Source: Bacillota bacterium (GTDB taxonomy: Bacteria; Bacillota; Bacilli; Alicyclobacillales; Alicyclobacillaceae). Taken from it: DNA of 51,121 bases. Of the stretch, positions 1-51,121 are shown piece after piece (the first letter of the stretch is position 1; every line of letters starts with the position of its first letter). Made by a program: the position numbers and the translations under genes. The stretch is taken from assembly GCA_027336365.1 (NCBI GenBank), contig DAHWFY010000003.1, positions 1 to 51,121 on the forward strand, read 5' to 3'. The notes under the pieces were generated by a model. The model was not told where the DNA came from. It searched no databases and saw only the letters and a program-made list of their open reading frames with translations.

Positions 1-545
1 ATTCTTTTCGGCAAGCTGTGGGCCGTGAAAACCACTGTGACCTGTTGGAAATTAGGGAATTCTGCGAGCGTCTGCTGAATACGTCGCTCCATAGTGTCCA
101 AGAACTCCTGTTGCATATGCCAATTATCCACATGCAACCATTCACATCCCTTTACAGTCTCGGCTGTGCGCTGATAATCCCCCACACTCATCGTGGAATA
201 ATGGGGTGCGAGGACCAAGGTTACGGCGCGTCGGATTCCTTCCTGCACCATGACAGCAGCGCTGTCGGTGATGAACGGAATGGTGTGTTTCATGCCTAAA
301 TATACCCGGTATGTGTGAGAATGCAACGCATCCAAGGCCTTCTGCAACCCATCGGACTGAGCCTGTGTAATCCTGTTGAGGGGTGAGACTCCGCCGATTG
401 CCTGGTAACGGTGCACCAGTTGTTGTAACAAGTGGGGGTCAGGTGGACGACCATGGCGAATGTGCGTATAGAATGTGCTCACCTCGTTGAGGTTACGGGG
501 TGTTCCATAGGCCATCAACAAAACCCCGGTCAAACTTGACGTCAC
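1..545 (-). CDS. hemH: Ferrochelatase / coproporphyrin ferrochelatase HemH, N-terminal part (continues beyond window)
   Basis: Manual translation of the minus strand from GTG at 545 gives MTSSLTGVLLMAYGTPRNLNEVSTFYTHIRHGRPPDP...VFTAHSLPKR; overlaps hemE stop (ATGTGA). Not in the ORF track. Confidence 0.9.
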   Translation of the reverse strand, partial: MTSSLTGVLLMAYGTPRNLNEVSTFYTHIRHGRPPDPHLLQQLVHRYQAIGGVSPLNRITQAQSDGLQKALDALHSHTYRVYLGMKHTIPFITDSAAVMVQEGIRRAVTLVLAPHYSTMSVGDYQRTAETVKGCEWLHVDNWHMQQEFLDTMERRIQQTLAEFPNFQQVTVVFTAHSLPKR

Positions 546-1633
546 ATGGAATTTCCCCTTTCCGCAAGGCACTGGTGGCTGTACTCATGAACGTGATCAG
601 TCAGACGACGCAGGGTTTCAACACTGACGGGAGGGTGGTGGTGGACAACCCCATGACCCAGGTTAAAGATGAATCCCGGCTGTTGAACACCGTGCGCTAC
701 AATGTTTTCCGCCCGGCTAGCCATAACTGACCAAGGGGCTAACAGCATGGCCGGATCCAGGTTTCCTTGTATGGCGTGATTCGGTCCGATACGGCGACGT
801 GCCTCTGGGAGAGGTGTGCGCCAATCGATACCAATGACGGTTGCGCCGGTTTCGGCAAATGCAGGGAGAAGGTCTCCCGTATTAACACCGAAGTAAATGA
901 TGGGTACGCCCGTGTCGTGCAATTCGTGGAACATTTGTTGCATGCTGGGCAGAACGTAGTTTCGAAAGTCTTCTGGGGACAAGCTCCCCACCCAACTGTC
1001 GAATATCTGTACTGCTGCTGCACCAGCTTGAATCTGTGCTCGTAAGTAGTGGCCTATGGTGGTTCCCAATTTATTCATCAGGGTTTCCCACAAATCGGGC
1101 CGATTCCACATCATTTGCTTGGTGTGCAGGTAATTTCGGGAGGCCTGCCCCTCTATGAGGTAACTGGCTAAGGTATATGGGCCGCCAGCGAAGCCAATCA
1201 GCGGAACTGTTAGAGAGCGTTTCAGTTCCCGTACACTGTCTAGAACGTAGGGAAGACTATCCTCGGGATCGAAACCGTGCAAAGCCTGCACAGCTAGATC
1301 GGAGCGCAAGGGATGAGCAATCAATGGTCCTACGTTTTCCTGTATGTCAAATTCAACTCCCATTGCGCCCAGAGGGACCATGATGTCGGAAAAGAGAATG
1401 GCCGCATCCACATCCAGTTGCATCACCGGCAATTGGCTGACTTGCACACACAATTCAGGCGTGCGGCAGATATCCAAGAGAGAGTATTGCTCCCGGATTT
1501 TCCGGTATTCCGGCTGATATCGACCAGCTTGGCGCATGTACCACACGGGTGCCGCGTCGACGGGTTCACGTCGACAGGCCGCCAAGAAGCGTGAGTACTG
1601 GCCTGCAAAGGAGAAACTCAAATTTGTCATCAA
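542..1633 (-). CDS. hemE: Uroporphyrinogen decarboxylase
   Basis: PVWYMRQAGRYQPEYR signature; full-length 363 aa. Confidence 0.97.
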   Translation of the reverse strand: MMTNLSFSFAGQYSRFLAACRREPVDAAPVWYMRQAGRYQPEYRKIREQYSLLDICRTPELCVQVSQLPVMQLDVDAAILFSDIMVPLGAMGVEFDIQENVGPLIAHPLRSDLAVQALHGFDPEDSLPYVLDSVRELKRSLTVPLIGFAGGPYTLASYLIEGQASRNYLHTKQMMWNRPDLWETLMNKLGTTIGHYLRAQIQAGAAAVQIFDSWVGSLSPEDFRNYVLPSMQQMFHELHDTGVPIIYFGVNTGDLLPAFAETGATVIGIDWRTPLPEARRRIGPNHAIQGNLDPAMLLAPWSVMASRAENIVAHGVQQPGFIFNLGHGVVHHHPPVSVETLRRLTDHVHEYSHQCLAERGNSM

Positions 1634-1834
1634 TAAACTCCTTTATACGGCAATTTGTCTCCTCACGAACATTGCAGCAACTGGTGTTGGCCCTTAGGCC
1701 ATGGGGCCGACTTCCCCCTGATTGACTGTTCTTCGATAGGATGTCCTCTTCAAGTTATACCTGCCCACTGAGCAGGTTGCAACTCATCACTTTGTTGGAG
1801 GATTAAAGAGGCGGGAAAATTTCATGACGCAAAA

Positions 1835-1864
1835 TTGTCACAGATGAGTTTGGGACGTTATAAT
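1835..1864 (+). promoter_or_regulatory. Sigma-A-like promoter for the bacilliredoxin gene
   Basis: TTGTCA (1835-1840), 18-nt spacer, TATAAT (1859-1864). Confidence 0.6.
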
Positions 1865-1926
1865 AACATCAGTGATTCAATAGTCAATGCATTATGGTTT
1901 TTATTGGCGGATGGGAGGAAAAAATT

Positions 1927-2358
1927 ATGAGTCTAGAATTAGACTTTTACCAAATGATGGTTCAACCTATGCGGGACGAATTGACGCAGATTGGGTTTCG
2001 TGAACTTCGCAGTTCTGAGTCTGTGGACGAGGCTCTACAGGAGAAAAATGGCACTGCCCTTGTGGTGGTGAACTCCGTTTGCGGTTGTGCTGGAGGTATC
2101 GCTCGACCTGCGGTGGCCATGGCTCTGCAGCATCTATACAAACCCCAGCGTTTGCTCACCGTTTTCGCAGGGCAAGATAAAGAGGCAACTGCCCGAGCTA
2201 GAGAGTATTTTGTTGCCATGCCTCCCTCGTCTCCATCTATATTTCTTTTTAAAGATGGGTTACTGGTGGACCAATTGCACCGAAGTGACATTGAGGGTGC
2301 CGATGTGGAAGACGTCGCCACCAGGCTGAGGTCCATGTTTGATAAGTACTGCGCTTAA
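1927..2358 (+). CDS. Bacilliredoxin BrxA/BrxB family (YphP/YqiW)
   Basis: MSLELDFYQMMVQPMRDELTQIGF...VVVNSVCGCAGGIARP with CGC motif; ATG at 1927 preceded by GGGAGG. Confidence 0.9.
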   Translation: MSLELDFYQMMVQPMRDELTQIGFRELRSSESVDEALQEKNGTALVVVNSVCGCAGGIARPAVAMALQHLYKPQRLLTVFAGQDKEATARAREYFVAMPPSSPSIFLFKDGLLVDQLHRSDIEGADVEDVATRLRSMFDKYCA

Positions 2359-2422
2359 TAGGGGTTGTCCGGAAAGGAGCCAGAATTCTTCAGCACATTC
2401 CTTCGTTGTCGCCCAAAATGCC

Positions 2423-2464
2423 CCTTCATGGAATGTGAATTCATGCGGCTGTATTTACTGTTTA
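2423..2464 (+). repeat. Family A repeat, internally deleted copy lacking the GCCGCT hairpin
   Basis: CCTTCATGGAATGTGAATTCATGCGGCTGTATTTACTGTTTAG aligns to both flanks of the copy at 17215 with the hairpin segment missing. Confidence 0.5.
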
Positions 2465-2483
2465 GCTTCGAGACATGTGTGAG

Positions 2484-2515
2484 CACCGGAATCCTTGGTT
2501 CCGGTGTTTATTTTT
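2484..2515 (+). terminator. Rho-independent terminator
   Basis: CACCGGAA-tccttgg-TTCCGGTG followed by TTTATTTTT. Confidence 0.75.
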
Positions 2516-2590
2516 GCAAATCACGGTGAAGACGTTCGAAGTTGAGCAGTATGTTAAAATGATGAAGGGAAACAGCGGGGAGGGCCAGAG

Positions 2591-3262
2591 ATGCCGAAAA
2601 CCCACGGATTGGAACAATACTTGCAGGCAATTTACGTTTTAGGTGGGGAAGGGGAGTTGGTACTACCCTCCGTTTTAGCTGATTACTTGGATGTTGCCCG
2701 TCCAACGGTGACTCAAACTGTCGCACGATTGACCCATGCGGGTTTGGTATCCACCGCTGAAGGCAAGGGGCTCATCCTCACAGAACTGGGAATGCGCAGG
2801 GCTGAGATTCTTGTCCGTCGCCATCGACTGGTGGAGCGTTGGCTCACGGACGACTTGGGGCTAGACTGGGCATCGGCTCACTTAGAAGCGGGCCGTTTGG
2901 AACATGCCATCTCTCCCTTGGTAGAACAGCGTTTAGTGGAGCACTTGGGCTATCCCACCACCTGTCCTCATGGTAATGTAATCCCCGGTTCGGGGGCGGA
3001 TCAACAGGTTGGATTGCACTTGTCTTCAATTGTTCCACCTGCCCGCGTGCAAGTCATGAGAATCGCCGAAACTGCAGAAGAGGATCTGGACTTGTTACGG
3101 TTTTTACATCAAACCGGTTTTGTTCCCGGGGCTGTTCTGACCTTGCTGGACAAAAGCAGTCCTTACGAGGCGGGAATATCCGTCCAGGTGAATGACCATG
3201 TGTATGCCTTGGATGAGCACGTGGCGCAAAGGGTTATGGTATTGCTGATGTCTTCGGACTGA
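2591..3262 (+). CDS. DtxR/MntR-family metal-dependent regulator with C-terminal FeoA/SH3-like domain
   Basis: N-terminal HGLEQYLQAIYVLGGEGELVLPSVLADYLDVARPTVTQTVARLTHAGLV; C-terminal FVPGAVLTLLDKSSPYEAGISVQVNDHVYALDEHVAQRVMV. Confidence 0.85.
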   Translation: MPKTHGLEQYLQAIYVLGGEGELVLPSVLADYLDVARPTVTQTVARLTHAGLVSTAEGKGLILTELGMRRAEILVRRHRLVERWLTDDLGLDWASAHLEAGRLEHAISPLVEQRLVEHLGYPTTCPHGNVIPGSGADQQVGLHLSSIVPPARVQVMRIAETAEEDLDLLRFLHQTGFVPGAVLTLLDKSSPYEAGISVQVNDHVYALDEHVAQRVMVLLMSSD

Positions 3263-3380
3263 GCAGAGCCTTGTCAGAAATCGGGCGGCCGGTCTGCCTC
3301 TAATTCCTGCCTGTCTAAACACATAAATGAAGTCCACTCCGGTCACGTTAAAGTTTGTGACGTGAAGGAGTGTTGGTACA

Positions 3381-4274
3381 GTGAACAAATGGAAACCAAT
3401 CGGCAGAACGATGTGCGCTGTTTGTTGCGGTGTGTTGGCGACATTCGCGCCGATGGCAGGAAATTCACTGGGACTTGGTAATTCAGCGCAATCGAGTTGG
3501 CAAATGATTGCCTGGGCGAGGGAGAACCGAGTGGTCGTGAACGCCAAGGCCGCCATTGTCATGGATGGCCACAGCAAGCAAGTGATCTACGGAAAAAATG
3601 TGGACCTGGCGCTGTATCCTGCGAGTACCACCAAGTTGATGACAGCCATCCTTCTGGTGACTCATTTGGACCCGAATCACCCGGTATATATTAGTCAAGC
3701 GGCCACTCGTCAAGCACGGGTACGCCTTGGACTGCCTGCAGGGACGGAAATCACAGCGGAAGACGCCCTCCATGCGGTGTTGATGAAAAGCGCCAATGAC
3801 GTGGCTTATGCGGTAGCGGAAACGGTGGGCGGGTCTCAAGCAGGATTCGCCCGCATGATGAATTTAAAAGCTAGGCTTCTCGGCTGTACGCACACGCGCT
3901 TCGTGACCCCCAATGGGTTGCATGACGATGACCATCAGACCACGGCACGGGATATCGCGCTCATTCTGAATGAGGCCATTCGTTATCCCCGCATTGTGGC
4001 AGCTATGGGAACACAACAGTACACCATTGCAGGCCGAACGATTCGCAACGGAAATCGCATGATGTACATGCGTCAGACTGGGTTTGGCACCGTGATTGGC
4101 GGTAAGACCGGTTACACGTCAAAGGCCATGTACTGCCTTGCGTTGGCCGTAAAACAGAATACCAATGTGCGCATCTCCGTTGTTTTAGGGGCCCCCAGAC
4201 GCAGCGCCATGTATCGAGAAACCTCCCGTTTGTTGGCCTATGCGCAAAGAGGTGCTCAAATTCAATTACGTTAA
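3381..4274 (+). CDS. D-alanyl-D-alanine carboxypeptidase (DacF/DacA-like, peptidase S11)
   Basis: PASTTKLMTAILL (SxxK), SANDVAYAVAE, KTGYTSKA motifs; signal peptide-like N-terminus. Confidence 0.9.
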   Translation: MNKWKPIGRTMCAVCCGVLATFAPMAGNSLGLGNSAQSSWQMIAWARENRVVVNAKAAIVMDGHSKQVIYGKNVDLALYPASTTKLMTAILLVTHLDPNHPVYISQAATRQARVRLGLPAGTEITAEDALHAVLMKSANDVAYAVAETVGGSQAGFARMMNLKARLLGCTHTRFVTPNGLHDDDHQTTARDIALILNEAIRYPRIVAAMGTQQYTIAGRTIRNGNRMMYMRQTGFGTVIGGKTGYTSKAMYCLALAVKQNTNVRISVVLGAPRRSAMYRETSRLLAYAQRGAQIQLR

Positions 4275-4405
4275 CTGCACATGGTTTCTAATGTGAGTAG
4301 CAGGTTCAACAGCTCATCCCTACATGGGGACGAACCAACTGGGCATAGGGTAGCGTAGGCCCACCGGAGGTTAGAACGTAAGGCATGGGCCTTGGAGGGG
4401 TCCTG

Positions 4406-4645
4406 ATGTCGGAGAAGTCTGTCACAGTGGCTTACGTGTTGTGGTTTTTCTTTGGGTACGTTGGGGTTCATCGAATGTATTGCGGGCATATGGCCACAGG
4501 ACTGACAATGCTTGGCGGCGCATTGCTGGGGGGGCTTGACTTTTCACTGTGGGTGGGTCATCTCTCAGTACTGCTTGTGGGTATTTGGTGGTTGCTGGAC
4601 CTGTTTCTCACTGCAGGGATGGTGGAACCGGAAACTGACTTGTAA
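4406..4645 (+). CDS. TM2-domain small membrane protein
   Basis: YVLWFFFGYVGVHRMYCGHMATGLTML...GIWWLLDLFL. Confidence 0.8.
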   Translation: MSEKSVTVAYVLWFFFGYVGVHRMYCGHMATGLTMLGGALLGGLDFSLWVGHLSVLLVGIWWLLDLFLTAGMVEPETDL

Positions 4646-4653
4646 ACTCTATC

Positions 4654-4707
4654 AGTGCGTGTCTGGAAAGGGGTGCTGCCAGCCCGTGTGGGTTTTGGAC
4701 AATCTCC
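4654..4707. repeat. Family B element (degenerate)
   Basis: TGCGTGTCTGGAAAGGGGT...TTTTGGACAATCTCC compared with copies at 31981 and 49229. Confidence 0.5.
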
Positions 4708-4723
4708 AGAAAGGAGAATTTCA

Positions 4724-5707
4724 GTGATTAAAATCGGCAGTGTGATGCTGGAGCATCCCCTCATTTTGGCACCTATGGCCGGAGTTAGCAATCCCCCCTA
4801 CCGGAGAATTGCCCGAAGCCTGGGGGCAGCCATGGTGTGTGCGGAAATGATCAGTGATAAGGGGCTTGTCTACGGCAACAACAGGAGTCGCGAGATGTTA
4901 ACCGTGCTACCGGATGAACATCCGGTGAGTTTACAATTGGTAGGTCACGATCCCGAATCTATGGCTAACGCGGCGGAAATAGTGGCGCAAACCGAAGCAG
5001 ATGTGATTGACATCAACATGGGATGCCCCGTGCCGAAGATATATAAAAACGGTTCCGGAGGTAGTTTGGCTACCGACATTCGGCAGGCAGCGGCGGTGGT
5101 GGCCGCCGTTGTGCGGCATGTGAACAAACCGGTCATGGTGAAGTTTCGTATGGGTTGGGATGACCAACATGTCAATGCGGTGGAATTAGCTAAGGCTCTG
5201 GAACAGGTAGGGGCGCAAGCGGTGACCGTGCATGGCAGGACAGTGAAGCAATTGTACTCTGGGCGCGCAGATTGGGAAATTATTCGTCGAGTGAAACAAG
5301 CGGTGTCCATTCCCGTCATTGGCAACGGAGATGTGCGGACAGGTGCAGACGCCGTGCGTATGTTGCAGGAGACGGGGTGTGATGGAATGATGATTGGTCG
5401 AGGAGCTTTAGGGAATCCATGGATATTTCAAGAAATACGCTACTATCTAGAACAGGGTGAAGAATTACAGCCTCCGCACGCATCGGAAAGAATTTCTATG
5501 GCACTGGCTCATTTGTCAGCTCTTATAGAGCAAAAAGGCGAATGGACGGGCGTGCGTGAAATGCGCAAGCATGTGGGTTGGTACACCAAGGGGCTGCCCG
5601 GATCGACAACCATTCGGGAAGAAGTGAACCAAGCGGAGACTGCAGCCGAGATGGCAGAGCATCTACACAAATTTTTGGAAAAATTGACCGGACAGGCTGT
5701 GGGGTGA
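4724..5707 (+). CDS. dusB: tRNA-dihydrouridine synthase
   Basis: LAPMAGVSNPPYRRIARSLGAAMVCAEMIS, DINMGCPVPKI, GRTVKQLYSGRADW, GNGDV; GTG at 4724 after AAAGGAG. Confidence 0.93.
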   Translation: MIKIGSVMLEHPLILAPMAGVSNPPYRRIARSLGAAMVCAEMISDKGLVYGNNRSREMLTVLPDEHPVSLQLVGHDPESMANAAEIVAQTEADVIDINMGCPVPKIYKNGSGGSLATDIRQAAAVVAAVVRHVNKPVMVKFRMGWDDQHVNAVELAKALEQVGAQAVTVHGRTVKQLYSGRADWEIIRRVKQAVSIPVIGNGDVRTGADAVRMLQETGCDGMMIGRGALGNPWIFQEIRYYLEQGEELQPPHASERISMALAHLSALIEQKGEWTGVREMRKHVGWYTKGLPGSTTIREEVNQAETAAEMAEHLHKFLEKLTGQAVG

Positions 5708-5743
5708 TTTCCGTGCCTGCCCGATTTGTCTCATTGTGCAATT

Positions 5744-6973
5744 TTACTGGATGACTTGCCTTTTCGTTTCTTGTCCTGCGCCCCACACAATCAGGAACCC
5801 CACCACCATGACAATGAAAAACAGCACAAACACTTGCGTGAAACCCAGGGCATGGGTGAGCATCCAACCAACTACCAGAGGTGCCAAAATAGAACCGGTG
5901 CGCCCAACTCCTGCCGCCCAGCCCATTCCGGATGCGCGGGCCTGGATGGGGAACTGTTCTACCGTAAACACATAAGTTCCGGGCCAAGCAGCCATGATAA
6001 AGTAATTCAAAAGTAGGCCAAAAACAATGAGCCACAAGGTGTTGGGTGCATAGCCGAATCCCAAAGCAGCCAGTGCGGTCAATGCCATGGCAGGTACAAG
6101 CGTGCGCTTGCGGCCCCATTTTTCCACCAGCCAGGCGGCCGTTAGATAGCCTGGAATCTGGGCAAGGTCCATGATAAGCACATATCCCAGACTATTGACC
6201 AACGAGTACCCCCGCATGGCCAACATGGATGGTAGCCACAATGCCATCCCATAAAAGACAAAATTCATGACAAACCACAAAAACCAAGTGACCGCAGAAC
6301 TACGCGCAATACCCTTAGACCAAAGGGTGCGAAATGACTCTCCCATGGTGGCCCGTTGGGGTAGAATAGAAAATTGTGGGGATTCCGGAAGAGTACTTCG
6401 CAATACGAGTACATACAGAGCGGGCAGGGCGCCAATTAGAAAGACTATACGCCACCCTAATGCGGGGATAATTAGGCGAGAAATAAGAGCTGCCGCCAGA
6501 GAACCGAATGCATAAAACATTTCCAGAAGCACGACTCTTCGTCCCCGTACCGCATCGGGAGAAGATTCCAACACATATGTGGTGGCAACTGGAAGTTCTC
6601 CGCCTAATCCAAACCCGACCAAAAAGCGTAATACCAAAAAACTACCCACTCCCCAAGCAAAAGCCGTCAATCCTGTAGCGATGCTGTAAATCAGGAGAGT
6701 CCACATGAATATGTTTTTGCGGCCAAATCTGTCGGCCAATTGGCCTGCCAGAGCGGATCCGACTGCCATTCCAACAAAGCCGAGGCTACCGAGTAATCCA
6801 GAAATTCCTGGTTGCAGATGCCATTGTTTAGCTAAAGCCACTAACACAAAACCCAACAGCCCCACATCCATGGAGTCAAACAAGAGTCCTAACCCAGACA
6901 CAGTGATGAGCCGGCTTGCCGATGGCGGACGAATCCTTACGGAATTTCTTACGAGGCTATCATTGATACTCAT
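5744..6973 (-). CDS. MFS transporter (sugar porter / NiaP-like)
   Basis: LADRFGRKNIFMWTLL, VGFGLGGELPVATTYVLESSPDAVRGRRV; about 12 hydrophobic segments. Confidence 0.85.
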   Translation of the reverse strand: MSINDSLVRNSVRIRPPSASRLITVSGLGLLFDSMDVGLLGFVLVALAKQWHLQPGISGLLGSLGFVGMAVGSALAGQLADRFGRKNIFMWTLLIYSIATGLTAFAWGVGSFLVLRFLVGFGLGGELPVATTYVLESSPDAVRGRRVVLLEMFYAFGSLAAALISRLIIPALGWRIVFLIGALPALYVLVLRSTLPESPQFSILPQRATMGESFRTLWSKGIARSSAVTWFLWFVMNFVFYGMALWLPSMLAMRGYSLVNSLGYVLIMDLAQIPGYLTAAWLVEKWGRKRTLVPAMALTALAALGFGYAPNTLWLIVFGLLLNYFIMAAWPGTYVFTVEQFPIQARASGMGWAAGVGRTGSILAPLVVGWMLTHALGFTQVFVLFFIVMVVGFLIVWGAGQETKRQVIQ

Positions 6974-7089
6974 TGTTGTCACCTCCCTCACCACTCAACT
7001 GCCACATACCGACTTATGCGCTGGTGTGGGCGGGGGTGCCTGTCTGGTTTAGCGAGGCCAAAGAAGAGGGGAGAGGTAAGAAAGGAATA

Positions 7090-7157
7090 GACCTTCATGC
7101 CGCTGTTAGCGGCACCAGCACGAAAGGTAAATCCACGCAATTGTAATGACTAAATAG
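7090..7157 (+). repeat. Family A repeat copy
   Basis: GACCTTCATGCCGCTGTTAGCGGCACCAGCACGAAAGGTAAATCCACGCAATTGTAATGACTAAATAG. Confidence 0.75.
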
Positions 7158-7231
7158 AGTTAGACGGGGGAACGCTTGTTTGGTATGCTGAAGGTAATAC
7201 AACTTCTTTGCTCATGGAAGGAGAGGGTTTA

Positions 7232-10200
7232 TTGGCTCAGGTTACTTTGGTCATGGGGCGTGCAAAATCCGGAAAGTCTACCTGGATTGCCAATGCGGTT
7301 GCAGAAGAGTTACGCCAAGCACCTTTGGGCAAAAAAATCTTTTGGCTGGTTCCAGGCGATGCTTCATATGAAACAGAGCGTCTGCTGCTGAGTCGGGCTG
7401 AGACCTCTTTGCGAGCAGAAGTCCTTACTTTGCGCCGCTTGGCTGCTCGGGCCAATGAGGAGCTACAGGTAATCCCGGGAATTGCCATAAACACAACGGG
7501 GCAGCGACTGTTATTGGGCAGTGTATTTGAACAAAAGGCAAATCAACTCCAGATTCTTCATCGTGCGCGCCCGAGTTTGTCTTTTTTGGATGCAATTTTA
7601 CAAGTTTTTTCAGAAATGTCAGCTTACATGATAGACCCTCAGCAGTTATCTGCTGCTCTCTTTTCAGCAGCAACGGTTGTGGGGGAAATGGGTGTTCCTT
7701 CCGATGTTGTGTCTGGTCACTCTCTGCTGGGAAAGCTGCATGATTTGTCTCTGCTTTATGTGGACTATCAGACAGAGTTGACTCGGCGCAACCTGTATGA
7801 TCCCAATACTCTGACTGGGCGGGTGGCTCCCTTCGTTAAACAATGGTCCGAGTTGCAGGGAGCAATGATTTACCTGGACGGCTTTGCGGACCTGATGCCT
7901 CAAGATTTGTCTTTCATACTTAGCCTTGCGGAGGTTGCCAGTGAAACGGTAGTGGCTGCGTCGGTAGACCCCTTGTGGTTTATGGAGTCTACAGAAGAGG
8001 TTCGCGGCTCCTCCGAAAATACAAAGGGAGATTCGCGTCTGTCCCGTTGGGTGTCCAGTTCGAAAGAAATGGCTGGAGTGTACGCTCCGCAGACTGTAGA
8101 AATGGTTCACCGAATCCAAACGGCATGCCGTAGCATGGGAATTCCCATGCGGGAATTCCCATTCATGAAAGGCGATTTTTCACCCTTTGAACCCCCAATT
8201 GCCTGGGTGGAGGAACGTCTCTTTTCTTCCTCCCGCGGCAGTACGGTCCACTGGCAGCCAGGTCTGACCCTTGTGGGGGCACAAAATCCCCGCATAGAGG
8301 CGGAGGGGGTCGCCAGAGAACTTGCCCGATTAATCCGAGATGAGGGGTGGCACCCTGGAGACCTTGCAGTCCTCATTCCTAGCCTCGGCGAATATGCGGG
8401 GTATCTGCGAGACGCTCTTGATAGCCATGAGGTCCCTGCATTCATTGAAGACTATCCACCTTTAGCCGTACATCCTCTGTCCCGTTTTTTACTCGCTGCT
8501 CTCACTGCCTTGGAGGAGGAAATGTCGGATGAAGCGGCTGGAAGACTGTTGAAGTCGGATTTTTGCGGCTTGGCCCGCGATGAAGCGGATTGGCTTGAAA
8601 CCTATTTGAAACGCTGGGAAGTTTCTGGCATGGAACCATGGAAAACCGAGGAAACATGGCATTTTGCCAGGGATAGCAGTGCTGCCAGGGACGAAACTGT
8701 GGCGGAGATGGAAGATTCCAGAGCAGATGGGCTACGGCGCAGGGTCTTTGCTTTTCTTTTACCCTTATGGGGGGACTTACCTGAGGTGGAGGTCTCCCCT
8801 CGTCAATTTGCGCAAAGCCTGTGGAATTTAATAGAAAAAGTTGGGGCGAGAAAAGTCGTTGCGCAGTGGATTGTGAACGAGGGTTCGGTGGATAGTCCTC
8901 TACAAGCCGGTCTGCACGAACAGGCATGGCAACGGTTAGTTGGGATTCTCAATGATTTGGCAGAGACGGTACCCGATGTTGCTCTGCCCAGATCCGTACT
9001 TGTCGAGGCAGTGCGTAATGACTTGTCGCAACAAACTCTGACGACGGTTCCCGCAGGAATCGACGAGGTTTTGATCACCGAGATGGACCGAACGGGAGCT
9101 CTCCACCGCAATGGAGTTTTTGTCGTCGGTTTGGTGGATGGGGTGTTGCCTCGCCGAATTCGGCCTAAAGGACTGCTAACGGATGAGGAGAGGGAGCAAT
9201 TTGCCCGATTGTTTGGCAGAGATTTAGGGTATGTCAGTGCAGACCTGCAGTGGATGGAACGGTTGCGAGTATATACCTCACTGACGAGAGCCAGTCGACG
9301 GTTGTACCTCACCTATTCATTGGCAGACGCAAACGGCAAAGCCACTCGGCCAGCGGTGCTGATACAGCAGGTGCGCAATCTTTTTGACGTTGCAACGGAG
9401 ACAGACCGTCTGGATGTTTTGTGGACAGGCGATGAAGGACTGCCGGAACCCAGACACTGGACTCCCGGGGCTGCACTTTCGCGTTGGGCCGAGGTTCTGC
9501 GTCGCTTTGCAGAGGGGGAGCAACTCCCAGAGTGGGTTGTGTCGGTATTGGACTGGTTTTTGCAGCACCCAAGTTATCGCCCTCTTTTGCAGAATACCCT
9601 AGCCGGGTTGGCTCATCAAGGGAAAGCCCTGGCCTTACCAAGTGCGGTGGCAACATCCCTGTATGGGACTCCGTTCAAACTGAATGTACATCAACTGGAG
9701 ATGTTTGCTGCCTGTCCATTTCGGCACTTTGTTCAGTTTGGCTTGCGTCTGCGAGAGCAGGCGACTCCAGACGTTGCGGCCAGTGGAAGAGGGACTTTGA
9801 TCCATGATACCCTGCGCAAATTTGTGGGGTTGCAAATGCAAAACCCCATGGGGTGGAAAACTCTCCATGACAAAGAAGCTGTTCAACTCATGTCCAAGGT
9901 TTTTGAAGAGGTCTTAAGGCAACCTCAAGCTTCACCATGGTTGCGATTGTATACCCGGCGGGAAACCATTTTTGCCGCCAAAGAGGTGCTGCAAAGAGCT
10001 GCTGTCGTTCTGGTTCGTCATGCCCGCTATGGGGATTTTATACCGAAAGCGCTAGAATTGTCCTTTGGCATGGATAATCCGGATGGGTTGCCGGGTTGGG
10101 AGATTCACTTGCCCGACGGGACTCAGGTCACGCTACGTGGTCGCATTGATCGAATCGACTGGGTCCGCCAGGAAGGAGAGATTGCCTTTCGTATCTTGGA

Positions 10201-10855
10201 TTATAAAAGCAGTTTGATGGATCTGGAGTTGTACCGGGTGTACTACGGATTACGATTACAGTTGCCAGTATATATGGGGGCCATGGCGGAATTTGCTGAC
10301 CGATTGTTTGGACAACCTGCAAAACCTGCGGGAATGATGTACTTCCCGTTGGTTCGTAAGACCCAGTTCGTTCCACAACCCCTCGCAATGGATGAGGCTT
10401 ATGAAAAATCCTTGCGGTCCATGCGAATGAGGGGTTGGCTTCTAGCTGAGGAACGGTGGTTGGAGGCCATGGATGGACGATTGCGCTTAGGAGAGGACGA
10501 GCTGTTTCCAAAAATCTATAAAAAGGATGGGGATTTTTTTGCTACAGCTCCAGTATTGGATTCTAGTGAGTGGAATAGCGTTCAGGCACTGGCTTATTAT
10601 AAAGTGATTAACTTGGCACAGAGTCTGCGGGAGGGTCGGATTTCCGTGACTCCTTACGAGTTAAGCGCCACAGATTATGCCTGTCAGTTTTGTGCTTTTA
10701 CGGCTGTTTGTCAAATAGATCGTCGATGGGACAAGACTCCGGTGCGGAAATTGCGACCTCTGTCCAAAGAAGAAATTCTGACACACACTGCAACTCTCAC
10801 ACAAGAGTGGCAGTTGAAAGAGGAGGCCGGGAGAAATGAACCAGGAGATGGGTAG
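7232..10855 (+). CDS. addB: ATP-dependent helicase/nuclease subunit B
   Basis: Walker A GRAKSGKST; C-terminal nuclease LDYKSS; Fe-S cysteines AACPFRHF and CQFCAFTAVC; TTG start at 7232 after GGAGAGG. Confidence 0.93.
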   Translation: MAQVTLVMGRAKSGKSTWIANAVAEELRQAPLGKKIFWLVPGDASYETERLLLSRAETSLRAEVLTLRRLAARANEELQVIPGIAINTTGQRLLLGSVFEQKANQLQILHRARPSLSFLDAILQVFSEMSAYMIDPQQLSAALFSAATVVGEMGVPSDVVSGHSLLGKLHDLSLLYVDYQTELTRRNLYDPNTLTGRVAPFVKQWSELQGAMIYLDGFADLMPQDLSFILSLAEVASETVVAASVDPLWFMESTEEVRGSSENTKGDSRLSRWVSSSKEMAGVYAPQTVEMVHRIQTACRSMGIPMREFPFMKGDFSPFEPPIAWVEERLFSSSRGSTVHWQPGLTLVGAQNPRIEAEGVARELARLIRDEGWHPGDLAVLIPSLGEYAGYLRDALDSHEVPAFIEDYPPLAVHPLSRFLLAALTALEEEMSDEAAGRLLKSDFCGLARDEADWLETYLKRWEVSGMEPWKTEETWHFARDSSAARDETVAEMEDSRADGLRRRVFAFLLPLWGDLPEVEVSPRQFAQSLWNLIEKVGARKVVAQWIVNEGSVDSPLQAGLHEQAWQRLVGILNDLAETVPDVALPRSVLVEAVRNDLSQQTLTTVPAGIDEVLITEMDRTGALHRNGVFVVGLVDGVLPRRIRPKGLLTDEEREQFARLFGRDLGYVSADLQWMERLRVYTSLTRASRRLYLTYSLADANGKATRPAVLIQQVRNLFDVATETDRLDVLWTGDEGLPEPRHWTPGAALSRWAEVLRRFAEGEQLPEWVVSVLDWFLQHPSYRPLLQNTLAGLAHQGKALALPSAVATSLYGTPFKLNVHQLEMFAACPFRHFVQFGLRLREQATPDVAASGRGTLIHDTLRKFVGLQMQNPMGWKTLHDKEAVQLMSKVFEEVLRQPQASPWLRLYTRRETIFAAKEVLQRAAVVLVRHARYGDFIPKALELSFGMDNPDGLPGWEIHLPDGTQVTLRGRIDRIDWVRQEGEIAFRILDYKSSLMDLELYRVYYGLRLQLPVYMGAMAEFADRLFGQPAKPAGMMYFPLVRKTQFVPQPLAMDEAYEKSLRSMRMRGWLLAEERWLEAMDGRLRLGEDELFPKIYKKDGDFFATAPVLDSSEWNSVQALAYYKVINLAQSLREGRISVTPYELSATDYACQFCAFTAVCQIDRRWDKTPVRKLRPLSKEEILTHTATLTQEWQLKEEAGRNEPGDG

Positions 10856-13800
10856 AGAGAACCGCTGGTCTTTAAGCCAGAAGTCTGCCATTTCGACACG
10901 GGGGCGGAGTATTCTGGTTGCGGCGGGAGCTGGTTCCGGCAAGACCTCGGTACTGGTGGAGCGAGTGGTGCAATCTGTATTGGGGGAAAATGCGTGTGAC
11001 TTGGACCGGCTATTAGTGGTGACTTTTACCGAGGCTGCGGCGGCGGAAATGCGGGAGCGCGTGGGAACCCGTTTAGAGCAAGTGAGGACAGTTGCCATCC
11101 GGGATGGCAATGAGGCGTTAATGCGCCGAGTGTCGCGCCAGTTAGGCCGCTTGGAGCAGGCGCAAATCTCAACCCTGCATAGCTTTTGTCTGCAAGTAGT
11201 CCGCCGAAATTTCCTGATTCTTGGATTGGAACCCGAATTTTCCCTGCTTGGTGATGAAGATGGAATTTTGCTGCGAGCAGAGGTTTATCGAGATGTTGTG
11301 GAACGTTCTTTGGAGGGGTCCAATAATTCAGGATTGGCGGCTGCCATGCGTCGATTGACGGATGGTGACAGTGAACGCCTGGCAGCATTGGTTTTCCGCC
11401 TTGATGAGTTTGCTCGCAGTCAGCCGGACCCACAGACATGGTTAGAACAGGGGCTGCAACCCTTTGTTTCGGCTGCAAGCTTGAGCTTTGAGCAATTGCC
11501 TTGGCTACCTGGATTAATTGTTTGGATTCGACAGCATTTGGAAAGTGCAATTGCGGATTTTTCTGAGGGAATCCTTGTAACCAGGGGTGTGCCAGATTTA
11601 CATAGCTATGCAAAAGTTCTGCAAGATTCTCATGCTGTCACAGAGCAGGCACTGACAACTTTACATCCCTCCTTAGATTTTCCGACTCTCATAGAAGTGT
11701 TAAGGCAAGTATTTGCCATCAAATCTCCACGAGCAAAGGATCATCCAGACAAGAATCGAGTCAAGTCCTTGCGTCAGCATGGCCTGGACCATTTGAAAAA
11801 AGTACTGGCACTGATTGAGCGAGGTTCTGGACCCTTGCAGGAGGATATCATTGCCTTGGCTCCCGTGGTGGCTTCTTTGCACCAGTTGGTGCGGGATTTT
11901 CAGGGAGCGTACGGGGAGCGCAAACGTCAACTGGGAGTATTGGACTTTAATGACTTAGAACATTTCGCCTTACAGGCTCTTGAAAATCAGGAAACTGGCG
12001 AGGCGGAGCGATTGCGTTCTCATTATGAAGAAATTTATGTGGATGAGTACCAAGATACAAGTCCCCTGCAAGATACCTTGATTGCTTTGATGACAAGACC
12101 TACGGGAAACGTGTTTTGTGTCGGCGATGTCAAACAAAGCATTTATCGCTTTCGCATGGCGGAACCGGACCTTTTTCTGCAGCGCTACCGACAGGGACGG
12201 CGAGTGAGCGAGGTGGACGAGAATGGAGCGGAAGAGGGTTTAGTCCCATCCGTCAACAGTGGAGAAGTTGTTCGGAGAGATTCAATGACTTGGGCGGTAA
12301 TTGACCTAAAAGACAACTATCGAAGTCGTGTACAGATTGTGTGGGCGGTTAATTATGTTTTTCAGCGAGTATTTGCGGAGTCTGTGGGTGGGTTAAGTTA
12401 CGATGCGTCTGCGGAGATGCAGTCCCTGGCTGACTATCCGGATCCTCCAGACGATGGTTTTTCTCTGGCGGGACCCGTGGAATTTCATTGGGTTGAACGA
12501 TTGGATGTAATGAATGCAGATCTTTTTGATGACGAGGGGGGTCAAGGCGAGGAAGTTGAATTTTCTGCTCAGGACCTGTCTGCCATTGAGAAGGAGACTA
12601 CTGTATTGGCGCAGCGTGTTCTTGAATTGACCAGCCGGTCTCCAGACCTCCATCCTCATCTGGTTTGGGACAAAGATCAAGGGCTGTATCGACCGTTAAA
12701 CTATCGTGACATCGTTGTTCTCATGCGTTCTGTCAAAGGCAGAATCAATCCTGTTTTGGAGGTGCTGCAGCGCTTCGGAATCCCGGCATATGGCGCTACC
12801 TCCAGCGGTTTCTATGGTGCGCTGGAGGTTCAATGGTTGTTGAGTGCTTTATCCGCACTAGACAATCCACACCGCGAGTTGGCGCTGGTTGCTTGGATGA
12901 GGTCTCCCTTGGCAGGGTTTACTGATGACGAGTTGGCTCGTATTCGCATGGCGAGCAAGGGTAATTTCTATTCTTGTGTGACTGCGGTGGTGAATAATCA
13001 AGCTCCGGAAATATGGCAGGACCTGCCACCATTTCAGGTCCAGCCTCTGGTGGGAGATGCATCCCGTTACGGAGATGAGTGGGCTGGCCGCTTGATTCAT
13101 AAAGTTGAGCGATTTGTGCATCGGTTGCATCGCTGGCGGTCGTTAGCAAGAGCCTTACCCAGTGCCGGTGTGCTGCGGACAATCCTGGATGAGACGGGTT
13201 TTTTGCATTATGTATCCGGAATGCGTGGTGGCCGGGTGCGTGTGGCCAATATCCAATTACTGTTACAGCGTGCACGAGATTTTGACGCCAGATCGGTAGA
13301 CGGCACATATGGTTTCGTTCGGCATGCGGACAGGGTGTTAGCCGAAGAGGCGGATACTGGAGAAGCGCGTACCTTGGGAGAGCAGGAGAATGTAGTGCGA
13401 GTTATGACCATTCATCAGAGCAAGGGACTGGAGTTTCCTGTGGTCTTCGTGATGGATCTCGGTAAAACGTTTTATCAGGATCCCTTGAGTCGAATATTTC
13501 CAATTCACAGGGAACTTGGTTTTGGTCCCTTACAATCTGACCCTGCTACGGATCAGCGCTGGCCTACAGTACCTTCTGTGGTGGTGGAGAATGCGGAGTT
13601 GCGGGAGTTCCTGGCAGAAGAGGCCCGCATCCTATATGTGGCCATGACGCGGGCCAGAGAACGGTTGATTTTAATTGGATCTGCCCGTGAGTTGGCTCAA
13701 CGGGTGGTGAAAGCACAGAGAGTTCTTCAGCGTCGAGACACCGCTTTGCCTGAGTCTTACCTACTGGAGTCGAGGAGCTATTTAGATTGGTTGTTTGCCG

Positions 13801-15071
13801 TATTACTGGACCATCCGGTAGGCGAAGGACTGTTGGCACTGGCTCGGGGTGCATCGGTATCTGGAGCGGGTGAGTCCGACGGAACGGATGTGAAAACCCT
13901 CGAGACGGCGGAGTTTGTCGATGAGAAAAAAATTGGGTTTGCGATGACTGTTTGGAACCTCAAAGATGGCTCAGCTTTGCCCACGGCGGATACGTCGGCA
14001 GAGTGGGGCAAGGTGGAGCGGGAGGTGTTAAGAAAGGGCGCGGATATCGTTCATTTCCGCGATGCTTTGCAGAGAGCCGTTATTCGAGGACTTGAATCAG
14101 AGGTCTCTCCGATGTTCACCACCGGGAGTGATACCCATGAAGGGGAAAATCGTGGGAACAGAGAGGTTCAGGAAACAGGCTTTCAAGTTTTTCAACCGAC
14201 AAATTTTTCTTTGCCCCCTGCAAAATTGTCTGCTACGGACCTGAGGCGATTATGGGCCAGCAAACTGCAAAGGAGTTCGGCGTCTGATTCGGGCTTGAAT
14301 GGGCCACACTCCTCCCGACAAAGAGGAGGTGGATTTCACAATTCCAAGGCAGCCGAGCACCTGCTGGAGGAGCCGTCTTTTGCCCGGGCAGGTCGGCTTT
14401 TGGGACGAGAACGAGGTACCGCTTTTCACACCCTTATGCAATACATACAGTTTCAAACGGATTTTGACTCCAACGGGGTGCAACGAGCGGTTGCTGATCT
14501 TTTACGTAGACGGGTTATCCCAGCATCCATTGTTCAGGAAACGTCTGTGGCGCAAGTCGTGGAATTTTTTCGCTCCTCACTTGGACAACGATTACGTACT
14601 GCAGTGAGAGTATGGAGAGAATTGCCTTTTTTCCATAGGATCAATCTATCGCGGGATGAGGGTGGAGAGGGAACCCAAGTATGGGATGGGTTCACACCCC
14701 AGGAGCAGGGGCGTCTTGAAACTCCCAACTTTGGCAGGAAAGGATGGGAGTTTGTAACTGTCCAAGGGGTTATTGACTGTCTCGCTGAACTGCCGGAGCA
14801 ATGGCTACTGATTGATTATAAGACAGACCGCATTGAAGTGGACGACGTACATCAGACTGCTCAGGAGTACGCTGGGCAGATTGGAGTGTACCTGGAGGCC
14901 GTTCAACAGGCAACAGAGGGGTCTGGGAAGCCATTGGAAGCATGGCTGTATTTCGCGGAGCCAGGGCGGGCGGTGAGACTTCAATCCGTTCCCAAAGGTA
15001 GAGATATTTTGCTAAGCAAAGGATTTGATGGAAACCGTGGGGGAATCCGTGTTCATCTCAGTGAAAATTGA
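10836..15071 (+). CDS. addA: ATP-dependent helicase/nuclease subunit A
   Basis: AAGAGSGKTSVLVERVV, VDEYQDTSPLQD, GDVKQSIYRFRMAEPDLF, IHQSKGLEFPVVF, nuclease LLIDYKTDRIE. Confidence 0.96.
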   Translation: MNQEMGRENRWSLSQKSAISTRGRSILVAAGAGSGKTSVLVERVVQSVLGENACDLDRLLVVTFTEAAAAEMRERVGTRLEQVRTVAIRDGNEALMRRVSRQLGRLEQAQISTLHSFCLQVVRRNFLILGLEPEFSLLGDEDGILLRAEVYRDVVERSLEGSNNSGLAAAMRRLTDGDSERLAALVFRLDEFARSQPDPQTWLEQGLQPFVSAASLSFEQLPWLPGLIVWIRQHLESAIADFSEGILVTRGVPDLHSYAKVLQDSHAVTEQALTTLHPSLDFPTLIEVLRQVFAIKSPRAKDHPDKNRVKSLRQHGLDHLKKVLALIERGSGPLQEDIIALAPVVASLHQLVRDFQGAYGERKRQLGVLDFNDLEHFALQALENQETGEAERLRSHYEEIYVDEYQDTSPLQDTLIALMTRPTGNVFCVGDVKQSIYRFRMAEPDLFLQRYRQGRRVSEVDENGAEEGLVPSVNSGEVVRRDSMTWAVIDLKDNYRSRVQIVWAVNYVFQRVFAESVGGLSYDASAEMQSLADYPDPPDDGFSLAGPVEFHWVERLDVMNADLFDDEGGQGEEVEFSAQDLSAIEKETTVLAQRVLELTSRSPDLHPHLVWDKDQGLYRPLNYRDIVVLMRSVKGRINPVLEVLQRFGIPAYGATSSGFYGALEVQWLLSALSALDNPHRELALVAWMRSPLAGFTDDELARIRMASKGNFYSCVTAVVNNQAPEIWQDLPPFQVQPLVGDASRYGDEWAGRLIHKVERFVHRLHRWRSLARALPSAGVLRTILDETGFLHYVSGMRGGRVRVANIQLLLQRARDFDARSVDGTYGFVRHADRVLAEEADTGEARTLGEQENVVRVMTIHQSKGLEFPVVFVMDLGKTFYQDPLSRIFPIHRELGFGPLQSDPATDQRWPTVPSVVVENAELREFLAEEARILYVAMTRARERLILIGSARELAQRVVKAQRVLQRRDTALPESYLLESRSYLDWLFAVLLDHPVGEGLLALARGASVSGAGESDGTDVKTLETAEFVDEKKIGFAMTVWNLKDGSALPTADTSAEWGKVEREVLRKGADIVHFRDALQRAVIRGLESEVSPMFTTGSDTHEGENRGNREVQETGFQVFQPTNFSLPPAKLSATDLRRLWASKLQRSSASDSGLNGPHSSRQRGGGFHNSKAAEHLLEEPSFARAGRLLGRERGTAFHTLMQYIQFQTDFDSNGVQRAVADLLRRRVIPASIVQETSVAQVVEFFRSSLGQRLRTAVRVWRELPFFHRINLSRDEGGEGTQVWDGFTPQEQGRLETPNFGRKGWEFVTVQGVIDCLAELPEQWLLIDYKTDRIEVDDVHQTAQEYAGQIGVYLEAVQQATEGSGKPLEAWLYFAEPGRAVRLQSVPKGRDILLSKGFDGNRGGIRVHLSEN

Positions 15072-15150
15072 CAATCAATGGGGTGCAGACTAAAATCGCC
15101 GTAAGTAAATGCTTGCTGGAGGACGAAAACGAAGGTAGGGAGAGTAGAGA

Positions 15151-15744
15151 GTGGTTGATAGAAATCGCAGGGATTTAATTCTCCAGTCTGCATGTCTTTT
15201 ATTCAGCGAACAGGGTTATCACGCCACCACCATCCGCGATATCGCTGATCAGTGTGGGTTATTGTCAGGGAGCTTGTATGCCCACATTCGGAGCAAGGAG
15301 GAACTGTTATACGAGATTGCAGACCAGGTGGCGGACCGCTTTTTGACTCGCCTGGAGGGAGTGTTGAAGGCTCAGGGCAGCCCGACGGAGCGGTTTCGGT
15401 ATGCCCTGGCAGCTCACATCTCGGTGGTGGCAGAAGATGTTCATGCGGCACGGGTGTTGTGGCACGAGTGGACCGCCCTGAGTCCGGATCGCCGTCGATT
15501 GATTGACGCAAAGCACGACGCATATGAGCAAATGTGGGAGCAAATCTTGCAAGAGGGTGTAGCCACGGGGGAATTTTATTCCGAACATCTGCGTTACGCT
15601 CGGACGGTTACTCTTTCGGTGGCAAACTGGCTGTACCAGTGGTTTAATCCCGAGGGTTCCTTGTCGGCCGAGGAGGTGGCCGACCGTTTGGCGACGGTAC
15701 TGCTACGAGGACTTCATACCGACAGAGGGCTGCGGCAACCGTGA
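15151..15744 (+). CDS. TetR/AcrR family regulator
   Basis: ILQSACLLFSEQGYHATTIRDIADQCGLLSGSLYAHIRSKEELLYEI. Confidence 0.9.
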   Translation: MVDRNRRDLILQSACLLFSEQGYHATTIRDIADQCGLLSGSLYAHIRSKEELLYEIADQVADRFLTRLEGVLKAQGSPTERFRYALAAHISVVAEDVHAARVLWHEWTALSPDRRRLIDAKHDAYEQMWEQILQEGVATGEFYSEHLRYARTVTLSVANWLYQWFNPEGSLSAEEVADRLATVLLRGLHTDRGLRQP

Positions 15745-15765
15745 TGGCTCCTTTGGAACAGCGTC

Positions 15766-16683
15766 TTAATGGATGACGTAGTTCCCTTGCAGGGCGGACA
15801 TAAAGTGTATGTCATGACTTAATTGCTTAAGCATGACTTCTCGCAAAGCCGGGATGCCCAAAGCGTAAGCAAGATTAGCCTGCAACCAGCCCTCTAAATT
15901 GCCAATATCGTGCCGTACTCCGGCAAACTGAAACGCGAATAACTGTTGGAGGTGGGCAAACTGATCAATAGCATCCGTGAGTTGCACCTCACCACCATGG
16001 CCTGGGGACGTTTGGTCCAGCACGTCAAACACCGCTGGAGTGAGAATATATCGACCTAACACGGCAAGGGTGGAAGGCGCTTCGGAAAGTCCTGGTTTTT
16101 CAATAATTCTTTGTACTGGAAATGGACTTTCCGCCAATTTGTGCGCAGAAGTATTCTCTAGAGGGGTGACAATGCCATACTTGGATACGTCAGCAGCAGG
16201 AACGTTTTGCACTCCCACAAGGATTCCCATATCTCTCTTATACTGATTCACCATTTGTTTTGTTACCGACGTTTCGGATTGAATCACGTCGTCCCCGAGC
16301 AGCACAGCGAATGGCTCGTCCACAACAAAAGACCGGGCGAGAGAAATGGCATGTCCGAGTCCCAAGGGACTCTTCTGCCGCACATAATGAATATCCACCA
16401 AGTCGGAAATCGCCTTTACCTCGGTCAACATACTTTCCTTTCGACTCTGCTGAAGGTGGAATTCCAGTTCAGGAGAGCGGTCGAAATGGTCCTCGATAGC
16501 CTTTTTACCTCTCCCGGTAATAATTAAAATTTCCTCGATACCTGCGTAAACAGCTTCCTCGACGATGTACTGGATACACGGTTTGTTGAGGATGGGCAAC
16601 ATTTCTTTGGGAACGGCTTTGGTTGCTGGCAACATTCGGGTTCCAAACCCGGCGGCCGGAATCACAGCTTTTTTAATTTTCAT
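15766..16683 (-). CDS. galU: UTP-glucose-1-phosphate uridylyltransferase
   Basis: KKAVIPAAGFGTRMLPATKAVPKEMLPILNKPCIQYIVEEA. Confidence 0.96.
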   Translation of the reverse strand: MKIKKAVIPAAGFGTRMLPATKAVPKEMLPILNKPCIQYIVEEAVYAGIEEILIITGRGKKAIEDHFDRSPELEFHLQQSRKESMLTEVKAISDLVDIHYVRQKSPLGLGHAISLARSFVVDEPFAVLLGDDVIQSETSVTKQMVNQYKRDMGILVGVQNVPAADVSKYGIVTPLENTSAHKLAESPFPVQRIIEKPGLSEAPSTLAVLGRYILTPAVFDVLDQTSPGHGGEVQLTDAIDQFAHLQQLFAFQFAGVRHDIGNLEGWLQANLAYALGIPALREVMLKQLSHDIHFMSALQGNYVIH

Positions 16684-16701
16684 CGCATCTGCACCCTGTT
16701 T

Positions 16702-17154
16702 TTATTCTTCATCCGTTTCAACAATATCCGAGTCATCAAACGGATGGAGTTTCCAATTTTTTATGGTGAATTCAAGTTCTGGTTGAATCGTATGAATTTC
16801 AACCTGGGGTAGATTCAGAGACTGAATTTGCAAGGGCGACTTCATTTCGAATTTCCACTCTGCGGGGACCCGTGCAAAAATCTCATCAATTTGTTGACGT
16901 AAGTCCTCCATGTCAATTGCTTCATAGATTGGCCCAGCATCCATCAGGTACTTGCGTCCCGCTTGCCACATACGCCAACCTCCACGCACGTTACCGTTAT
17001 ATAGGTGATACAGACAAACCGCAGCCTGAATCAGTCCCTTGAGAACCACTGGACGACCACCGTCCAGCCACAGAGCTTCCCCGTATTCGTGGCACTCAAA
17101 ATAATCTCTTTGTACATTAAAGGCATGTAGAAAAGACAGCAAACGCGATTCCAC
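16702..17154 (-). CDS. DUF309-family protein
   Basis: FNVQRDYFECHEYGEALWLDG...LKGLIQAAVCLYHLYNGNVRGGWRMWQAGRKYL. Confidence 0.8.
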   Translation of the reverse strand: MESRLLSFLHAFNVQRDYFECHEYGEALWLDGGRPVVLKGLIQAAVCLYHLYNGNVRGGWRMWQAGRKYLMDAGPIYEAIDMEDLRQQIDEIFARVPAEWKFEMKSPLQIQSLNLPQVEIHTIQPELEFTIKNWKLHPFDDSDIVETDEE

Positions 17155-17214
17155 GTCACAGCCTCCTCCGATGTTCTCATCATATCACAGATGAGACTTC
17201 AAATTTTGTAATAA

Positions 17215-17283
17215 GACCTTCATGCCGCTGAGAGCGGCACCAGTATGGAATGTGAATTCACGTCATTGTATTTATTGATTAGG
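17215..17283 (+). repeat. Family A repeat copy
   Basis: GACCTTCATGCCGCTGAGAGCGGCACCAGTATGGAATGTGAATTCACGTCATTGTATTTATTGATTAG. Confidence 0.75.
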
Positions 17284-17312
17284 CTGGTGTATTCCATGAT
17301 GAGTATGTCATA

Positions 17313-17335
17313 ATATACCCATAAGCAGGGTATAT
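17313..17335. promoter_or_regulatory. Operator-like inverted repeat upstream of pckA
   Basis: ATATACCC-ataagca-GGGTATAT, perfect 8-bp arms, just upstream of the pckA start. Confidence 0.5.
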
Positions 17336-17358
17336 ATGATGAACAATGAGGTGAGTGT

Positions 17359-18861
17359 GTGATACTCAAAGCTGCAAATCGAAGGTTACCCACGGAACTG
17401 GTGGAGGAAGCGATTCGTCGACGGGAAGCGGTTTTACTTGCAAACGGTTCTATTGATGCGCAAACGGGGAAGTTTACGGGCCGTTCTCCGCAAGACAAAT
17501 ACTTTGTGGATTATCCCGGTTGTCCTCTGCCCAAGTCCATGCATCGGTGGCTTTCGGAAGAACAGTTTGAACGACTGCTGAACCGTGTTCACCAACATTT
17601 AGAAGAAAAAGGGTCTTTCGTTTTTGACGGGGCGGTGAATCAACATCCGAAATACCGCGTACCTGTGCGCTTTTATACAGAGTATGCCTGGCACAATTTG
17701 TTTGTCCAACGGTTATTTCTCAAAGGCATGGAAAAGGAAACACCCGTGTACACGGTGTACGTGGCGCCCACGTTGTTGGCGAATCCGGCAGGAGACGGCA
17801 CTCGCAGTGAGACATTCATCGTTCTCCACACCCGCCGCAGGATAGTTCTGATTGGCGGAACCCAGTATGCGGGTGAAATCAAGAAATCCATCTTTTCATT
17901 CATGCACCATCACCTAACTGAAAACCGGGTTTTGCCGATGCACTGTTCTGCCTCGATGGGGGAACAAGGAGACGTTTCTCTGTTTTTCGGATTGTCTGGG
18001 ACGGGAAAAACCACGCTTTCGGCTGACCCAGCTCGTCGGTTGATTGGTGACGATGAACATGGTTGGTCCGATGAGGGCGTGTTTAACGTGGAAAACGGTT
18101 GCTATGCAAAGTGCATAGACTTGTCGGCGGAGCGGGAACCGGATATTTATCGGGCCATCCAATTTGGTACGGTGCTGGAGAATGTGGGGTACGATACAGG
18201 ACGAAACCCCCTGTTTCAAGACCGTACCTTGACGGAAAACACCCGCGCCGCCTATCCTCTCGACTTTATTCGAAACCGGGTTCCTGAAGGATATGGGGGG
18301 CATCCTAAAGCCATCGTGTTCTTGTCTGCAGATGCCACGGGAGTACTGCCTGCCGTGGCCCGCTTGTCGCCGGAAGATGCCCGCAAACACTATCTTTTGG
18401 GGTATACCAGCAAGGTGGCGGGAACAGAGCGGGGCATTGTTGAGCCGGAGGCCACCTTTTCTGCCTGTTTTGGCAGTCCATTTTTGACGGACCGTCCCAC
18501 CCGATATGCAGACATGTTGATGGAACGCTTGGAACGTTATCGTGTGCCTGTTTACCTACTGAACACGGGTTGGGTGGGGGGAGGATATGGAGAGACTCCA
18601 CGCATTCCCTTGAGTATCACTCGTCAATTGGTGCATTTGGCTCTTTCTGGAGCATTGGATACTCTGTCGAGTTATCGGGATGAAGAACTGTTCATCACCG
18701 TACCCGAGCACATTCCGGGGGTGCCAGATGGATTTTTACAACCCGCAACTTCTTTCGCGGATGTACAGGCATATTGGCAGCGACACCAGGAATTGTCCCA
18801 GGCTTTTGCCGACAAACTCGTTGCATTGGGAGCGACAGTCGAACATTTGGAATTGAATTGA
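17359..18861 (+). CDS. pckA: Phosphoenolpyruvate carboxykinase (ATP)
   Basis: FTGRSPQDKYFVD, FFGLSGTGKTTLSADP, GDDEHGWSDEGVFNVENGCYAK. Confidence 0.97.
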   Translation: MILKAANRRLPTELVEEAIRRREAVLLANGSIDAQTGKFTGRSPQDKYFVDYPGCPLPKSMHRWLSEEQFERLLNRVHQHLEEKGSFVFDGAVNQHPKYRVPVRFYTEYAWHNLFVQRLFLKGMEKETPVYTVYVAPTLLANPAGDGTRSETFIVLHTRRRIVLIGGTQYAGEIKKSIFSFMHHHLTENRVLPMHCSASMGEQGDVSLFFGLSGTGKTTLSADPARRLIGDDEHGWSDEGVFNVENGCYAKCIDLSAEREPDIYRAIQFGTVLENVGYDTGRNPLFQDRTLTENTRAAYPLDFIRNRVPEGYGGHPKAIVFLSADATGVLPAVARLSPEDARKHYLLGYTSKVAGTERGIVEPEATFSACFGSPFLTDRPTRYADMLMERLERYRVPVYLLNTGWVGGGYGETPRIPLSITRQLVHLALSGALDTLSSYRDEELFITVPEHIPGVPDGFLQPATSFADVQAYWQRHQELSQAFADKLVALGATVEHLELN

Positions 18862-18873
18862 ACGAAAGTCCTC

Positions 18874-18928
18874 TCACCAAATCCACTCTTGCCCACCGCG
18901 TTTCATGAGGCAGGAGTGGATTTGGTGA
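18874..18928 (+). terminator. Long hairpin terminator-like structure after pckA
   Basis: TCACCAAATCCACTC...GAGTGGATTTGGTGA (15 bp perfect, extended inward by TTGCC/GGCAG with one wobble). Confidence 0.6.
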
Positions 18929-18988
18929 AAATTAAATTGATAAATACGGACACCCTCTAAAAGGCTGTCTAAAACTGCTTGCGCTGTG

Positions 18989-19522
18989 TTACGGAGTCAC
19001 TTCCTGTGTGGAAGTACCTTGGCTCCGCCGACGACGGGAGGTGGGTTTGCGTTTTCCGATGGTTAACTTGATTTCCTGTTCCACCGCCGTGTGCTTGCTG
19101 ATCATTGCCGGAGTCAGCTTTCCTTGGGCTGTGAACATAGAAAAATCGAAAGGAGTCTTCAGTTCATCCTTGGCAACCTGCAATTCGCCAGCGAGTGCTT
19201 CTCGGTCCAAGACTTCTCTTTCACGAAACTTGGGAACGATAACGGCTAAATCTCCATTAGGCAGGGGAAATGTGAGTTCCTCACCGTCAAAATCCTCAAA
19301 CAGTTGTTCAATCTCTTCCAAAAGGAGCTTATTTTCCTCGTTTCGTTCCTTGACAATTTCCTTGTTCTGCAAGTATTTACGCACGCTGTCTTCTATTTTC
19401 ATGCGCAGTGTGATGGATTCCTCCTCGTTATTCGGACCATGTTTGGAATGTTTCTCATTGACCTTGTCAAGAGCCACTTCAGTGTTTGAGAAAGACGGTG
19501 TTGCATCATTCGTCGAATTCAT
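18989..19522 (-). CDS. Uncharacterised coiled-coil protein with basic C-terminal tail
   Basis: ATG at 19522 preceded by TAGGAGTG; long charged helix, then LPNGDLAVIVPKFREREVLDREALAGELQVAKDELKTPFDFSMFTAQGKLTPAMISKHT and KRKPTSRRRRSQ. Confidence 0.65.
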   Translation of the reverse strand: MNSTNDATPSFSNTEVALDKVNEKHSKHGPNNEEESITLRMKIEDSVRKYLQNKEIVKERNEENKLLLEEIEQLFEDFDGEELTFPLPNGDLAVIVPKFREREVLDREALAGELQVAKDELKTPFDFSMFTAQGKLTPAMISKHTAVEQEIKLTIGKRKPTSRRRRSQGTSTQEVTP

Positions 19523-19575
19523 CTTATGTACACTCCTAACGTTTGAATATGCACTTTGAATCTTTTGCAAATACT

Positions 19576-20805
19576 TTACCAGTCTTGTAAAAGCTGAGCC
19601 GGTACCAGGGTTCCTGCCGACAGTTGGGGATGATCCAGGCGAATGAGACAGTTCGTCTGGGTAAAACTGGAAACCACACTGGAACTTTGAGCCAGGTGAG
19701 TATCTACGTAAATTTGTCCTTGTTCTACATAAGCATGCCCGCGAAAAACACGAGTGTGTTTAATGGGTTTTAAGTCTATTCCATGGCTTAACCTCGCAGT
19801 GACCGGAAAGGGATCACTGTGCCAACCCATGGCCTCTCGAAGCACTGGGCGCACGAGAGTTTCAAACTGAGCATAGCAAGCCGCCGGATTACCGGACATG
19901 GAAAATACCGTCGTTTTCCCCAAGGTACTCACGATGAAGGGGGAACCGGGACGCATCCAAACGTGATTCAAATGAACCTGTCCACCCATGTGGATCAATA
20001 CCTGCATGAGGTAATCCAAGTCTCCCTTGGAAACTCCGCCTGTGGTCAAAAGAAAGTCACAGCTCGTCGCAGCTAGGGAAATCTCTTCACCAATGGCCTG
20101 TGGGTCATCGGATACATAATGAACCCAGTTCACATTGATTCCATCTGCCCGTAAGCTGCTGGCAAGCAACACATCATTCGATCCGTAAATTTGCCCCGGG
20201 GACAGGGGAAGGGTTACATCTCTCACCAATTCAGAACCGGTTATCAGTAGTGCAACTCGGACAGGCTGATAAACCTCCACTGTGGGAACGCCAAAGGTGC
20301 GTAACACTGCCACATCCTGTCCTCGGATTCGTCTCCCCGCGTTGAGGATGAGTTGTCCTTGGCGGCCATCTTCTCCCGTTTCTTGCACCGACTCGCCTTG
20401 GGCAACAGGGCGAAGAATTTTCACATGATGGCTATCTGGGGTGTCACACCACTCAAAGCGAGCCACGGCATTGGCTCCCTCGGGGACAGGAGCGCCAGTC
20501 ATCACTCGCACACACTTGCCCGATTTCAAAGACGGTGCGGGTTGATTTCCAGCGGGTGTCCAACCGACAACCTCTAACAGGGTACCCGGGCTTTTTAAAT
20601 CCTCGGTACGAAGTGCGAAACCGTCCATCATGGCACGCCGAAAAGGGGGCACATCGCAGCGGGCGGTCACGGAATTAGCCAGAATTCGGCCTTGACAGCG
20701 GTCCACTGAAATCTCTTCTTTGTCGGTTGACTGGGCGAAAGTTCGAGTCAATCGCATCGCTTCATCGAGGCTTACGGAAGCCTGCATCATTTTATCGCTC
20801 CTCAA
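19576..20805 (-). CDS. moeA: Molybdopterin molybdenumtransferase
   Basis: CDVPPFRRAMMDGFALR, VMTGAPVPEGANAV, GSELV, TTGGVSKGDLDYL, LSGNPAA-like MSGNPAACYAQFE. Confidence 0.95.
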   Translation of the reverse strand: MRSDKMMQASVSLDEAMRLTRTFAQSTDKEEISVDRCQGRILANSVTARCDVPPFRRAMMDGFALRTEDLKSPGTLLEVVGWTPAGNQPAPSLKSGKCVRVMTGAPVPEGANAVARFEWCDTPDSHHVKILRPVAQGESVQETGEDGRQGQLILNAGRRIRGQDVAVLRTFGVPTVEVYQPVRVALLITGSELVRDVTLPLSPGQIYGSNDVLLASSLRADGINVNWVHYVSDDPQAIGEEISLAATSCDFLLTTGGVSKGDLDYLMQVLIHMGGQVHLNHVWMRPGSPFIVSTLGKTTVFSMSGNPAACYAQFETLVRPVLREAMGWHSDPFPVTARLSHGIDLKPIKHTRVFRGHAYVEQGQIYVDTHLAQSSSVVSSFTQTNCLIRLDHPQLSAGTLVPAQLLQDW

Positions 20806-20873
20806 ACCGCATCGAAAAGGGGCTCATACGACAGTGACGAAAGGGATGATTGGGAGAAAAGTTGAGTCAGCAC

Positions 20874-20984
20874 CAAAAAAAGGTCATTCACCCGATTAAT
20901 CAGACCTTCACTCAGTTGGTATCCAACAGACTGAAGATGGATGAGATGTTTCTATTGTACCTTAAGAAAAGATAGATCGCCAAA
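20874..20984 (-). promoter_or_regulatory. Candidate promoter plus transcription attenuator in the moeA leader
   Basis: Minus strand: TACAAT (20959-20954) with TTGGCG about 18 nt upstream, hairpin CTTCAGTCTGTTGGATACCAACTGAGTGAAG (20936-20906), overlapping terminator GAAGGTC...GACCTTTTTTT (20909-20874). Confidence 0.5.
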
Positions 20985-21154
20985 TATCTGCCAATTCCGT
21001 GCTTTTTGACGATGGTTCAGACTGCAGAGACGGTTTAGGTTGTACATTGCCCGGATCTGGCAGCACAGTGGCAGTCAATGGGATCCTGTGTTACCATTTC
21101 AACAGCATCGGAGAAAGAATATTGGGTTCGAAAAGCACAGTGGAGGTGGCCGCC

Positions 21155-21697
21155 ATGGCTCAGCAATATAAACAACTGCCTGCAATGCAATTGGCAGAGG
21201 GGCACAGTTACAGTGCGGAAATTCAAACGACCGTAGGAAGTTTTGTTTTAGAGTTATTCGCAGATAAGGCTCCGCAAACGGTGAATAACTTTGTTTTCCT
21301 GGCTCGAGAGGGATTTTACGATGGAGTGGTATTTCATCGCATTATCAAGGATTTCATGGTGCAGACAGGAGATCCAACAGGGACCGGAACAGGAGGACCC
21401 GGATACCGATTTGCGGATGAGTTACCACCAGTCTTTCCTTATGCACCCGGCGTGGCGGCAATGGCCAACGCCGGGCCGAACACCAACGGATCTCAATTTT
21501 TCATTTGTACAGGTGAACAATCAGACTTCTTAAATCGCCAACCAAACTACTCTGTGTTTGGCAAGGTAAGTGAAGGAATGGACGTGGTTCTGAAAATTGC
21601 AGCAACTCCAGTTGGCAATGGATCTTTCGGAGAGAACAGCAAACCGCTGCAGACTGTGAAAATGACTTCAGTCATTATTCAGGAACGTACAAACTGA
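21155..21697 (+). CDS. Peptidylprolyl isomerase, cyclophilin type
   Basis: VNNFVFLAREGFYDGVVFHRIIKDFMVQTGDPTGTGTGGPGYRFADE; ATG at 21155 after GGAGGT. Confidence 0.95.
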   Translation: MAQQYKQLPAMQLAEGHSYSAEIQTTVGSFVLELFADKAPQTVNNFVFLAREGFYDGVVFHRIIKDFMVQTGDPTGTGTGGPGYRFADELPPVFPYAPGVAAMANAGPNTNGSQFFICTGEQSDFLNRQPNYSVFGKVSEGMDVVLKIAATPVGNGSFGENSKPLQTVKMTSVIIQERTN

Positions 21698-21736
21698 GGG
21701 AGTTCTACCGAGTATTCTTCCCGGCGATAAGCTGTT

Positions 21737-22093
21737 CTACTTTTCTCGATCTCGGTGCTCTTTGGCGTGTTCTAGGTGGACAGGGATGTCTGCCATTCCG
21801 GCGGTGAGGGATGGATCGACCCGCCGCCACATGTTTAACTCGTTGATCCGACTAGCTAGGTCTGAAATGTCAGCAAAATGGGCTGCAACAATATCCCAGT
21901 CTTCTTCTTGATGCACCGCTTGCAGGTGGTCCTCGATGTCTTGTTCAAACTTCATGATTTGATCCGGGATGTGAGCCCTCACTCCTTCCCAGTAAGCAAT
22001 CAATTCTTCTTGCTGTGTGTGAGAAAGTTCCTCATAGGGGGTGGTGAGGTCTGGCAATTCAATTCCCAACCTTGGGTCATGGCGAAAGGACAT
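21737..22093 (-). CDS. Conserved hypothetical, helical charged protein
   Basis: 118 aa ORF MSFRHDPRLGIELPDLTTPYEEL..., GGAGGTGAC just upstream of the ATG. Confidence 0.6.
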   Translation of the reverse strand: MSFRHDPRLGIELPDLTTPYEELSHTQQEELIAYWEGVRAHIPDQIMKFEQDIEDHLQAVHQEEDWDIVAAHFADISDLASRINELNMWRRVDPSLTAGMADIPVHLEHAKEHRDREK

Positions 22094-22227
22094 TCATGTC
22101 ACCTCCATGGGGTATTTTTAGGATAGGGTGAAGCACCTTCCTATTGGCATCATAAAATAGGAATCATCCTGACACAAGGAAAATCGTCGGGATCTATCGA
22201 AAAAATGCGACAAGAGGAGGCGGATTC

Positions 22228-22992
22228 ATGGAAGGACGCGTCGCATTTGTCACCAGCGGCGCCAAGGGTCTGGGAAACATTACGGTCCGCTTGTTGATTG
22301 ATGCGGGGTGGAACGTTTGTTTTACATATCTGTCAAGTGAGGAAGCGGCTCGCGAACTGGAGAATTATGCGACACACCGGGGACGGGTTGCTCTGCGCAG
22401 ACGAGTGGACTTGCTGGACAGGACCCAGGTGTTGCAGGCTGTAGATGTATGCAGGCAGAAGTTTACCCGAATGGACGCGTTGATTCACAATTTTGGTCCT
22501 TTTGTATTTGAACGTGTGCCTTTGGCAGAGTACAGTGACGAGATGTGGAGTCGTATGATGAACGGAAATCTGAATAATTTTTTTTGGCTTTATCGTGAAT
22601 TTGTGCGAGATATGAGACGTCAGAGGTTTGGACGTATCATTACCATGGGGTATGAGGGAGCGGGGCAGGCGGCAGGTTGGCGCAATCGGGCGGCGTATGG
22701 GGCGGCCAAGTCGGCTCTCGCCCAACTCACCCGTTCGATTGCTCGTGAGGAGCGGGAAAATGGGGTCACGGCCAACATGGTTTGTCCTGGGGATATTCGT
22801 GGGTCTCATAAAATGCAACGCATTCGTGAAATGAACACGCACCCTGACACACCGGTTCGGGAGGTTTCTGTGGGCGAGGATGTTGCCCGGGTGATTGCCT
22901 TCTTGTGTGCCGAGGAGAGTCAGTACATTAACGGTACCGTCACAGAGGTCACGGGGGCATACGAGATACGGGCCCGTGATGAGGGGCGTTGA
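22228..22992 (+). CDS. Short-chain dehydrogenase/reductase (FabG-like)
   Basis: VTSGAKGLGNITVRLLIDAG, YGAAKSALAQLTRSIAREE, VCPGDI. Confidence 0.9.
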   Translation: MEGRVAFVTSGAKGLGNITVRLLIDAGWNVCFTYLSSEEAARELENYATHRGRVALRRRVDLLDRTQVLQAVDVCRQKFTRMDALIHNFGPFVFERVPLAEYSDEMWSRMMNGNLNNFFWLYREFVRDMRRQRFGRIITMGYEGAGQAAGWRNRAAYGAAKSALAQLTRSIAREERENGVTANMVCPGDIRGSHKMQRIREMNTHPDTPVREVSVGEDVARVIAFLCAEESQYINGTVTEVTGAYEIRARDEGR

Positions 22993-23105
22993 GCACCATC
23001 CATGCCAGCACATGCACGGGGGAGTGGTGAGGATGTTTGTTCAGTCGGGGACCCCACTGGGTGGTCTGCATGGTATGATGGAAGGCGGATGTGGGGGGAG
23101 ATAAG

Positions 23106-24263
23106 GTGGCGCTAGTGGACAACCTGCGCCGGGATTTTCCGGTATTGCGACAAGCAACTTATCTGAATACAGGCAGTTTTGGCGCTTTACCTCAGGCTGC
23201 GGCAGAACGCATGAAAGAAACCATTGTTCAGCAGTGGGCGGAAGGACGGGAGTTGGTGCACTCTGGGTTGGCAGAGGTGCAACGGGACATTCGGGAACAA
23301 TTGGCCTTTTTGTACCACGTGGAAGCGGACAGTTGGGCGTTGACGGACAGTACCACTCATGCGATGAACGCAGTCTTGTGGGGATTGCCACTGGTTGCAG
23401 GAGATGAAGTTTTAATCACGGACATTGAACATCCGGGGACTTTGTTGCCTGTGTTTGCGCAAAAGCAGCGTCGTGGGGTGGTGGTCCGTCGGGTGGTGGA
23501 CAATTCACAACCGGGTAAACTTATTGAGATGCTGGATGCTGTGGTGACCCCGCGCACTCGACTGGTGGTTTGCTCTCAGGTCTCCTACTTAACGGGGCAT
23601 CGCTTACCGGTGGAAGAAATTGTTCAGTGGGCTCACGGACGAGGGATTCTTGCTTTGGTGGATGGGTCCCAGGGTGCAGGGGCTGAAGAACTACGGTTAC
23701 GCGAACTAGACGTGGATTTTTACGCTTTTCCAGGGCACAAATGGCTCTGCGGTCCTGAAGGAACCGGAGCCTTGTATGTGCGCAACGATTTGGTATCCTT
23801 GTTGGAGCCCACATATGTCGGCACTGCTTCTTTACGCCACCGGGCAGACTGGACAAAAGACGGGTTTTACTTGCCATCAGAGCGTTCTAACCGTTTCGAA
23901 CACTCCACATCCGACATGATGCTGTGGGTTGGATGGCGAGAGAGTCTCAAATACCTGCGAATTCAGACAGGTTGGGATTATGTCTTTACGCGGACGAAGG
24001 GTCTCTCGGGGATACTGCTGGACCATTTGCTGGATTTGCCCCATGTGCACGTGGCCACGCCTCGAGATGCTCGAGTTGGACTGGTAAGTTTTCAGGTCAC
24101 GGGTTTCAGTGCGGCTCGTGTCGTGGAAGCGGCGCGACAGCGTGGCATACAATTGCAGTTGCTCGCGGCTCACAACATGGTTCGAGTATCCACGGGATTT
24201 TACAACATTGAGGAAGAGTTGGAACGCCTGACTCGGTTTTTACAGACACCTGAGAATTGGTGA
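23106..24263 (+). CDS. Class V aminotransferase / cysteine desulfurase-like PLP enzyme
   Basis: TYLNTGSFGALPQAAAERM, DSTTHAMNAVLWG, VDGSQGAGAEELRLRELDVDFYAFPGHKWLCGPEGTGALYV. Confidence 0.9.
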   Translation: MALVDNLRRDFPVLRQATYLNTGSFGALPQAAAERMKETIVQQWAEGRELVHSGLAEVQRDIREQLAFLYHVEADSWALTDSTTHAMNAVLWGLPLVAGDEVLITDIEHPGTLLPVFAQKQRRGVVVRRVVDNSQPGKLIEMLDAVVTPRTRLVVCSQVSYLTGHRLPVEEIVQWAHGRGILALVDGSQGAGAEELRLRELDVDFYAFPGHKWLCGPEGTGALYVRNDLVSLLEPTYVGTASLRHRADWTKDGFYLPSERSNRFEHSTSDMMLWVGWRESLKYLRIQTGWDYVFTRTKGLSGILLDHLLDLPHVHVATPRDARVGLVSFQVTGFSAARVVEAARQRGIQLQLLAAHNMVRVSTGFYNIEEELERLTRFLQTPENW

Positions 24264-24366
24264 GCAAAATGGCAACAAACAACCCGCACGGATGCAGAAT
24301 GAATCATTGCCTGCGTCCGCGTGGGTTGGGTTTCATAGGACATCCCATGAATGACTACTCGCAACA

Positions 24367-24434
24367 GACCGCCATGCCGCTGTTAGCGGCACCCGCAAAG
24401 GATGTAAATACATGTGAGTGTATTTACTGGATAG
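24367..24434 (+). repeat. Family A repeat copy
   Basis: GACCGCCATGCCGCTGTTAGCGGCACCCGCAAAGGATGTAAATACATGTGAGTGTATTTACTGGATAG. Confidence 0.8.
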
Positions 24435-24445
24435 ACCCGGAATTC

Positions 24446-25414
24446 TTAGACGTGCAGGTGAATACTTCCATTGCGCGTTTCCAGTTGAAATCGGACTTCG
24501 CCGCTAGGACTTTCCGGGTTTCTGTGAAATTGTACAACGTTCCGGCGAGACTCATCTTCTGTTGTGAGTTCAAACTGATTTTCGTCAATATCCACTCGGC
24601 CAAAACTTGTTTTGGCTGTTCCACTGCAAGTCATCTGAGGGGGAACGCCATTCACCAGTAGGCTGCCATTTTTACTCTGTAAATATACGGCGTTTGTGAT
24701 GGGGTCCATTCCGCTCAATTCTACTCGTCCGTTCTCTGAGCTCAATTGAATCCGATTGGCAGCGACATTGAAGGCGTGAATGTTACCATTGGCTGTTTCT
24801 GCTTGCAAGGACTTTACTTTTACTGATTCAGCCAGAATGCGTCCGTTGTGGGTACGACAAAAGACTTCTTCCGTCTCTTGGGGTAGCCAAATATCCAGGT
24901 GTGCCACCACCAACTGAGGGGAATTATCCTGGCCGCGTTTACCGGGGACGATGGCCAGTTCATAGCGTGTATCCAGTACATTCGTCTGTACGGCTCGTAA
25001 AAGAGCATTGCGCCCTTCTGCTAAGCTATCCGTCCGCACCTGTGCCCGAACGAGGACTTTCACGTAGGGTTCGTCCCAACTCATGATTTGCACCGCACCG
25101 TTGACAGTTTCCACCGACATGTGGCGGATTTCCAAAGGGAGCGCAACTTCGTGTGTCACAGATACCGTGGAGGCCCAGAAGGGCAAGTTATCCACTTGCT
25201 GTTCAATGACTCGGCGTACCTCTCCGATGGACTGACTGACGGCGGCGGAAACCTGGGAACCCAGAGATTTTAGGTCCAGATTGGGCACCTTCTCAAATCC
25301 CCAGCGGTTTTTTAATCCTTCCTTGCTTTCCACGGCACTCAATAGGGATTCTGCCTGTTCAGGAGTGATTTTCCCCTCGCTCAAAAGTTCTAAAATTTTC
25401 ATTCGTTCTTTCAT
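24446..25414 (-). CDS. DUF4097/YvlB-like putative adhesin with N-terminal SHOCT-like segment
   Basis: MKERMKILELLSEGKITPEQAESLLSAVE; repeated beta-strand pattern VETVNGAVQIMSW, AETANGNIHAFNV, SSENGRVELSGMD, SKNGSLLVNG, TRNGSIHLHV. Confidence 0.8.
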   Translation of the reverse strand: MKERMKILELLSEGKITPEQAESLLSAVESKEGLKNRWGFEKVPNLDLKSLGSQVSAAVSQSIGEVRRVIEQQVDNLPFWASTVSVTHEVALPLEIRHMSVETVNGAVQIMSWDEPYVKVLVRAQVRTDSLAEGRNALLRAVQTNVLDTRYELAIVPGKRGQDNSPQLVVAHLDIWLPQETEEVFCRTHNGRILAESVKVKSLQAETANGNIHAFNVAANRIQLSSENGRVELSGMDPITNAVYLQSKNGSLLVNGVPPQMTCSGTAKTSFGRVDIDENQFELTTEDESRRNVVQFHRNPESPSGEVRFQLETRNGSIHLHV

Positions 25415-25860
25415 TTTTTTCCTCGTTCTCCTTTCAATCGTTCTAAGGCTTCTTCAAAAGATAATTTTCCTACAGACAGTGCGTCCAATACTTCTGTGGT
25501 AGACTCCTGTTCATCCTCGCTTCCCTTTTGCGGTGCCGGGTACCCCATGGCAATAATCACCTGATCTAGGCGGGAACGAACCGTTGGGTAGGAAATCTTC
25601 AGGTCTTTCTCAACCTCCCGGATGTTCCCGCGACAACGCAAGAACACCTCCGCGAACTGCAATTGCTCAGGACTGAGCCGATATAATCCCGGCGTGGAGA
25701 AGTGTCCTTGCACACGGGTTTGGCAGTGCGGGCAAGTGAGTTCTGTAATGTCCATCGGCTCACTGCAAGCCGGACAACTCAAGGGAGGATTCAAGGGCAC
25801 AGGACATTCCTCTTTTCTGGTCAAAGGGGTCAGCGGACCGTTGGGAATTTGAGAATCCAC
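25411..25860 (-). CDS. DUF2089-family zinc-ribbon/HTH protein
   Basis: CPACSEPMDITELTCPHC; FLRCRGNIREVEKDLKISYPTVRSRLDQVI; C-terminal LSVGKLSFEEALERLKG. Confidence 0.85.
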   Translation of the reverse strand: MDSQIPNGPLTPLTRKEECPVPLNPPLSCPACSEPMDITELTCPHCQTRVQGHFSTPGLYRLSPEQLQFAEVFLRCRGNIREVEKDLKISYPTVRSRLDQVIIAMGYPAPQKGSEDEQESTTEVLDALSVGKLSFEEALERLKGERGKK

Positions 25861-25960
25861 TCTTCCCTGTGAATAAAATTATCGTTCCTATAAAGATTAT
25901 TCACTTATGTATTGATATTGTCAACATTAAAATTAAAAATATGCGTTTGTGGAACTATTG

Positions 25961-27400
25961 TCACCATAACAGTCCGGATTTGCGCAGACCTTTTGGATAG
26001 ACATTGTTTATCCGATTTGCGTTGCCTTTTCCCCAGCCCACGGGCAGTCCGTTCAGGTGCAACCACTGCCATCCCCGGAGGCCAGTCCATGCCAAGGGCT
26101 CCCCGGACATATAAGCAGCCGCCGCGTCAGGAGGAATATTCAGCGGGCGGCGGGCAAAGTCGTGGGAGAGGGCGCGAGCCAGGCTGTGGTGGGGAATGAA
26201 GCGACTGTATTCGTGGGTTGCCAGAGCCAAACCGGGGCGCAAGACTCGCAATCCGTTGAGTGGGAGCGTGGTACCTAATGCAAACCACAGGTTACCTTGG
26301 ACCACGGGATGCAGCCACTGCTCCGGTGGGTCTATTGCCAGCCAATCTTGTAAGGATTCCCGCCAATCTTGGAACAAGACGGATGGATGAGAGGGTTCAA
26401 GAACCCTTCTCCCCTTCCTACCCAGAGGGGTTTCGGCGAAGAAAGGCGAGGTTGTATGACCCTGTTTGCGCAACAAGGCGACATAGTGGCCCTCACCCCG
26501 ACCTTGATGGGGCCACAAACGGCGTGTTCGAGACAGCTCTGGCGTAAAGTCTGCCCACTCTGGTCTGCCACTCTCCCAACCCGGCCACATCGGCAGTAAT
26601 TCTATGGAGAAGGGTAAATGAGTAGTCGCCCATGCGACAACCTGTTCATTTTCCAGTGGATTAAAGGTGCAGGTACAGTACACCACTCTTCCTCCCGGAC
26701 GAACGAGGTGAAAGGCGTGTTGGAGAATCTCCCTTTGCCGCTGACCGTTGCTCTCCGGTAAACCTGCCTGCCATTCTTGGATGGCCCTCGGGTCTTTGCG
26801 GAACATACCTTCGCCAGAACACGGAGCGTCCACTAAAACAGCATCAAAGGTTGCTGGCCACTTGGTCGCCAAGTGTTGAGGTGATTCGTTTGTAATCACG
26901 GCGGACACCCCCGTTCGTTCCAAGTTTTCCGCCAGGGTCAGTACTCGTTTGGGGTGGATTTCGTTGGCAATAAGTTCGCCTTGACCTTGCATTTGTTTGC
27001 CGATGGCCGTCGTTTTTCCGCCGGGGGCTGCACACAAGTCTAGAATCCTTTCTCCTGGCTGTGGTTGCAGCGCCGTAACGGCGGCCATGGCGGAGGGCTC
27101 CTGTATGTAAAAGGCGCCTGCCTCATGATAAACCGTCTTTCCGAGTTCACTATCTGCGGGCAAATAGTAGCCGTCGGCACTCCAGGGAATGGGATCTGTC
27201 AAAAGATACCGGTAGGGTTCTGGAACAGGGAGAAGTGTGGTATTTGATGTGGGAGTGTTCGTGAAGATGGAACTTTCATCGTGCCAACGGTGTAACCGAA
27301 GTCCACGCCAGGGCTTGTCCGTCAAGGCCAAGGCCAGAGCAGGCCAGTCGGAACCCAGGTAAAAGTGCATTTGTCGGATGAATTCGTAGGGGAGTTCCAA
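25961..27400 (-). CDS. RsmF/RsmB-type rRNA cytosine-C5 methyltransferase
   Basis: ILDLCAAPGGKTTAIGKQM, VDAPCSGEGMFRKDP, YCTCTFNPLENEQVV. Confidence 0.92.
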   Translation of the reverse strand: MELPYEFIRQMHFYLGSDWPALALALTDKPWRGLRLHRWHDESSIFTNTPTSNTTLLPVPEPYRYLLTDPIPWSADGYYLPADSELGKTVYHEAGAFYIQEPSAMAAVTALQPQPGERILDLCAAPGGKTTAIGKQMQGQGELIANEIHPKRVLTLAENLERTGVSAVITNESPQHLATKWPATFDAVLVDAPCSGEGMFRKDPRAIQEWQAGLPESNGQRQREILQHAFHLVRPGGRVVYCTCTFNPLENEQVVAWATTHLPFSIELLPMWPGWESGRPEWADFTPELSRTRRLWPHQGRGEGHYVALLRKQGHTTSPFFAETPLGRKGRRVLEPSHPSVLFQDWRESLQDWLAIDPPEQWLHPVVQGNLWFALGTTLPLNGLRVLRPGLALATHEYSRFIPHHSLARALSHDFARRPLNIPPDAAAAYMSGEPLAWTGLRGWQWLHLNGLPVGWGKGNANRINNVYPKGLRKSGLLW

Positions 27401-27517
27401 GGTTTATTCCTCCTGATTGCCTTGACCTAAGATGCCAATCATCTTATAATCGCCTGGGATTCTTGCAGGCGGGGTATTCTGTGAAGTTCTGTAAAACTTT
27501 GCAAAGGAGGTATTGAG

Positions 27518-27919
27518 GTGCCAAGTCAACCATCCAGAGAGCTCGTGGTAGTACCTAATCCTCATCCTCAACGTGTATACGATGTGGAGATGAGTTCTTC
27601 CGAGTTTACGACCCTTTGTCCCATGACCGGACAACCAGACTTTGCCACTGTCACTATCTTGTATCAGCCCGGACTGCACCTTGTTGAACTCAAGTCCCTC
27701 AAGCAGTATCTGTGGTCTTTTCGCAATGAGGGGCACTTTCATGAAGATGTGACAAACATCATTTTAGATGACTTTGTTAGGGCAGCAAAGCCGCGCTACG
27801 TAAAAGTTATTGGGGATTTCACCATTCGCGGCGGAATTCATACCAAAGTGACGACGGAATATCGTGCGGACTCGCTGAACGAATTCACAAGTCGAGACAC
27901 AACGCAGCAGACTTCCTGA
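27518..27919 (+). CDS. queF: NADPH-dependent 7-cyano-7-deazaguanine reductase
   Basis: FTTLCPMTGQPDFATVTILYQPGLHLVELKSLKQYLWSFRNEGHFHED. Confidence 0.95.
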   Translation: MPSQPSRELVVVPNPHPQRVYDVEMSSSEFTTLCPMTGQPDFATVTILYQPGLHLVELKSLKQYLWSFRNEGHFHEDVTNIILDDFVRAAKPRYVKVIGDFTIRGGIHTKVTTEYRADSLNEFTSRDTTQQTS

Positions 27920-27924
27920 AGGAG

Positions 27925-27950
27925 AAGAGCCAGCTCTGAAACTGGCTCTT
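27925..27950 (+). terminator. Hairpin after queF
   Basis: AAGAGCCAG-ctctgaaa-CTGGCTCTT; no strong T-tract. Confidence 0.5.
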
Positions 27951-28022
27951 CATGCAAGAGTACGAGTCTGATGCAGGAGTATGAGTCGAGCAAAAATAGT
28001 CCAAATAGCCAAGATTCCGTCG

Positions 28023-28436
28023 TTACGAGGGGTCAGTGACATTCTCGACGGTCATCAGATGACTCTTGCCGAGGGTGTGATACACCACTTGGGTCACTTT
28101 GTTTTGCTCATCCACAAAGACCACTGGGCAACATACTTCAGGTAATTCCTCATCCGCAACTTGAGCGGTAGTCAAGATAACGACAAGATCTCCCGGCTGA
28201 AAGTGCCGGGCTGGCGGACCATTCAGGCAAACGGCGCCACCGCCGCGCTGTCCCTCAATGGCGTAGGTGTGCCACAGGACCCCGTTGGCCAGATTTGTGA
28301 TTTGCACCATTTGCAAAGGTAGAATGTGAGCCGCCTCCATGAGCAATGGGTCGAGCGTGATACTGCCCACATAGTTCAGGTCTGCTTCCGTCACTACGGC
28401 CCGGTGAATTTTCCCCACACACAGGGTCCGCCACAT
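28023..28436 (-). CDS. panD: Aspartate 1-decarboxylase
   Basis: GKIHRAVVTEADLNYVGSITLDPLLMEAAHILPLQMVQI; GS cleavage site; CLNGPPARHFQPGDLVVI. Confidence 0.95.
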   Translation of the reverse strand: MWRTLCVGKIHRAVVTEADLNYVGSITLDPLLMEAAHILPLQMVQITNLANGVLWHTYAIEGQRGGGAVCLNGPPARHFQPGDLVVILTTAQVADEELPEVCCPVVFVDEQNKVTQVVYHTLGKSHLMTVENVTDPS

Positions 28437-28473
28437 GAAAATTCCTCCTTCCAGACCATCTGTTTGCCCATAA

Positions 28474-28541
28474 GCTCTTCATGCCGCTGTTAGCGGCACC
28501 AGCAAGGGATGTAAATCCACATCGCTGTATTTACTGGATAG
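28474..28541 (+). repeat. Family A repeat copy
   Basis: GCTCTTCATGCCGCTGTTAGCGGCACCAGCAAGGGATGTAAATCCACATCGCTGTATTTACTGGATAG. Confidence 0.8.
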
Positions 28542-28642
28542 ATTTTGAGACAAGTATGACGGTCGTTTTCTAGACGAATGTACAGCCCAAACCCACGTAC
28601 AGTCATATAATGTGCAAGGTCTGTGGATGGGGTGACACGAGA

Positions 28643-29758
28643 ATGGGGACTTCCGGGATTTGTGTTGGTGTGGCCACGACTGTCATTCCCCGCCGTCGCG
28701 TCCAGGCTGGCGTAACTGTTGATAGGCCTTCCTTGCATTACTGTCGTATGGCCCAATTTGTCTCTCGGTGGGGTGCGGAATTCATTCTGTTTGATCCAGT
28801 GCACGTTCGCTGGTCTCAGGGATTCGTTGAGGCTTGGTCTCCTGTGAACCCGCTGCGCCCATTTGGAAATTGGCAAAGAGTTCGTCAAGGGTTGCCTGAT
28901 ACAATTTATGAGAATGTGTTTGTTCATTTGGCCGTTCAGGGATACACCCGTGAACTCCGTCATCGGGCGGCAGACCACGGGATACCCTTGTTTAACCCTC
29001 CACTGCCAAATAAGTGGGTTACAAGCCAATGGTTAGTGGGTACCGAGGTGTCTCGCTTCATTCCACCCGCCGTGAAAATGGGGGGGGACGCCGGAGGAGT
29101 GAGTCGCATTCGTCAGTGGGGAACAGCTTATGTAAAGCCCGTTGGCGGATACGGTGGCATGGGGGTGACGCGGATTGAAAGCCTGCCCAAAGGCAGGTAT
29201 CGACTGTCTACGGACCGCTCTCGCAGTGGCAATCGCCTGCGGCAGGTTGTAGGGGAGACCCAGTTGCGGACGTGGCTAGGTAAACACGATGGTCACTTCA
29301 TGTTGCAACAGGGGCTAAATCTGATGACTCTCAATGACCGCAAGGTGGATTTTCGGGTGGTGGTGCAACGGAACATTGAGGGTCAGTGGAACTTAGTTGG
29401 GATTGTGCCAAAAATCGCCGCCGTGGACGGTGTGGTAACCAACTTGGTGGCTGGAGGAGAGCGACTCGCTTTGGACCAGTGTCGGGTATTGGCTGCCCGG
29501 GAAGGCAAATCCATTCACGTTGATGAATTGACGGATGCTGCGCTGGAGATGGGTCGAGTCGTTAGTCGACGATATCCAATGACAGGGCTTTTGGGATATG
29601 ACATGGGGATGACGGAAGACGGTAAGGTCTGGATGATTGAAATCAATCCAAAACCCGCTCGATCCTTGCTGACGGATGAAATGCGACGTCAATCTGCCCA
29701 TTACAGTGCGGGTTTTTCCGTCTATCTGGCGCGTAAGGCGGCGCGGGTACGGGCATGA
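28643..29758 (+). CDS. YheC/YheD-family (spore coat-associated) ATP-grasp protein
   Basis: AYVKPVGGYGGMGVTRIE, DFRVVVQRNIEGQWNLVGIVPKIA, GLLGYDMGMTEDGKVWMIEINPKPARS. Confidence 0.8.
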   Translation: MGTSGICVGVATTVIPRRRVQAGVTVDRPSLHYCRMAQFVSRWGAEFILFDPVHVRWSQGFVEAWSPVNPLRPFGNWQRVRQGLPDTIYENVFVHLAVQGYTRELRHRAADHGIPLFNPPLPNKWVTSQWLVGTEVSRFIPPAVKMGGDAGGVSRIRQWGTAYVKPVGGYGGMGVTRIESLPKGRYRLSTDRSRSGNRLRQVVGETQLRTWLGKHDGHFMLQQGLNLMTLNDRKVDFRVVVQRNIEGQWNLVGIVPKIAAVDGVVTNLVAGGERLALDQCRVLAAREGKSIHVDELTDAALEMGRVVSRRYPMTGLLGYDMGMTEDGKVWMIEINPKPARSLLTDEMRRQSAHYSAGFSVYLARKAARVRA

Positions 29759-29859
29759 ATGAGCGTCCGTGTTCATAGGCTGGGATGTAATCAGTGGTGG
29801 AGGTAGGGATTAACGGTGATGGGTTCAAACCATTTCTCCCGTAGTTTGGTGGGCTTACC

Positions 29860-30285
29860 GTGAAGTGGCCGTGGCAACAGCACAAGAACTCAAAGAACCT
29901 AACTGCGGTTATCGAGAAGCTGGATCATCTGTTGGATATGTGGACGCAATTAAACGATGGAACCGGAAGTCACCGAGTTCACATCACTGTGGAGCATTTG
30001 CAAGTGGAGAAGGCCTCTCTAGAGCAGTTGATCTTTCGTTTAGGCCAGTTGGACATCAAAGAACTCAGTGGAACACTGAGCATTGGCAATAACTTCGGCA
30101 CCCCAACTTCTCCCCAGGGAGGAGAGGTGGAGCAGTTTCCATCTGCTTTTCCCGATGTGTCTCACCTGAACGGGCAAAACTCGAAAGGTCAGACCGAGAA
30201 CTCTGAGCATTCCCATGCAGACTTGGAGAGAGCCACGGTGCAAAACACGGACCGTGGATTGCGTCTACGTTGGGATGTGGACTGA
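29860..30285 (+). CDS. GerPC-like spore germination protein (tentative)
   Basis: VHITVEHLQVEKASLEQLIFRLGQLDIKELSGTLSIGNNFG. Confidence 0.55.
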   Translation: MKWPWQQHKNSKNLTAVIEKLDHLLDMWTQLNDGTGSHRVHITVEHLQVEKASLEQLIFRLGQLDIKELSGTLSIGNNFGTPTSPQGGEVEQFPSAFPDVSHLNGQNSKGQTENSEHSHADLERATVQNTDRGLRLRWDVD

Positions 30286-30307
30286 GGGAACAACAGGAGG
30301 TGATGGA

Positions 30308-30619
30308 GTGGGCATGGAGGCGGTGTTGTCCCCTACATTTGTCATTGGCTCCATTCATATCGATACGGTGCAAAACGCGTCCAGCATCACAATTGGTAAT
30401 AATTGGTTATATGGTTTTCAAAATGTCAGTAAATCAACCCAGGGCATTGGCACGTTGTATGGGGACAAAAATATCATTCATTCGGTCAAGACGATGGTTT
30501 ATGATCCGGATCTGCCACCCGAGAAGAGTGCCTTCTCTCAGGGTTTGCCGGATTGGCTGACAGGATGGATGGCGAGTCGGGAAAATGAACTTTTTTCCTC
30601 CTCTCCGCATCTATCTTGA
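30308..30619 (+). CDS. GerPA/GerPF-like spore germination protein (tentative)
   Basis: GTG at 30308 after AGGAGGTG; SPTFVIGSIHIDTVQNASSITIGNNWLYGFQNVSKSTQGIGTLYGDKN. Confidence 0.55.
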   Translation: MGMEAVLSPTFVIGSIHIDTVQNASSITIGNNWLYGFQNVSKSTQGIGTLYGDKNIIHSVKTMVYDPDLPPEKSAFSQGLPDWLTGWMASRENELFSSSPHLS

Positions 30620-30755
30620 TGGCGTTGTTTAGGTGTAATGGCTCATCAGATTCACCTCGGTCACAGTGAGAGGAGGCCACTGTTTGCGGGATTTCATAAT
30701 GTGTCAAAACAGGGGGAAGGAGGTCATATCGGCTTTCGCGGACAGTAATCCACCG

Positions 30756-31958
30756 ATGAATACGAATCACTCTGAGGCAGATTGTCGACAAAGAGGGTTG
30801 AGTCTGTGGACAAGCCCTGCGTGGCGAATGTTCTGGTTGTCGGTGGGTCTCGTTGCAGTCCAGAGGTTGTTATTGCTGGTAGCGGCGGTGCATCAGTCGG
30901 TCCAGCGTCACCTTCCCCTGGGGTTGCGACAACTGTTCATAGGCGGGTATGCTCACTGGGACTCTTCTTGGTTCATACAGATTGCACAAAATGGTTATAC
31001 TCGGGAACTTCAGACCGCCTTTTGGCCTCTGTATCCGGCCATGATGCACATGTTGCACCTGTTTTCTGGTATCAGTTATCGAGCGACGGGGGTTGCGGTT
31101 TCACTGGTGTTTTTTGTGGCCGCTTTACAGTGGTTTGGATTAGCCGTTGCGGAGGTGTTTGACCGAAAAACAGCCTACTTGGCAATGACTCTTTTAGCAT
31201 TTTTCCCGACATCATATTACTTTGTCGCTGTTTACTCGGAGTCTTTGTTTATCGCATTATCGGCTGCCGTATTGTACTTTGCTCGGGTGCAGCGTTTTGG
31301 TTTTGCAAGCATGGCTGTTTTGCTGGCTGCACTGACACGTAATACGGGGATTCTTTTGGTGGGTATTTTGGCTGTCGAGGTGGTACGGTCACAAGGAAAT
31401 GGATGGCGGTTTTGGACTGGTCAATGGTGGAAAGTCGCTAAATGGACATGGTTGTCCGTCCTGTGGCCCATTCTCGGATTGAGTCTTTACCTGTTTTGGC
31501 TACATTTGCGATTTCATCATTTTCTTGCCTTCCTCACTGCGGAGCACCATTGGAAACGCCACTTTATGTGGCCTTGGTGGAGTTTTGAGCAGACGCTACA
31601 CAAGCTGTTCACGGCGTCTCTTGGTCCTTGGTATCGCCAATATTACAGCTTAGAAGCGGCCAGTTTTTTGTTCGCCCTGGTAGGGATTGTGCTTGGCTGG
31701 AAATACATTCGCCTGTCCGCCACGCAGGTAGCCTGGTGGCTGTACTTGGTCCTCGTGACCTTTGTCGCCGCCACAGACCCTTCAGCTCGCGACTACCTGT
31801 TAAGTTTCCCGCGATTTGCTCTAATGTTGCTACCTGCTTTCGCCTTTCTGGCTGCTTGGTTGCGGCCCCGTTGGCTCCAGGGACTGGTGTTGTTCGTTTT
31901 TGCGGTCACACTGTATCACCTGGGGGGCTTGTTTTACATTGGCCGCTGGATTGCTTGA
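30756..31958 (+). CDS. PIG-V-like mannosyltransferase family membrane protein
   Basis: YAHWDSSWFIQIAQNGY, FWPLYPAMMHML, FFPTSYYFVAVYSESLFIALSAAVLYFAR; multiple TM segments. Confidence 0.75.
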   Translation: MNTNHSEADCRQRGLSLWTSPAWRMFWLSVGLVAVQRLLLLVAAVHQSVQRHLPLGLRQLFIGGYAHWDSSWFIQIAQNGYTRELQTAFWPLYPAMMHMLHLFSGISYRATGVAVSLVFFVAALQWFGLAVAEVFDRKTAYLAMTLLAFFPTSYYFVAVYSESLFIALSAAVLYFARVQRFGFASMAVLLAALTRNTGILLVGILAVEVVRSQGNGWRFWTGQWWKVAKWTWLSVLWPILGLSLYLFWLHLRFHHFLAFLTAEHHWKRHFMWPWWSFEQTLHKLFTASLGPWYRQYYSLEAASFLFALVGIVLGWKYIRLSATQVAWWLYLVLVTFVAATDPSARDYLLSFPRFALMLLPAFAFLAAWLRPRWLQGLVLFVFAVTLYHLGGLFYIGRWIA

Positions 31959-31980
31959 TAACCTGTCGGCTTATTTAATA

Positions 31981-32060
31981 GTGCCTGTTCGGAAAGGGGT
32001 CCTGTCAGACCCAAGCGGTGTGTCGGGGAGTTCTGACTTCTTTCCGGACAATCTCTTATA
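31981..32060. repeat. Family B element
   Basis: GTGCCTGTTCGGAAAGGGGTCCTGTCAGACCC...TTTCCGGACAATCTCTTATA. Confidence 0.7.
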
Positions 32061-32064
32061 CGGG

Positions 32065-33102
32065 TCAGCCGCCGATGCGAGACATCTCAATTTTGGTTTG
32101 GGAGTTGGGGGTATGAGCGAGTCGGAGTTCAGAATAGCGATCCGCTCGGTTGCCCCAGATCTGAGCAATAAATTCGTAAAGTTGTTCATCGGAGTCTCCA
32201 CGGCGTAGACATTCTCTTAAGTTGTGGCCTTGATTGCCGAACAAGCACGTGTACAACTGGCCTTCGCATGTCAATCTGGCCCGAGTGCATCCGGCGCAAA
32301 ATGGGCGAGTGACCGATGCAATCACACCGATTTCACCGCCGCCGTCGACGTAGGCGTAACGAGTGGCCACTTCTCCTGGCGTCCGGGGAAACAGGGGCTG
32401 CAGGGGCCATTGCCGGTGCACCGTCGACAGAATTTCCTCAGCAGGCAAGACATCGTCCATGCACCATCCATTGCTGTTGCCCACATCCATATATTCAATG
32501 AACCGCAATATTTGTCCCGAATGGCGAAAGTGTTCAGCCATGGGAACCACTTGCGAATCGTTGATTCCTCGCTTGACTACCATATTTACCTTCACAGGCG
32601 TGAGACCTGCCGCTTGAGCAGCAGAAATGGCCGTCAATACGCGACTGGCAGGGAAGTGAACATCATTCATGGTCATGAAAATGTCGTCATTCAGGGCATC
32701 CAAGCTCACAGATATGCGAGTTAACCCGGCTTTCTGTAAGGACTTAGCACGCTGTTCGGTGAGCAAGGACCCGTTGGTGGTCATGGCAATATCGTCAATT
32801 CCAGGGATGCCCCGCAACATCTGGACGAGCGTCTCTAAATCCCGCCGAAGCAAAGGTTCACCCCCCGTGAGTCGTAATTTGTGGACTCCTAAACGGGCAA
32901 ACACCCGAGCAAGTCGGGTGATTTCTTCAAAAGTTAACAGGGCCTCGTGTGGCAAAAAGGCATAGTCCTCACCAAAAACCTCGCGGGGCATGCAGTAGCG
33001 ACAGCGAAAGTTGCAACGGTCGGTAACCGAGATTCGCAAATCTCGGAGTAAACGCCCACGGATATCCTTCGACCCTTCCAGGTTGGGACTGATTGCTTTC
33101 AT
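32065..33102 (-). CDS. moaA: GTP 3',8-cyclase (molybdenum cofactor biosynthesis protein A)
   Basis: RDLRISVTDRCNFRCRYCMP (radical SAM CxxxCxxC), KLRLTGGEPLLRRDL, CAGCTRARLTCEGQLYTCLFG; ATG at 33102 after AGGAGG. Confidence 0.96.
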   Translation of the reverse strand: MKAISPNLEGSKDIRGRLLRDLRISVTDRCNFRCRYCMPREVFGEDYAFLPHEALLTFEEITRLARVFARLGVHKLRLTGGEPLLRRDLETLVQMLRGIPGIDDIAMTTNGSLLTEQRAKSLQKAGLTRISVSLDALNDDIFMTMNDVHFPASRVLTAISAAQAAGLTPVKVNMVVKRGINDSQVVPMAEHFRHSGQILRFIEYMDVGNSNGWCMDDVLPAEEILSTVHRQWPLQPLFPRTPGEVATRYAYVDGGGEIGVIASVTRPFCAGCTRARLTCEGQLYTCLFGNQGHNLRECLRRGDSDEQLYEFIAQIWGNRADRYSELRLAHTPNSQTKIEMSRIGG

Positions 33103-33291
33103 GGGCTGCCTCCTAGCGATGGGCACTGTTCTTTTATTTTACACCCAGATGCCAGAACTGTGGAGCCTGACTTAGGAACGTTGTCCCGCTGTGAGCACAC
33201 AGAAGTTTGGCAGCGTAAGCAGGAACGGTTACAATCAACGGCGAAACCACAACGTGGATTTCCCGTGGATTAGTTTCGGGAGGGCGAGGGT

Positions 33292-35316
33292 TTGCATACC
33301 CAAAAGATACACTTAAAGAGCCGCCCGAAAAGCAGACGTGTTTCGGCTTGGCTCGTGAAAATGGTGGCGCTGGTCTGCATCTCCGTTGGCAGCAGTGGGG
33401 TTTTAGCGTGGAATGGGCAATCGACAGTTCAGGCGGCCCAGAACATCCATATTTCCGCTGTTGTCGGGTTCAACGGATTTTATAGTAGGGACCAGTGGGT
33501 GCCCGTACATGTTCAGATTCAAAATGAAGGACCCACTCGGACCGTCCAATTGGCCGTTCCCCTGTCCGATACTTTAGGCAACGGGCGTCGAATGGATGGC
33601 ACATTGCTATGGAATGTAAACTTGCCTGCTCATGGAAAGGTGACAACGGTCATTGCGGTACCTGGACGCACGATGGACGGGAATACAAGTGTGGAGTGCT
33701 TATATCAAGGGGATGAGGTTGCGTCGTTGCGGTTGTCGGGTACCGCTTTAGGCAAAGTAGCCTTAGTTGCCGTGTTGTCTCATCAGGCACAGGCTGGCCA
33801 GTTCCTCACCGGCAGTACCGATGGTCCCGGTGGGAACCCGGTTTTGCCCGTGACTCAAGCGCCCAGTGAGATGCCCGGTTCTGCAAATCTGTTGACTGCC
33901 TTGACGGCCATAGCAGCCACTCCAGATGTGTTGAATGAATTGTCTTCCCAACAACAGCAAGCGTTGATGCACTGGGTGGACTTGGGAGGCCTTTTGATTG
34001 TGACGGGCGTACAGTCTGAGCATTCCTCTTGGACCGACTGGCTGCCCCTATTGCCAGGTCATCAAGCATTGACGCCAGGCCAGAGTTTGGCATCTTTTGG
34101 TTCTGACTCAGCCGTTCCCTTGGGGAAGGTGATGTCTTCCGCACGGGGGGTGAGTAGCACTGGGGTTTTATGGGCCGGGACCCCCCAGCATCCCCTGTTG
34201 GCCGCCTTGGTGAGTGGACGAGGCCTGGTGGTACAGACCGCTTTTTCTCCCGTTCAGTCAACGCTGCTCACGTGGCCGAGCAATGCCTCTCTGTGGACTT
34301 CCATCCTTCAACGCGGAAATTCAGGGGGGCAGTCTGCCTTCCCCGCTGCATTTGCCACAGGTCAGGCCTTATCTTTGGCTTCTGCCAGTGATTCCCTCAG
34401 TCCTTTGCGGTTGCCATCCTTGCGGTTTTGGGCTAGCGTGTTTCTACTGTACCTTTTGCTCATCGGTCCCGGTTTGTTTTTTTGGTTGCGTAGACGCCAT
34501 GCGGAAGCCACTGCCTGGATTTGGCTTCCTGTTATCAGTCTGGTCACCACCGGAGGCATCTATTGGTTCGGTATCAGTCAACGACCTTCTGGCATGTTGA
34601 CGGAGGCCGTGGGAGTGTTGGACTTGGTTGGAAATGGAACTGCGGAGTCGTATGGCATTCGGGGATTCACTTCGCCCCGGGTCAGTTCTGCCACTGTACG
34701 GGCAGGTCAACCGGCGATGCTAACGGTGCCCTTGGCTGAGAGTGTGACCAATTTGGGAACAGCTCAAGTGACCATGGATCCCACTGGAACTGCCTACTTT
34801 TATCACCTGGGTCGATGGGCTGTCCGTTATGTTTACACCATTGGAGAGGTTACCGGACAGGGTCAGTTGGATGCGGAGTTGTGGGCAACCCTGTCCGGAT
34901 TAAATGGATATGTGCGTAACGACACACCTTACCCACTGCACGGATTAGCAGTAGGGTGGAATAAAGAACTGTATTTGCTGGGAGACCTGGCACCAGGGCA
35001 GACTGTGTCCATCCGGCCTCAGTCTACGCTGACTGCGGGGGGGAATGGTTACCTGAGCGCTTATGGGTCTTATAATCATGATATTACTCGCGGAGTGGGC
35101 CGTACCTTGGGCAATTACGCAGCCCAACAGGGACTGTTGCAGCCCTCTCAACAGGCAAATGCAGCCGTGTTGATGGCCACGACGGACAGTGTTACTCCGG
35201 CTTTGGGGCCGATTATCACTCGACAGAAGCTGTCAGTCGACGATACACGGGTTTTGGTCCGCCAATTTGCCAGTGTTGCTTTATATCCCAATGTACAAGG
35301 GATGTCTTCGCCGTGA
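33292..35316 (+). CDS. Uncharacterised membrane protein with extracytoplasmic beta-rich and amidotransferase-like regions; putative ABC exporter accessory protein
   Basis: Signal-like N-terminus; WVPVHVQIQNEGPTRTVQLAVPL; LSSQQQQALMHWVDLGGLLIVTG; TM segments WASVFLLYLLLIGPGLFFWLRRR; stop overlaps the ABC ATPase start. Confidence 0.6.
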   Translation: MHTQKIHLKSRPKSRRVSAWLVKMVALVCISVGSSGVLAWNGQSTVQAAQNIHISAVVGFNGFYSRDQWVPVHVQIQNEGPTRTVQLAVPLSDTLGNGRRMDGTLLWNVNLPAHGKVTTVIAVPGRTMDGNTSVECLYQGDEVASLRLSGTALGKVALVAVLSHQAQAGQFLTGSTDGPGGNPVLPVTQAPSEMPGSANLLTALTAIAATPDVLNELSSQQQQALMHWVDLGGLLIVTGVQSEHSSWTDWLPLLPGHQALTPGQSLASFGSDSAVPLGKVMSSARGVSSTGVLWAGTPQHPLLAALVSGRGLVVQTAFSPVQSTLLTWPSNASLWTSILQRGNSGGQSAFPAAFATGQALSLASASDSLSPLRLPSLRFWASVFLLYLLLIGPGLFFWLRRRHAEATAWIWLPVISLVTTGGIYWFGISQRPSGMLTEAVGVLDLVGNGTAESYGIRGFTSPRVSSATVRAGQPAMLTVPLAESVTNLGTAQVTMDPTGTAYFYHLGRWAVRYVYTIGEVTGQGQLDAELWATLSGLNGYVRNDTPYPLHGLAVGWNKELYLLGDLAPGQTVSIRPQSTLTAGGNGYLSAYGSYNHDITRGVGRTLGNYAAQQGLLQPSQQANAAVLMATTDSVTPALGPIITRQKLSVDDTRVLVRQFASVALYPNVQGMSSP

Positions 35317-36257
35317 TGGTGCAAACGCAAAACTTGACAAAGAAGTACGGTCGCACGGTGGCAGTCAATCGTCTTAACCTCACCGTTCGTCAGGGTAGTG
35401 TCTTTGGGTTAATTGGGGAAAATGGGGCTGGCAAAACCACCACCTTGTCGATGCTCGCCACGTTGACAGTTCCCAGCTTTGGTCGTGCCTTTGTGAATGG
35501 CTTTGAGGTCTGCAAGCATCCACATGATGTGCGAATGTCCATCGGTTACATGCCCGATTCATTCGGAGTCTACGACGACCTGACCGTAACGGAGTATCTT
35601 TACTTCTATGCCGAGTGTTATGGGGTCAAGGGAGCCTTGGCAAAGCGACGTAGCGCGGATTTGTTGGAATGGGTGGACCTGCAAGACCAGCGGGGAACTT
35701 ATGTGAACGCGTTGTCCAGAGGAATGCAGCAGCGCTTGGAGTTGGCGCGCTGTTTAATGCATGATCCGCAGGTATTAATTTTGGATGAGCCCGCATCTGG
35801 TCTGGATCCTCGTTCCCGTATTGAACTGCGTCGGGTATTGCGACGATTGCGGGAATTGGGTAAAACCATGATTATTAGCTCACACATTCTTAACGAACTC
35901 AGCGAGGTCTCGGATGAGATTGGCATGATGCGGGGTGGGGAGTTGTCTGCTGTAGCAGCGGTGGAAGCGCTGAAGGACCAAATAGGTGCTTATCGGCGAC
36001 TTTGGGTTCAGGCGACTGCGAAACCGGAGTTGTGGCAGACAGTGTTGGCAGCGGAACCACAGGTGTTGGACTATACTCTGCGACTGCAAGGAGTGGAATT
36101 GGTGTTTTCCGGAGTGTTGGAGGAGCAAGCGGAACTGCTGAAACGCTTGATTCAGGCAGGGATTCCGGTCATTCATTTCGGTGAGCAACCTACAGATATC
36201 GAATCCTTGTTTCTGCGGCTCACGGAACGGGGGAGAGTCACACATGATGCGAGGTAA
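35313..36257 (+). CDS. ABC transporter ATP-binding protein
   Basis: GLIGENGAGKTTTLSMLATL, LSRGMQQRLELARCLMHDPQVLILDEPASGLDP. Confidence 0.95.
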   Translation: MMVQTQNLTKKYGRTVAVNRLNLTVRQGSVFGLIGENGAGKTTTLSMLATLTVPSFGRAFVNGFEVCKHPHDVRMSIGYMPDSFGVYDDLTVTEYLYFYAECYGVKGALAKRRSADLLEWVDLQDQRGTYVNALSRGMQQRLELARCLMHDPQVLILDEPASGLDPRSRIELRRVLRRLRELGKTMIISSHILNELSEVSDEIGMMRGGELSAVAAVEALKDQIGAYRRLWVQATAKPELWQTVLAAEPQVLDYTLRLQGVELVFSGVLEEQAELLKRLIQAGIPVIHFGEQPTDIESLFLRLTERGRVTHDAR

Positions 36258-37089
36258 TCCCTTGCTACTGAAAGAATTTCGTCAGCGTATGCGGACTCGC
36301 CGGGCACCTCTGGTGATTATGAGCTATTTTATCAGTATGGCTTTGCTGACGTTTTTATTGCTGTACGAAAACGTCCAGGGGCAACTCACGCTGTTATTGC
36401 CAGCTCGAGGGGAGCAGGTATTTGTCACTTTGGGGCTGTTGCAAATGGCCGTAGTGGTCTTTCTAACTCCTGCATTTGCTGCCGGGGCGGTCAGCGGCGA
36501 GAGAGAACGGCGGACTCTGAGTGTTCTGTTGACCACACCCTTGTCTCCTTTCACTATTTTAATGGGAAAGGTTCTGTCCTCCAGTGCCCTGCTGTTGTTG
36601 CTGGTTATTGTTACCCTGCCCTTGTACAGTTTGGTCTTTTTGTTTGGCGCCGCCGTTCCTCAAGAACTCCTCGGAGTGTTTGGTTTTCAATTAGTGACCG
36701 TTGTCCTGGTGGCCGCAATGAGTGTATGCTGGTCTACCCTGGCGTTGCGCTCTGGTTGGAGTACGGTGTTATCTTACGCCACCGTGACTTGGATGGTTGT
36801 GATTACTGGATTGTTTGGCTATGGGTTGCAATACGCGGCAACACGTTTCCCTATTGATTACTTTTTGCTCAATTGGGGGGAAATTCTGTTACGTCTTAAT
36901 CCCCTGTGGATTGAAGCAGGTCTGGCGGGCGCTGTTCCGGGCAACTTCGGTCAAGATATGTTCTGGTTTTTAGGGTTTTATGGAGTTATTACCGTAATAT
37001 TATGGATATTCAGTGTTGGAAGATTGCGTCCACAAGCATATGCCTTTTCATCGCGGCTAAGGCGTGGCGATGAAAAAGATTTTGAATAG
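36244..37089 (+). CDS. ABC-2 type transporter permease
   Basis: MMRGNPLLLKEFRQRMRTRRAP; AGAVSGERERRTLSVLLTTPLSPFTILMGKVLSS; about 6 TM segments. Confidence 0.85.
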   Translation: MMRGNPLLLKEFRQRMRTRRAPLVIMSYFISMALLTFLLLYENVQGQLTLLLPARGEQVFVTLGLLQMAVVVFLTPAFAAGAVSGERERRTLSVLLTTPLSPFTILMGKVLSSSALLLLLVIVTLPLYSLVFLFGAAVPQELLGVFGFQLVTVVLVAAMSVCWSTLALRSGWSTVLSYATVTWMVVITGLFGYGLQYAATRFPIDYFLLNWGEILLRLNPLWIEAGLAGAVPGNFGQDMFWFLGFYGVITVILWIFSVGRLRPQAYAFSSRLRRGDEKDFE

Positions 37090-37131
37090 ACCCTCATGCC
37101 GCTAACAGCGGCATGAGGGTCTATTCAAGAT
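37079..37131. repeat. Large palindrome (25-bp stem, 3-nt loop) derived from the family A end; may act as terminator
   Basis: TTGAATAGACCCTCATGCCGCT-AAC-AGCGGCATGAGGGTCTATTCAA (22 perfect bp), extended outward 3 bp with one wobble; contains the permease stop codon. Confidence 0.85.
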
Positions 37132-37173
37132 ATTTTCCACGAAAAGACTGCTGGAGTCTACTTTGTTGAAAAT

Positions 37174-37195
37174 ACCCGTAAGCGGGCTTTTATTT
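37174..37195 (+). terminator. Short terminator
   Basis: CCCG-taag-CGGG followed by CTTTTATTTT. Confidence 0.5.
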
Positions 37196-37288
37196 TAGAC
37201 CAGATCGTTATACAATAAAATCGTTTTTGCGAATGAAACATCATATGGATAAAGGATTGAACTGGGGAGAGAAAGGAAGAGAAACCTT

Positions 37289-37936
37289 ATGCGTGCCAGT
37301 CGAATGATTCTCATCAACCTCATTGGATTCATTGTGGTTCTGCTGGCGATTGCCGGAGGTGGGTGGTATTTTTACAACCAGAGCAACTACATTAGCGACA
37401 GTGATGCCTCGGTTCAAGCTAAACAGGAGTATATTGCGGCGATGGCCGCCGGGAAATTGACCAAGTGGACGGTGCAAGCGGGTACGACAGTGCAGGCGGG
37501 GGACGTGCTGGGCGTTGAGCAGTTGCCTACGGGGCAGACTCTCAATATTACCAGTCCCATCAACGGTCAGGTGGTGAAATCAGCAGCAGTTGTCAACGAG
37601 GTGGTGAGTCCCGGCACGCTGCTTGGGGCGGTGATGGACATTCAGAATGAGTATATCGTCGCCAATGTCAGAGAAACTGCAATCCGTAACATACAACCGG
37701 GTCAGAAGGTGGACATTTACATTGATGCATACCCTGGAGATACATTTTCTGGCACCGTTCTCAGCGTGGGGGGAGAATCGGCCGTTCAAGCTTTAGGGTT
37801 GCCCACAGACACCTCGGGAACCTTCACGAAAGAAGTACAGCGTGTTCCTGTGCGAATTTCATTAGACGGTATTGGTGGGAAATACGTGGTGCCAGGTATG
37901 AATGCCAGCGTACGAATTCATCGCAACAACCTGTAG
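37289..37936 (+). CDS. HlyD/EmrA-like membrane fusion (adaptor) protein
   Basis: Single N-terminal TM; WTVQAGTTVQAGDVLGVEQ, ITSPINGQVVKSAAVVNEVVSPGTLLGAVMD, IQPGQKVDIYIDAYPGDTFSGTVLSV. Confidence 0.85.
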   Translation: MRASRMILINLIGFIVVLLAIAGGGWYFYNQSNYISDSDASVQAKQEYIAAMAAGKLTKWTVQAGTTVQAGDVLGVEQLPTGQTLNITSPINGQVVKSAAVVNEVVSPGTLLGAVMDIQNEYIVANVRETAIRNIQPGQKVDIYIDAYPGDTFSGTVLSVGGESAVQALGLPTDTSGTFTKEVQRVPVRISLDGIGGKYVVPGMNASVRIHRNNL

Positions 37937-37981
37937 ACAACATTGAACAGCAGGTACAATCGTGGATAAGGGGGGGGTTGC

Positions 37982-38794
37982 GTGGGTTCATTTGTGGGGA
38001 TTGTGGCCATTGCCTTGATTCTCATTATGGTTCTTGTGTGGCTCAATATTTATCTGCTGCGTCGTCGACCACCGAATAAAAAGGGGTTGCGTGGCGGGGA
38101 TGATGAACTCCAGCAGGTCTCTAGTACCCCACCAGAATCTCCTCGTCGGCGCTCTGAGGCAAGGGTTTCTGAATCACATGAGGCTGCCAGGGAGAACACG
38201 GAGTTCACCAAATCACGGGCTTCAGAGGAGACGGAGGTTTACCGGAAGGTGCCAGTGAGGGGGCGTGAAGCCGAGGAGACAGCTTCGCAACGTCCCGGGG
38301 GTACCTATTCTGAGGATGTGAAGGTCGGCGATGTAGAGGTCTTGTCTGCACGCAATAATGAATCGACACACGGGAGCGGAAAGGTTTTTGAACGCCGTGC
38401 GTTGCCCTTTGTTTTATCTCGGTCTTCTGTCCCACTGTTTGAAGGAGAAGCTTGGCTGAAGTGCTTTTATCAACTTATGGAAGACCCCGGTGTGGTGGGC
38501 TGGATGGCTTTTCACGACGAGATTCTCGGAGCATCAGACCGGATTTATGAGGACGGATTTGTGGACGCCTTACGAGGATATCGCAGGACCGTGAGCAAAC
38601 TGCAAAAGGAAGTGGGCTTGTCACACGTGGTGGAGACGTCGATTGTCGGTGAGGAAGGGATGGTCTGGTTCTTAACTGGACGTGAAGACTCGTGGTTCGC
38701 CCTGTTTTTAGACCGCGATGTGGATGTGCACCGCTTGGTTCATCAGTTGCTGGCAGATGTGTTGGGCGCCCATTCCGAACAGACGTCTCCCTAA
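37982..38794 (+). CDS. N-terminally anchored protein with charged linker and roadblock/LC7-like C-terminal domain (inferred)
   Basis: VAIALILIMVLVWLNIYLLRRR, acidic/basic low-complexity linker, then LKCFYQLMEDPGVVGWMAFHDEILGASDRIYEDGFVDALRGYRRTVSKLQKEVGLSHVVETSIVGEEGMVWFLTGREDSWFALFLDRDVDVHRLVHQL. Confidence 0.6.
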   Translation: MGSFVGIVAIALILIMVLVWLNIYLLRRRPPNKKGLRGGDDELQQVSSTPPESPRRRSEARVSESHEAARENTEFTKSRASEETEVYRKVPVRGREAEETASQRPGGTYSEDVKVGDVEVLSARNNESTHGSGKVFERRALPFVLSRSSVPLFEGEAWLKCFYQLMEDPGVVGWMAFHDEILGASDRIYEDGFVDALRGYRRTVSKLQKEVGLSHVVETSIVGEEGMVWFLTGREDSWFALFLDRDVDVHRLVHQLLADVLGAHSEQTSP

Positions 38795-38824
38795 CAGATG
38801 TCTCCCTAACAGATGTCTCCCTAT
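38780..38824. repeat. Three tandem 15-bp units
   Basis: CAGACGTCTCCCTAA / CAGATGTCTCCCTAA / CAGATGTCTCCCTAT; first unit holds the upstream stop codon. Confidence 0.95.
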
Positions 38825-38825
38825 A

Positions 38826-38889
38826 CCAGTAAATACAGTAACGCAGATTTACATTCCTTGCTGGTGCCGCTAACAGCGGCATGAAGGTC
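38826..38889 (-). repeat. Family A repeat copy (reverse orientation)
   Basis: CCAGTAAATACAGTAACGCAGATTTACATTCCTTGCTGGTGCCGCTAACAGCGGCATGAAGGTC. Confidence 0.8.
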
Positions 38890-38951
38890 TAATCCTGGAC
38901 GCCATCCATGAGAGAAGCATATTTGGACGGGCCGACACGTACAGTCTATGG

Positions 38952-40070
38952 ATGACCTTGCGGGGAGGGACGAGGGTGCGCGTCATTTTGATGATGTTAC
39001 TTGCCCTGTCCATGATTCTATTCGGTGCAGAACTGTTTACCAATGGTGTAGAGTGGCTGGGGAGGAAATTGGGCCTTGGCGACGGCGCAATCGGCAGCGT
39101 GCTGGCAGCTCTGGGAACCGCTCTTCCCGAAACGGCTGTCCCCGTGACCGCCATTCTATTAGGTGCCGGAAGCAAGGGGTCGGAGGAAGTCGGTATGGGG
39201 GGTATCTTGGGAGCGCCCTTTCTGCTGGTGACGCTAGGGTCTCTCATCATGGGCGTAACCTTGTGGGTGCGCCAAAGTACGCAAGATACCTCGGAACGTC
39301 TGCATGTAAGAGGGAAGGCGTTTTATCGGGATATGATGTTTTTTTTACTGACCTACAGTTTTGTAATTGTTTCCGGCATCGTTCCCTGGTTGTGGTTACA
39401 TCATTTGGCTCCCTGGGTCCTTGTGGGCGCATATCTTTTGTTTGTGATTGTCGCCTTGCGAGAAAAGTGGGCAAACACGCCTGGAGAGCGCCCTCATCCC
39501 CTCTATCTGCAATGGAAAGCAGTGGAACCAATGTGGCAGTCGGTGGTGTTACAGTTATTGGTTTCCCTGCTGACCATCATTCTCGGCGCACAGATGCTGT
39601 CCTCTGGAGTCGGTCAGGTGGCAGTGGACCTGGGCATGCCAACTTTTGCGCTCTCAGCTTTGCTGATTCCTTTGGCCACGGAGCTGCCGGAGACGCTCAA
39701 TAGCGTGGTTTGGATCCGGCAGGGTAAGGATGCTTTGGCTTTAGGGAATGTGACCGGGGCCATGGTGTTTCAGAGTACCCTGGTGCCTGCTCTGGGGATT
39801 TGGCTCACTCCGTGGAGATTAGACTTGCCAGCCTTGTTGACAGGGTCCTTAACATTGGCTGCAGGGTCGCTATTGCTCGGTTTTTACTTGTTGCGCCGCC
39901 GCCTGGTAGCGGGGGTTCTGGCGGGTGTTTCCCTGTTGTATTGGGTCTTACCTTTGCAAATTCTTGCCGGTCGTTATGAACTGCAGGAGTGGTCTTTTTG
40001 GCTGACCATAACGATTATTACTGCAGTCGTGTTTGCATTTCGATGGAATTTGCGCGTGCGTGGAACATGA
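38952..40070 (+). CDS. Sodium/calcium exchanger-superfamily membrane protein
   Basis: VLAALGTALPETAVPVTAILLGAGSKGSEEVGMGGILGAPF and LLIPLATELPETLNSVVWIRQGKDALALGNVTGAMVFQST alpha-repeat-like motifs. Confidence 0.85.
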   Translation: MTLRGGTRVRVILMMLLALSMILFGAELFTNGVEWLGRKLGLGDGAIGSVLAALGTALPETAVPVTAILLGAGSKGSEEVGMGGILGAPFLLVTLGSLIMGVTLWVRQSTQDTSERLHVRGKAFYRDMMFFLLTYSFVIVSGIVPWLWLHHLAPWVLVGAYLLFVIVALREKWANTPGERPHPLYLQWKAVEPMWQSVVLQLLVSLLTIILGAQMLSSGVGQVAVDLGMPTFALSALLIPLATELPETLNSVVWIRQGKDALALGNVTGAMVFQSTLVPALGIWLTPWRLDLPALLTGSLTLAAGSLLLGFYLLRRRLVAGVLAGVSLLYWVLPLQILAGRYELQEWSFWLTITIITAVVFAFRWNLRVRGT

Positions 40071-40123
40071 TGGGGTGTTAAAATACGGATTAGGTCTGTC
40101 GACCTGCGCAAAGGAGGGCGAAA

Positions 40124-40441
40124 ATGGCAACTGAAGTGGTAACAGATCAAAACTTTCCAAATTTCTTACAATCTGATACTCCTGTTTTGGTGGACTTCTG
40201 GGCTGTGTGGTGTGGTCCCTGTAAAATGATTGCTCCCGTGTTGGAGGAGCTGTCAGGGGAATTGCAGGGTAAGTTGAAGATTGGCCGCTTGGATGTGGAC
40301 AAAAATCCTGCCACGACTCAACAGTTTGGCATTATGAGCATTCCGACCTTGTTGGTATTTAAGGGCGGTAAGGCGGTCAAGCAAATGATTGGCTTTCGCT
40401 CCAAGGCAGACTTGCTCAGTCAACTGTCCGAGGTCATCTAA
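40124..40441 (+). CDS. trxA: Thioredoxin
   Basis: VLVDFWAVWCGPCKMIAPVLEEL. Confidence 0.97.
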   Translation: MATEVVTDQNFPNFLQSDTPVLVDFWAVWCGPCKMIAPVLEELSGELQGKLKIGRLDVDKNPATTQQFGIMSIPTLLVFKGGKAVKQMIGFRSKADLLSQLSEVI

Positions 40442-40460
40442 GAAGGTTCCAAAACATGGG

Positions 40461-40489
40461 CCCGCCCCGGGTTTTCCTGGGGCGGCTTT
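40461..40489 (+). terminator. Terminator after trxA
   Basis: CCGCCCC...GGGGCGG then CTTTCC. Confidence 0.65.
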
Positions 40490-40575
40490 CCTATCATCGG
40501 GTTTCTTATCATTCAGAATGGCGGGAACTTGTATTCAGTGAAGGGGAACCTTTTTTAGGGGATTCATCCGTCTGC

Positions 40576-41868
40576 TCAGCGATATAATTCATTGAATGCC
40601 TCGTCAACGGCTTGCAGCGTTTTGGTGATATCGTCTTCACTGTGAGCCGCAGAGACAAACCACGCTTCATATTTGGAAGGGGCAATAAAAATGCCTCGCC
40701 GCAGGAGGGCGTGGAACAAAGCTGCAAATTCCTGTGAATGGGTGCGCACTGCTCCCTCATAATTTACTACCCGTTGGCTCCCAAAAAACACGGTCAGGGC
40801 CCCTCCGATTCGGTTCACGGTGACCTGTGCCTCAACACGGTTTGCAGCAGCGAGAATACCTTTCTCTAATCGTTGCCCCAATCTGCTCATTTGTTCATAA
40901 ATTTCGGGCTGGCGTAAGATTTGCAAGCAGGCAAGGCCAGCACGCATAGAGGCTGGATTGCCTGCCATGGTTCCGGCTTGATAGACGGGGCCTAGAGGTG
41001 CTACGCGCTCCATGACCTCTTGTTTGCCACCATAAGCACCAATGGGCAGGCCACCACCAATAATTTTACCCAAAGCGTAAAGGTCTGGGTGTACGTCGTA
41101 CAATTGTGCGGCCGTACCGTAGTGGAAACGGAAAGCGGTAATCACTTCGTCGAAAATGACCAGGGCACCCGCTGAATGAGACAAATCAATGATCTGTTGC
41201 AAAAATCCGGGTTCCGGAGCCACAATTCCAAAATTACCCACAATTGGTTCCACTAAAACCGCTGCAACTTCGGAGCCGTGTTGTGCCAACGCTTCAGATA
41301 GGGCATGCACGTCATTATAGGGGACAGTAATAACCTCCGCCGCCGTTGCCGGAGTGACGCCGGCACTGTCCGGAATGCCAATGGAAGATGGACCGGACCC
41401 TGCGGCTACGAGCATTGGATCAGAATGTCCGTGGTAACATCCAGCAAACTTTACAATCTTATTGCGACCAGTGGCGCCACGTGCCACGCGCAGGGTTGTC
41501 ATAACGGCCTCGGTGCCGGAATTCACAAACCGCAGTCGTTCCAAGTCTGGAATGGCCGACTGCAGGGTTTCAGCAAATTCAACTTCCCATGGGGTGGGGG
41601 TCCCATAGAGAATTCCGTCCTCGCTGGCCGCACGCACGGCCTTCATGACATGGGGATGGGCGTGACCTAATATCAAAGGGCCATAGGCCCCCAGGTAGTC
41701 GATAAAGGTATTGCCGTCCACATCCTCAAAGTAGGCCCCGTAAGCTCGTTTCATGACGACCGGTACCCCGCCGCCGACGGATTTAAAAGACCGGGATGGG
41801 CTGTTGACTCCTCCGAGAATGGCTTTTTCCGACCTTTCAAACCACCGTTCCGTTTGAGAAAACTCCAT
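40576..41868 (-). CDS. hemL: Glutamate-1-semialdehyde 2,1-aminomutase
   Basis: [60 protein letters not shown] at 41868 after GGGAGG. Confidence 0.95.
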
Positions 41869-42148
41869 CGAATTGAAACCTCCCGTTTCATGGACTGAAA
41901 GTGAACGAATTGCCCGCACATTTCCTTTCATCGGCACTACGCGTTGGTGGGTTAAGTGGGGGCCGATCTTTGATTTTTTCTCTTGGGACTGCACGAATTG
42001 GAACTGCAAGTATTGTTTTACGGTTTTCAGACTAGTTCCTTCAACCGAGAATACAAGATAAACACAATACCATAGATAAGAAAGTATTGTAACTTTCCAT
42101 GTCACCCATTTTATGATAAAATTAAACTATAAGCAACGAGGCATAGAG

Positions 42149-43591
42149 GTGACTTCCATCGAAAAACAAGTTGCATTGAGATCTTTGCCTGCTGTTGGAC
42201 ATCTGCTCGAATTTCCACAAACTCTGTCTGTTTTTGCGGATTATCCTCTGGCGTTGGTCACTCGGTTTCTGGGCGAGGCTGTGGCGGAGTTGCGAGAAAT
42301 GTGGGACAGGGATCCTGCACCTGGTGATGATGCATGGGCGCAAATGGTTTTGCCTGAGAGCATCATTCAACGGGCCCATCGGATTTTGAATGTATATCTT
42401 AGTCCACACCTGCGTCCGGTGTTGAATCTAACTGGAACGGTTATCCATACCAATTTGGGCCGTGCTCCTTTGTCCGAGCGGGCGTTGCAGGCGGTCCATG
42501 ACGTTGCCTCTCAGTACAGTAATCTGGAATACGATTTAACGCCGGGAAAACGAGGTTCTCGCCATGACCACGTGGCCAAACGACTGTGTGCCCTGACGGG
42601 AGCTGAGGCAGCTCTCGTCGTGAACAACAATGCGGCCGCTGTACTGTTGGCGTTGCGTTCGCTCGCCCAAGGTGGGGAGGCGGTGGTTTCAAGAGGGCAA
42701 TTGGTGGAAATTGGAGGTTCATTCCGGATACCTGATATCATGGTTCAAGCGGGAGTTCTCTTGAAGGAAGTGGGCACCACTAACAAAACTCATCTGCGAG
42801 ACTATCAGCAGGCCATTGGCGAAAACACACGCTTAATTTTAAAGGTGCATACGAGCAATTACCGTATTGTGGGCTTTGTTCACCAGCCCCCCTTAGCTGA
42901 CCTCGTGGAGTTGGCGCGTCAGCGGCAAGTTCCTTTGTTTGAGGACTTGGGCAGCGGGGCGTTGTTCGATTTTCCCGACTTTGGCGTAGGGGATGAGCCT
43001 ACGGTTTCCAACAGTATTCGCGCAGGAGTGGATTTGGTTTCTTTTAGCGGAGACAAGCTGTTGGGGGGAGCTCAGGCAGGTATCCTTCTCGGTAAACAGG
43101 ACGTGGTGGCTAAGTTGCGCAGCCATCCCTGGATGCGTGCCTTGCGAGTGGATAAAATGACGCTGGCCGCCCTTGAGGCGACTTTGGTTGCCTACGCAGA
43201 TTCAGACATGGCACGTAAAGAAGTGCCGGTGGTGCGCATGATTACCGCCTCTTACGAGGAAATGACGAAACAAGCCGCTGTTTTAGAAAAAGCCATTGCT
43301 GCGGACGAAGTCTTAGCGAAGGTGCTTGACGTAGAACAAGTGGACGCTGTGTCCCGTATCGGCGGAGGTGCTCTGCCGTTAACGGAACTCCCCACCCGCT
43401 GCTTACGGCTACAGGCAAAAGGCCTCACTGCGCAGCAATTTTCCGACCAATTGCGTCACGTACCTCAGGTTCCCGTCATCACGCGCATCGCGCACGACGC
43501 TGTCCTTTGTGATCCAAGAACCCTCCTACCGGGGCAAGAAGGTCTTATGTTGGACAGTCTGCGCCAGTGGGCACAAGAGTTGACAGTCTGA
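42149..43591 (+). CDS. selA: L-seryl-tRNA(Sec) selenium transferase
   Basis: VLNLTGTVIHTNLGRAPLSERALQAV, SNLEYDLTPGKRGSRHDHV, VNNNAAAVLLAL, SRGQLVEIGGSFRIPDIM, DLVSFSGDKLLGGAQAGILLG. Confidence 0.92.
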   Translation: MTSIEKQVALRSLPAVGHLLEFPQTLSVFADYPLALVTRFLGEAVAELREMWDRDPAPGDDAWAQMVLPESIIQRAHRILNVYLSPHLRPVLNLTGTVIHTNLGRAPLSERALQAVHDVASQYSNLEYDLTPGKRGSRHDHVAKRLCALTGAEAALVVNNNAAAVLLALRSLAQGGEAVVSRGQLVEIGGSFRIPDIMVQAGVLLKEVGTTNKTHLRDYQQAIGENTRLILKVHTSNYRIVGFVHQPPLADLVELARQRQVPLFEDLGSGALFDFPDFGVGDEPTVSNSIRAGVDLVSFSGDKLLGGAQAGILLGKQDVVAKLRSHPWMRALRVDKMTLAALEATLVAYADSDMARKEVPVVRMITASYEEMTKQAAVLEKAIAADEVLAKVLDVEQVDAVSRIGGGALPLTELPTRCLRLQAKGLTAQQFSDQLRHVPQVPVITRIAHDAVLCDPRTLLPGQEGLMLDSLRQWAQELTV

Positions 43592-43713
43592 CGCGGATGA
43601 AGAACGGCTCAACGGGACACAATGAAAGCAAGACGCTGGTAGTTCAGAGGTTTTGTAAACTTTTGCTGAGCTTTTGGCGGACATGCACCGTGGCCCGGAG
43701 GGAGGTTTCCTGA

Positions 43714-43893
43714 ATGCGGTATCGTGAGGTTGATTCTGCCATGTTGTGGCGGTTACGGGATGAAGTACCTATACCCCGGGGTGGGATGAAAGGAATATGG
43801 CAAGGCTTGGCTTGGCCCACGCAGGCATTCTCCAATGGAGGGCCGGATGGTTTAATGGACAAGGAATTGCGACTTGTTTCCAGACGCAATTGA
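43714..43893 (+). CDS. Possible 59-aa small protein, unknown function
   Basis: ATG preceded by GGAGGGAGG at about 8 nt; translation MRYREVDSAMLWRLRDEVPIPRGGMKGIWQGLAWPTQAFSNGGPDGLMDKELRLVSRRN; below ORF-track size cutoff. Confidence 0.4.
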   Translation: MRYREVDSAMLWRLRDEVPIPRGGMKGIWQGLAWPTQAFSNGGPDGLMDKELRLVSRRN

Positions 43894-43940
43894 AGTTGAT
43901 TAAGTCATACGGTTGTCGGTCTATTCGGTCAGTCGATGAT

Positions 43941-44296
43941 TTGACAGACATTTTTGCAATGGCTATACTCAAAAATACAAGTAAATTGGGACACGAAGAT
44001 TCAATGCCGAGGAGAAGTAACCTTCTACCGATGTTCAGAGAGACCTGCCTGAGGCTGTGAGTAGGTTCACTGGTGAAAGGTGAAAGACACCTCTAAGAAC
44101 TGGCGTGAACGGAGACTTGTGATGTCCGGTCGGAATGAGTTGTGTCGTCGGACTCGGCTTGCATATTCTCCTAAAGCATCGGCGGTTGTGCCCGTTACAG
44201 CGCAAGAGTGGGACCTTAGGGTCCAATCAGGGTGGTACCACGGAGAGTTCCTTCGTCCCTGTCCGTAGCGGCAGGGCGGAGGAACTTTTTTGTTGC
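43941..44296 (+). ncRNA. T-box leader of hisS-aspS (with promoter and terminator)
   Basis: TTGACA-N17-TATACT (43941-43969); AGAGAG; T-box CAGGGTGGTACCACGG (44228-44243); terminator AGTTCCTTCGTCCCTG...CAGGGCGGAGGAACTTTTTT. Confidence 0.9.
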
Positions 44297-44320
44297 CAGG
44301 ACGTGTCCTAGTAGGGAGGC

Positions 44321-45595
44321 ATGGGCGATTTGTTAACACAAAGACCGCGAGGAACCACCGATATCTTGCCGCAGGACGTCGTTCGCTGGCAGGAAATTGA
44401 GCGCACGGTGCGAGAACTGTGCCAAGTGTATGGCTATCAAGAAATTCGCACACCTGTCTTTGAACACACGGAATTATTTGCCCGTGGTGTTGGAGAAACC
44501 ACAGACATCGTAGAAAAGGAGATGTACACCTTCACTGACCGAGGCGGTCGGAGTGTCACGTTACGTCCGGAGGGAACTGCGGGGGTAGTGCGGGCATTTG
44601 TGGAAAACAAACTTTACGGGTGGGCGGATGCGGTGAAGTTGTATTACATCGGCCCCATGTTTCGCTACGAAAAGCCCCAAAAGGGACGCTTGCGTCAACT
44701 CCATCAATTCGGTTGCGAGGTCTTTGGGGCGTCGGGGCCGGATGTGGACGCCGAAGTCATTGCTCTGAACGTGGAGGTGCTCAGGCGTAGTGGATTGCGA
44801 GATGTTCAGGTGGAACTGAACAGTGTGGGTTGTTCCGTGTGCCGACCTCGTCATCGAGAACAGATGGTGGAAAAGCTCACTCCTTTTAAAGAACAATTAT
44901 GTACTGACTGTCAACGGCGGTTGGAAAGAAATCCATTGCGCATTTTTGACTGTAAAAATGAGATCTGCCAGGGAGTTTTGATGGAGTCTGGAGCTCCGAC
45001 TATTTTGGAGAGTTTGTGTGACGACTGCCAAATTCACTTTACCGGTGTGCAGGCCTTGCTGCAATCTGAAAGGATTACTTTTAAAATCAATCCTCGTCTG
45101 GTGAGGGGCTTGGACTACTACACTCGCACTGCCTGGGAGTGTGTTTTACCTGGGTACAGTTCAGTGGCTGGCGGAGGGCGCTATAACGGCTTGGTGGCCG
45201 AGGCCGGGGGACCGGAAACACCAGGAATTGGATTCGCCGTGGGGCTGGACCGATTGTTGATGATTCTTGCTGATAAACAACCCGAGAAATCTGCAAGAAG
45301 TCGTCTACAGATTTTTGTGGTTGTGGCTGACCCTACAGCGCAAGTGTATGGGATGGAAATTTTGCAGGAACTGCGGGCAGCTGGCATTGCGGCAGATAAG
45401 GATTACCTGGGTAAAGGAATGAAGGCTCAGTTGAAAAGTGCGGATCGCCTCGGTGCAGCGTTTACGGTGATTGTGGGAGAACGTGAATTGTCCAAGGCTA
45501 CCGTGGGATTGAAGAACCTCGTTACAGGGTCTCAGTTGGAATTACCCAGGGCAGAATTGGTGGAGTACTTGCAAAGTGGAGGGGACAAGCAATGA
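44321..45595 (+). CDS. hisS: Histidyl-tRNA synthetase
   Basis: RGTTDILPQDVVRWQEIE, TLRPEGTAGVVRAFVE, GPMFRYEKPQKGRLRQLHQFGCE, GLDYYTRTAWE. Confidence 0.97.
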   Translation: MGDLLTQRPRGTTDILPQDVVRWQEIERTVRELCQVYGYQEIRTPVFEHTELFARGVGETTDIVEKEMYTFTDRGGRSVTLRPEGTAGVVRAFVENKLYGWADAVKLYYIGPMFRYEKPQKGRLRQLHQFGCEVFGASGPDVDAEVIALNVEVLRRSGLRDVQVELNSVGCSVCRPRHREQMVEKLTPFKEQLCTDCQRRLERNPLRIFDCKNEICQGVLMESGAPTILESLCDDCQIHFTGVQALLQSERITFKINPRLVRGLDYYTRTAWECVLPGYSSVAGGGRYNGLVAEAGGPETPGIGFAVGLDRLLMILADKQPEKSARSRLQIFVVVADPTAQVYGMEILQELRAAGIAADKDYLGKGMKAQLKSADRLGAAFTVIVGERELSKATVGLKNLVTGSQLELPRAELVEYLQSGGDKQ

Positions 45596-47439
45596 GTCAA
45601 GGACAGATGTACTTTCGCACGCATCGCGCCGAGGAGACTTCCCACGTCAGTCCGGGAACCCGTGTGACGTTGTCGGGATGGGTGGCTCGCCGTCGGGATT
45701 TGGGCGGCATTGTGTTCATAGATCTTCGGGATAGAAGTGGCATTGTGCAACTGGTGTTTGATCCCCAAAAAGGCACACCCCCGACGGTGATGGAACAAGC
45801 GGATACTTTACGCAACGAGTATGTTTTTACAGTGGCTGGTATAGTGGTTCGCCGTGACCCACAGGCCGTAAACCCGAAGTTAGCCACTGGTGAGATTGAG
45901 GTGCGCGTGGATGAATTGGAGATACTCAACGCCTCCAAAAACCCCCCTTTTTACATTCAAGATGGTGTGGATGTAGACGAAACCGTTCGTCTGCGTTACC
46001 GCTACCTGGACTTGCGCAGACCGGAGATGCAGCAGATGCTGATGTTACGCCATCGGGTGGTCCGCAGTTTGCGAAAGTTTTTAGACGAACATGACTTTGT
46101 TGAAGTGGAAACTCCCATGTTGACGCGCAGTACCCCAGAGGGAGCCCGAGATTATTTGGTACCCAGCCGTCTGCAGGCGGGCGCCTTTTATGCCCTGCCT
46201 CAGTCTCCCCAGTTGTTTAAACAACTTCTGATGGTGTCTGGGTTGGAGCGGTACTATCAGTTTGCTCGTTGCTTTCGTGATGAAGACCTGCGGGCAGATC
46301 GACAACCGGAGTTTACGCAACTGGATATTGAACAGTCTTTTTTGTCTCTGCCGGAGTTTCAGACCCTAATGGAAAAAATGATGGCCGATGTGTTTGCGGA
46401 TGTTTTGGGGGTGAACTTGCCGCAGCCATTTTTGCGCCTTTCTTATGAAGAGGCCATGCATCGCTACGGATCGGATAAGCCAGATCTGCGTTTTGGGCTG
46501 GAACTACAAGACCTTTCGGACGTAGTGGCGAAAATACAACCGGAATTTCGTGTGTTTCAGGATGCCCTATCACAGGGGGGAGTCATCAAGGGATTAGTGG
46601 TTGCCGGGGGAGCCGCATGGTCACGACGTCAAACGGATGATCTGGTGAGTTTTGTCAAGTCTTACGGTTTGCAGGGGTTGGCCACTGTGGCTGTACAAGA
46701 AGCAGGTATCAAAGCGTCCATCGGCAAGTTTTTCAATGGGGAACAGTTGGCGCTTCTTGCTCAAGCTACGGGGACTGGTCAAGGAGATCTATTGCTTATT
46801 GGAGCAGGATTAGCGTCCAAGGTTCTGCCTGCTTTAGGCGCTTTGCGAACTCGTCTGGGACATGACTTGGGGTTGATTGACGAAAAAGAGTTTCGCATCG
46901 CCTGGGTTACGGATTTCCCTTTGCTGACTTATGATGAAGAGCAAGGTCGGTTTGTGGCAGAGCATCACCCGTTCACCATGCCAAAATGGGAAGATTTAGA
47001 TAATCTAGAATCAAGTCCAGGTTCCGTGCGGGCTCAGGCGTATGATTTGGTACTGAACGGGTATGAGTTGGGGGGAGGGAGCATGGGCATTTATCGACGA
47101 GACATTCAGGAACGCATGTTCCAAGCGCTGGGCTTCAGCATCGAAGAGGCCTATCGCCAGTTTGGCTTCCTGATGGATGCATTTGAGTATGGCACGCCTC
47201 CCCACGGAGGTATCGCTTTTGGTCTGGATCGTTTGGTAATGGTCATGGGGGGCGGAAAATCATTGCGAGACTGTATTGCTTTTCCAAAAACGTCAAGTGG
47301 AACGGACCTGTTGACCCATGCGCCCGCATCGGTGAGTGGGGAGCAGCTACAGGTGTTACACTTACGAGTAGAAGGAGCAAATGTCCGAGTTGAGGGAAAG
47401 GGACCGGATGTCACCCTTGCAGCCTCCGCGCAAGGGTGA
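45592..47439 (+). CDS. aspS: Aspartyl-tRNA synthetase
   Basis: VTLSGWVARRRDLGGIVFIDLRDRSGIVQLVF, FRDEDLRADRQPEFTQLDIE, GGIAFGLDRLVM. Confidence 0.97.
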   Translation: MSQGQMYFRTHRAEETSHVSPGTRVTLSGWVARRRDLGGIVFIDLRDRSGIVQLVFDPQKGTPPTVMEQADTLRNEYVFTVAGIVVRRDPQAVNPKLATGEIEVRVDELEILNASKNPPFYIQDGVDVDETVRLRYRYLDLRRPEMQQMLMLRHRVVRSLRKFLDEHDFVEVETPMLTRSTPEGARDYLVPSRLQAGAFYALPQSPQLFKQLLMVSGLERYYQFARCFRDEDLRADRQPEFTQLDIEQSFLSLPEFQTLMEKMMADVFADVLGVNLPQPFLRLSYEEAMHRYGSDKPDLRFGLELQDLSDVVAKIQPEFRVFQDALSQGGVIKGLVVAGGAAWSRRQTDDLVSFVKSYGLQGLATVAVQEAGIKASIGKFFNGEQLALLAQATGTGQGDLLLIGAGLASKVLPALGALRTRLGHDLGLIDEKEFRIAWVTDFPLLTYDEEQGRFVAEHHPFTMPKWEDLDNLESSPGSVRAQAYDLVLNGYELGGGSMGIYRRDIQERMFQALGFSIEEAYRQFGFLMDAFEYGTPPHGGIAFGLDRLVMVMGGGKSLRDCIAFPKTSSGTDLLTHAPASVSGEQLQVLHLRVEGANVRVEGKGPDVTLAASAQG

Positions 47440-47499
47440 TAGGATATAGGCAAGCGGCAAGGCAGATTGTCTTGTAGCACTTGACGAAAAAGAGAATCA

Positions 47500-47680
47500 T
47501 CCCTGCGCTGTTAGTGATGGCCTAGGTGTTTTGAGCCAACACCATTTTTCGGGGAGTTCGACGTCTCGGCGGTACGCACATGCCTCGAGGAGGTTGCTTG
47601 AGGACGTTGCAAGCAGTTGAGCAGGACACCCACCTGCGAGAGCAGGTTCAAAACGAAGGGCTGCACGGCAAGTGCGGGGA
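47500..47680 (+). ncRNA. ssrS: 6S RNA
   Basis: Closing stem TCCCTGCGCT...AGTGCGGGGA; internal GGTGTTTTGAGCCAACACC and CACCTGCGAGAGCAGGTTCAAAACGAAGGGCTGCACGG; location between aspS and rarA matches the known Bacillus arrangement. Confidence 0.75.
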
Positions 47681-47730
47681 TGGTTTTCATTGATGAAGGC
47701 TGTAAGTGCTTATTTAAATATGGTTTTCAG

Positions 47731-47760
47731 GTGGCGAACTGCTCGGGCGGTTCGCCACTT
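47731..47760 (+). terminator. Hairpin downstream of 6S RNA
   Basis: GTGGCGAAC-tgctcgggcg-GTTCGCCAC-TTT. Confidence 0.5.
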
Positions 47761-47898
47761 TGCGTGTATCAGGCTGGGTATCGTATGATGACTGTGAGAA
47801 GAGGTTCGACGGAAAAGAACTGGAGCATCTCGGAATCATGGATGAGTTTTTTGACAGATTTCGGGATTAAATAAAAAATTCAGCGAGGGTGACCCACC

Positions 47899-49167
47899 GT
47901 GGACTTGTTTTCAGCGGCGGCAGATAGGGAACAGCAACAAACGGCCCCTCTGGCCTTCCGCATGCGACCACAAAGGCTGGCCGAGGTCGTCGGGCAGCAG
48001 CACATCTTGGCTCCTGGCAGTTTGCTGCATCGGGCCATCCAGGCAGACCGACTCGTATCCTTAATTCTATTTGGACCTCCGGGCAGTGGAAAAACCACTT
48101 TGGCGGAAGTGATTGCCTGCACGACAAAGGCTCGTTTTGAGACTTTGAATGCCGTGTCCGCAGGGATTGCGGACATTCGGGCAGTGGTGGAGCGAGCCAA
48201 AGAAGAACGGGCATTACACGGTCGAAAGACGGTGTTGTTCATTGACGAAATCCACCGTTTTAACAAGGGGCAGCAAGACGCACTGCTGCCTTTTGTTGAA
48301 CAGGGACTACTGACCTTGGTGGGAGCAACCACAGAGAATCCGTATTTTCAGGTAAATCCAGCACTCGTTTCTCGTTCCCATGTGTTCCGATTACATCCTT
48401 TAGGTCCCGAGGATATTCGTGTCTTGTTGCGTCGTGCCATTGCCGACAAACAGCGTGGATTGGGGGAGATGGGGTTAGACTTGACACCGACCGCAGAGCG
48501 GGTGCTGGTGGAGTTGTCTGGGGGGGACGCCCGGCGGGCATTGAATGCCTTGGAACTCGCGGCTTTAACCAGCCCCTTGAATGAGGACGGCAGGGTGGTT
48601 TTGGACGAACCGCAAGTTCGGGAGTCCATTCAAGAGCGTCAGGTACTGTATGACCGCAGCGGGGATGAGCACTATGACACCATTTCCGCGTTTATTAAAT
48701 CTATCCGCGGTTCGGATGTGGATGCGGCCTTGTTGTGGTTGGCAAAAATGCTGACTGCGGGTGAGGATCCACTATTTGTTGGCCGTAGGTTGATGATTTT
48801 GGCGGCAGAAGATGTGGGGAATGCGGATTCTCAGGCACTTCCGCTAGCAGTGGCGGGATATCAGGCGGTGGCAACGGTGGGCATGCCGGAAGCCCGCATC
48901 GTATTAGCTCAGGTAACCTCATATTTGGCCTGTGCACCTAAATCAAATGCGGCTTACCGCGCCATCGGCGAGGCATTGGCGGATGTACAGTCTGGAATGT
49001 CATTGGTTGTTCCACCCCACCTGCGTTCCACAGGCTATCGGGGAGCGGAAAAACTGGGTTCTGGTGTGGGCTACCTGTACCCTCATGACTATCCAGAACA
49101 CCATGTGGAGCAGAGCTATTGGCCGCAAATGGTACAGCCGAAAAAGTATTATCAACCTGTTCAATAA
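47899..49167 (+). CDS. rarA: Replication-associated recombination protein A (RarA/MgsA AAA ATPase)
   Basis: MRPQRLAEVVGQQHILAPGSLL, ILFGPPGSGKTTLAEVIA, FIDEIHRFNKGQQDALLPFVE. Confidence 0.96.
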   Translation: MDLFSAAADREQQQTAPLAFRMRPQRLAEVVGQQHILAPGSLLHRAIQADRLVSLILFGPPGSGKTTLAEVIACTTKARFETLNAVSAGIADIRAVVERAKEERALHGRKTVLFIDEIHRFNKGQQDALLPFVEQGLLTLVGATTENPYFQVNPALVSRSHVFRLHPLGPEDIRVLLRRAIADKQRGLGEMGLDLTPTAERVLVELSGGDARRALNALELAALTSPLNEDGRVVLDEPQVRESIQERQVLYDRSGDEHYDTISAFIKSIRGSDVDAALLWLAKMLTAGEDPLFVGRRLMILAAEDVGNADSQALPLAVAGYQAVATVGMPEARIVLAQVTSYLACAPKSNAAYRAIGEALADVQSGMSLVVPPHLRSTGYRGAEKLGSGVGYLYPHDYPEHHVEQSYWPQMVQPKKYYQPVQ

Positions 49168-49224
49168 ATACAATTGCGTGGATTTATCTTTCTTGCTGGT
49201 GCCGCTAACAGCGGCATGAGGGTC
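49162..49224 (-). repeat. Family A repeat copy (reverse), overlapping the rarA stop codon
   Basis: CAATAAATACAATTGCGTGGATTTATCTTTCTTGCTGGTGCCGCTAACAGCGGCATGAGGGTC. Confidence 0.8.
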
Positions 49225-49228
49225 TCAC

Positions 49229-49287
49229 TGATAGTGTGTCCGGAAAGGGTTGGGGTCAGACCCCCCTTCCGGACAACCTCTGATAGG
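49229..49287. repeat. Family B element, compact near-perfect hairpin
   Basis: GTCCGGAAAGGGTTGGGGTCAGACCCCCCTTCCGGAC with flanking TGATAG on both sides. Confidence 0.8.
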
Positions 49288-49297
49288 AGATGGATGC

Positions 49298-49708
49298 GTG
49301 AAAATCTCGACGCGAGGCCGCTATGGGCTGATGTTGCTGGTTGATCTGGCTCAAAACGATTCTGGTCATCCAATTTCACTCAAAGCTGTGGCAGAACGCC
49401 AGGGTTTGTCTGAACACTACTTGGAGCAACTGATTGCTCCGTTGCGTAATGCGGGGCTAGTACGCAGTATTCGGGGAGCGTACGGGGGATATGTATTGGC
49501 CAAGTCATCCGGAGAGATGACAGTGGAACAAGTATTATCTCTGCTGGAAGGGCCGGTAACCATTGTCGATGAGGATTTGGATGATGGTTTTGAACCATTG
49601 TGGGACCGCTTGCGCAACGCTATTCAGGAGGTTCTTTCTGGGGTGACCATCCAGGACTTGTCTGAAATGAGAATACATCAGGATGGTAGTTACATGTATT
49701 ATATATAA
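49298..49708 (+). CDS. Rrf2-family regulator (CymR-like)
   Basis: MKISTRGRYGLMLLVDLAQNDSGHPISLKAVAERQGLSEHYLEQLIAPLRNAGLVRSIRGAYGGYVLAK. Confidence 0.92.
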   Translation: MKISTRGRYGLMLLVDLAQNDSGHPISLKAVAERQGLSEHYLEQLIAPLRNAGLVRSIRGAYGGYVLAKSSGEMTVEQVLSLLEGPVTIVDEDLDDGFEPLWDRLRNAIQEVLSGVTIQDLSEMRIHQDGSYMYYI

Positions 49709-49817
49709 AAACTCCTGGGGGAAAATAACGGATTGTCAGTGCCTTTGCTTTGTCGCTGAAATGTCATACCCCCCGCTAAAAGCCTTCATTTCCTAAAGGT
49801 ATCTACCAATTAATTCA

Positions 49818-49944
49818 TTGTCAAGGTCTTAGACTGTGTCTATAATAGTGTGTCGGATAGTGTTGGATGGGGTTGCTTTTTAAATGATATGGGCGTGTCC
49901 GTTGCGGATGACCTTTCCGGACCCGCACACTTTCGTTTTTTTTT
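49818..49944 (+). ncRNA. Candidate structured RNA or leader with consensus promoter and terminator, related to family B
   Basis: TTGTCA (49818-49823), 17-nt spacer, TATAAT (49841-49846); AGTGTG...CACACT closing pair; hairpin GCGTGTCCG...CGGACCCGC; ends TTTCGTTTTTTTTT. Confidence 0.5.
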
Positions 49945-50042
49945 GACTCGCACTCATACAAATTCATGTTGTTTACATTTTTGGATTTCCGGACAAACTG
50001 TTGTAGGTCGATAGGTGCATATTATGCAAAGGAGACGGAGTC

Positions 50043-50234
50043 ATGCGTTGTCCACATTGCAATTCGCGGGACTTTGGCAAGATCGGTGCCAATCAGTTTT
50101 ATTGTTGGGGATGTTTTATGGAATTTAACGTGTCTGGTGAAGATATCCGAATTTACGAGGTTGCTGAAGACGGTTCTCTGGTAGCCCTGGATGAGGTGCC
50201 TGAGGCCATGAGCGTAGAGTCGAGTACCGCGTGA
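50043..50234 (+). CDS. Small zinc-ribbon protein
   Basis: MRCPHCNSRDFGKIGANQFYCWGCFMEFNV (CxxC...CxxC); AAGGAGACGGAGTC upstream of ATG. Confidence 0.8.
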   Translation: MRCPHCNSRDFGKIGANQFYCWGCFMEFNVSGEDIRIYEVAEDGSLVALDEVPEAMSVESSTA

Positions 50235-50303
50235 ATCACTCAGTGGACAGGCCGGGACAGAACGAATTTTTGGTTGGGTTTTTGGCAGAATGGGTTTCGT
50301 TTG

Positions 50304-50693
50304 TCACATCCCCTGTAGGCGCGACTGTGGCCAGCCATAGAGACCGAAGGCGGTCGCGCTCAGGCCAAACACCAGGGTGGTGACCAGATACGCAATGGCT
50401 TGTCGGTATTGACCGGATTCTAGGAGCATGGTGAATTCGTAAGAAAATGTTGAGAATGTGGTATATGCACCACATACCCCTGTACCCAAAAACAACATGG
50501 CCCGCTGAGTCACTTCTGGCAACCATGTTTGGCTGACTCGGGTTAACCAGCCAAGGGCAAAAGCACCTGTGATATTAATCAACAGGGTTGCCGTGGGAAA
50601 TTGCCGAGATACTTTATCACTTATCCACTTGGACAACAGGTAACGTGCAATGGCACCCACCACTCCGCCTAAACCTACAATCCAGGTTTCCAC
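50304..50693 (-). CDS. crcB: Fluoride-specific ion channel CrcB/Fluc
   Basis: VGLGGVVGAIARYLLSKWI, PTATLLINITGAFALGWL, GTGVCGAYTTFSTFSYEF; GTG at 50693 after GGGGAG. Confidence 0.93.
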   Translation of the reverse strand: METWIVGLGGVVGAIARYLLSKWISDKVSRQFPTATLLINITGAFALGWLTRVSQTWLPEVTQRAMLFLGTGVCGAYTTFSTFSYEFTMLLESGQYRQAIAYLVTTLVFGLSATAFGLYGWPQSRLQGM

Positions 50694-50737
50694 ACTGAAC
50701 TCCCCTGCCCTAATTGACTTGTCAACTTGGTTTTTGC

Positions 50738-51121
50738 TCAACCAAGTCCGTGCCGGAAAGCGACACGATAGCCCACAATGGCTGCTCCCAGACTTCCCAT
50801 GATGCTTGCCACCACGTAGGTCACTGTGAGAAATGGATGATGTTGAGCCCACATGGACCAGGTCTCCACTGCAAATGTGGAGTATGTGGTGTAAGCTCCC
50901 AGCATGCCTGTACCTATCCCTAAACGTAGGTAAGGATGAATCGGATATCGTTCCAAGGTCATTGTGTACAGCCAGGACAGCACAAAGCTTCCAGATACGT
51001 TAATAGCCCAAGTGGCCAAGGCGGCCCACTGAAATTGGGCCATCACCTGGGTGAGTTGATACCTCACGATGGCTCCAATGAATCCGCCAATCCCCACCGA
51101 CAGGGTGGGTAGCCAATTTCC
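50738..51121 (-). CDS. crcB: Fluoride-specific ion channel CrcB/Fluc, second copy (5' end outside window)
   Basis: GIGGFIGAIVRYQLTQVM, WAINVSGSFVLSWLY, GTGMLGAYTTYSTFAVET; frame stays open to the window edge. Confidence 0.93.
   Translation of the reverse strand, partial: GNWLPTLSVGIGGFIGAIVRYQLTQVMAQFQWAALATWAINVSGSFVLSWLYTMTLERYPIHPYLRLGIGTGMLGAYTTYSTFAVETWSMWAQHHPFLTVTYVVASIMGSLGAAIVGYRVAFRHGLG

Follow-up and report, generated by a model that had tools for sequence, protein, structure and literature searches.

The window, the whole 51,121-nucleotide stretch of DNA, is contig 300 of an Alicyclobacillaceae draft genome of 3.14 Mb in 366 contigs (83% complete). The region of interest separates an Rrf2-type regulator gene from a small open reading frame of zinc-ribbon type (Table 1). 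Searched with the NCBIfam CymR model, the regulator scores 184.3 bits, below the cut-off of 195, and is referred to here as CymR-like. A plasmid search returned no match. An earlier note, made from the letters of this DNA, had placed in the region an RNA candidate with its own promoter and terminator, upstream of a CxxC protein gene starting at 50043; that gene is present as described.

Two comparison sets were used. The leader was aligned with that of a single congener, Alicyclobacillaceae bacterium I2511 (G001; loci L017/L046), referred to as the sister genome. Sequence patterns were counted across a family set of 31 loci, made up of 30 named Alicyclobacillaceae loci and the window, which share descent and therefore do not provide independent counts.

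Table 1 Features of the locus and of the wider window, in window coordinates
Feature	Position	Strand	Remarks
Second repeat family, seven copies	7093-7164, 17218-17289, 24370-24441, 28477-28548, 37059-37122, 38827-38890, 49162-49225
T-box leader	43995-44263		before hisS-aspS; above the Rfam gathering score
6S RNA	47497-47684		between aspS and rarA; above the Rfam gathering score
rarA	47899-49167		first in the local gene order before the zinc-ribbon gene
Short family B copy	49234-49280 (49229-49285 with duplications)	.	TGATA on both sides; not part of the leader
CymR-like Rrf2 regulator gene	ends 49708		between rarA and the intergenic region
Intergenic region			334 bases, from the CymR-like gene to the zinc-ribbon open reading frame
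P1, sigma-A-type promoter	49818-49846	+	TTGTCA (49818-49823), N17, TATAAT (49841-49846)
AGTGTG, proposed left closing strand	49847-49852	+	directly after the −10 box, before the expected start
P1 start, predicted	near 49853	+	same figure as in the earlier note
Leader, P1 start to P2	49853-49970	+	middle part fast-evolving, without a conserved RNA
Internal hairpin region	49893-49928	+	GCGTGTCCG (49893-49901)...CGGACCCGC (49918-49926)(AC)
CACACT, proposed right closing strand	49926-49931	+
TTCG and T9 tail	49932-49944	+	T9 at 49936-49944; possible lineage-specific terminator tail
P2, sigma-F-type promoter	49971-50000	+	GTTTA (49971-49975), N15, GGACAAACTG (49991-50000)
Ribosome-binding site	50028-50034	+	AAAGGAG, before the zinc-ribbon open reading frame
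Zinc-ribbon-type open reading frame	50043-50234	+	63 aa; CPHC and CWGC motifs
Two crcB genes			after the zinc-ribbon gene, on the opposite strand

The upstream promoter, P1

The near-consensus sigma-A promoter reported in the earlier note is borne out. P1 shares 11 of the 12 bases of TTGACA/TATAAT, has a spacer of 17 nt (16–18 being accepted in our test), and is conserved in relatives. The hexamers alone prove little, since about one site passes the looser threshold of the promoter scan when the region is shuffled. In the sister genome, 44 of the 49 bases of the P1 region (49804-49852) are identical (90%). A counterpart with the pattern CATTG[CT]-N18-20-TA...T lies upstream of the same gene at 23 of the 31 family loci, against a shuffle mean of 0.23, and the distribution of P1 spacers across these loci peaks at 17. 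This conservation supports a putative sigma-A promoter ahead of the zinc-ribbon gene.

The relatives depart from ordinary sigma-A promoters in that the −35 side of P1 sits inside a longer conserved box, TatCCAaTTtcTGCATTGCaa, which corresponds to about 49804-49823 in the window. The box may be an additional binding site, possibly an operator for a regulator; with up to two mismatches allowed, it was not found as a repeated operator elsewhere in the relatives' genomes. An 18-mer unrelated to this box, CCAATTTCTGAATTCCAA, is itself repeated, with up to 11 occurrences per genome in G003, G010, and G012.

The leader between the promoters

The letters on which the RNA candidate was built are all in place: the arms GCGTGTCCG and CGGACCCGC, the CACACT, and TTTCG followed by nine T. 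The AGTGTG/CACACT stem that was said to close the structure cannot form in an RNA with the predicted P1 start, because AGTGTG comes before that start, immediately after the −10 box; it is most likely untranscribed. The earlier note had suggested folding as one check, and it gives a structured RNA or leader attenuator no support. The segment 49848-49950 has a folding energy of −25.2 kcal/mol, equal to the mean of its shuffles (z = 0.00), and 49853-49944, at −19.9 kcal/mol, folds less stably than the mean of its shuffles, −22.5 (z = +0.78). Of the 26 base pairs in the predicted fold, only 14 are kept in the sister genome, and MAFFT alignment of the family leaders, whose lengths range from about 40 to more than 200 nt, yielded no common core. 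No inverted repeats with 10-nt arms were detected in 49700-50060.

Alignment with the sister genome locates the divergence. The first 22 bases of the leader are largely shared (18/22), as are the bases that follow the T-run (21/26), while identity drops to 27/60 (45%) in the middle of the leader and to 6/13 (46%) in the T-run. No part of the intergenic region is less conserved than the block formed by the hairpin and the T-run, and by this measure that block is free to drift. This comparison involves one genome pair, so the hairpin and T-run may have a recent function restricted to this lineage. Relatives that keep the zinc-ribbon gene lack an equivalent leader, an absence that the earlier note had itself counted against its reading. 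The proposed regulatory RNA is not conserved and carries no sign of function.

The idea that a riboswitch or attenuator puts the zinc-ribbon gene under the control of a metal or redox signal has one point in its favour, the long leader before a CxxC gene, and is very hard to credit. Rfam searches of the window leader at the gathering level, and of the leaders of 20 relatives at lax E-values, returned nothing relevant, in agreement with the earlier note, which had recognised no known riboswitch class. Such an element would also have to reside in leaders that share no sequence and differ severalfold in length, within the block that changes fastest in the region.

A lineage-specific terminator at the T-run is possible. 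If one operates, P1 could, in this lineage only, give rise to a short RNA, some 90 nt long, with its 3' end at the T-run, and the gene would be transcribed mainly from P2. An alternative helix that lies wholly inside the RNA, CGGAUAGUGUUGG paired with CCGCACACUUUCG, forms a long-loop hairpin that ends directly against the run of nine U (−19.2 kcal/mol), and at the corresponding place the sister genome has a small GC-containing hairpin just before a U tract, which is shorter there. We nevertheless regard this short RNA as unlikely: the fold is no better than that of shuffles, a simple terminator scan of the region found none, and neither the T-run nor the stem is conserved, with 12 of the 26 pairs broken in the sister genome. 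Across the 31 family leaders, terminators showed no consistent signal relative to shuffles, and in many relatives no candidate emerges even when the criteria are relaxed.

The leader hairpin may derive in part from a mobile repeat. The repeat named family B in the earlier note (loci L239-L254) is a MITE. It has inverted ends and 5-bp A/T-rich target duplications (TAATA, TTATA, TTAAA, and CATTA among others). It occurs in a long form of about 156 nt and a short form of about 49 nt, which begin with GTGYGTGTCCGGAAAGG and end with CCTTTCCGGACAACCTC; tens of copies are present in this genome and in I2511, and some in G003. A literature search returned no report of an Alicyclobacillus MITE. The right arm of the hairpin, CCTTTCCGGACCCGCAC (49912-49928), agrees with family B's inverted left end at 16 of 17 positions, which none of 200 shuffles equalled at match 2/mismatch −3 and 0–9 of 200 equalled under laxer scoring. 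MITE ends are inverted repeats, which explains why the leader hairpin looks designed, and a mobile-repeat fragment inside a leader can thus imitate a structured RNA.

The resemblance of both edges to family B, as first described, holds for the right edge. The left edge is weak: it is conserved in the sister genome, where 13–27 of 200 shuffles score as well against the repeat. It remains that this edge resembles the MITE start and stands beside a TAATA-like site, which together with the right arm could make the whole of 49848-49930 a decayed family B copy turned into a transcribed RNA. That origin is improbable. A MITE copy has two inverted ends and a 5-bp duplication, of which one end is found here; no matching target duplication flanks the two sides, and both edges would have to correspond to one and the same MITE end. 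The leaders of the window and the sister genome are of nearly equal length (117 and 120 nt), so no clean insertion is visible. Without a target duplication or a convincing left edge, this piece of the leader can be no more than a fragment of the MITE. The suspected origin of the internal hairpin from the repeat is partly supported; the transcribed RNA that was to have arisen from it is unsupported.

A second repeat family (CTTCATGCCGCTGTTAGCGGCACC...), of about 64–72 bases with a short near-perfect palindrome, is also present in the window, and one of its copies overlaps the end of rarA.

A probable sigma-F-type promoter close to the gene

Downstream of the drifting block lies a conserved promoter of forespore type, P2, which is a new point: the earlier note had missed it, and it is the better-conserved control element. 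In the sister genome, 27 of 29 bases of P2 are identical (93%). A loose form of the P2 pattern occurs at 28 of the 31 family loci and is absent from three, compared with a mean of 1.39 and a maximum of 7 in shuffles and a single occurrence on the reverse strand. The strict form occurs at 17 of the 31 loci (shuffle mean 0.15, maximum 2; none on the reverse strand). The spacer preference across the family loci is sharp: 15 is found in 21 loci, and no other length in more than 9; when a fuller −10 box is required, 15 is found in 19 loci, and no other length in more than 2.

The same arrangement extends beyond the family. Bacillaceae loci carry GTATA-N15-GG.CA in nine of nine cases, with none at spacers 12–14 or 16–18, and in the second family of the order G[AT]TTA-N15-GG is found with a spacer of 15 at 7 of 14 loci. 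A point that weighs against P2 is its distance from the start codon, which exceeds 100 nt in several species.

The consensus of sigma-F promoters in Bacillus subtilis is GTATA / GGNAANAMTR (PMC3416734 Table 4, after Wang et al. 2006). By hand count, P2 agrees with it at 11 of the 13 specified bases, and both its boxes and its spacing are of sigma-F type. It differs from the B. subtilis promoters in having GTTTA rather than GTATA at −35 and a C at one −10 position, a difference shared by the spoIIR sites of the same family of genomes, which have the same form as P2. Because spoIIR is a known sigma-F target (PMC3416734), it served as a positive control: several of the same genomes have GTTTA-N15-GG(G)CAGACT-type sites there, with a spacer of 15 in 8 loci and no other spacer in more than 2. 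The genome of the window encodes sigF (G000:C277, 352.5 bits against a cut-off of 321.45) and gpr. As a second control, gpr showed no excess of the sigma-F-type motif, and the strict P2 pattern shows no enrichment across the genome, where it matches 6 times and the reversed control 15 times, so that the case for P2 rests on its conserved position and spacing. TIGR02871, the family first chosen as a sigma-F control, was dropped, as it is ylbJ. Judged from its sequence, P2 is most likely a sigma-F-type promoter of the forespore, which sigma-G may read as well.

The zinc-ribbon gene and its two predicted promoters

The region is an ordinary promoter region, rightly spotted and wrongly read as an RNA. 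We consider it very probable that it functions as a dual-promoter control region of the zinc-ribbon gene, of sigma-A and sigma-F type, with a drifting leader between the two. P1 would provide a basal level of transcription in vegetative cells, its transcripts having a long untranslated leader, and P2 would provide a start in the forespore, at the time of sporulation, close to the ribosome-binding site, where the region 50028-50042 is identical in the sister genome at all 15 positions. The stretch between P1 and P2, including the hairpin and T-run, would then be an unconstrained spacer that holds the remnant of a MITE end. From the promoter patterns we infer transcription from both P1 and P2, expression in the forespore, and read-through from P1 into the gene.

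The 63-aa protein was found in 39 of the 41 genomes searched, and also in Bacillaceae, Paenibacillus, Syntrophomonas, Pelotomaculum, and Carboxydocella. Neither Pfam nor NCBIfam gave a match to it above cut-off, and a search of the PDB gave no useful match. A literature search returned no small zinc protein with sigma-F promoters and no link between yrrI, the neighbouring transporter gene, and the forespore. CsfB/Gin, a small zinc protein of the sigma-F regulon, is alike in general features: about 60 aa, two cysteine pairs, and a forespore promoter, which for the 63-aa protein is predicted.

A conserved small zinc-ribbon gene with housekeeping and forespore promoters is a candidate sporulation gene, and this is a testable prediction. 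Somewhat tentatively, we suggest that the protein could belong to the sigma-F regulon as a member yet to be characterised, conserved in several spore-forming lineages of Firmicutes. It would act early in the forespore, perhaps as a small regulator or as a sulfur- or Fe-S-related factor. The latter role is suggested by gene order, since in many Alicyclobacillus relatives a cysteine desulfurase gene lies directly upstream of the zinc-ribbon gene (open reading frames read by eye). Elsewhere, again from reading frames inspected by eye, the zinc-ribbon gene adjoins a gene for an AI-2E-type transporter. The window and I2511 have no cysteine desulfurase at that place, and there the CymR-like gene directly precedes the zinc-ribbon gene.
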